Below the pieces are notes generated by a model. It had not been told where the DNA came from and searched no databases. It saw only the letters and a program-made list of their open reading frames with translations. The position numbers and the translations under genes are program-made. From Bacteroidia bacterium (GTDB lineage: Bacteria; Bacteroidota; Bacteroidia; M30B66): 37,697 bases of DNA. This document shows positions 1 through 37,697 of the stretch, piece by piece. The stretch's first letter is position 1, and every line of letters starts with the position of its first letter. The DNA lies in NCBI GenBank assembly GCA_018401705.1, contig JAGYKL010000030.1:1-37697 (forward strand). Direction: 5' to 3'.

Positions 1-2
1 CA

Positions 3-3000
3 TTAAGCACTACCTTTATTCGTTTAGCAGTTGATAAACCAAGTGGAGATCTAATGATAGATTTGCCTCTCACTTTAGCTTTAAACCTAAACCTTCAAAA
101 AGGTATCATAAAGCCAACGGCAGGAAACAATTTTGCAGCATCATTAAATACGACCATAACAGGAGGTTCTGATAGTTCGTATGTAGAAGGCGCTATGCTC
201 AGGTATGGCACAAGTGCCTTTACTTATCCAGTCGGAGGCGGTGGGGTGTATGCGCCTGTAACTCTAGATGCCGTAGCATCAAACTGCACCTTTAAGGTAG
301 AATACATTGCAGAAGACCCTGATTCCTTATACAGCCGAACGGCAAAAGACACGAGCATTGGTTTTATAAATCGTTGTGGTTACTGGCAAGTAGATAGAAC
401 ATTTGGAACACAAAATACCACTCCAACCTTAGGTTGGGATAATAATCCTTGTTACAGCACTTCGCCGGTTGATGCCTCTGTTGCCCAGTGGGATGGCAGC
501 ACCTGGAAAGACAAAGGAAATGCTGCTTACTCAGGCACAAGTACTGCCGGAAATGTAAAAAGCTCAGCTGCCATTACATCATATCCTGCTATTTTGAATT
601 TGGGTGGGGTGTGTAGCCTTCAAGCAGAATTAAGCGCCAATCGCGATACCCTCATAGAAGGTTATCTGGCAACTTTTACAGCATCACCTGCAAATCAATA
701 TAATTATAAGTTCTATGTGAATGGGGTGTTGAAGCAGGATAGTTCCGTTTCAATTTTTAAAACTAGCAATTTGGAGAATGGAGATTCACTAAAAGTAATT
801 GTTAGAAATATTGATAATTGCCTTGGAGAAGCCTTAGTCATAGTAAATGTAGGTCAAACAGACAATTTGGATGGAGATATAGCATGGCTATTCGATTATA
901 ATTTATTTGCTAACGATTCAATTATAATTGTTACCAGTGACTCAATTTACTGCAGTGAAAAACTCATTACTACAGATTTAAGCGGCAATTCAAATGTTAT
1001 TAATGCTGATGTGGTTCAAACGCCTTCAATAGTAGATCAATATCACAATTACGGTCTTACTTTAAAGGATAATTTAAATAACCTGGTTGGACAGCCGATT
1101 GGAATTAATGACTCGAATGTGGTGCTAACGCCTGGAATCTATTATCTTGAATCTGCCGTTATCTTGAAAAACAAATTTATTCTAAACGGAAGTAGCAATT
1201 CTCTTTTCATATTCAATATAGATGATGATGCTTCTTTGGATTCTTTGGTTCTATTGGAATCTTCTTACTTACTAAATAATAACCGTGTAATCTTTAATGT
1301 AAACGGTAACGCTACAATTGCGAATATTAATCTGAATTATTATTCTCTATTTGCTCAAAATATTATAATTAAAGAAAACAACAATCTTCATGGATCACTT
1401 TGGGCCAGTAAAAATATTCGCATGGTAGACCCAATAGTGTTTTATGGTCAAGGTTTTCCATCAGAACCCGACAACTGTGATTATTCAGATTATCCGTGTA
1501 ATTTAGTTAAGAATTCAGAGTTTTCCTGTCCTTTACCAACAACAACATGGGGGCTTGGTTGGCAACCCAATGGCTCATTTGGTTTAAATCAAGTCACCAA
1601 TCAAGTCTATTGGCAAAATGCAAATGCAAGCCCCGGTTCTTACCTTCAAAGAGAAATTATTTCTGGTACTACGCAATATTATTTAGGCTTAAATCCTGGC
1701 GCAAATGGAAGCGCTGTACAGCAATTAACCGGATTTAACATTCAACAAGGAGAACAATATTATATTAAATTTCGATACAGAAACGCAGGCAATCCTTGCA
1801 ACACACCAAGTGGTTATTGTCCTTTAGACAGGTTGTTCGTATCAGTTTCAGAAGGGGTTGCATATTCTCCCTTCTCTTCACTGGTTGTTGCAAGTGACGC
1901 CTCTTTTACGAATGACCCAACGTACAATTTTTTGCCTGAAGCAGGCGTAACAGGTTTGCCTCAACGAACATACTTTACAGATAGTCAGTTAGGTAATATC
2001 ACAAACTTGGATTGGGTAGATTATATTTCAGGGCCCTATACTGCAAATTTTGACATTAATTCAATCAGCTTTTATGCACGAATTTCCCAAGGTCATGGGG
2101 ACGCTACTTTGTGGGGAGGCAATGTATTCATAGATGATGTAAAACTAGAATCTTGCTGTCTTGGTGATTTAGCCACCTTGGTGTCGTCTAAGACTTCCGA
2201 TTTTATTAATGATTCCGAAACAACACTTCCAACAGTGAAGCAAGAGTTAGCCTCAATAATATCAATTTCATCAATAGACCCGGCAGGATTTGATGGGACT
2301 TTAGAGAATATAAAGGTAACCATTAATGCTAACAATTCTGGAACAATTAGTATTGTAGGAAGCTTATCAATAGATGTTGGAGAATTAGAAATTATAAATT
2401 CAGAACTTTTGTTCTCAAAATGTTCAAGCATTTCATTTTTAAATCAATCCATAAATCTTAAAAAATTGATAATAAACTCATCATTCCTTCATTCCTGCGA
2501 TTCGAAACTATGGTCGGGAATCCTTATCAATGGTTCAAATAGCGAGTCCCTTTATATAATAAATAATTCAAGAATCGAGGATGCAATTGCAGCTGTGCAA
2601 GCGAGGAATAATCCATTGCTCATAATTGATAATAATAGATTTAATAGAAATATTAAGCATATTCAAATTAGAAATAGTAAGGACCAAATAAATTCAGTAA
2701 TTACAAATAACAAATTTCTTTGCAATGATCCATCTAATGCTGTTTTAGGCGCTAACCCTGCTTTTGCATTTTCTGAAACAGATTGCGAGGATGAGTACTT
2801 TTTGCCTTACATAACCAACATAGGAATTGATCTTCAACTTGTAAATAACCTTACAATTGACAACAACAATTTTGAGAATTCTTATTGCGGTATCAGATGT
2901 TTAGCATCCTCAATTATTGCCGAGGATAATACATTTCATTTAATTAGGAATTTTGTCAATCCTACTGAAATAGATCCGGCAAATAATGCGCCTATATTCA

Positions 3001-4511
3001 CGGCAATAGATGATTACGCCGGTTGTGGTATATTCCAAAATAATTCATTTTTGACAAGCAATCTAAGCACCGCTGGTGGCTATTTGTACATTGATAATTC
3101 AACTTTCACAAATTTGCGATATGGAGTAAGAATATTAAATAGTAACTTGTCAAGAATTAGTAAGAACAGCACCTCTAGAACGGATATAAAAATTCAAAAT
3201 TGCGAATTTAATAATGCAGCCTACTCATTAAATGGGGATGTTTTGAATACCGCAATAGCTATCAATGGTTTAAGAGCTGCCGGTTATGGGCCTACTGCTC
3301 AAGTATTTGCTCAGAATATGCTAATTGAACATAATTACATTGATGGTTTTTCTTATGGGATTGATATAAAGGATAGTCAATCTGATTTGGACATTCAGTT
3401 CAACAATATCAGCACAATAATTCAAACAAATAATTGGCTTTTGAGAACTGCAATTTCGCTAAAAGAATTTTACTCATATAATTATATTTTAATTACTTAT
3501 CCTTGGTTTCCTTGGTCTCCATTGCCTGAAATTACTGCATATGAGCCGTATTTTATTAATAACAATATTATTGGCGATAGTGAGGTAAGGGATATAGTTA
3601 TAGGAAGAGGCATTCAATCAGAATTTAGCAGCTATGGAAACGTATTAGCAAACGAAGTAAACATATATTCAACTAGCTATCCTCTAGCGGCATTTGGTGT
3701 TATATCAATCTCTTCTGCTAGCGTATACATTGTGGGCAATAAAGTTAGGCGCAATAGCGCTTTAGTACCTTCTATCGCTCAATACGCCAACAACGGCATA
3801 CTAATAGAAAATAGTAAAAGTAATATCGTATGCAAAAACGAGATTGATGATTTTGCTTCGGCATTGAGGATAGTTAATTCATCAAATCACTTACAAGTTA
3901 AGTGCAATGTGTTTGAATCTTATCAATATCAAGGCGTAAGCCTTAGAAATGCGCTTTTTGGCGATCAGGTTTTTGATACAGGTGCCCCTTTCGACAATAT
4001 CTGGACTGAGATTAGTGGAATGAGAATTAAAGGTAGTTTGAATGAAACGGAACCTCATTTTTGGTATTACGGCTCATCTACTAATGATCCCGGTCAACTT
4101 GAACTAGATGCAAATGCACCCAGTTCATCAAATGTATATGTGACTCCTTTTTCCAATCCCAATTATTTATTTCAAACGGTAAATGTGCCAAGTTCAACAA
4201 GTTCGCACTGTGACGAGGAGGGAATGGAATGCACTGATAGTGCAATACCTACCTTTTTTGGTGAAAAACGATTGGGGCAAAGAGATAGTTTATTTGGTGG
4301 CATTATTAATGATTTTAACCCAAATCATTTTTCTGATACAAGTTCAGCAGATGAATATTCTATCATAAAATATGCATTTGAGACTTTTTACTTAGACCCT
4401 TCATGGTTAAACATTGGAGACCCAAGCGATACTTGTATCAGAATTACTTTTTGGCTTGTTCGGATTTACCAATTGCTAAACAAATCATTCAAAATTTTAA
4501 TTCACTTTTGA
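3..4511 (+). CDS. Giant T9SS-type surface protein, N-terminus off window, frameshifted near its C-terminus
   Basis: The reading frame is open to the left edge (from base 3), so the first ATG at 54 is probably internal. Numbering from that ATG: residues 1-190 have a Cys/Trp-rich pattern (GYWQVDRT, VAQWDGSTWKDKGN) that I associate with Bacteroidetes adhesins; about 195-265 look Ig-like; about 272-457 resemble a DUF3494 ice-binding fold (LTPGIYYLES, LFIFNIDDD, LWASKNIRM); 483-702 look like a jelly roll opening with NLVKNSEF; about 735-1330 are short Asn-rich beta-helix-like repeats (for example LLIIDNNRFNRN). The stop at 4509 is probably not natural: the frame starting at 4433 continues sensibly (YQNYFLACSDLPIAKQ), and then the frame of the next entry takes over. 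Likely an exported cell-surface or adhesive protein; ligand unknown. Confidence 0.8.
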   Translation, partial: LSTTFIRLAVDKPSGDLMIDLPLTLALNLNLQKGIIKPTAGNNFAASLNTTITGGSDSSYVEGAMLRYGTSAFTYPVGGGGVYAPVTLDAVASNCTFKVEYIAEDPDSLYSRTAKDTSIGFINRCGYWQVDRTFGTQNTTPTLGWDNNPCYSTSPVDASVAQWDGSTWKDKGNAAYSGTSTAGNVKSSAAITSYPAILNLGGVCSLQAELSANRDTLIEGYLATFTASPANQYNYKFYVNGVLKQDSSVSIFKTSNLENGDSLKVIVRNIDNCLGEALVIVNVGQTDNLDGDIAWLFDYNLFANDSIIIVTSDSIYCSEKLITTDLSGNSNVINADVVQTPSIVDQYHNYGLTLKDNLNNLVGQPIGINDSNVVLTPGIYYLESAVILKNKFILNGSSNSLFIFNIDDDASLDSLVLLESSYLLNNNRVIFNVNGNATIANINLNYYSLFAQNIIIKENNNLHGSLWASKNIRMVDPIVFYGQGFPSEPDNCDYSDYPCNLVKNSEFSCPLPTTTWGLGWQPNGSFGLNQVTNQVYWQNANASPGSYLQREIISGTTQYYLGLNPGANGSAVQQLTGFNIQQGEQYYIKFRYRNAGNPCNTPSGYCPLDRLFVSVSEGVAYSPFSSLVVASDASFTNDPTYNFLPEAGVTGLPQRTYFTDSQLGNITNLDWVDYISGPYTANFDINSISFYARISQGHGDATLWGGNVFIDDVKLESCCLGDLATLVSSKTSDFINDSETTLPTVKQELASIISISSIDPAGFDGTLENIKVTINANNSGTISIVGSLSIDVGELEIINSELLFSKCSSISFLNQSINLKKLIINSSFLHSCDSKLWSGILINGSNSESLYIINNSRIEDAIAAVQARNNPLLIIDNNRFNRNIKHIQIRNSKDQINSVITNNKFLCNDPSNAVLGANPAFAFSETDCEDEYFLPYITNIGIDLQLVNNLTIDNNNFENSYCGIRCLASSIIAEDNTFHLIRNFVNPTEIDPANNAPIFTAIDDYAGCGIFQNNSFLTSNLSTAGGYLYIDNSTFTNLRYGVRILNSNLSRISKNSTSRTDIKIQNCEFNNAAYSLNGDVLNTAIAINGLRAAGYGPTAQVFAQNMLIEHNYIDGFSYGIDIKDSQSDLDIQFNNISTIIQTNNWLLRTAISLKEFYSYNYILITYPWFPWSPLPEITAYEPYFINNNIIGDSEVRDIVIGRGIQSEFSSYGNVLANEVNIYSTSYPLAAFGVISISSASVYIVGNKVRRNSALVPSIAQYANNGILIENSKSNIVCKNEIDDFASALRIVNSSNHLQVKCNVFESYQYQGVSLRNALFGDQVFDTGAPFDNIWTEISGMRIKGSLNETEPHFWYYGSSTNDPGQLELDANAPSSSNVYVTPFSNPNYLFQTVNVPSSTSSHCDEEGMECTDSAIPTFFGEKRLGQRDSLFGGIINDFNPNHFSDTSSADEYSIIKYAFETFYLDPSWLNIGDPSDTCIRITFWLVRIYQLLNKSFKILIHF

Positions 4512-4527
4512 ATACTCTGACTCTTTA

Positions 4528-5139
4528 ATGATTGACTCTTTAGAAACCTTGTACAATGATAATGACACTTTGATTTCTGAGGCATTAAATCAGTGTACTA
4601 GTAACAACATCAATCAACTAATTTCAGAAAACAACAGAATGAGCTTAATTCATATGGCAGATTCTGTTGCCAAACAAGCCTTGAACATTTACTACAATAC
4701 CTGGCAAAAAGGCAAATATACTTTAACTGCGAGTGACAGCGCTTTGCTTAACGCTATTGCATTTGATGACCCTTCCATATCAGGAGATGGGGTATATTTA
4801 GCCAGAATGTTATTGGACACAATTGTTGTGGAAGTTGAACAACAAGCAAGACTAGCTGAGGTTGAGATACGAGAGCATGGTACACATGATTCTTTGAATC
4901 CTCTTGTGTTTCCCAACCCTACCAATGGAACGTTTACAATAGATTTAAATTTTGAACCGGAAGCAGAAGTGCAAGTAAGTTTGATGGATTTAACTGGTCG
5001 TATTGTGTTCAATGCTACACAAGTATCACAAATTAAATCTTATTCATTTGATTACTTGGCATCTGGTGTTTATCTTTATAGAATAGAATATAATAGTAGT
5101 ATTCTATCTCAAGATAAATTAGTTATTCAAAAGCCGTGA
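4528..5139 (+). CDS. C-terminal part of the giant surface protein, with T9SS type A sorting domain
   Basis: This 203-codon frame has no signal peptide. Residues about 1-115 are helical and polar. The last 80 residues are a T9SS type A sorting domain: VFPNPTNGTFTID, then VSLMDLTGRIV, then LASGVYLYRIEY and a final LVIQKP. Such a tail directs an already exported protein through the type IX secretion system and needs an N-terminal export signal, which is absent here. Adding one G at about 4519 and one T at about 4435 joins it to the upstream frame without an intervening stop, so I read it as the tail of that protein and not a separate gene. The next gene starts inside its stop codon (TGATG). Confidence 0.8.
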   Translation: MIDSLETLYNDNDTLISEALNQCTSNNINQLISENNRMSLIHMADSVAKQALNIYYNTWQKGKYTLTASDSALLNAIAFDDPSISGDGVYLARMLLDTIVVEVEQQARLAEVEIREHGTHDSLNPLVFPNPTNGTFTIDLNFEPEAEVQVSLMDLTGRIVFNATQVSQIKSYSFDYLASGVYLYRIEYNSSILSQDKLVIQKP

Positions 5140-6434
5140 TGTGTGTTTTAAGACAGTTGATTTGGTTAATTTTATTTTGGCATACAAATGAAATATTTGC
5201 CCAAAACCTAGTTTTAAATCCCGGTTTCGAAACTATTGATTCTTGTTTTACCCATTGTGAAAACACTCCTTCTTTTGGCTTAGATTACTTGCCCTCTTGG
5301 GATAATATTAGTTCTGCCGATCTGATGTCTTCCTGCAATGTAACTGAAGGAGATTTCAATTACAATTGTATTTATAATTCTGTGCCATTGAACTGGCAGG
5401 GTTATCAGTATCCGCATACTGGTCAAAATTACATTGGCTACTATTTTGGTGTTAAACCATACAATTCAAGCAGCTTTTTAAATAATTTAAGAGACTATCC
5501 TATTGGACGTCTGTCCAAACCCCTTGAAAAAGACAATATGTACTGCCTTTCTTTTTTTGTTAGTCAGGCTTCTTCTTTGTATTTAAAATATATTCAAGGT
5601 CTTGATTCAAATTATACCATATTTTTAAATGTTGATAAAATCGGCGTGAAATTCTATAGTTCCAAACCTTCATTTGGCATTGGAGCTATTATCACTAGTA
5701 CTGATTTAGATATGCGTCCTGACTCTTTACCATTCTTCTCAGATACGCTGAATTGGATGAGAACTTCATCACCATATATTGCTAATGGAGATGAATTGTA
5801 TATTCTAATTGGTAATCTTTATGATGGTAATAATATTAGCTATAATTTTATTTCTGATGTGGCAGATAGCATATATATGTTTCCTGGATCATTATTGGTA
5901 TGCTACCATTATATCGATGATTTTGAATTGGTTGAAATCCCTGATATTGTGCTTTCGAGCAGCGAACCTGAAATAGTAGTAGGAGAATCTGTTATTTTAA
6001 GTGCTAGCCAAATAGCCGAAGAGCAAGTTTGGTTTGCAAGTGATGCTATGCAAATAATTGGAACAGGTTTATCTATAGAGGTGAGTCCAACCGTAAGTTC
6101 AACTTACTATTTACGGAGCTTGCAATGCAAGATGTATGCTTGGGATACCGTTAACGTAAAAGTTCGTCAGCCTTTGCCACCGCCATTTGAGCCGTTAAAG
6201 CTCTTCATAAGCAACACCATAAGCAAAGAGAACTTTTTAATTAATTACACAGGCGATGAACGACCATTGCTAAACATGGCACTTTTTAATAGTGTAGGTC
6301 AGTTGGTACACGTTCAAGATGTTACTGAAAGCACAACCATTCCAACATCAGGTTACGCTCCTGGCATTTATTATTGCCGCATTTTTAAAGGCAATGAATT
6401 TATTTTAACCGAGAAGATTGTGGTGATGAAATAA
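5139..6434 (+). CDS. T9SS type A sorting domain-containing secreted protein with Ig-like domain
   Basis: I chose ATG 5139, which shares a base with the upstream TGA; GTG 5136 is possible. About 431 residues. The N-terminus is a signal peptide (LIWLILFW, probable cut after IFA before QNLVLNPGFE). NPGFE opens a jelly-roll-like region to about residue 265, followed by an Ig-like domain (about 268-343, containing VGESVILSAS and STYYLRS). The last 80 residues are a T9SS sorting domain (ALFNSVGQLV, GYAPGIYYCRIFKGNEF, final KIVVMK). Probably exported across both membranes and attached to the cell surface. It lacks the usual PNP signature at the head of the sorting domain. Translational coupling with the upstream surface protein is likely. 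Substrate unknown. Confidence 0.85.
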   Translation: MCVLRQLIWLILFWHTNEIFAQNLVLNPGFETIDSCFTHCENTPSFGLDYLPSWDNISSADLMSSCNVTEGDFNYNCIYNSVPLNWQGYQYPHTGQNYIGYYFGVKPYNSSSFLNNLRDYPIGRLSKPLEKDNMYCLSFFVSQASSLYLKYIQGLDSNYTIFLNVDKIGVKFYSSKPSFGIGAIITSTDLDMRPDSLPFFSDTLNWMRTSSPYIANGDELYILIGNLYDGNNISYNFISDVADSIYMFPGSLLVCYHYIDDFELVEIPDIVLSSSEPEIVVGESVILSASQIAEEQVWFASDAMQIIGTGLSIEVSPTVSSTYYLRSLQCKMYAWDTVNVKVRQPLPPPFEPLKLFISNTISKENFLINYTGDERPLLNMALFNSVGQLVHVQDVTESTTIPTSGYAPGIYYCRIFKGNEFILTEKIVVMK

Positions 6435-6596
6435 AACAACGGCCGCTTAATCCAAAACCAACAATTCTCAGGCATTGGCACGCATACGTTAAATTTAAGT
6501 GGTTTGGCAAGAGGTATTTATTATTGCAGGGTTATGCAGGGTAATGAGGTTTTAGTATCTGAGAAAATCGTTAAAAGCTTAACTAAACTCACGTAG
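6435..6596 (+). pseudogene. Orphan T9SS sorting-domain tail
   Basis: Directly after the stop of the previous gene, and in the same frame, the DNA reads GRLIQNQQFSGIG, then LNLSGLARGIYYCR, then VLVSEKIVKS and a stop at 6594-6596. This is the second half of a T9SS type A sorting domain with no start codon or protein body. The preceding gene already has its own complete tail, so this is a leftover. Its DNA from 6441 closely matches the sorting-domain end of the broken gene at 8353-8462. It could be a recombination scar, or much less likely a read-through extension. Confidence 0.7.
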
Positions 6597-6844
6597 TTCG
6601 ATTATTGTTATAATAATTGGCGCATAGCTCTATCTTTACGATTAGTAAACAATGCAATCCGTTTGAAAACAACTTATATAAGCACTTCTCTACACGAAAT
6701 GCAGATTTTTGCAACCGCTAGAGCTCTAGGGCGATACCATATACCATAGACACCCATACATTGGCGCACCATCAGGTTCAAGAATTGGTTCATACACAGC
6801 ACATAAACCAGAAAAAGGCGCAAGAGAAAAGTTTCGAGATGATC

Positions 6845-7085
6845 GAATCCCAATAATGGCGAGTTCACCTTGGTTTTCAAGGTGTAATAGATGGACATTT
6901 AGTGAAATAATCGACTTGGCGCGCGGGGAGAATTATTCAATCAAAAACATCCAAAGTAGTCGATAATTCATCCTCTAAAGAACAGCTACAAATCCATACT
7001 GTTTCTAATGGGGGTATATTTTTGCCGCATAGTTTCAATGAATGGGGAAACATTTGGAGTTAAACAATTTGTAATTTCAAAGTAG
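6845..7085 (+). pseudogene. Broken T9SS sorting domain, remnant of a second gene
   Basis: In shifting frames this stretch gives NPNNGEFTLVFKV (from about 6849), an approximate VKIIDLAGRIIQ (about 6900-6942), KTSKVVDNSSSKEQLQIHTV and, after one more frame change near 7017, FCRIVSMNGETFGVKQF then VISK and a stop at 7083-7085. That is the order of a T9SS type A sorting domain (NPNNG, DLAGR, IYFCR, final VISK). No single frame covers it. Upstream, 6597-6844 holds nothing I can recognise apart from an ATG at 6652 preceded by TATCTTTA, which resembles a Bacteroidetes -7 box. Either a decayed gene or a poorly resolved sequence. Confidence 0.6.
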
Positions 7086-8490
7086 AAAATTTTAAAACTT
7101 ATAATTCTCTCGCAGTTTATATTTAATTTAAGTATTGGCCAAATACCACCTTTAGTAAACTATCCAGGTGTTAGTAATTTTGGTGAAGTTACTCACAAGG
7201 CCCTTAGAAGCCAGATAGCAGTTCATGATTTTTTTGCAAGCGCAGGTTTTAGCCTTTTTCCCCATTACAAGGAGGATCTCAAAGGATTACTAAAGTTAAT
7301 TCTCAAGGTGAAATTTTAATGAACAATTTTTATAGAATGGCACTCAGAAGGTACTACAGTAGAGTTCATTAATAAAAAGCTGATAATAATTTGGTTTACT
7401 GGGCACAGAAGCCGAGGTTTGGTGTTTTGGTGGGAGATCAAATCTTCGTTTAAAAATAAGTCCGAATCTTACTGATACAATTTGGACGTATTACCATCAA
7501 GATTCATCTTCCCCGATGTCCCAGTTGAAATTGTTGAAAACGAAAATGGAATTTAGGTTTAGTCGCCTCTGAAGGTTTTTAGGGGTTCCTGAAACTCTTA
7601 ATGCGGTGTTCTTGCGTTTAAATCAGGTGAATTAAGAGCTGAAACTATAATTATGTAAGCAACAGTTGGTCCTGAAAGTATTATTGCAAGTATTAATGGG
7701 ATATATAATTTCTTCTTCTGCTGGTCCAAGCTTTAATAATGGGCATTTCACCCCAATCTGGTTTTCTTGATTCAAATGGTATTATTCAATCTGATTTTTC
7801 AGTGAATTCACTTGAGCAAGCAGGTATGAGTAGATATGGGCCTGATAAACTAATTTTATCAGGCTATTCTTTCCGCAATTACTAAACCAGTTGTTATGGT
7901 TAGAAGATGAAACACCATATTCTCTAAATTATACAATTCAATCTTCCCACTGCTTATAATTATGTTGGAAGAAAGGTTTAAATGGTGAAATAGTGTCCCG
8001 TGGAACAGTTAACGTAATTCAGGCTCGTCATGCTCTGTTCTCTTATTGTCTGCTATGGGCCAAACAATATGATTTTGGCCCTGCTACGGATTTTCTTTTA
8101 GATTTTATTGAAACTCGTGATGGAGGTCTATTAGTTGGAGGTAACGCCACAGGTGCATCTAGTGGTGCTGATGCTTGGTTGCTAAAACTCGATGCCAACG
8201 GCTGCCTAGACCCACAAGATTGTGAGGTAGGAGTTAAAAGATATGCCTTTGCCAGATGCGTTAACCATTTATCCCAATCCTGCTCAAAGATTGGCTTAAG
8301 AATTGATATCCGAACAAAATGGTAAACCATACGCGCGCTCTGGTACTTCATCGGCCGCATCATCCAAAACGAGCAATTTTCAGGCATTGCTTCACGCATA
8401 CTTTGAATCTAAAGCGGTCTTGCGCCGGGTATTTATTATTGCCGGGTTATGCAGGGTGATGAGGTGATGAGTGGTTGAGAGGTGGTTGTG
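7086..8490 (+). pseudogene. Heavily frameshifted T9SS secreted protein, possibly propeller type
   Basis: The start reads as a signal peptide in one frame (KILKLIILSQFIFNLSIG from 7086) followed by PPLVNYPGVSNFGEV. Further pieces in alternating frames are ITKVNSQGEILM (about 7289), SPNLTDTIWTYYHQDSSS (about 7467), FLDSNGIIQSDF (about 7764), then an open stretch 7993-8250 with DGGLLVGGNATGASSGADAW and KLDANGCLDPQDC, and finally ALTIYPNPAQ (8260) and GRIIQNEQFSGIA (8353). Motifs such as DGGLLVGG followed by WLLKLDANGCLDP are common in Bacteroidetes T9SS proteins with propeller-like repeats. The start codon is damaged: AAGTAGAAAATT would become an overlapping stop/start TAATG if two bases (AT) were restored. 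The order from signal peptide to sorting tail is intact, but the frame changes many times. Confidence 0.65.
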
Positions 8491-8503
8491 ACCCCTCTCT
8501 AAA

Positions 8504-8673
8504 TCTCTCCCACAGGAGAGACTTGATATCATTCAAGCTTTCCCAGTTATTTCTCCCCCTCTCCTTGTTACATGAGGCTTGCCTCGTCAAGGAGAGGACT
8601 TAGGTTGAAGGTGATAGGAGAGGACAAAATCATGTAAATTCTATCAATCTTCCCCTCTCCTTGAGGAGAGGGG
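8504..8673. repeat. CTCTCC/GGAGAG palindrome cluster
   Basis: Three related inverted repeats lie between the broken T9SS gene and the convergent DUF2805 gene. CTCTCC is followed by GGAGAG at about 8504-8519; CTCTCCTTG (8559-8567) pairs with CAAGGAGAG (8588-8596) around an inner GAGGC/GCCTC hairpin (8574-8585); CCCCTCTCC (8652-8660) pairs with GGAGAGGGG (8665-8673) across a 4-nt loop. No protein-coding frame of note is present. Such dispersed palindromes could act as bidirectional terminators here. The stretch 8491-8693 contains no recognisable gene. Confidence 0.7.
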
Positions 8674-8693
8674 TTGAGAGAAGGTCGATGATG

Positions 8694-9059
8694 TCAGGAG
8701 AGGGGCCAGCCTCCAGCAAGCAGGTAAGCAAGCCCGATGTTATCGGGGCGCGAGTTTTTGTTCTTGTCTCTTTTATTAACTCCTATCCGCTTACTTATTC
8801 TATTACCTGTAGCTTTTTGCATGGTGCATTTGAATCTACCTACTTCATCGCCTCTTAAAGCTGAGTGCTTGGGTTTTCTTCTTCCGCCCACCCGGGCGCG
8901 CCATTTCCTCCAATTATTAGGATGCAGCTCTCGTTTCATGATAGCCTTTACATCATCTTCTCTGATTCCGAATTGGCTATAAATTGCATCAAAGGGAGTT
9001 CGGTCTTCCCATGCCATTTCGATGATTCTGTCAAGGTCAATGTCGCTGAAATCTTTCAT
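8694..9059 (-). CDS. DUF2805 / TIGR03643 family protein
   Basis: The core reads DLDRIIEMAWEDRTPFDAI, then FGIREDDVKAIMKREL, WRKWRARV, KHSALRGDEVGRFKC and ISKR, the hallmark order of the small TIGR03643/DUF2805 family of unknown function. I chose ATG at 9057-9059 because the family begins close to this point and because it lies about 20 bases after the stop of the upstream kinase gene. Family members are usually about 80-90 residues and end near ISKR. Here about 30 further residues (IGVNKRDKNKNSRPDN onward) run toward the repeat region, so the natural stop may have been lost or shifted. Probably cotranscribed with the kinase and pnuC. Confidence 0.8.
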   Translation of the reverse strand: MKDFSDIDLDRIIEMAWEDRTPFDAIYSQFGIREDDVKAIMKRELHPNNWRKWRARVGGRRKPKHSALRGDEVGRFKCTMQKATGNRISKRIGVNKRDKNKNSRPDNIGLAYLLAGGWPLS

Positions 9060-9079
9060 AAACTTGAAAACACAGCTAA

Positions 9080-9628
9080 TCACAATTTGTTTTTTTCTTG
9101 ATCAATTATCTCTTCAATAATGCTAGAAGCCAATTGCAGTCGCTGCTCTCCTAAACCCGAAATTAAGCTATAAGGCCTGTTCGAATTGACTAAGGCTTTC
9201 TCATACTTCTTAAAAAGCTCTTCCCTTTGATGCGGATGCTCCCTCAAGGGATCTTCTTGCCAAGGCAAATCGATGTTCATCAAAAATATATGGCTAAATA
9301 GGTGTGATTCAGATTCTTTAATAATCCAATGAGGACATTGTCCAAAAACATGCTCCAGCCAAATACGGCAAACCAACAAATCGGTATCGAAGAAATGAAT
9401 TCCGGGCTTTGACATCAGGTCATTCCTTCTTATCAATTGCTCTTTTGCAATGCTAATAACGTCTTCATAGGTATACTGAGGTCCTTTGGCTTCTAAATAT
9501 TCACGTGCGTATTCGGGAAGTAGTTCTCCGTTAAACTTTGATGCCAGATATGATGCCATATCAGACTTTCCGGTTGATTCAGGTCCGGTAATTAGGATGT
9601 TTATGCTTTTTTGAAATCTCTTTTCCAT
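9080..9628 (-). CDS. NadR-like AAA ATPase / nicotinamide riboside kinase
   Basis: The N-terminal P-loop is ILITGPESTGKS (residues about 11-22), followed by LLPEYAREYL, FFDTDLLVCRIW and HPHQREELF, the pattern of the C-terminal kinase domain of NadR. That domain phosphorylates nicotinamide riboside to NMN in NAD salvage. At 182 residues this is the kinase domain alone, without the NMN adenylyltransferase or DNA-binding parts of enterobacterial NadR. The start overlaps the 3' end of pnuC by 28 bases, which supports coupled expression with the transporter of the same substrate. Substrate assignment rests on family and neighbour. Confidence 0.8.
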   Translation of the reverse strand: MEKRFQKSINILITGPESTGKSDMASYLASKFNGELLPEYAREYLEAKGPQYTYEDVISIAKEQLIRRNDLMSKPGIHFFDTDLLVCRIWLEHVFGQCPHWIIKESESHLFSHIFLMNIDLPWQEDPLREHPHQREELFKKYEKALVNSNRPYSLISGLGEQRLQLASSIIEEIIDQEKNKL

Positions 9629-10161
9629 AAAACATATCCTTGAATGGCCAGCACAGTAAAAGTGAGGTACAAAAACGAGGTAGCATAAAGCTCTCGGGTA
9701 AAAAACAAGCCGGCTGATACAACATCAATTACAATCCAGAAAAGCCAGTTTTGTAAAAATTTCTTTGCCATTAAGTAAGTGGCTACTAATCCGCCAGTTG
9801 CTAAACTGGCATCTATATATGGCGAATTACCTGAAGAGAAATTGCTTAACAGAAAGCCAATGAATAATCCACTTGGAAGCCAAATTGCCAGTGAAATCAA
9901 TATTTCATTCGTGTTCATAAGTACAACTGGCCGATTTTTAGGTGAACTGCCCATCTGTAGCCAGTTAAACCAGCCGTAAAATCCAAAAACAACATACAAA
10001 GCTTGTAAAACAGATTCAGCAAACAGTCCGCTTAAGATGAAAATGTATGAATACAAACCAGCACCTATAATGCCTAAAGGCCAACCAAAAATAGAAGCTC
10101 TTGCAGTTAGAAGAACTCCCGCAAAAGCAATAAAAGCTGCTATGTATTCAACACTACTCAT
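9601..10161 (-). CDS. pnuC: PnuC-family nicotinamide riboside transporter
   Basis: A 186-residue, strongly hydrophobic protein with about seven membrane segments. Typical PnuC signatures are present: GWPLGIIGAGLYSYIF, then SVLQALYVVFGFYGWFNW, and WIVIDVVSAGLFF near the end. PnuC proteins carry nicotinamide riboside (or, in relatives, thiamine) across the inner membrane, with phosphorylation inside trapping the substrate. The overlapping downstream gene is a NadR-like kinase, which favours nicotinamide riboside over thiamine; I saw no thiamine riboswitch in the 118-base divergent gap. That gap holds TATTTTTG on the minus strand at 10265-10272, a fit to the -7 consensus, but without a convincing -33 element. 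Confidence 0.88.
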   Translation of the reverse strand: MSSVEYIAAFIAFAGVLLTARASIFGWPLGIIGAGLYSYIFILSGLFAESVLQALYVVFGFYGWFNWLQMGSSPKNRPVVLMNTNEILISLAIWLPSGLFIGFLLSNFSSGNSPYIDASLATGGLVATYLMAKKFLQNWLFWIVIDVVSAGLFFTRELYATSFLYLTFTVLAIQGYVLWKRDFKKA

Positions 10162-10279
10162 TGACGCAAAGAAACAAATTAATCGTGCTTGGGAATTTGC
10201 ATAAATCCTTTAAAACAAAAGCAAAAGAAGTTTGTCTTGTGAGAATAGTTTTACTTCCTTGTCGCAAAAATAGTATCTG

Positions 10280-11050
10280 ATGTCACTTAAAATCGCCACG
10301 TATAATGTAAATGGTATTCGTTCAGCAATGAGCAAAGGACTAATCGATTGGGTTAAAGCTGCAAACCCGGATGTTCTTTGCGTACAGGAAATTAAAAGCC
10401 AGGAAGACCAAATAGATAAAGCAGCTTTTGAGGCTTTAGGTTATCAAACGTATGCTTTTCCGGCTCAAAAAAAAGGTTACAGCGGAGTAGCTGTTTTCAG
10501 TAAAGTTGCTCCTAAGCATGTTGAATTAGGCATTGGAGAAGAGAAATATGACTTTGAAGGAAGAAGCATTCGTTTAGATTTTGAGGGATGGTCGGTAATA
10601 AATACCTATTTCCCAAGCGGCTCAAGCGGCGACGAAAGGCAGGATTTTAAAATGGAGTTTCTTGATTACTACCAGAATTACATCAATGAATTGTCTAAAG
10701 AATTTCCTCAACTAATAATTTGTGGTGATTATAATATTTGTCACAGAGCCATTGACATTCATAACCCGGTGAGTAATAAAAATAGCTCCGGTTTTTTACC
10801 GGAGGAAAGAGAATGGATGGAAAATTTTCTAGAATCTGGCTATATTGATTCTTTTAGAAGTCTAAACTCTGAGCCACATAATTATACCTGGTGGAGCTAC
10901 AGAGCGGGAGCTCGCTCAAAGAATTTGGGCTGGCGTATCGATTACATCTGCATTTCGAATAAGCTTAGCGACAAACTTATTTCTTCACGAATTTTGCCTG
11001 ATGCGATGCACAGCGATCATTGTCCAATGATTACAGAGCTAAATCTTTAG
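10280..11050 (+). CDS. xth: Exodeoxyribonuclease III / AP endonuclease
   Basis: A 256-residue endonuclease/exonuclease/phosphatase-fold enzyme. Visible motifs are KIATYNVNGIRSA (metal-binding Asn), LCVQEIKSQ (metal-binding Glu), YSGVAVFSK, NTYFPSG, ICGDYNICH (Asp/Asn catalytic loop), GWRIDYICIS and the closing HSDHCPM (catalytic Asp-His). It would cleave DNA at abasic sites and remove 3' blocking groups in base-excision repair. Length matches the family. Divergent from pnuC. The ATG at 10280 lies directly before the conserved KIATYNVNG start. Confidence 0.95.
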   Translation: MSLKIATYNVNGIRSAMSKGLIDWVKAANPDVLCVQEIKSQEDQIDKAAFEALGYQTYAFPAQKKGYSGVAVFSKVAPKHVELGIGEEKYDFEGRSIRLDFEGWSVINTYFPSGSSGDERQDFKMEFLDYYQNYINELSKEFPQLIICGDYNICHRAIDIHNPVSNKNSSGFLPEEREWMENFLESGYIDSFRSLNSEPHNYTWWSYRAGARSKNLGWRIDYICISNKLSDKLISSRILPDAMHSDHCPMITELNL

Positions 11051-11094
11051 AAACAAAAACTTGCGAAAATTGAGGGAGCCAGTGTAATTGATCT

Positions 11095-11559
11095 TTATCC
11101 TTGTTGTTTCTCCATAAACGAGCGAAGCGAAGCATTGGCCATACTTTTTATTTTATGCTTAACGGTTGAGGTCCAGCCCAGCAAAAGACCCGTCATGCCG
11201 AGCGCCTGAGCCGACCAATTCCAAAGACTGAACTTATCAACATGAGTAATGATTTTGCCATTCTTAAACTCAAATTCGGCCTTTATTTTATTGACTACTT
11301 TTCTTTTGGTAGGCGTGTAAACGTATTCTGCTTGCCAATTAGCATAAACTTTATTGCCTTTTGATTTTATCCCACCGAAGGTGATTACTATGCCTGGTCT
11401 AACAAGCATTTTCCACATACTTTTAGCTTGTTCACCTTTAAGAATGCCGAAAACAGGATCGCTAAAACTCACATCATCATCATACAATGCAATCATCGAA
11501 GCCGCATCTGCGTTCGCGAATGAAGTATAAAACGTATTAATTACTGCTTCGTTATCCAT
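11095..11559 (-). CDS. NTF2-like / SnoaL-like family protein
   Basis: A 154-residue single-domain protein. The N-terminus EAVINTFYTSFANADAASMI, followed by LYDDDVSFSDPVFG, VYANWQAEYVYTPTKRKV and HVDKFSLWNW, follows the cone-shaped NTF2/SnoaL plan of helices and then curved sheet. This superfamily includes small isomerases, cyclases and many proteins of unknown role, and I cannot pick a substrate. The gene sits seven bases downstream of the zinc-ribbon gene on the same strand, suggesting cotranscription. It converges with xth. Confidence 0.8.
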   Translation of the reverse strand: MDNEAVINTFYTSFANADAASMIALYDDDVSFSDPVFGILKGEQAKSMWKMLVRPGIVITFGGIKSKGNKVYANWQAEYVYTPTKRKVVNKIKAEFEFKNGKIITHVDKFSLWNWSAQALGMTGLLLGWTSTVKHKIKSMANASLRSFMEKQQG

Positions 11560-11566
11560 AATTCAA

Positions 11567-11833
11567 TTAGCCTTTGCGCCAGCGCTCTAATTTTGGAATT
11601 CCTCGTGTGAAGAAACCTGCAACAAAACCGGGCATTCCCATATCTTTCATCTTGTGTTTAACACGATGTTGCATGTCCTCCACCTTTAGATGAGGCATGG
11701 TGAAACTACCGTTCAGGTAACAATGTGAACAATACACTCTATTGCGGGATCCGTCGGCATTTGTCCCTCCCCCCTGCGCATCACGTTTTAACGGCATACC
11801 GCATGACTGACAGTTTTTTGATACTAAAGCCAT
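11567..11833 (-). CDS. Small zinc-ribbon protein
   Basis: I chose ATG at 11831-11833, which gives 88 residues and begins just before the conserved part; the frame is open further upstream, but that extension only mirrors priA. The motif NCQSCGMPLKRDAQ, then GTNADGSRNR and YCSHCYLNGSF, holds two CxxC pairs about 25 residues apart, matching the putative zinc-ribbon domain family (PF12674-like). The C-terminal half is basic and helical (HRVKHKMKDMG, KLERWRKG). Function unknown, possibly nucleic-acid or protein binding. It is divergent from priA, with only about 95 bases between the two starts. Confidence 0.8.
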   Translation of the reverse strand: MALVSKNCQSCGMPLKRDAQGGGTNADGSRNRVYCSHCYLNGSFTMPHLKVEDMQHRVKHKMKDMGMPGFVAGFFTRGIPKLERWRKG

Positions 11834-11929
11834 ACGAATTATTCTTAAAATGAGCCACTTAAGGTATGTAATCAAAAGCATATCTGCAAGAATTTTATCT
11901 CGTGACTTGGTTTGTTCATCTTTGTAGTG

Positions 11930-12364
11930 ATGGAACGCCGGACCTATTTTGCTGATATCATTGTACCTCTCTCTTTGCCGCGATTGTTTACTTACAGGGT
12001 GCCCGAGCTTTTGAGTCCCTTTGTTAAGCCATTGCAACGCGTAATCGTTCCATTTGGCAAGCGCAAAAGGTATACAGGCATCATTCACAGCGTTCACGAG
12101 AATCCTCCAAAAGGATATGAAGCACGTTATATCGATGAGATTCTGGAAATTAGTCCGGTTATTAATCCCTCTCATTTGAAGTTTTGGGAATGGATGGCCG
12201 AATATTACATGTGTTCTTTGGGAGAGGTAATGCAAGCCGCCTTGCCGGCGGGATTAAAACTCTCGAGTGAAACAGTGTTTAAGGCATTGAAAAAGCTTGA
12301 AGACGTTGACACTGAAACTTTGGCGATAGAGAATATCTCATTCTTGAAGCTCTTGAACAAGTGA
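11930..12364 (+). CDS. priA: Primosomal protein N' (PriA), N-terminal part (frameshifted)
   Basis: ATG 11930 is preferred over the upstream TTG at 11912 because the family starts at YFADIIVPLSLP. The frame carries the PriA 3'-DNA-binding domain (LFTYRVPELL, VIVPFGKRKRYTGII) and the start of the winged helix (EWMAEYYMCSLGEVMQAALPAGLK). It breaks near 12331. Restoring one G (GAGAAT to GAGGAAT) gives EEYLILEALEQVKELKV and joins the downstream frame. CATCTTTG at 11917-11924 resembles a Bacteroidetes -7 box. PriA restarts collapsed replication forks, so a true null would be costly; I expect the gene to be intact in the organism. Confidence 0.88.
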   Translation: MERRTYFADIIVPLSLPRLFTYRVPELLSPFVKPLQRVIVPFGKRKRYTGIIHSVHENPPKGYEARYIDEILEISPVINPSHLKFWEWMAEYYMCSLGEVMQAALPAGLKLSSETVFKALKKLEDVDTETLAIENISFLKLLNK

Positions 12365-14409
12365 AAGAGTTAAAGGTAAAAGATGTTGAAGGCATAGCCG
12401 GAATAAAGACTGTTTATCCAATCATTAAATCTATGATGGATAAGCGACTCATCGTTGCCGAAGAAGAGTTAAAGGAGATTTTCAAGCAGAAGACTGTGGC
12501 AATGCTTAAGCTTTCGGCAGATTATAGTGGACAAGATGCGCTGCATCAACTTTTAGATTCTCTTAACCGAGCCCCAAAGCAACAGGAGCTTGTTTTGGCT
12601 TATATGAGCATGTTTCCCGGTGTAACCGGGGATTGGGAATTGGTGAGTAGAAAATCACTTTTAGAAAAGTCAGGAAATTCTACTCCAACAGCACTTAATG
12701 CACTTGTTAAAAAAGGAGTGTTTCAAGGGGAAGATGTTGTTGTAAGTCGATTAACCGGAGCTGATAAATTGCAGAATAAATTTCCAGACTTAAATGAGCT
12801 GCAAAAATCGGCTTTAAATGAAATCAATGAAGGTTTTGCCGAAAGCAAGCCCGTTTTATTATTTGGAATAACCGGAAGTGGAAAAACAGAAGTTTACCTT
12901 GAACTCATAAAAGAGCAAATTGCCAAGGGTAAGCAAGTGCTTTATCTATTACCCGAAATCGCTCTAACAGCGCAGATTATCCAAAGATTGAGAATCTGTT
13001 TCGGAAGGAAGGTGCAGATTTATCACTCGAAATTTAGCGAGAACGAGCGCGTTGAAGTGTGGAATGCTATTTCAGAGGCTGATCCCGATTCCGGGATGAT
13101 AGTATTGGGTGCCAGGTCTTCGGTGTTTTTACCTTTCAAAAACCTGGGTTTGGTAATCGTTGATGAAGAACACGAAACTACCTTTAAACAGCATGAGCCC
13201 AATCCAAAGTATCATGCTCGCGATAGTGCAATGGTGCTTGCAAAATTCTCAAAAGCCGACATTCTATTGGGTACAGCTACACCTTCGGTGGAAAGTTATT
13301 TTAATGCTAAAGCAGGAAAATACAAGCTCGTTAGAATGAATGAGCGATTTGGTGGCTCTGTTTTGCCCGAGATTAGCATTGTTGATTTGAGAGTCGATAC
13401 CAAGAAAAGAAAAATGAAAGGCCTGTTTTCATCTGACTTGGTAGATGAAATTCAGGATACAATTTCTCAGAAAAAACAGGTAATTCTCTTTCAAAACCGA
13501 AGAGGTTTCTCTCCAATGATTGAATGTCAAAATTGCCATTGGGTTCCACATTGTGTGCAATGCGATATCAGCCTCACTTACCACAAACAGATTCATCAGC
13601 TCAGATGCCATTATTGCGGATACAGCTTAAATGTTCCTTCTAAATGTGATGAGTGTAAGTCTACAGATTTGAGAATGAAAGGCTTTGGCACTGAGAAGAT
13701 TGAGGAGGAGCTAACAGAGCTTTTTCCTGACGTATCTGCCTCGCGAATGGATTTAGACACAACTCGCTCTAAGTATTCTTACCATAAAATCATAGATGAT
13801 TTTGAGAATGAAAGAACGCAGGTACTTATTGGCACCCAAATGGTTAGCAAAGGGCTCGATTTTAACAATGTTAATCTGGTGTCTATTTTAAGTGCAGATG
13901 CAATGTTAAATTACCCTGACTTCAGGGCATTTGAGCGAAGTTTTCAGCTTATTTCACAAGTTGCTGGCCGTGCCGGCCGGAGGGAAACCCTAGGCAAAGT
14001 GCTAATACAAACATGGAAACCCGAACATGAAATACTCAAGCGCATTCAGGAGTACGATTTTGATGGCTTTTTCAACACAGAACTCGCAGAAAGAAAAACG
14101 CACAACTATCCACCTTTCAGCCGAATAATACATGTAACTCTCAAGCATGAGCATCAATCGGCGCTAGACCCGGCTGCTGATGCTTTGGCTTCCTGGTTAA
14201 GGTCGGCATTTGGAGATCGGGTTTTGGGACCTGAATATCCGCCTGTGTCAAGAGTGAGGAACTTATTTCAAAAGAGGATGCTCCTCAAGATTGAAAATGA
14301 GGCTTCCTTATCAAAAGTTAAAACTACGCTCAGAGAGCAAATTGATAGATTTTTTGAGGCTAATAAGTTAAAGGCATTCAGACTAATGATTGATGTTGAT
14401 CCGGTTTAG
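12361..14409 (+). CDS. priA: Primosomal protein N' (PriA), helicase part
   Basis: This frame holds nearly all of the PriA motor: Walker A GITGSGKTEVYLEL, then LLPEIALTAQI, the DEEH box in LVIVDEEHETTFKQ, GTATPSVESY, eight zinc-binding cysteines as CxxC pairs (CQNCHWVPHCVQCD, then CHYCGYS and CDECKS), GTQMVSKGLDF and QVAGRAGRRE. Joined with the previous entry the protein is about 826 residues, normal for PriA. The nominal GTG start at 12361 is not real, because the frame is open upstream and encodes the missing winged-helix residues. The stop codon ends at the first base of a palindromic repeat cluster. Confidence 0.92.
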   Translation: MKELKVKDVEGIAGIKTVYPIIKSMMDKRLIVAEEELKEIFKQKTVAMLKLSADYSGQDALHQLLDSLNRAPKQQELVLAYMSMFPGVTGDWELVSRKSLLEKSGNSTPTALNALVKKGVFQGEDVVVSRLTGADKLQNKFPDLNELQKSALNEINEGFAESKPVLLFGITGSGKTEVYLELIKEQIAKGKQVLYLLPEIALTAQIIQRLRICFGRKVQIYHSKFSENERVEVWNAISEADPDSGMIVLGARSSVFLPFKNLGLVIVDEEHETTFKQHEPNPKYHARDSAMVLAKFSKADILLGTATPSVESYFNAKAGKYKLVRMNERFGGSVLPEISIVDLRVDTKKRKMKGLFSSDLVDEIQDTISQKKQVILFQNRRGFSPMIECQNCHWVPHCVQCDISLTYHKQIHQLRCHYCGYSLNVPSKCDECKSTDLRMKGFGTEKIEEELTELFPDVSASRMDLDTTRSKYSYHKIIDDFENERTQVLIGTQMVSKGLDFNNVNLVSILSADAMLNYPDFRAFERSFQLISQVAGRAGRRETLGKVLIQTWKPEHEILKRIQEYDFDGFFNTELAERKTHNYPPFSRIIHVTLKHEHQSALDPAADALASWLRSAFGDRVLGPEYPPVSRVRNLFQKRMLLKIENEASLSKVKTTLREQIDRFFEANKLKAFRLMIDVDPV

Positions 14410-14475
14410 GTCCTCCTGAGCTTGTCGAAAAACAACGGTGATTCAAGTCCCCCTGAGCTTGTCGAAGGGGGACTT
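14409..14475. repeat. REP-like palindrome cluster 1 (between priA and GIY-YIG gene)
   Basis: A half copy (GTCCTCCTGAGCTTGTCGAA, 14410-14429) followed by AAAACAACGGTGATTC leads into a full palindrome at 14445-14475: AAGTCCCCC, loop TGAGCTTGTCGAA, GGGGGACTT. The cluster begins at the priA stop codon and may serve as its terminator. From 14476 to 14584 the DNA holds no clear element besides the upstream region of the GIY-YIG gene. Confidence 0.85.
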
Positions 14476-14584
14476 ACTTTTATTTTTTGTAGAAACAGAG
14501 GACCATTGCGATAATTAGCCGCGACTTTCTAACAAGTTGATAGTCTGGACTATGCATGTCGTATATTTCGGTTTTTAATTACAG

Positions 14585-14899
14585 ATGCCTTTCAAAACCT
14601 ATTATGTATACATTTTAAAGTGCAGCGATGACTCATATTATGTAGGCGTAACCAACAACATAATAAGAAGGATGAATGAACATCAGACCGGGCGAAGTAT
14701 AAAGTCTTATACTTTTGATAGGAGGCCCCTTAAGCTGGTTTATTCAAGGGAGTTCACCAATATCCTAAAAGCAATAGCTTATGAAAAGCAACTCAAAGGC
14801 TGGAGAAGAGCAAAAAAGGAAGCTTTAATTGAAGGGAGATTAGATGATTTGGTTGAGTTTTCTAGGGCAAGTAGTCATGGTTCGACAGGCTCACCATGA
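14585..14899 (+). CDS. GIY-YIG nuclease family protein (UPF0213-like)
   Basis: A single GIY-YIG domain of 104 residues: YYVYILKCSDDSYYVGVTNN (GIY and YIG equivalents YVY and YVG), then IIRRMNEHQTG with the conserved Arg, and AIAYEKQLKGWRR with the catalytic Glu. These small stand-alone nucleases are common in Bacteroidetes; their biological role is not settled. The last residues (SSHGSTGSP) are encoded by a palindromic repeat that starts at 14873, so the stop codon lies inside the repeat. Repeats of the same family flank the gene on both sides, which hints at a functional or mobility link. Confidence 0.9.
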   Translation: MPFKTYYVYILKCSDDSYYVGVTNNIIRRMNEHQTGRSIKSYTFDRRPLKLVYSREFTNILKAIAYEKQLKGWRRAKKEALIEGRLDDLVEFSRASSHGSTGSP

Positions 14900-15119
14900 C
14901 TAGCAAAGTCACTCTTAGCTTGTCGAAGAGTGACTGCCCTCGACAGGCTCACCATGACTACTCAAGTCCCCCTGAGCTTGTCGAAAAACAGCGGTGATTA
15001 AGGTCCCCCTGAGCTTGTCGAATGGGGGCTTGTCGAAAAACAGCGGTGATTAAGGTCCCCCTGAGCTTGTCGAAAAACAGCGGTGATTAAGGTCCCCCTG
15101 AGCTTGTCGAAGGGGGGGC
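14873..15119. repeat. REP-like palindrome cluster 2 (between GIY-YIG gene and lepA)
   Basis: Contents in order: full palindrome 14873-14901 (AGTCATGG, loop TTCGACAGGCTCA, CCATGACT); full palindrome 14907-14935 (AGTCACTC, loop TTAGCTTGTCGAA, GAGTGACT); a one-armed copy about 14939-14959 ending CCATGACT; and then four copies of GTCCCCCTGAGCTTGTCGAA at about 14966, 15003, 15054 and 15091. Between these copies lies the spacer AAACAGCGGTGATTAAG. The last copy runs into a G-tract just before the lepA stop codon. The cluster separates two convergent genes. Confidence 0.9.
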
Positions 15120-16910
15120 TTAATCCAACTTCAAAACAGCCATAAATGCCGACTGCGGAACTTCCACAGAGCCAACTTGGCGCATACGTTTCTTCCCTTC
15201 TTTCTGCTTTTCTAAAAGCTTGCGTTTACGTGAAATATCTCCACCATAACACTTGGCAGTAACGTCTTTTCGCATTGCTTTCACTGTTTCGCGAGCAATT
15301 ACTTTTGCACCAATCGAAGCTTGAATGGCAATTTCGAACTGCTGCTTTGGAATTAACTCTTTAAGCTTTTCGCAAATGCGCTTTCCGAAATCGTATGCAT
15401 TATCTCTGTGAATCAATGATGAAAGCGCATCAACCGGTTCGCCGTTTAACATCAAATCTAACTTGATTAGTTTAGACTCACGATAGTCAATCGGATGATA
15501 GTCGAATGATGCATAGCCACGAGAGATGGACTTAAGTTTATCATAGAAATCGAATACGATTTCGCCCATTGGCATCTCAAAGACTAGTTCAACGCGGTCG
15601 GTAGTAAGGTAGTTTTGATTAACTAAAATCCCTCGTTTCTGAATGCACAGCGTCATAATTGCGCCAGTATATTCAGATTTTGTGATTACCTGAGCCCTAA
15701 TAAATGGTTCTTCAATTCTATCCAGCTTACTTGGGTCGGGAAGGTCTGTTGGATTGTTTACCACCATATCATCACCATTGGTTTGGTAAGCATGGTAAGA
15801 AACGTTAGGAACAGTGGTGATTACTGTCATACCGAACTCTCTTTCCAACCTTTCCTGAATAATCTCCATGTGGAGCATCCCTAAGAAACCGCAACGGAAA
15901 CCAAATCCCAGCGCAGCTGAAGATTCAGGCTCGAATGTTAGTGAAGCATCATTTAACTGAAGCTTTTCCATCGAATAGCGAAGCTCTTCATAATCTTCTG
16001 TATCTACCGGGAAAATTCCCGCAAAAACCATAGGTTTTACATCCTCAAATCCTTTGATTTGCTCAGCACATGGACGATCAACATGAGTAATTGTGTCACC
16101 TACTTTTACTTCGCGTGCTTCCTTAATTCCAGAAATTAAGTAACCTACATCTCCGGTTTTTACTTCATCGCGGGCTTCCGGTTTTAATCTTAAAAGGCCA
16201 ATCTCATCTGCAAAATAGGTGCTGCCAGTCGACATGAACTTAACTTTATCACCTTTCTTGATGGAGCCGTTCATGACTCTGAAGTATGCATAAATTCCTC
16301 TGAAGGAGTTAAATACAGAATCAAAAATCAATGCCTGAAGAGGAGCATCCGGATCTCCTTTTGGAGCAGGAACTCTTGCTACAATAGCTTCTAGAATGTC
16401 ATTTACGCCCATCCCGGTTTTACCGGAAGCAGGAATAATATCTTCCCGGCGACAGCCGATCATATCTACAATTTGATCAGAAACTTCTTCAGGATTTGCA
16501 CCCGGAAGATCCATCTTATTCATAATTGGGATAATTTCAAGATCGTGTTCAAGAGCAAGATATAGATTGCTAATTGTCTGAGCTTGAATGCCCTGAGCAG
16601 CATCTACAATAAGGAGTGCACCTTCGCAGGCAGCAATAGAACGTGACACTTCGTATGAAAAATCAACGTGACCCGGGGTGTCAATTAGATTAAGAATATA
16701 CTTCTGTCCATCAGGAGAATTATACTCCATTTTTATGGCCTTACTTTTAATGGTAATTCCTCTCTCTCTCTCCAAATCCATATCATCAAGCACCTGAGCT
16801 TGAGATTCACGCTTGGTGATAGTATTGGTATATTCGAGCAAACGATCGGCTAGGGTAGATTTACCATGGTCGATGTGAGCGATAATGCAAAAATTGCGGA
16901 TGTTCTTCAT
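15120..16910 (-). CDS. lepA: Elongation factor 4 (LepA GTPase)
   Basis: A 596-residue translational GTPase of normal LepA length. G-domain motifs are [38 protein letters not shown] and MNKMDLPGA. The C-terminal half has the LepA-specific parts [20 protein letters not shown] and a terminal domain with [18 protein letters not shown] and [18 protein letters not shown]. LepA acts on stalled or mistranslocated ribosomes. A TATCTTTG box lies eight bases before the ATG. The stop codon lies directly against palindrome cluster 2. Confidence 0.97.
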
Positions 16911-16918
16911 TGCGGGCG

Positions 16919-16926
16919 CAAAGATA
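16919..16926 (-). promoter_or_regulatory. Bacteroidetes-type -7 promoter box for lepA
   Basis: On the minus strand the sequence is TATCTTTG, an exact match to the Bacteroidetes -7 consensus TAnnTTTG, eight bases before the lepA ATG. That implies a very short leader. I see no good TTG at the -33 position, so the assignment rests on the -7 box alone. Confidence 0.5.
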
Positions 16927-16964
16927 GTTGAAAAGCATTCAGTTTAATTGAATAGAAACCATGC

Positions 16965-17363
16965 TTAAATTGATTTGTTTTTCTTTTGATATTTCTCATC
17001 ATCAATCCTTAAAGCCTCATCAAATAGAAGCAATAGTTTCCCCTGGAAATCTTCATCATTTATTTTATTGTCCAATCTCACAAGCTTCACCATTTTCAAT
17101 TGGTTCAGTTCAAAAATATCCGCCGCAGGCGATTCTGTTAATAATTTGCCCCAGTAAAAACCAAAATACAAACCAAGCTTGTCTTTATTAAAATAACCCA
17201 AAGGGCCAAGCCTATATAAAAAGCAGGCTCCATAGCTCATTCTTGGGTAAATCTTTACATCAACACCAAGGAGCAATTGTGCAAAAAAGTCGACATCTAA
17301 ACGAGTTTCATCCGTTTGTTTATTCAACCAGTTTTCCCAAATAAGCCTGAAATTAGGGTTCAT
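16965..17363 (-). CDS. Hypothetical protein, DUF1801-like
   Basis: A 132-residue soluble protein. The central part YGACFLYRLGPLGYFNKDKL, followed by GLYFGFYWGKLL and KMVKLVRL, vaguely follows the DUF1801 (YdhG-like) pattern of a strand-rich core ending in a basic strand, but I am not certain. The N-terminal helix carries Trp and acidic residues (LIWENWLNKQTDETRLD). No signal peptide or membrane segment. It lies upstream of lepA on the same strand with a 54-base gap. The divergent gap 17364-17520 to the polysaccharide locus is AT-rich and holds no gene. Confidence 0.6.
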   Translation of the reverse strand: MNPNFRLIWENWLNKQTDETRLDVDFFAQLLLGVDVKIYPRMSYGACFLYRLGPLGYFNKDKLGLYFGFYWGKLLTESPAADIFELNQLKMVKLVRLDNKINDEDFQGKLLLLFDEALRIDDEKYQKKNKSI

Positions 17364-17520
17364 ATTTTTTCAATAGACACTTGTCTTGCGAAAATAGAAA
17401 ACAATAAAGCGTGCACGTTATTTCAAGTTAGAGTTTACATAGCAATATTTCATTTGGCTATCAAAATTACGAATCGCTAATAATTTTCTTTATTTGCTTA
17501 ATAATCGGCGAAGCCTCATA

Positions 17521-18954
17521 ATGATTAGTATCCCCGCTCTATTTGTTTTAGTTATACTTGCTGCTTTCGCATTGATTTCTTTCAAGTGGTTTTCTGAACA
17601 TGTAGAAACTTTCTTTTGGACATCATTCTTGCTATACTTTGATCCCGGAGGTGTTTTCTCGGGCTTCTCTGATATGGGTTTGCTTAGCAGACTTAAATCG
17701 CACGATATATTCTTTCTCTTTATGATGGTGTCCTGGCGTGCTTCAGGATACTGGAAAATAAACACAAACTTTAGAATGTATAAGCAATATCTCATTTTGC
17801 TATTCGTCTATTGTGTCTACTTTGTTTTAGTATATGGGTATTTCGTGCCTATGCACTATGGCTATGAGGATTTTCAATTGTTCTTCCAGAAAAACCGGCA
17901 GTTTATTTATTGTCCATTTATTTTCTTAGCTGTTTACCAATTTGGATATATGAGTATTGACAAGCTTTTAAGGCCTTTGTTGTATACTTCTCTTTTGATG
18001 TTTATCGCATTTTTTATCACAGTAATTGGCGGAATTGAAATCTTGCCTATTTACAAATGGTCGAGATTTATCGAAAACGATAGGATTTCTTTGTTGAGTT
18101 ATGGTTTATCTTATTGGCTTCTGCCTCTGGGTGTTGCCGCTATTTTCTTAGAATACAAACTGCCCGATTATTTCAAACGGCTTATTCTTCTGTCGGCATC
18201 TTTCATGTTTGTGATTATTGTTCTAACCTTAACCAGACGGGAATTTATTCGAATTCTATTCATGTTAATCACAATCCCAATCATAACCAGCTTTATATCA
18301 GGGACCTCGGTAGGTAAAGGTTATCGGAGAATATCCATTTTTCTTCTTATTCCTTTTCTATTTCTGCTGATGTTTTTTCCTATATATCTTGATTTGTCAG
18401 CTAATATTCTCGAAGGTTTATTTAGTTTTTTAAATGCTGATGACGCATCTAAAATCAAAGATTACAGACTTTCTGGTGAAGGCGATTTGGTATACGTTAA
18501 GCAAATAATTGCCGATAATCCACTGCTTGGAATTGGTTACTATCCGGCCCCATGGGCCGAAGTTCTCGATATGAAGGAATCGGGGAATATTTTAGGCCTT
18601 GCACTTGATGCCTCGAGCGAAGTGCCGATTTTTGGATCAACAATGCGCCTGGGATTTGTGGGTTTAATTTTACCCGCATTTATACATCTTAGTTTAATTG
18701 CTTTATGCATGAAACTGGCCCGTTTAATTAAGACCAATTTTAAAGTTTATAAGACAAATATTTTTGAATTACTCTTGGCTTTAACCATCATATATTATTT
18801 CATAACCTTGTTTTCTACCGATTTATTTAGCTTGTTTTTAGAATATTATCATCCGCCTAAATTTGCACTGTTCACCTCAATGCTGGCAATTTTACTGGCT
18901 ATTTATTCGAGGCTCAATTTTCGTTTGATGAAGTTAAGAATGCAAAATGACTGA
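17521..18954 (+). CDS. O-antigen ligase / Wzy-like polymerase membrane protein
   Basis: About 477 residues with ten or more hydrophobic segments (for example IPALFVLVILAAFALI, LILLSASFMFVIIVLTLTRRE, IFLLIPFLFLLMFFPIYL). A long non-membrane loop contains RLSGEGDLVYVKQIIADN and LLGIGYYPAPW, the position and flavour of the periplasmic loop of the O-antigen ligase/Wzy_C superfamily. It would polymerise or ligate lipid-linked glycan at the periplasmic side of the inner membrane. I prefer ATG 17521, although TTG 17494 is in frame. First gene of the plus-strand locus; the next gene overlaps it by eight bases. Confidence 0.75.
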   Translation: MISIPALFVLVILAAFALISFKWFSEHVETFFWTSFLLYFDPGGVFSGFSDMGLLSRLKSHDIFFLFMMVSWRASGYWKINTNFRMYKQYLILLFVYCVYFVLVYGYFVPMHYGYEDFQLFFQKNRQFIYCPFIFLAVYQFGYMSIDKLLRPLLYTSLLMFIAFFITVIGGIEILPIYKWSRFIENDRISLLSYGLSYWLLPLGVAAIFLEYKLPDYFKRLILLSASFMFVIIVLTLTRREFIRILFMLITIPIITSFISGTSVGKGYRRISIFLLIPFLFLLMFFPIYLDLSANILEGLFSFLNADDASKIKDYRLSGEGDLVYVKQIIADNPLLGIGYYPAPWAEVLDMKESGNILGLALDASSEVPIFGSTMRLGFVGLILPAFIHLSLIALCMKLARLIKTNFKVYKTNIFELLLALTIIYYFITLFSTDLFSLFLEYYHPPKFALFTSMLAILLAIYSRLNFRLMKLRMQND

Positions 18955-19909
18955 GACAATCACGACAAATACCTGCTCTGTTTGCGCGAGCCACGAAATA
19001 GAATCGCTTCCTGTAAAGGAAATGCGCAATGGTTGGCGTGAAGTTCACCCTTATCATTACTGCCGCAGTTGCGGATTCCTAGAGCTAGTTTCTGTGCCTA
19101 CAGAAATGGCCAAGTATTATGAAAATGGATATTACACAGCCAGTAAGCCACATACTAAAATTGAAGGATTAAGAGCTTCTTTTTGGGCTTTGAGAGCTAA
19201 ACTTTATGATTCAGTTTTTCATCCACTCTGGCACAAATGGGCATACAATACAATGCTTGACTGGAAGCATAAATTGGGTATTTCGTTTCAAGATTCTATT
19301 CTTGATTATGGCTGCGGGAATGGCGATATTCTTTATGAATTTCACAAACACGGTTTTAAAAAGCTTGAAGGATTAGACCCTTTTCTCCCTGAAATAAAAG
19401 AGGTTTTGCCTTTTCCTCTTAACAGAGGAGGAATTGCTGATTTTAAAAAAGATAAGAAGTATAAGCTTATCATGATGCATCATTCGTTTGAGCATATGCC
19501 CAATCAGGCGGGCGTTCTTAATAGTTTAAAACCTATACTTGCGAAAGGAGCCAAAGTCTTAATAAGGATGCCTGTTGTTAATGAGGCTTTTTACCAATAC
19601 CGAGAGAATTGGGTGCAAATTGACGCTCCGCGACACCTTGGAATTCACTCTGTTAAAAGCTTTAAGCTACTTGCCGAAGCTTGTGGATATGACATTCTGG
19701 AAGTTTTCTACGATAGCACCTCTTTTCAATTTACCGGAAGTGAACAGAATAGGGCCGACATTGCTTTCTTTGAGCCTACATCGCTGAAAATAAATCCGGA
19801 CAAAAGTATTTTCAAAGCTGAACAGCTGATTGAGTTTGAGAAAAAGGCAGTTGAGTATAATTCAACCGGCAAAGGAGATCAGGCCGGTTTTATCTTATCT
19901 CTCAAATGA
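18947..19909 (+). CDS. SAM-dependent methyltransferase with N-terminal zinc motif
   Basis: The 320-residue protein begins with a probable zinc motif, CSVCASHEI and then YCRSCGFLEL about 30 residues later. The Rossmann SAM-binding motif I is ILDYGCGNGDILYEF, followed by an acidic LEGLDPF and a motif IV region LIMMHHSFEHM. This architecture is common in polysaccharide clusters, where the enzyme methylates a sugar or nucleotide sugar. The acceptor is unknown. It overlaps wzy by eight bases and the next glycosyltransferase by four (ATGA), so it is part of one translationally coupled run. Confidence 0.85.
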   Translation: MTETITTNTCSVCASHEIESLPVKEMRNGWREVHPYHYCRSCGFLELVSVPTEMAKYYENGYYTASKPHTKIEGLRASFWALRAKLYDSVFHPLWHKWAYNTMLDWKHKLGISFQDSILDYGCGNGDILYEFHKHGFKKLEGLDPFLPEIKEVLPFPLNRGGIADFKKDKKYKLIMMHHSFEHMPNQAGVLNSLKPILAKGAKVLIRMPVVNEAFYQYRENWVQIDAPRHLGIHSVKSFKLLAEACGYDILEVFYDSTSFQFTGSEQNRADIAFFEPTSLKINPDKSIFKAEQLIEFEKKAVEYNSTGKGDQAGFILSLK

Positions 19910-21129
19910 GTGCATTTGCTATAGTGTTATTATCACAAACGATGTTTGGAGGAGCTCAAAAAAGGTTCTTCAATTTGCATCGTCATTTTAGAAGCATTTA
20001 TGGCGAAAAGGCTTGGTTTATAGTTACTCCAGCTATGAAAGCCGAAATTGAAAAAACGTATGGACATGAATATTGCCAAGGTGTTCATGCTATTGGAGAA
20101 ACTCATAAAAGCAACTCTTTAAGTGCTACGCAAGCAGTTGTTAAAAAGCCGAAAAGCGGCTTGATTAACTCACTTAAAAGCTCAATCGCTTTTGATATTT
20201 ACTTTTATTTTAAATCAAGAAAGCGCACAAAAAAACAATTCGAAATCATTGATGAATTCGCGAAAGAGAAAGGAATAAATAGCTTCTTGGCAGTTTATTC
20301 TGGGGTGCTTCCTTTGTATTTCTACTTCGATAGAAATAACAGAAAACAAAGAATTGTTTTTTCAAACATGGATTCCTGGTTTTCTCATTTTGAAGAAAAT
20401 AAATTCAAACGGTTTTTCAGGCAGTATACCTTATTTCACCGGGCTCATGAGCAAAGTGATCATGTTGATATACTTAGTCCCTTCGTATTAAATGGGCTAA
20501 AATCCAGGAAATACCTTCCTGCAGAGCAGTCTTTCTCAATTACAGCTTGCTCATTCATAGATTATAGTGCTTGTGAAATTGGTGAAAAAGCAAGTCTTGA
20601 CTTTATCTTTTCGAGTCGGCTTGAGGAAGACAAAAACCCAATGAATTTCTTAGAAGCCGCCATGAAATTGGGTCCAAAATATCCAGCAACGAACTTTCAT
20701 ATTTTAGGTAAAGGCAGATTGTCTGATTCAATTATTTTGAAGCTGAAATCATATCCACTTAATAATATTAAATACCATGGTTTTGTTAGCAATCCATGCT
20801 CTTTTTTTGCAGAAACCTCTGTCTTTGTAAGTCTTCAAACTGATAACAATTACCCTAGCCAATCGGTACTCGAAGCTATGGCGTGTGGCAATGCCATAAT
20901 TGCAACTGACGTGGGCGACACAGGGCTTTTTGTTAATGAAAACAATGGCTGGCTTATCAATAACACAACAGAAGATTTAATATTTGCCATGGAAAATTGT
21001 GTGAATAACAGGCAAGAAGTAAGCTCTCGTGGTGCTTTTGCAGCAGAGTATGTTCGCAAAAACTTCACTGTTGAAAAAGCCGCAGCCTATTATCACTCCT
21101 TGCTTTACCCAAATAATGATGGAAAATAA
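19906..21129 (+). CDS. Glycosyltransferase family 4 protein
   Basis: A 407-residue GT-B enzyme. The N-terminal domain starts AIVLLSQTMFGGAQKRFFNL with a glycine-rich acceptor loop (GGAQKR). The C-terminal donor domain shows FIFSSRLEEDKNPMNFLEA, FHILGKGRL, NIKYHGFVSN and YPSQSVLEAMACGNAIIATD, which contains the EX7E-like retaining GT4 signature. It probably adds a sugar to the lipid-linked repeat unit on the cytoplasmic face. It overlaps both neighbours. Confidence 0.88.
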   Translation: MSAFAIVLLSQTMFGGAQKRFFNLHRHFRSIYGEKAWFIVTPAMKAEIEKTYGHEYCQGVHAIGETHKSNSLSATQAVVKKPKSGLINSLKSSIAFDIYFYFKSRKRTKKQFEIIDEFAKEKGINSFLAVYSGVLPLYFYFDRNNRKQRIVFSNMDSWFSHFEENKFKRFFRQYTLFHRAHEQSDHVDILSPFVLNGLKSRKYLPAEQSFSITACSFIDYSACEIGEKASLDFIFSSRLEEDKNPMNFLEAAMKLGPKYPATNFHILGKGRLSDSIILKLKSYPLNNIKYHGFVSNPCSFFAETSVFVSLQTDNNYPSQSVLEAMACGNAIIATDVGDTGLFVNENNGWLINNTTEDLIFAMENCVNNRQEVSSRGAFAAEYVRKNFTVEKAAAYYHSLLYPNNDGK

Positions 21130-22543
21130 AGTCCGTAAATATCAGATGCTTCTGGCCGCAGGCTTGCTGTTGGTCTATTTGTTAAGTGGTTTTGGGGTTA
21201 CTATCAGTAATGATGCTCTTACTAATATCGAGCAGATTTCTAAGATGGATTTATGGCATCGAAGTTCACACTTCGGCTTTCATTTTCTGGGAATTCTAAG
21301 TTTTGCTCTATTCAAGTTAATTGGAATAAACGACGCAATTGCTTCAACACAATTTATGCTCAGCTTGGTATCTGTTACAGGGGTTGTTGCTCTGTTTCGG
21401 ATAGTACTTCTTTGGCGAAAGGACTTGAACCTTGCATTAATCGTAGCACTTATTTATGGACTAAGCTCAAATGTTTGGAGGTTCTCAGTTCAAAATGAAT
21501 ATCATGTTTTGGTGCCTGCAATTAGTCTTGTTGCAATTGCTCTTTGGCTTCATGGGAAACAGCTTTTGGGTTCAATGTTTCTTGGATTGGCAATTCTCAC
21601 AAGCCCATTTGCAATTTTCAGCCTGCCATTGGTTCTAATCCAAGAAAATAAACTGAATTGGCGAGTTATTCTTAAAACAATTGCAGGTCTTGTGCTTGTA
21701 GTTGGGGCGGTTGGTCTTTTCACCTATAAAGAAACCTTACAAGGCGAATGGTCCTACGATTTTGTATTACAGTATTATGTTAACACACTAAAAATCACAA
21801 ATCCAATTAGAGTGCTAAGTATTTGGTTTTATGGATACTTAAGAGCATTTCATGTATTTATCTTCCTTTTGATTATCTTCCTAATTAAATACAGAAAATC
21901 AGAAAAAAGGCTTTTACTAATTTGCTTATTGGGTTTGTTTATTCATTTGCCTCTGGCTCTTCCGGAAACAAGATATGGAGCTTATCAAATGACGTTTTAC
22001 CCGCTGTTAGCAATTGTTTTTGGACTGGTTTTGCAAAAGTTGCATCAATTAAATAGGTCGTATTTTGTAATTCTAAGTGGCTTGTTTATTCTCTTAAGTT
22101 CTTTTATAGTGTTTGAAGAGAGAGGCTTTCAGCGCTCATTAAGAGATTCGTATGTGCAAATGCAAAATGATTCATCAATTGCAGATAGTTCAATTGTGTT
22201 CATGTATAAAGCCACCAGGCCTTTATCAATCAAATATGCACCACGATTAGAAGGGGTTTCTGTTTATTCTGGTTACCAAGAAAATCTTGTGAATAGCTTA
22301 ATTAATCATGAATTACCTGATTACGCAGAGCTAATTCGAAGCGACAAGCAGGTTTATCTAATCGAAAGTGGAGTTTCTCTTCCTGATGATTATTTGAAGC
22401 TGATATTTTCGAAGTTCACCAAAAATCAGGGAGCCAAACTCAAAGGCGTTGGCATTAAAAAGGTAAAGGAAATTTGTCCAAGCGCCTCATTTGAGGAAAT
22501 ACAAGGATATTCTACAACATTATACAGGGTCAATTGCGATTAA
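21116..22543 (+). CDS. Multi-pass membrane protein, GT39-like glycosyltransferase
   Basis: I chose ATG 21116 (21119 also possible), which overlaps the end of the upstream gene by 14 bases. The roughly 475-residue protein has about ten membrane segments (LLAAGLLLVYLLSGFGVTI, then LIVALIYGLSSNVWRFSVQN, VLVVGAVGLFTY). An early extracytoplasmic loop has NDALTNIEQIS followed by HFGFHFLGILSF, as in lipid-phosphosugar-dependent GT39/PMT-like enzymes. The acidic loop residues fit that class but do not prove it. The C-terminal 130 residues are soluble. Likely a periplasmic glycosyl transfer or modification. Confidence 0.65.
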   Translation: MMENKVRKYQMLLAAGLLLVYLLSGFGVTISNDALTNIEQISKMDLWHRSSHFGFHFLGILSFALFKLIGINDAIASTQFMLSLVSVTGVVALFRIVLLWRKDLNLALIVALIYGLSSNVWRFSVQNEYHVLVPAISLVAIALWLHGKQLLGSMFLGLAILTSPFAIFSLPLVLIQENKLNWRVILKTIAGLVLVVGAVGLFTYKETLQGEWSYDFVLQYYVNTLKITNPIRVLSIWFYGYLRAFHVFIFLLIIFLIKYRKSEKRLLLICLLGLFIHLPLALPETRYGAYQMTFYPLLAIVFGLVLQKLHQLNRSYFVILSGLFILLSSFIVFEERGFQRSLRDSYVQMQNDSSIADSSIVFMYKATRPLSIKYAPRLEGVSVYSGYQENLVNSLINHELPDYAELIRSDKQVYLIESGVSLPDDYLKLIFSKFTKNQGAKLKGVGIKKVKEICPSASFEEIQGYSTTLYRVNCD

Positions 22544-23457
22544 TGAAAGTTGGTATTTGCATCGTCTTTTATAAGGATACTCAACATCTTCAACGTTTAG
22601 CTAAGGCGATTAAAGATATTGACTTTCAAGACTTTCGTGTGTATTTTACCGACAATCACGCTTCTAAAATTCACGTTTCGGGTTTTGAAGAGCTGTTTCC
22701 CGAAGCTGTTTATATTGAGTCTAAATTCAACACCGGCTTCGCCGGTGGAAATAATATTCTTGCCAAGCATGCTGTAAATGAAGGATGCGACTTTGTTTGG
22801 ATTCTCAATCCCGATATGGCTCCACATCCTGCTTGCCTAACTCAGCTATTGGAATGTATTCATTTGAATCTTGATACCGAAGCGGTAGGGCCGGTTTTAT
22901 TATATGGCGAGGAAAACAGATCTGAGATTATTCAATTCGCAGGTGCTAAAGTTGATTTTATAAGTCAAAAAAAAACGGCTTTATTTTCAGATATTAAATT
23001 GAGTCAAATGCCGAAACTGTCCCAACAGGAAGTGGATTTAATCAATGGAGGCTCTCTGCTTATTCGAGCAGAACGGGTGAAAAAAGAAAATCTTTTTGCC
23101 GAAGAATACTTCTTATATAATGATGAAATTGATTTGATGCGCAGAATTAAAAACGACGGCCATAATGTGAAGGTTGTTTTTAATGCTGTTTGTTCTCATC
23201 ATCACGATTGGTCAAAAAAGAACGCTGCTAATTATCATCTCATGTATTATTACATGATGAGAAATAAAATTCAGTATTGGAAAAAGTATGACCACCAATT
23301 CCAAGTGCTTAAGTCGTTTTTCGAGAGCGTTTTGAAGTTCCCTATTATACTTCGTTTTTGTATTAAGACCTCAGGAATTAAATTGCTTTATTTTTATTAC
23401 CTAGGTTTACTTCATGGATATCTCGGCAAAAAAGGAAAGGCCCAACTCTTTGACTAA
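22543..23457 (+). CDS. Glycosyltransferase family 2 protein
   Basis: ATG 22543 overlaps the previous stop (TAATG). The 304-residue GT-A enzyme shows GICIVFYKDTQHLQRL, a nucleotide-binding YFTDNHAS, then NTGFAGGNN, VWILNPDMAPHP (a DxD-like NPDM site, as in rhamnosyltransferase-type GT2 enzymes), LINGGSLLIRAE and EEYFLYNDEIDLMRRI, where the Glu-Asp pair supplies the catalytic base. It would extend the glycan repeat unit. Donor unknown. Confidence 0.88.
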   Translation: MKVGICIVFYKDTQHLQRLAKAIKDIDFQDFRVYFTDNHASKIHVSGFEELFPEAVYIESKFNTGFAGGNNILAKHAVNEGCDFVWILNPDMAPHPACLTQLLECIHLNLDTEAVGPVLLYGEENRSEIIQFAGAKVDFISQKKTALFSDIKLSQMPKLSQQEVDLINGGSLLIRAERVKKENLFAEEYFLYNDEIDLMRRIKNDGHNVKVVFNAVCSHHHDWSKKNAANYHLMYYYMMRNKIQYWKKYDHQFQVLKSFFESVLKFPIILRFCIKTSGIKLLYFYYLGLLHGYLGKKGKAQLFD

Positions 23458-23458
23458 T

Positions 23459-24589
23459 ATGCCTAGTTTGCTTTATCTAAATGCCGATATGGGCTCTGTT
23501 TTTGAATCACAGGTGGCACACCTGTTGAATTCATTATCAGATACTAAGCAGTTTTCGAGGCTCATTTTACTTTGTGGAGTGAAAGACAAAAATGAAGAAG
23601 CTCGGGTTTTAAAATCCTTTCAGAAATCAGGTGTTGAAGTCGCCTTTTTTAAGCATTATCCAAATTTCCCATTCTATAACAGACTCCAACAAAGAGAAAT
23701 CAGCAAGGCATTATTGAACCTAAATCTCGATAGAAATTGCATTATTCACATAAGAGGAGAGTTGCTGGCAAGTCAAGCTCTAAATCCTATTGTTCAAGCA
23801 AGGCAGGAATTAGAAAAGGTTATTGTTGATGTTAGAGGTGCAGGACTCGAAGAGCTAACTTTGTATTTTAATGGAGCTTTTTGGAAAAAGGTCCTGAAAA
23901 AAATCAACTACAAAATAGCCTTAAGTCGTCTCAAGAAATTTAGCAGAATAACAGCTGTTTCAGAATCTTTGAAGGAGTATTTGGTGAACTCTTGGGCCAT
24001 TAAAAAAGAGAAAATCTCGGTAGTTCATTGCCTGGCTGGAGAGGAATTTACATTTGATGAAGCCAAACGCAAGAAAACACGTGAATCACTGGGAATTTCT
24101 GAAGACACGAAATTGCTTGTTTTTAGCACTGGCGGCAACGCCGGATGGCAAAACACGAATACGTTAAAGGCTGTAATTTCAGAAAAGTGGACTATCCTCA
24201 ATCTGAGTAAAGAACAGATTCATGAGCCTCATGTCATCTCCAAATACATTCCCTACGAAGAAGTTCCTGCAGATTTAAATGCTGCCGATGCAGCTGTTAT
24301 CTTTAGAGATAAAACCATTGTGAATAAAGTGGCTTGTCCTGTGAAATTTTGCGAATACGTTTGTTGTGGTTTGCCTGTTATTAGTGATGAAGGTGTAGAT
24401 TTAATTATAGATTATATTAAGTCCAATCAAGTTGAAGGGATTATTAAAAAGCCGGCTGAAATTCATCAATTAAACCTGAGTGCATTGATTGGCCCTGATA
24501 GAGCATCCCGCGCTGCGAAAGCGCAGCTAAAATTTGGATACCAAACAATTGTACAGCAATATTTGAACGTATATTTTTCACATTCATGA
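23459..24589 (+). CDS. Putative glycosyltransferase (GT4-like)
   Basis: I prefer ATG 23459, one base after the upstream stop, giving 376 residues starting MPSLLYLNADMGSVFESQ; ATG 23414 in the same frame would add 15 residues. The protein has a GT-B plan: FSRITAVSESLKEYL and ISVVHCLAGEEF at the domain junction, LLVFSTGGNAGWQNT opening the donor domain, and KFCEYVCCGLPVISDEG in place of the usual E-containing donor motif. The signature is weaker than in its neighbours. Its last four bases overlap the next gene (ATGA). Confidence 0.75.
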   Translation: MPSLLYLNADMGSVFESQVAHLLNSLSDTKQFSRLILLCGVKDKNEEARVLKSFQKSGVEVAFFKHYPNFPFYNRLQQREISKALLNLNLDRNCIIHIRGELLASQALNPIVQARQELEKVIVDVRGAGLEELTLYFNGAFWKKVLKKINYKIALSRLKKFSRITAVSESLKEYLVNSWAIKKEKISVVHCLAGEEFTFDEAKRKKTRESLGISEDTKLLVFSTGGNAGWQNTNTLKAVISEKWTILNLSKEQIHEPHVISKYIPYEEVPADLNAADAAVIFRDKTIVNKVACPVKFCEYVCCGLPVISDEGVDLIIDYIKSNQVEGIIKKPAEIHQLNLSALIGPDRASRAAKAQLKFGYQTIVQQYLNVYFSHS

Positions 24590-25509
24590 AAGTTCGGATT
24601 GTTTGCAGTGGTACCAAGGCGGATTTTAATTTCGAGATTCATCAGGCATTTATTTACGACCAGATTCAATCAATCATTAAGCTTGATAACTCTGTTAAAT
24701 TTGAATACTTTTTCATTGAAAAAGGAGGATTATCTGGCTACTTTAAAGCATGGAGAAGCTTAATTAATGAGCAAAAACAAAATCCCTGCGACCTAATTCA
24801 TGCGCATGGAGGCTTACCTGCTCTTCTTTCAGTTGTGCAGTTTAAAGAGCCGGTTGTGAGCACCTTTCATGGCTCCGACATCAACAAAAGCAAAGTCAGG
24901 TGGTTTTCGGCAATAGCATCGTTTCTCTCCAAGAAATCAATCTATGTAAGCCATAACTTAGTGAATAAAGCCATCATTCGGGGCAAAGCTGAAGTTATTC
25001 CTTGTGGTGTTGATTTAGATTTATTCAAACCTCTATACATGCATGAATGCAGAAAGCTTCTGGGCTTGGATTCTTCAAAAAAATATGTGCTATTCTCATC
25101 GGCATTTGATAATCCGGTGAAAAACTTCGGCTTGCTAAAAGAAGCACTTGAGTTATGGCCCGAAAATCCGCCCGAAGTAATTGAGCTTAAGGGCGTTCGA
25201 AGAGAGAAGGTGCCTTTTTACATGAATGCGGCTAACGTTTGTGTATTGACCTCTTTCTCAGAGGGTTCGCCTCAATTTATTAAAGAAGCTATGGCTTGCA
25301 ATCGACCTGTTGTTGCCACTAACGTGGGAGATATTTCCGAGCTATTTGGGAATTCTATCAATTGCAGATTCACTACATTTGCGCCCTCAAAATTATATGA
25401 AATCCTTGTCTCATTATTAGATACGGATGAATCAAACGGAAGAAGCCAGATGCAAAACTATGAACTTGGAAAAATTGCATCTCAGGTTTTAACTATTTAT
25501 CGGGATTAA
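24586..25509 (+). CDS. Glycosyltransferase family 4 protein
   Basis: A compact GT4 enzyme of 307 residues. It has LIHAHGGLPALLSV, VSTFHGSDINKSK (the conserved HGSD acceptor-side turn), VIPCGVDLDLFKP, YVLFSSAFDNPVKNFGLL, VCVLTSFSEGSPQFIKEAMA (EX7E: E of SEGSPQFIKEA) and CNRPVVATNVGD. Expected to act on the lipid-linked intermediate in the cytoplasm. The following gene begins with GTG at the base after its stop, so the two are probably coupled. Confidence 0.9.
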   Translation: MKVRIVCSGTKADFNFEIHQAFIYDQIQSIIKLDNSVKFEYFFIEKGGLSGYFKAWRSLINEQKQNPCDLIHAHGGLPALLSVVQFKEPVVSTFHGSDINKSKVRWFSAIASFLSKKSIYVSHNLVNKAIIRGKAEVIPCGVDLDLFKPLYMHECRKLLGLDSSKKYVLFSSAFDNPVKNFGLLKEALELWPENPPEVIELKGVRREKVPFYMNAANVCVLTSFSEGSPQFIKEAMACNRPVVATNVGDISELFGNSINCRFTTFAPSKLYEILVSLLDTDESNGRSQMQNYELGKIASQVLTIYRD

Positions 25510-26661
25510 GTGAACACTGATTTGAACGAATGCAAACTTGGTATTTGGAATGAAACTTTACCCGGTTTCTATCTCAACGATGAAGGCATATCTAACTATG
25601 CAAAGATTCAGCAAGCATTAATGCATGATTTTCCTCTTGGTCAAGAGGGCCTCGAAAAATGGAAAGAACTTGTTCAAAACATCAAGAAAGCCGGGGCTAA
25701 TCAAACTTACGATTGCATCATTGGCGTTTCGGGAGGTACCGACAGTTCTTACTTGCTTCACCTTGCAAAAGAATGGGGGCTCAGACCATTGGCTGTTAAC
25801 CTTGATAATGGCTGGAATTCTGATATTGCGGTAAGAAATATTCACGACATGACCAAGGCTTTAGAGATAGACCTTGAAACGTATGTTGTTGATTATGAGG
25901 AAATGAAAGACATCCTCAAATCCTACTTACTTGCAGGTTTGCCTTGGCTTGATAATCCCACCGACCAGGCAATCAAAGCTATACTTTACCGATACGCTCG
26001 AAAAGAAGGCGTTAAAACGGTTCTAATCGGAACCGATTTTCGCTCAGAAGGAAAACAACCCTCCGAATGGACCTACGGCGATTACAAGCAGCTATCGTAT
26101 GTGCACAAAAATTTCGGAAAGGTGAAAAGAAAAACCTATCCCGAAAACACCTTCATGATGACATTCTGGTCGGCATATGTCAAAAAGATTAAGCTAATCT
26201 CTCCTTTTAATTACCTGCCTTACGACAAGAAATCGGCTCAGGATTTTTTGGAGAAGAATTACAATTGGAAATATTATGGTGAGCATCATCATGAAAACCT
26301 GTTTACCAAATGGGTAATTTCTTATTGGATGTATGTTAAATTCAATATCGATAAGAGAATCATAACCTATTCGGCTCAGGTTTTAAACGGCAAGCTAAGT
26401 CGCGATGAAGCAAAGAGAATCACAGCTCAGAAGCCCTATAAGCCCGATACTATTGAAAAAGATACAGAATACGTTTTGAAAAAGCTGGGTTTAAGCAAAG
26501 AAGAGTATCTGAAAGCATGGAATCAACCTGCCAAAACGTTCAAAGATTATCCATCTTATTACGCAACGATTAGCAAATACTCAGGACTAATTAAGATTTT
26601 AGCACGCTATGTTCTGAAAACAAAGCCCAAGCTGTTCTACGAAATGGAGAATAGAAAATGA
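25510..26661 (+). CDS. N-acetyl sugar amidotransferase (WbpG/PseA family)
   Basis: This 383-residue protein carries a PP-loop ATP pyrophosphatase motif, GVSGGTDSSYLL (SGG at residues 74-76), followed by LAVNLDNGWNSD, WLDNPTDQAIKAI and VLIGTDFRSEGKQPSEW. In Pseudomonas aeruginosa, WbpG works with HisH2 and HisF2 to turn a sugar N-acetyl group into an acetamidino group; the same trio occurs here in order. The start is GTG, immediately after the upstream stop. Odd point: the family's N-terminal zinc cysteines are mostly missing (C8 remains; positions 11, 28 and 31 are Gly, Ser and Ala in CKLG and GISNYA). A second copy lies at the right edge. Confidence 0.88.
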   Translation: MNTDLNECKLGIWNETLPGFYLNDEGISNYAKIQQALMHDFPLGQEGLEKWKELVQNIKKAGANQTYDCIIGVSGGTDSSYLLHLAKEWGLRPLAVNLDNGWNSDIAVRNIHDMTKALEIDLETYVVDYEEMKDILKSYLLAGLPWLDNPTDQAIKAILYRYARKEGVKTVLIGTDFRSEGKQPSEWTYGDYKQLSYVHKNFGKVKRKTYPENTFMMTFWSAYVKKIKLISPFNYLPYDKKSAQDFLEKNYNWKYYGEHHHENLFTKWVISYWMYVKFNIDKRIITYSAQVLNGKLSRDEAKRITAQKPYKPDTIEKDTEYVLKKLGLSKEEYLKAWNQPAKTFKDYPSYYATISKYSGLIKILARYVLKTKPKLFYEMENRK

Positions 26662-26697
26662 TAATTTCCCAACATCTATCATTACAGTTATTTAGGA

Positions 26698-27336
26698 ATG
26701 AATAAAGACAGTCAAAAAATTGTAATCATCGATTATGGCATGGGTAATATTCGCTCTGTTCAAAGGAAATTCAAAGAATTTGGATTTCAGATTGAAATCG
26801 TGAGTAAGCCCGAAGATGTGATAAAGGCAGACAAGATTGTCCTTCCGGGTGTTGGTCACTTTGCAAGTGGAGTTAAGAATTTGAAATCCAATGGCTTATG
26901 GGAAGCCATTGATGAGAAAGTGAAGAACCACAAAACACCTGTTTTGGGAATTTGCCTCGGAATGCAGCTAATGGCTAAATTCAGCGAAGAAGGTGATGTT
27001 GAGGGTTTTGGCTGGCTAGACGCTGATGTTGTTCGTTTCTCTATCAAAAACCAACTTAAATATAAAGTTCCACATATTGGTTGGAATAGCAGCGAACCTC
27101 AAGGGAATAGTGATTTTACCAAAGGGCTAAAGCCCGAAAGTCTTTATTACTTTGTGCATTCATATCATTTAAAGTGTCATAAGTCTGAGGAAATTCTTGG
27201 CCTTACAAATTACGAGGAGACTTTTCCTTCAATGGCGGGCAAAAATCATATCATTGGAGTGCAGTTTCACCCTGAAAAAAGTCACGACTCGGCTAATATT
27301 CTTATCAATAACTTCCTCAGTTTTAATTGTGTTTAG
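26698..27336 (+). CDS. hisH: HisH-type glutamine amidotransferase for sugar amidination
   Basis: A 212-residue class I glutaminase. IVIIDYGMGNIRSVQ starts the fold, IVLPGVGHFASG is the oxyanion strand, GICLGMQLM carries the nucleophilic Cys and VQFHPEKS the catalytic His-x-Glu. It would release ammonia from glutamine for its HisF partner. The context (WbpG upstream, HisF overlapping, no other histidine gene nearby) points to surface-glycan modification, like HisH2 of P. aeruginosa, not histidine synthesis. A 36-base gap separates it from WbpG. Confidence 0.88.
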   Translation: MNKDSQKIVIIDYGMGNIRSVQRKFKEFGFQIEIVSKPEDVIKADKIVLPGVGHFASGVKNLKSNGLWEAIDEKVKNHKTPVLGICLGMQLMAKFSEEGDVEGFGWLDADVVRFSIKNQLKYKVPHIGWNSSEPQGNSDFTKGLKPESLYYFVHSYHLKCHKSEEILGLTNYEETFPSMAGKNHIIGVQFHPEKSHDSANILINNFLSFNCV

Positions 27337-28093
27337 ACCTAGAATCATTCCCGTTTTGCTGCTAAAGAATTTGGGTTTAGTGAAAACTGTCCAATTCAAG
27401 AACCCTAGATACATTGGCGACCCGATCAATGCAGTGAGGCTTTTCAATGATATGAAAGTTGATGAATTGATGTTTTTAGATATCACAGCTCATGCTGAAG
27501 GTCGTTGCATTTTACCCCAATTTGTAAGTGACGTTGGCGATGAGGCTAAAATGCCTTTTGCTGTTGGAGGAGGAATTTCTAATTTAAATCAAATTGAACA
27601 AATCCTAAAAGCAGGGGCAGAAAGAGTCATTATCAATAGTGCCGCGGTTGAAAAAAAGGGCTTTATCAAGTCAGCTTCCGACGCATTTGGTAGTTCAACA
27701 GTTGCCATTTCTATTGACGTAAAAAAGAAGTTTCTGGGTAAGCAGCAAGTGTATATTCATGGTGGCAAAGAAGCCACCGGATTAAACCCTGTTGCTTTTG
27801 CCAAACAAATGCAAGATGAAGGTGCAGGTGAGCTTTTTATCACTTCCATAGAAAAGGAAGGCATGATGCAAGGTTATGATTTTGAACTTATTAAAAGCAT
27901 TTCTGAGGCTGTTACTATACCTGTAGTTGCCCATGGCGGAGCGGGAAACTATTCTCACTTCGCAACTGCAATTCAAGAAAGCTATGCTTCGGCCGTAGCA
28001 GCCGGCTCGCGATTCGTATACCACGGGCCTCGTAATGCAGTGCTCGTTAATTATCCAAATTCCGCAGAGCTCGGAGGAATTTTTAAGCCATGA
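27329..28093 (+). CDS. hisF: HisF-type synthase subunit for sugar amidination
   Basis: Start taken as GTG 27329, giving FRPRIIPVLLLKN right after the initiator; it overlaps hisH by eight bases. The 254-residue (beta/alpha)8 protein has LMFLDITAHAEGR, PFAVGGGISNLNQIEQIL, GAERVIINSAAVE, VAISIDVKKK, ELFITSIEKEGMMQGYD and IPVVAHGGAGNYSHF. The canonical HisF opening IPCLDVKDGRVVKG is IPVLLLKNLGLVKT here, so the catalytic Asp11 of histidine HisF is Leu. That fits a HisF2-like role handing ammonia to the sugar amidotransferase. The next gene overlaps its stop codon. Confidence 0.88.
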   Translation: MFRPRIIPVLLLKNLGLVKTVQFKNPRYIGDPINAVRLFNDMKVDELMFLDITAHAEGRCILPQFVSDVGDEAKMPFAVGGGISNLNQIEQILKAGAERVIINSAAVEKKGFIKSASDAFGSSTVAISIDVKKKFLGKQQVYIHGGKEATGLNPVAFAKQMQDEGAGELFITSIEKEGMMQGYDFELIKSISEAVTIPVVAHGGAGNYSHFATAIQESYASAVAAGSRFVYHGPRNAVLVNYPNSAELGGIFKP

Positions 28094-29118
28094 GAATTCT
28101 AATAGACATCGGACATCCGGCTCATGTGCATTATTTTAGAAACTACTATTTCAAGATGCTATCGCGAGGACATGAGATTCTCATCACCTCACGTGATAAG
28201 GAAGTATGCTTTGCTTTGTTGAATGCCTATCAGATTCCGTTTATATCCCGCGGTAGCGGTAAGAATTCTACCATAGGTAAACTGTTTTACATGTTTCATG
28301 CAGACTGGATGCTCTTGAATCATGCTCGTAAGTTTAAGCCCGATGTGTTTCTTTCGTTTGCTTCGCCTTATGCAGCGCAGGTTTCGTTTCTTTTAAAGAA
28401 GCCGCATATTGCCTTAGATGATACTGAACATGCTAAGACCTCTCGGTCGATGTATATCCCATTTACTCAAACTGTTATTACCCCCAATTGTTATATTAAC
28501 GACTTAGGCAAGAAGCAATTAAGGATGCCGTTTTATGCTGAGTTTGCCTATTTACACAGAGCTGTTTTTACGCCCGATGAGGTTTATGCCAGAAAATTGC
28601 TGGGTTTAAATGATGATGAAAAGTTTGTCTTATTCAGATTTATTTCCTGGAATGCTGCACATGACAGAGGGCATTCAGGTATTCCTGATGAAATGAAGAT
28701 GCCTTTAATTAAGTCTTTTTTAAATAAAGGCTATAAGGCTTTTATTTCGTCTGAAGCGCAGCTTTCAGACGAATTTGAACCATACAAACTCAAGATTTCG
28801 CCAGAAAATATTCATCATATTATTGCTGCTGCAGAGTGTTTTGTTGGTGAAAGCGGCACTATGTCAAACGAAGCTTGTATTCTAGGAACACCGGCATTTT
28901 TATTCAATTCTTTAGATGCCGGGGTTTTTCGCGATGAGGTTAAACGTGGCTTGCTTTTTCATTATAAGCAGCCTGATGATATCATAAATGTTATACACGA
29001 TAATATTGAAAATGCCGATTTCTGGAAGAATTATCGGGCAAGTGTCGAAAAGTTACATTCAGAAATGATAGATGTGACAGATTTTCTAATCAATTATACT
29101 GAAAATCTATCGAAATAA
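28090..29118 (+). CDS. DUF354 domain protein, GT-B-like
   Basis: A 342-residue DUF354 protein. The opening MRILIDIGHPAHVHYFRN is highly characteristic; later come PDVFLSFASPYAAQVSFLL, HIALDDTEHAKTS and AAECFVGESGTMSNEACILG, a donor-domain-like turn similar to UDP-GlcNAc epimerase/MurG folds. The family is often found next to WecB and the WbpG/HisH/HisF set in bacteria and archaea, probably as a glycosyltransferase or sugar-processing enzyme, but no activity is firmly known to me. ATGA overlap with hisF. Confidence 0.85.
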   Translation: MRILIDIGHPAHVHYFRNYYFKMLSRGHEILITSRDKEVCFALLNAYQIPFISRGSGKNSTIGKLFYMFHADWMLLNHARKFKPDVFLSFASPYAAQVSFLLKKPHIALDDTEHAKTSRSMYIPFTQTVITPNCYINDLGKKQLRMPFYAEFAYLHRAVFTPDEVYARKLLGLNDDEKFVLFRFISWNAAHDRGHSGIPDEMKMPLIKSFLNKGYKAFISSEAQLSDEFEPYKLKISPENIHHIIAAAECFVGESGTMSNEACILGTPAFLFNSLDAGVFRDEVKRGLLFHYKQPDDIINVIHDNIENADFWKNYRASVEKLHSEMIDVTDFLINYTENLSK

Positions 29119-29135
29119 TCTCAACTTTGAAGCGC

Positions 29136-29246
29136 GATAAAGCAAATGTTATAAAAGGTAGAAACTGACAAATTAAACTCATTCAGTTTTTACGCAGAAT
29201 TTTGCTTTATCCGTATAGGATTGATATGATTCTCTACCAAATCATA
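29136..29246 (+). promoter_or_regulatory. Nested hairpins in the gap before the WecB-type gene
   Basis: This 142-base gap (29119-29260) is the largest inside the plus-strand locus. GATAAAGCAAA (29136-29146) pairs perfectly with TTTGCTTTATC (29201-29211). Inside it, GTAGAAACTGA (29158-29168) pairs with TCAGTTTTTAC (29183-29193) with one G-U pair and a 14-nt loop. A third hairpin, TATGATT/AATCATA, spans 29225-29246. It could be an RNA leader, an attenuator or an internal terminator/promoter; no U-tract follows the stems. Confidence 0.45.
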
Positions 29247-29260
29247 CAAAAGACTAGTAC

Positions 29261-30418
29261 ATGAAGATTATTTCTGTGGTGGGAGCCAGGCCCAACTTTA
29301 TGAAAATCGCGGCATTTGCCGATGCCATACAAACGCATAATTCTCTAGGGAAAGCTCCATATATTCATCATAAAATAATTCATACAGGTCAGCATTATGA
29401 TGAACGAATGACAGATACATTCTTCAGGACTTTATCTATTCCTGAGCCTGATTTAAATTTGCAAATTGGTTCAGGAACTCATGCCGAACAAGTTGGAAAT
29501 ACCATGATTGCATTTGAAAAAGTGCTTATGGCCGAGAAGCCAGATTGGGTTGTCGTTCCGGGCGATGTAAATGCAACACTGGCTTGCTCAATTGCCGCAG
29601 CCAAATTGCAAATTAAAGTATGTCATATTGAAGCAGGCTTAAGATCAGACGATCATTCAATGCCTGAAGAAATAAATAGAATTATTACCGACCGAATCTC
29701 GACTTTGCTGCTAACTCCAGATTTGATGGCATCAGAAAACCTTCAAAAGGAAGGAATACCTGATAAGAAAATCAGATTTGTTGGAAATATCATGATCGAC
29801 ACATTGAATCGTCATCTTGAAAAAGCTCAATCGCTTCATATACAGGAGATTATTCGGTTGAATTCTTTTGATGGTGAATCTTCAGTTCCTGAAAACTATG
29901 TTTTATTAACGCTGCACAGACCATCAAATGTTGATGATTATGAGGCTTTAAGCCGAATAACAACGTGGATTCGGGAAACATTAAGTAAAAATCAAACAGT
30001 CATCTGGGTTGTTCATCCGAGAACAGAGGCGCAATTAAAAAAGCTGGCGCTTTTGGATGAAATTAAAAGTGCCTCCAATGTAATTTTATTGCATCCCCTT
30101 GATTATCTGCATATGTTGAAGCTTAGTTCTGGCAGCAAGTTAATTGTAACCGATAGTGGAGGCTTGCAAGAAGAAGCAACTGTTTTGGGTAAACCTTGTC
30201 TGGTTTTACGACCTAATACAGAAAGACCATTAACCCTTGCCAAACACGGTGGTGCATGTTTATTAGTTGATAATCAAATTGATAGTTTAAATCAGGCCCT
30301 TGATTTTGTATCTTCGAACGAAATCAAACCACAGGTTCCTGAAAAGTGGGATGGAAAAACTTCCGAGCGTTGCCTCGAAGCTTTATTAGATTGTCAAAGC
30401 AAGTTAAGTCATGATTGA
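29261..30418 (+). CDS. wecB: UDP-N-acetylglucosamine 2-epimerase (non-hydrolysing, WecB type)
   Basis: 385 residues, standard for the family. Motifs are KIISVVGARPNFMKIAAF, IIHTGQHYDERM, WVVVPGDVNATLACS, VCHIEAGLRSDDHSMPEEIN, VLLTLHRPSNVDD and VTDSGGLQEEATVLGKP, which bind the UDP-sugar. It would interconvert UDP-GlcNAc and UDP-ManNAc, or, in this amidotransferase context, epimerise a 2,3-diacetamido uronic acid as WbpI does. The sequence alone does not decide between these. It is preceded by a hairpin-rich gap and overlaps the sugar transferase gene by eight bases. Confidence 0.9.
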   Translation: MKIISVVGARPNFMKIAAFADAIQTHNSLGKAPYIHHKIIHTGQHYDERMTDTFFRTLSIPEPDLNLQIGSGTHAEQVGNTMIAFEKVLMAEKPDWVVVPGDVNATLACSIAAAKLQIKVCHIEAGLRSDDHSMPEEINRIITDRISTLLLTPDLMASENLQKEGIPDKKIRFVGNIMIDTLNRHLEKAQSLHIQEIIRLNSFDGESSVPENYVLLTLHRPSNVDDYEALSRITTWIRETLSKNQTVIWVVHPRTEAQLKKLALLDEIKSASNVILLHPLDYLHMLKLSSGSKLIVTDSGGLQEEATVLGKPCLVLRPNTERPLTLAKHGGACLLVDNQIDSLNQALDFVSSNEIKPQVPEKWDGKTSERCLEALLDCQSKLSHD

Positions 30419-31445
30419 GGAGAAGGTATTAATAAATGGCAATGAAGCTTTGTCGTACTTCTCAGAGTTCATAGACATAGATGATTCTGGAGTATTTATT
30501 AATCATTCGAGAGAAGAGAATCAACACCCTGAAAAGCAGGAAAAAATTAAACATGCAATTAACTTTTTCTTGGTAAACGACATCAGATACATTAATAAGT
30601 ATTTTCAGTCGGTTAATCGTGCACTTGATTACGACAGCTATTTCTGTGGCTGTTTAGAGACTTTTGCTGCTAAACAAAGCAAGCACAAATACAATAAAGT
30701 AAAAGGTTTGAGAACGATTACAGGTTTTTCGAACTTTTTAATACACAGGGTTTTTCCAAAACTTTGGGGAATAAAAACCATATATTTCTTGTTTACCAAA
30801 GGAGAAAGTCGACTATTGTCTAAAGCTGAAGTTTTTGGCAGACTAGTTTGTTGCGGCTTTGATATTGTAGAATACAAAGACATCCACGAAATAATTTATT
30901 TCGTTGCAAAAAAAACCTCTACACCAAAATTGGATATAAAACCCAGTTATGGTCCTATTTTTAAAATGCCCAGAATTGGCAAGAATGGCAAGGTGTTTTT
31001 TGTATATAAATTCAGAACAATGCACCCTTATTCTGAATATTTACAGGATTTCGTGTTAAAAAATAATGGATATTCTTCAAGCGGAAAGCCTGCAAAAGAC
31101 TTTAGGTTAACCCCTTGGGGGAAATTTTTAAGAAGGTATTGGCTTGATGAATTACCTCAATTAATTAATGTTTTAAAGGGAGAAATGAAGCTGGTTGGTG
31201 TTCGCCCCGTAGGGGAAAGGTATTTTCAGGATATTCCTCCCGATTTGCAGAAACTGCGCCTAACTCAAAAACCCGGATGTATTCCTCCATACTTGTCATT
31301 AGGCTTAAAATCGAATGTTGCTGACGTTCAAAAAGCCGAAAGGGAGTATTTAGAGGAAAAGTTAAAAAGGCCCTATTCTACCGATTTTCGGTACTTTTAT
31401 AAAGCATTATATCATATAATCGTCAAAAAAAAGAGAAGTGCATGA
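30411..31445 (+). CDS. Initiating sugar transferase (polyprenyl-phosphate phosphoglycosyl transferase)
   Basis: The C-terminal half (about residues 180-340) is a bacterial sugar-transferase domain: FFVYKFRTMHPYSEYLQDF, FRLTPWGKFLRRYWLDELPQ and MKLVGVRPVGERYF, and it ends IIVKKKRSA. It would load the first sugar phosphate onto undecaprenyl phosphate. Instead of the four membrane helices of WcaJ/WbaP types, the N-terminal half is soluble and resembles the end of a methyltransferase-like domain (LLSKAEVFGRLVCCGFDI, IIYFVAKKT), a layout I associate with Bacteroidetes. It overlaps the epimerase gene, and the export gene follows. Confidence 0.88.
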   Translation: MIEEKVLINGNEALSYFSEFIDIDDSGVFINHSREENQHPEKQEKIKHAINFFLVNDIRYINKYFQSVNRALDYDSYFCGCLETFAAKQSKHKYNKVKGLRTITGFSNFLIHRVFPKLWGIKTIYFLFTKGESRLLSKAEVFGRLVCCGFDIVEYKDIHEIIYFVAKKTSTPKLDIKPSYGPIFKMPRIGKNGKVFFVYKFRTMHPYSEYLQDFVLKNNGYSSSGKPAKDFRLTPWGKFLRRYWLDELPQLINVLKGEMKLVGVRPVGERYFQDIPPDLQKLRLTQKPGCIPPYLSLGLKSNVADVQKAEREYLEEKLKRPYSTDFRYFYKALYHIIVKKKRSA

Positions 31446-31484
31446 GTCATTGTGGCCTTTATATTTTTACTTTGTTTTTTAATT

Positions 31485-32276
31485 ATGATGAATAAAGCAG
31501 GGTTTATTATCCAAAGAGGCGCATTATTAGTTTTATTTTTCTGCCTTATTGTACTTCAGGATTCCTGCAGATCTAGAAAGGAATTCGCTTATTTTCAGGG
31601 AAATCAAAAGATTGAATCGCTTGAAACATATAAGCAGTTTATCTGGCAAAACGACTTGCTTTCAATCCAGGTTTCTTCTAGTAACCCAGAATTAACTTTG
31701 CCTTTTAATCCTTTTATGGGTCATTCGGGCTCTCAACCAGCTGGTTATTTCAATGGAATTGCTAGCCCTTCGGGCTATTTAGTAGATTCTGCAGGAGAAA
31801 TCTCTTTCCCCTATTTAGGGCAAATTAAAGTAGCTGGAAAAACGCGTGAAGAGTTGACCAAATTCTTGCAAGAAAGCCTTACTAAATATATCAAAGACCC
31901 TTTAGTTTATATCAGAATATTAAACTTTAAAGTAACTGTTCTTGGCGATGTTGGGAATCCGGGTACGTTTAATATTCCGAATGAAAAGATTAGCCTTATT
32001 GAGGCCCTCGGTCTTGCCGGCGACCTGAATATTACGGCATTACGGCAGAATGTTCTATTAATTAGAACTTCAGGGGGTAAAACAGAAAGATACACAATCG
32101 ACCTAACTTCGCAGGATATTTTTAAATCTCCCGCATATTTTCTGCAGCAAGGCGATGTTATTTATGTTGAAGCAAACAACGCTCAACGAAATGGCTCCGC
32201 GATCAATAATCGATTGGGAATTATAATCTCTGTTGCCACATTATTAATAACAACTCTCACCTTAGTCCTTAAATAA
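31485..32276 (+). CDS. Polysaccharide export lipoprotein (Wza-like)
   Basis: Start taken at ATG 31485 (a second ATG follows; GTG 31452 is also in frame). The N-terminus has a hydrophobic stretch (LLVLFFCLIVLQDSC) ending in a possible, weak lipobox with Cys, typical of Bacteroidetes export lipoproteins. Then comes a Poly_export domain (FIWQNDLLSIQVSSSN, GYLVDSAGEISFPYLGQI) and an SLBB domain (KVTVLGDVGNPGTFNIP, ISLIEALGLAGD). The C-terminus is a membrane segment (IIISVATLLITTLTLVLK). It would form the outer-membrane or periplasmic exit for the glycan with the next gene as partner. Confidence 0.88.
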   Translation: MMNKAGFIIQRGALLVLFFCLIVLQDSCRSRKEFAYFQGNQKIESLETYKQFIWQNDLLSIQVSSSNPELTLPFNPFMGHSGSQPAGYFNGIASPSGYLVDSAGEISFPYLGQIKVAGKTREELTKFLQESLTKYIKDPLVYIRILNFKVTVLGDVGNPGTFNIPNEKISLIEALGLAGDLNITALRQNVLLIRTSGGKTERYTIDLTSQDIFKSPAYFLQQGDVIYVEANNAQRNGSAINNRLGIIISVATLLITTLTLVLK

Positions 32277-34637
32277 TTGAAAGATCAATTAACTGATTTC
32301 GAGCAAGATTTAAGCAATTTCAAATCTGAGATAAATTTGAAAGAGGTGCTTTGGAAATACATCATTAGATGGCCATGGATATTAATAAGCGTAGCATTAT
32401 CTATATCAGTTTGCTATTACTATTTAAGATACACCCAGCCTCTTTATGAGGCAAGCTCAACCATTTTACTTAGAGACGAATCAAAAGGCCGTTCAATTGA
32501 CGAACTGAGCACTTTTTCTGATCTTGGAATTATTAATACTAAGAGCAATCTTGAAAATGAAATAGAGATTTTAAAGTCTCGAACTTTAATGCAAAGGGTT
32601 TGTAGGCAGCTGCATTTGAATATTTCATATTCTGTAGAGAGGTCTCCTCTTGAGCTCGATCTTTATCAGGCATCACCTATAGAAATCCAAAGCAAAGAGA
32701 ATGATTCGCTATTTTTCGAGTCTTCTGGAAGCTTTATCTACAAGCCCGTTAGTGGCACAGAGTTCATTATTAAGCGAAACGAAACAGAGAAGAAATATGC
32801 TTATAATCACTTTATTGACTTAGGTTTTGGCGAGTTTCGCATTATCAAAAAGCGCGAAGAAAGCATTTATGCTAATGAAGAAATTTCTGTTTCTGTAAGG
32901 CCAATTGCCACAGTTGCCGATATCTATACCAAAAAGCTTAGCATCGAAACGATAAATGCTAAGTCGAATGTTATTAGAATGAGGGTTCGCGATGCAGTTG
33001 TTATTAGAGCCAAGCAAGTTTTGAATGCTCTTACTCTGCAATACAAGCAGGATGCTATTAACGATAAAAACCAGGCCAGTATAAATACAGCAGAGTTTAT
33101 TGGAGAAAGAATCCGGTTTATAACTGCCGAATTATCAGAATTAGAGGGAAATGCCGAGGATTTTAAAAGAAAGAATAACCTGGTTGATATTCCTTCAGAG
33201 ACATCTATTTACCTGACTACCGAATCTGATTTCTCCAAACTAATTCTTGAAACAAGCATTCAGCTTGAGCTAAGCAAATATTTCTATAACTATGTAAATA
33301 CTGAGAAAGAAGCAACCGAGCTTTTGCCTGCAGACCTTGGTCTTGCAGATGAAACAGTTACGCTTATGCTCGAGAAATATAATGAGGCTGTACTTAAGCG
33401 AAACAGGGTTTTAAAAGGAGCAGGACCTAATAATCCAGATGCAATTCAACTTCAAGAACAGCTAACTCGCTCAAGAGAAAACATAATGCAATCTGTAAGG
33501 AATTACATCAGCATTTTAGAGTTAAAGGTAAAGGAACTTGGAACCCAACAAGGAAAAATTGCGGGCAAAATCTCGCAGGTTCCTAGAAAAGAAAGAGAGT
33601 ACAGAGAAATTGAGCGACAACAAAACATTAAGGAGGCTTTATATTTATACCTTTTGCAAAAAAGGGAGGAAACCGCTCTGGCATTATCGGTTTCAGTCTC
33701 AAATGCCAAGGTGATTGATGAAGCTTATAGTTCTGGTTCTATAGTAGCACCCAACAGGCGTTTCTTGTTTCTTCTTGCAATAATTGCAGGATTGCTAATA
33801 CCTGTGATAGTAATTTATGTAAACGATTTATTCGATACTAAAGTTCTTGATAGCAAAGCTTTGAAAGACTTGAATGTTCCGTTTATTGGCGAAATACCAT
33901 CTTCAAACCAGAAAAACAGATTAGTTGCTGTTGTTGGAGACAAATCGTATTTCTCTGAAGCCTTTAGGTTAGTCAGAACAAATATCTCCTTCCTTTTGAA
34001 GGATAATCTTTCTAAAGGCAAGGTTATCTTCATTACTTCTAGTCTTGCTAAGGAAGGCAAAACATTTGTTTCAATAAATTTAGCTGCTGTTGCTGCATCT
34101 GCAGGAAAGAGAGTTTTGATTGTTGGCTTAGACCTTCGCCGTCAGAAACTACTCACTTACCTAAAGTTACCTCCTCACGAGGGGATTTCTAACTTCCTGA
34201 TTAATAGTACATCTACAGTTGACAAATACATAATTCCTTTCCCTGAGAATGAACAAATAGATATTCTCCCTTCGGGTGATATTCCTCCCAATCCATCTGA
34301 ATTATTAATGAAGGATAAACTTGAAGAAGTATTCAATTATGCAAGGGAAAACTATGATTATATCATAGTTGATACAGCTCCAGCGGGCTTAGTTACTGAT
34401 ACAGTATTAGCAGCGAAATATGCAGATTGTGTTATTTACATTGTTCGTGCTAACCACACGGATAAAAAGACTTTAAGCACGCCGCTTAATTTTTACAAAG
34501 AAAACAGACTTCCTAATTTGGCATTTCTTCTAAACGATGTGTCTGATCATTCTCTTGCCAGCTATCCATACACCTACAACTACAGCTATACCGAGGAAAA
34601 ACCGCCATGGTGGAAACGAATTCGATTGAAGTTCTAA
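32277..34637 (+). CDS. Wzc-like chain-length regulator / tyrosine autokinase
   Basis: Start is TTG at the base after the upstream stop. The 786-residue protein has an N-terminal Wzz domain with a membrane segment (WPWILISVALSISVCYYYL, about 32-50), a long coiled-coil periplasmic part (about 260-470), a second membrane segment (about 498-517) and a cytoplasmic BY-kinase domain: Walker A SSLAKEGKTFVSINLA (about 587-602), A' VGLDLRRQK and Walker B YIIVDTAPAG. A C-terminal tyrosine cluster (YPYTYNYSYTEE, from 763) is the probable autophosphorylation site. It controls polymer length and export with the Wza-like lipoprotein. Last gene of the plus-strand run. Confidence 0.92.
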   Translation: MKDQLTDFEQDLSNFKSEINLKEVLWKYIIRWPWILISVALSISVCYYYLRYTQPLYEASSTILLRDESKGRSIDELSTFSDLGIINTKSNLENEIEILKSRTLMQRVCRQLHLNISYSVERSPLELDLYQASPIEIQSKENDSLFFESSGSFIYKPVSGTEFIIKRNETEKKYAYNHFIDLGFGEFRIIKKREESIYANEEISVSVRPIATVADIYTKKLSIETINAKSNVIRMRVRDAVVIRAKQVLNALTLQYKQDAINDKNQASINTAEFIGERIRFITAELSELEGNAEDFKRKNNLVDIPSETSIYLTTESDFSKLILETSIQLELSKYFYNYVNTEKEATELLPADLGLADETVTLMLEKYNEAVLKRNRVLKGAGPNNPDAIQLQEQLTRSRENIMQSVRNYISILELKVKELGTQQGKIAGKISQVPRKEREYREIERQQNIKEALYLYLLQKREETALALSVSVSNAKVIDEAYSSGSIVAPNRRFLFLLAIIAGLLIPVIVIYVNDLFDTKVLDSKALKDLNVPFIGEIPSSNQKNRLVAVVGDKSYFSEAFRLVRTNISFLLKDNLSKGKVIFITSSLAKEGKTFVSINLAAVAASAGKRVLIVGLDLRRQKLLTYLKLPPHEGISNFLINSTSTVDKYIIPFPENEQIDILPSGDIPPNPSELLMKDKLEEVFNYARENYDYIIVDTAPAGLVTDTVLAAKYADCVIYIVRANHTDKKTLSTPLNFYKENRLPNLAFLLNDVSDHSLASYPYTYNYSYTEEKPPWWKRIRLKF

Positions 34638-34643
34638 TTAATC

Positions 34644-34656
34644 CAGCCTGCGGCTG
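34644..34656. terminator. Possible short terminator hairpin
   Basis: CAGCC (34644-34648), loop TGC, GGCTG (34652-34656) lies in the 33-base gap between convergent wzc and the flippase gene and is followed by a T-rich stretch. The stem is short, so this is only a candidate. Confidence 0.35.
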
Positions 34657-34670
34657 AAATATCCTTTTGT

Positions 34671-36137
34671 TTATTTCTTTCTAAACGCTGATTTAATCAT
34701 CTGAACAGCATTTTCAATATCATTGATTTTAAGAAGTCCCCAAATCAATGGAGCAAACAAAAACGTCATAAAAACGGGTATTTTCCAAAAGCCTAAATGG
34801 GTTTTTTGAAATATATCCAGAAAAGGAAAGACAACCGCAAAAGCAAGTGTTATTAGCACATATGAGTATAGTTTGATGCGTGAAAACTCACAATCAAAGT
34901 GCTTTCTTGAAAGAAAATCGGCCAAAATAAAATAGGTCATTGTTGACAAAAGCGTAGTCATTGCTGCGCCTAAAAACCCCAGAGCTGGAATGAAAAGGAA
35001 GTTTAAGCCTGCATTAACAGTAGCTGCAGCCAATGTAACCCAGGTATAATACCAGGTTTTTTTTGATATTGATATCCCCTGAGGAACAACTTCAACCATT
35101 TGTGCAAACATTAACGACACCGTTAGGAAGGGAATTGCAACTATCCCGGGAATGTATTTCTCGGTTGTTATAAAACCTACAATCTCGTATGCGAAAGTTG
35201 ATAAACCCACAACAAAGAACGAAACTATACTTAAATAGAGATACAGAATTCTACGCATAAAGGCCTTGCTTTCAGGCTTGTTCTCGAGTTTTTCTTTGTT
35301 GAACATTTGGTAGAACAGAGTTCCAAAACTCATTTGAACTGCAAGGTTAAGTAAGCCTATCGGTTGAGAAAAGGTAGAGCCAATTGAATAAAATCCTACT
35401 TCCTCTAAGCCTTTGTAATGGATTATGAAGAAGCGATCAGATAATTGATAAACCCAAACAGCCAGGCCAGCCCAAATGAGAGGGAATCCGAATTTGAACA
35501 TCTCTTTTGCCCATTCAAGATTAAATCTTGGGAAATATTGCCTGGATGTATAACTGAAATAGGAGAAGGCAACAACAATGAAGGTGCTAAATAAAGTTGC
35601 TAATTGAGCTCCGTTTACTCCCATTTTGAATTGGACAACAAGCAAAACTCCACAACCTATGTTTATGATTGATTTTAATATGGTTGCAATATTGTATCCC
35701 CAGGCATTTCGCTTTAAACGATAAACCATTTCCTGCTCACTGAGCAGCATAGAAAAAGGAATCTGTATAAAACTTATTAAGATTGCTGTAGCGTATTGGT
35801 CTGTGTCAAATAATAATCGTGAGATTGGCCATGCAAAAGCACATAATAGCAAAGATGGTATAACTACCAAAAGCCTTAAAATGAATACCGTATAAAGGAT
35901 AGAGCCACGCTCTTTTTCATCTTCAGGTTTAAAGTAGAAAAAGCTAACCGCCGAATTGAGTCCGAAATTAAAGAAGACAATTAGCAAGAAAACTCCAGAT
36001 GCAAGCGTGTCTAGAATCCCGAATTCTTCAGGAGAAAGTGCTCTTGTATAAACCGGCAGAAGAAGAATACCAATGAACTTCTTCAGGCCTTTGCCAAGGC
36101 CGTATATCAAACTGTCTTTTGAGAATTGCTTAATCAC
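34671..36137 (-). CDS. Polysaccharide flippase (Wzx-like, MOP superfamily)
   Basis: A 488-residue membrane protein with about 12-14 helices. The N-terminus FSKDSLIYGLGKGLKKFIGI, then LLPVYTRALSPEEFGILDTL, is typical of oligosaccharide flippases of the MOP (MATE-like) superfamily. The start is GTG at 36135-36137, overlapping the upstream glycosyltransferase stop by eight bases (GTGATTAA). It would move the lipid-linked repeat unit to the periplasmic face for the Wzy-like protein at 17521. It is on the opposite strand to the main locus and converges with wzc. Confidence 0.9.
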   Translation of the reverse strand: MIKQFSKDSLIYGLGKGLKKFIGILLLPVYTRALSPEEFGILDTLASGVFLLIVFFNFGLNSAVSFFYFKPEDEKERGSILYTVFILRLLVVIPSLLLCAFAWPISRLLFDTDQYATAILISFIQIPFSMLLSEQEMVYRLKRNAWGYNIATILKSIINIGCGVLLVVQFKMGVNGAQLATLFSTFIVVAFSYFSYTSRQYFPRFNLEWAKEMFKFGFPLIWAGLAVWVYQLSDRFFIIHYKGLEEVGFYSIGSTFSQPIGLLNLAVQMSFGTLFYQMFNKEKLENKPESKAFMRRILYLYLSIVSFFVVGLSTFAYEIVGFITTEKYIPGIVAIPFLTVSLMFAQMVEVVPQGISISKKTWYYTWVTLAAATVNAGLNFLFIPALGFLGAAMTTLLSTMTYFILADFLSRKHFDCEFSRIKLYSYVLITLAFAVVFPFLDIFQKTHLGFWKIPVFMTFLFAPLIWGLLKINDIENAVQMIKSAFRKK

Positions 36138-37314
36138 GACATTTTAAATCAAGTGCCACAACATAATCTTCTGCAGTTTTTAAAACAATTGAGCTCCAGG
36201 CGTACTGATTTAAAGCGGTTTCGCGTGTATTTGGAAACACCCTCTTTTTCATTAGAATGCTTTTTATTGCTTCATAAAGTTCATCCTCAGTTTGAGTAAA
36301 TATTCCAATCTCATTGCGCTTGTTTTCTGGGAAACATTTTATAGTGCTTCCAACAGCCGGGGTTTTGCATAGCATTGCTTGCACAGGCAGCATTCCGATG
36401 CCTCCAAACTCATGAGCAGTGTCAAGCAATGGAAGTGAATATACATCGGCTGCGCTCAGCCAAAGAGAAACTTCATTTTGAGGAATCATCCCAGTGATAA
36501 CTGCTCCAGCATTTTTTGCCTTGGTATAAAGCGGGTCGCTTTCTTGACAACCGCCGATAATTAAACCTATCGAGGGGATTTCTTTTTGTAATCTCTGAAA
36601 TACATCAATCAACATGTCGGCTCTCTTCGAAGCATTAAGTCTTCCAATAAATATGAGATAGGAAAGCTCTGGCTTTAATCTCAATAATTCCTTGGCTGCT
36701 AACTTATCGGTTGGACTAAACAATTCAGCATCAACACCCGTGGTTCTGACTTTGAATTTGTTTTTTTCAATTGGCAAGTAGTTTGCCGCATCTCCATCAA
36801 GCAAATACAACATCTCAGTTCTACTAAATGCCTTGCTTTCTATAAACTCCCAAACTTTCCAATATAAGTTTTTGATTCCTGTTGCAGTTTTAAGTTTATG
36901 TTTTGCAGGGCTCTCGCCGTGATGCTGAACAAAGACAGGGCAGCGGTTTCCCAGTTTGCTTATTTGGTAATGAAGCAAGTGGTCGAAACTCGAAACATTA
37001 AAAACAGTGCGAGGATTTTTACTTAGATGCTGCTTTGCATGCTTCATCAAAGAGTTCGAAAAGAAGCCAGCTCTTGGAATTTTTATTGCCGGAAAAACAA
37101 TGTGCTTTACTCCATCAACATCAATTGCTGAATCAGATTTCGCGTATTTATCAGCTTTCCAGCACTGAACTTCCCAGTTAGGATTTCCTTTTTTAAACTG
37201 CCTGGCATAAAGACTTCCAAAACCGTAGGTATAATAAGCGTTTCCATTCTCCGGTCTATTCTTATACTTAGAATCTTCGAAATTATAGTCGATATAAACA
37301 ACAGTATTCTTCAT
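36130..37314 (-). CDS. Glycosyltransferase family 4 protein
   Basis: 394 residues with a GT-B fold. Visible parts are VFVQHHGESPAKHK on the acceptor side, FKVRTTGVDAELFSP at the domain linker, YLIFIGRLNASKRADMLIDV opening the donor domain, IGLIIGGCQE and FGGIGMLPVQAMLCKTPAVG, which takes the place of the EX7E motif (its first Glu is in HEFGGIG). It probably adds a sugar to the repeat unit. It begins three bases after the stop of the second WbpG-like gene and overlaps the flippase, so the three form one minus-strand unit. Confidence 0.88.
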   Translation of the reverse strand: MKNTVVYIDYNFEDSKYKNRPENGNAYYTYGFGSLYARQFKKGNPNWEVQCWKADKYAKSDSAIDVDGVKHIVFPAIKIPRAGFFSNSLMKHAKQHLSKNPRTVFNVSSFDHLLHYQISKLGNRCPVFVQHHGESPAKHKLKTATGIKNLYWKVWEFIESKAFSRTEMLYLLDGDAANYLPIEKNKFKVRTTGVDAELFSPTDKLAAKELLRLKPELSYLIFIGRLNASKRADMLIDVFQRLQKEIPSIGLIIGGCQESDPLYTKAKNAGAVITGMIPQNEVSLWLSAADVYSLPLLDTAHEFGGIGMLPVQAMLCKTPAVGSTIKCFPENKRNEIGIFTQTEDELYEAIKSILMKKRVFPNTRETALNQYAWSSIVLKTAEDYVVALDLKCRD

Positions 37315-37317
37315 CGC

Positions 37318-37697
37318 TTATTTACTCTTCACAATGAAGCGTTTTATAGCGATTATTCGCTTGAAGATTGCCTTATCAGCTTTCTTAACATAGCTTGGCC
37401 ACTCCGACTTAAAATCAGTATATTTTCTAGCCGGCTCATTCATAATGTTCTCGAAATCTTCTCTTGAAATTTGAAGCTTCTTAGCTAGGAATTCAATGTC
37501 AGCTTCAATTGTTTCGGCTTTGAACGGAGCTTCTTTAAGTTTCTCAAGAGCTTCATCCCGAGTCATTTGTCCCGCTAAAATGAGGGAACTATAATGAGCT
37601 TTTCTTTTGTCGAAATTGAACTTAACCGGAAGAATATAGCTCTGAAAAATCTTGGTGTAAGTAGATTCGTAGTGCTTTCCTCCGTAATCGCGCCAGC
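37318..37697 (-). CDS. Second N-acetyl sugar amidotransferase (WbpG family), C-terminal part
   Basis: The frame is open to the right edge, so only about 125 C-terminal residues are visible and the PP-loop end is outside the window. It reads WRDYGGKHYESTYTKIF, LPVKFNFDKRKAHYSS, AGQMTRDEALEKLKEAP and EFLAKKLQISREDFENIM. This aligns with the end of the gene at 25510 (YYGEHHHENLFTKW, VKFNIDKRIITYSA, NGKLSRDEAKRI, YVLKKLGLSKEEYLKAW). The ATG at 37564-37566 is internal. It is a diverged paralogue heading the minus-strand glycosyltransferase-flippase unit. Confidence 0.85.
   Translation of the reverse strand, partial: WRDYGGKHYESTYTKIFQSYILPVKFNFDKRKAHYSSLILAGQMTRDEALEKLKEAPFKAETIEADIEFLAKKLQISREDFENIMNEPARKYTDFKSEWPSYVKKADKAIFKRIIAIKRFIVKSK

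What the first reader, a model, noticed from the sequence alone, without database searches (positions are those of the whole stretch)
14409..15119. GIY-YIG nuclease gene embedded in a repeat island, with its C-terminus encoded by a repeat
The small nuclease gene has repeat clusters of one family on both sides, and its stop codon lies inside the 14873-14901 palindrome. REP-type elements elsewhere depend on a dedicated transposase (RAYT). No RAYT is present here, so the single-domain GIY-YIG protein is a candidate to nick, spread or maintain these hairpins. This is a hypothesis from co-location only.
Basis: partly seen in the sequence, partly recalled or inferred. Interest (0 to 1): 0.65.

Follow-up and report, generated by a model that had tools for sequence, protein, structure and literature searches.

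The report
Nuclease cassettes bracketed by DNA hairpins
A tiny DNA-cutting enzyme gene sits between short DNA hairpins that are scattered around the genome, and the same pairing recurs across many bacterial phyla, which makes this enzyme the best candidate yet for spreading a class of repeats whose own enzyme has been missing.

Summary
The 104-aa GIY-YIG gene (14585-14899) lies between GTC-tagged hairpins with core GAG…CGA, and one hairpin (14872-14902) supplies its last codons and stop. Of 77 unbiased homologous loci from many phyla, 58 have such hairpins within 400 bp, against 30 of 324 other genes in the same loci (p≈5e-31). Density falls about 60-fold beyond 1 kb. Y1_Tnp (RAYT/IS200) genes and other GIY-YIG genes score 0/20 each. 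Hairpins on the two sides usually share their stem (52/78; 5.4 expected), form an inverted pair, and their loop type follows the protein tree. In Proteobacteria the related clade is flanked (12/12 loci) by CGTC-tagged REPs, which Di Nocera et al. 2013 reported as lacking a dedicated transposase. Sphingobium plasmids carry cassette, lone-REP and empty alleles at one site; Sinorhizobium carries an internal-deletion derivative. I conclude that nuclease and hairpins form one mobile unit, a REPtron analogue with a GIY-YIG enzyme instead of a RAYT. Cleavage is not shown. Some genomes (one a single contig) have about 200 repeats but no such gene, so it is not needed for the repeats to persist.

The parts
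14585..14899 (+). GIY-YIG single-domain nuclease gene, 104 aa; last 9 residues and stop come from the downstream hairpin
   Evidence: PF01541 E 1e-17; Y9, Y19, G21, R29, H33, E67 invariant in 25 homologues
14410..14428 (+). left half of a hairpin unit, GTC-CTCCT-GAGCTTGTCGA
14445..14475 (+). upstream hairpin AAGTCCCCCT[GAGCTTGTCGA]AGGGGGACTT, 10-bp stem
   Evidence: dG -9.6, z -3.84
14872..14902 (-). downstream hairpin TAGTCATGGT[GAGCCTGTCGA]ACCATGACTA; contains the stop codon of the nuclease gene
   Evidence: dG -7.8, z -4.46
14908..14936 (+). variant unit GTCACTCT[TAGCTTGTCGA]AGAGTGAC
14940..14958 (-). second copy of the GTCATGGTGAGCCTGTCGA unit, inverted
   Evidence: direct repeat D2
14966..15084 (+). 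three degenerate units GTCCCCCTGAGCTTGTCGA (14966, 15003, 15055)
15092..15116 (+). hairpin GTCCCCCTGAGCTTGTCGAAGGGGG

Best explanation
The gene and its hairpins are one small mobile unit: a REPtron analogue whose enzyme is a GIY-YIG nuclease. Shown by sequence: the nuclease clade is bracketed, in many phyla, by an inverted pair of hairpins that belong to a genome-wide population; the two sides match each other; loop type co-segregates with protein clade; the downstream hairpin often ends the reading frame; the unit is present or absent at one site, and an internal-deletion form exists. Inferred: the nuclease recognises the conserved foot and loop (GTC tag, GAG...CGA or the CGTC-type core) when the DNA is extruded or single-stranded and cuts there. 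The break is then repaired from another copy, so that REPs, and more rarely the gene-bearing version, are copied to new sites or into existing REP dimers. Because GIY-YIG enzymes hydrolyse DNA rather than forming a covalent intermediate (established knowledge), a homing-like, repair-driven mechanism fits better than RAYT-style single-strand transposition. Solo and paired hairpins elsewhere would be its non-autonomous derivatives.
For: Flank enrichment 58/77 vs 30/324 other genes; intergenic-only density 4.1 vs 0.32/kb; Y1_Tnp 0/20, other PF01541 0/20. Independent class sample 62/81; scrambled-core controls 0-2/77. Same stem arm on both sides 52/78 vs mean 5.4 (max 11) when loci are shuffled; inverted orientation p 1e-6 upstream and 1.6e-5 downstream. 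Loop type on protein tree 27 changes vs 44.5 shuffled, 0/200. Two paralogues in the window's genome carry different types: C24 TGAGCTTGTCGAA, C13 TGAGCGGAGTCGAA. GTC at fixed register -8..-6 in 220/391 hairpins. Proteobacterial relatives: CGTC-type REPs in 12/12. Cassette/lone-REP/empty alleles; deletion derivative. ORF runs into the downstream hairpin in 37/116, e.g. tail HGSTGSP also in a Chloroflexi homologue. Genome co-occurrence p 2.6e-11.
Against: No cleavage, binding or movement observed. 12 repeat-rich genomes lack a detected clade gene, including single-contig G048 with 195 copies and neither this gene nor Y1_Tnp. About 25% of homologous loci show no recognised hairpin. Many hits of the wider profile A3 (e.g. 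L346-L361) show few or none of the stricter TGA-type hairpins. Fork support in the tree is weak because of few columns. Genome co-occurrence is not corrected for phylogeny, genome size or assembly gaps. Lone-REP alleles have diverged flanks, so direction (insertion or loss) is not settled.
Confidence: 0.72

Rival explanations
1. The nuclease is a parasite of pre-existing REPs: a homing endonuclease that uses REP dimers as its target site, while some other agent spreads the REPs.
For: The gene sits where the spacer of a REP dimer would be (inverted pair). Weak similarity of the D-clade to group I intron endonucleases. Repeat-rich genomes without the gene. Lone REPs at the site in Sphingobium.
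Against: No other agent found: Y1_Tnp loci 0/20 flanked, and Di Nocera 2013 found none for CGTC REPs (PMC3733652). No intron at the loci tested. Genome-level co-occurrence of gene and repeat number.
Confidence: 0.18
2. Host hairpin maintenance: the nuclease is an Slx1-like structure-specific enzyme kept to resolve cruciforms formed by REPs, not to move them.
For: Slx1 is the only named nuclease among PDB sequence matches (7cq2, E 0.007). Substrate would be the hairpins.
Against: A house-keeping enzyme need not be physically bracketed by its substrate, vary in copy number, be decayed (frameshift in TYG73), sit in unrelated sites such as between sufB and sufC, or be absent from repeat-rich genomes.
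Confidence: 0.07
3. Passive co-location: REPs accumulate in intergenic gaps next to dispensable genes.
For: REPs are intergenic and often lie between convergent genes (PMC3733652), as here between priA- and lepA-like genes.
Against: Intergenic-only comparison still gives 13-fold; other dispensable genes (Y1_Tnp, other small GIY-YIG) 0/20 each. It does not predict matched stems, orientation or loop-protein association.
Confidence: 0.03

Closest known systems
REP / RAYT (TnpA-REP) REPtrons
   Same: Small dispersed hairpins with a short tag, often inverted dimers, bracketing a single gene for a DNA-cutting enzyme whose type follows the hairpin type.
   Different: Enzyme is GIY-YIG, not an HUH tyrosine transposase; the tag is GTC/CGTC, not GTAG; Y1_Tnp genes in the same class have none of these hairpins (0/20).
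CGTC-tagged REPs (Di Nocera et al. 2013, PMC3733652; includes Neisseria dRS3 and Rickettsia RPE-4/6)
   Same: Proteobacterial relatives are flanked by these: CGTC/TGTC/CCTC tag, 8-9 bp stem usually starting AT, 4-5 nt loop, mostly CCA tail. Species overlap (Azospirillum lipoferum, Novosphingobium aromaticivorans, Sinorhizobium meliloti, Neisseria).
   Different: They were reported to lack any dedicated transposase. The window's own units have GTC with A or G in front, a longer GAG...CGA loop and no CCA tail.
UPF0213 / YhbQ-like single-domain GIY-YIG proteins (PDB 1zg2, 1ywl) and Slx1
   Same: Fold family and catalytic residues; 1zg2 is the closest solved sequence (E 6.7e-21).
   Different: Not known to be linked to repeats; other GIY-YIG genes tested here are not flanked (0/20).
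Free-standing and intron GIY-YIG homing endonucleases (I-TevI type)
   Same: GIY-YIG nuclease that may spread by cutting and repair.
   Different: No intron and no extra DNA-binding domain; bracketed by a genome-wide hairpin family.

Membership tests
GIY-YIG nuclease superfamily | PF01541 domain with conserved catalytic Tyr, Tyr, Arg, His, Glu | tested here: met
   E 1e-17; residues invariant in 25 homologues
GIY-YIG nuclease superfamily | DNA cleavage activity | not testable with these tools
   needs purified protein
RAYT REPtron | gene encodes an HUH/Y1 transposase (PF01797) | tested here: not met
   protein is PF01541 only; 0/20 Y1_Tnp loci have these hairpins
RAYT REPtron | hairpins tagged GTAG | tested here: not met
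   tag register is GTC at -8..-6; window units all GTC
REPtron-like organisation (enzyme gene bracketed by its REPs) | matching hairpins on both sides of the enzyme gene | tested here: met
   both sides in 39/77 and 38/81 loci; shared stem 52/78
CGTC REP superfamily, window repeats | unpaired CGTC/TGTC/CCTC tag | tested here: inconclusive
   window units carry AGTC or GGTC, and GTC is often paired in the stem
CGTC REP superfamily, window repeats | stem beginning AT and CCA tail | tested here: inconclusive
   AT start only in the GTCATGG units; no CCA tail
CGTC REP superfamily, proteobacterial relatives | CGTC/TGTC/CCTC tag, 8-9 bp stem, 4-5 nt loop, CCA tail | tested here: met
   most of the 12 D-clade plasmid-collection loci; Novosphingobium and Sphingobium differ in stem start and tail
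Group I intron homing endonuclease | gene lies in a group I intron | tested here: not met
   no intron in Rfam scans of the window stretch and 8 homologous loci
Known anti-phage defence system | PADLOC model match | tested here: not met
   no match

The most novel reading that the evidence does not exclude
A phylum-spanning class of minimal mobile elements in which a single-domain GIY-YIG nuclease is the dedicated enzyme of the CGTC/GTC-tagged REP superfamily, moving hairpins without any HUH transposase: a second, independent solution to REP spread.
Probability: 0.6. Interest if true: 0.93.

Novelty: new variant of a known kind. Interest (0 to 1): 0.86.

Why it matters
CGTC REPs, among them the Neisseria dRS3 and Rickettsia RPE-4/6 repeats, were published as having no dedicated transposase, with their spread left as an open question. 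This gives a concrete, testable candidate enzyme with matched substrates in culturable species. It would also explain why small GIY-YIG genes are scattered, decayed and multicopy, and why unrelated bacteria share hairpins of the form GTC...GAG...CGA.

Tried and rejected
A strict perfect-stem, short-loop hairpin search missed these hairpins. A first core with TGA...CGAA was too narrow: loci such as L107 and L343 have C-G in place of T-A, so I widened it to GAG...CGA, with scrambled controls. RAYT as driver: rejected. Group I intron: rejected. Defence system: no match. Loop types C and E are only weakly clustered on the tree, so no fine specificity code is claimed. The literature search covers only open-licence PMC papers; prior art in subscription journals cannot be excluded. 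No structure prediction was run. A weak RAGATH-25 Rfam hit at 14448-14491 (E 0.023, under half its gathering score) was treated as chance.

Full report
WHAT IS THERE. Between a priA-like gene (12361-14409, +) and a lepA-like gene (15120-16910, -) lies a 104-aa ORF, 14585-14899 (+), with a PF01541 GIY-YIG domain. Hairpin units of one family lie on both sides: 14410 and 14447 upstream, seven units at 14882-15110 downstream. All share GTC at the same distance before a GAG/TAG...CGA core. The palindrome 14872-14902 contains the stop codon, and the last residues SSHGSTGSP are its translation. The genome (3.74 Mb, 95 contigs) holds 29 exact TGAGCTTGTCGAA in about ten clusters; the reversed control pattern occurs 0 times.

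FIRST TEST, OWN ORDER. Of ten genomes in the order, only the three with a homologue (G000, G008, G007) have several TGAGCTTGTCGAA (29, 21, 5); the rest have 0 or 1. The second close paralogue in G000 (contig 13) is followed by a different hairpin type, GGTGCCTGAGCGGAGTCGAAGGCACC.

GENERALITY. An alignment of 25 homologues was scanned against one genome per species, giving 80 loci in Bacteroidota, Ignavibacteria, Nitrospinota, Nitrospirota, Chloroflexi, Actinobacteria, Proteobacteria and others. The first motif (TGA...TCGAA) was already about 2/kb within 100 bp and about 0.02/kb beyond 1 kb. Inspection of misses led to a wider core: outer stem of at least 5 bp, then GAG, 2-40 nt, CGA. With it, 58/77 of these loci and 62/81 of a separate class sample have at least one hairpin within 400 bp, 39 and 38 on both sides; scrambled cores give 0-2/77. 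Controls: other genes in the same loci 30/324 (Fisher p 4.9e-31); intergenic DNA only 4.1 against 0.32 per kb; Y1_Tnp genes 0/20; other GIY-YIG genes 0/20. Because the core was widened after looking at some of these loci, the narrower first motif and the proteobacterial set are the cleaner confirmations.

ARCHITECTURE. In 78 loci with hairpins on both sides, 52 share the inner five stem bases across the gene; shuffling loci gives a mean of 5.4, maximum 11. The nearest upstream hairpin points '+' in 72/96 and the nearest downstream '-' in 76/107. So the gene usually sits inside an inverted hairpin pair, where the spacer of a REP dimer would be. GTC lies exactly at -8 to -6 of the core in 220 of 391 near hairpins. 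In 37 of 116 loci the reading frame runs into the downstream hairpin; tails such as HGSTGSP, HPSTGSG and SNGSTSSP recur, including one in a Chloroflexi homologue.

SPECIFICITY. Five loop types were scored. On the protein tree of 81 members they need 27 changes against 44.5 for shuffled labels (0/200 as low). Type D (TGAGCGNAGCGAA or TGAGGNACGAA) falls almost entirely in one clade of eight rows with support 100. Most forks are unresolved, so this shows association, not a code.

GENOME LEVEL. Among 295 class genomes, those rich in any of three loop types have a clade gene in 82/94 cases, the others in 96/201 (p 2.6e-11). The exceptions matter: G048 (one contig) has 195 copies of TGAGCGNAGYCGAA, no clade gene and no Y1_Tnp. 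By comparison, Di Nocera et al. note that REPtrons have been deleted from many E. coli strains (PMC3733652).

PROTEOBACTERIA AND THE CGTC REPs. Searching plasmid records with a D-clade protein found homologues in Azospirillum lipoferum, Novosphingobium aromaticivorans, Sinorhizobium meliloti, Shinella, Rhizobium, Neorhizobium, Aeromonas, Photobacterium, Sphingobium and Neisseria. All 12 loci examined have tagged hairpins within 350 bp, for example cgtcATCCCCGC[GAAG]GCGGGGATcca; density is 3.7/kb near against 0.38/kb far, a count that includes one further Methylobacterium locus without any. These match the CGTC REPs of Di Nocera et al. 2013, who wrote that they 'apparently lack a dedicated transposase' (PMC3733652). 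In Azospirillum the cassette interrupts the suf operon between sufB and sufC.

SIGNS OF MOBILITY. At one site on Sphingobium plasmids, three aligned strains have REP-gene-REP, two have a lone REP, two have neither. In Sinorhizobium a shortened copy keeps both REPs and the 3' end of the gene beside a full copy. A whole REP dimer is present or absent between two Rhizobium plasmids. Direction is not proven.

MECHANISM. Shown: physical unit, matched hairpins, association of type, alleles. Inferred: recognition of the GTC/CGTC foot and core, nicking or cutting, and repair-driven copying. The closest solved relatives are UPF0213 proteins, and Slx1 appears weakly, so a structured-DNA substrate is plausible. 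GIY-YIG enzymes do not form the covalent DNA intermediate used by RAYTs (established knowledge), so the process must differ from IS200/IS605-type transposition.

NOVELTY. No open-licence paper linking GIY-YIG genes with REPs was found. It works like a REPtron but is not a RAYT REPtron: enzyme class and tag were tested and not met. The window's own repeats only partly meet the CGTC definition; the proteobacterial ones meet it.

Noticed in passing
L003 1494-1761; L004/L006; L040 ~1480-1770: Other small GIY-YIG genes of a different group sit directly after tRNA genes (tRNA-Met, tRNA-Asp by eye) or between a tRNA and 23S rRNA, with no REP hairpins; one of the rRNA-side copies is degenerate.
   Followed up: no
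L016 1470-1910 (G000 contig 34): About 16 tandem 28-bp copies of only the left half of the hairpin (GTCCCCCTGAGCTTGTCGAGAATTTTGA), with a full palindrome only at the end.
   Followed up: no
L378 (Planktothrix plasmid): A GIY-YIG/hairpin cassette lies between an MmeI-type restriction gene and the DISARM helicase drmA.
   Followed up: no
window 14448-14491 (-): Sub-threshold RAGATH-25 Rfam match (E 0.023, 21.4 bits against 49) over the upstream hairpin.
   Followed up: no
L384 (Sphingobium TomTYG73): The cassette's nuclease gene has a one-base deletion, so decayed copies exist in otherwise intact cassettes.
   Followed up: partly
G254 contigs 61, 69, 91: Small GIY-YIG genes lie at contig ends, which suggests that the repeats break assemblies and that gene absence in draft genomes is overcounted.
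   Followed up: no
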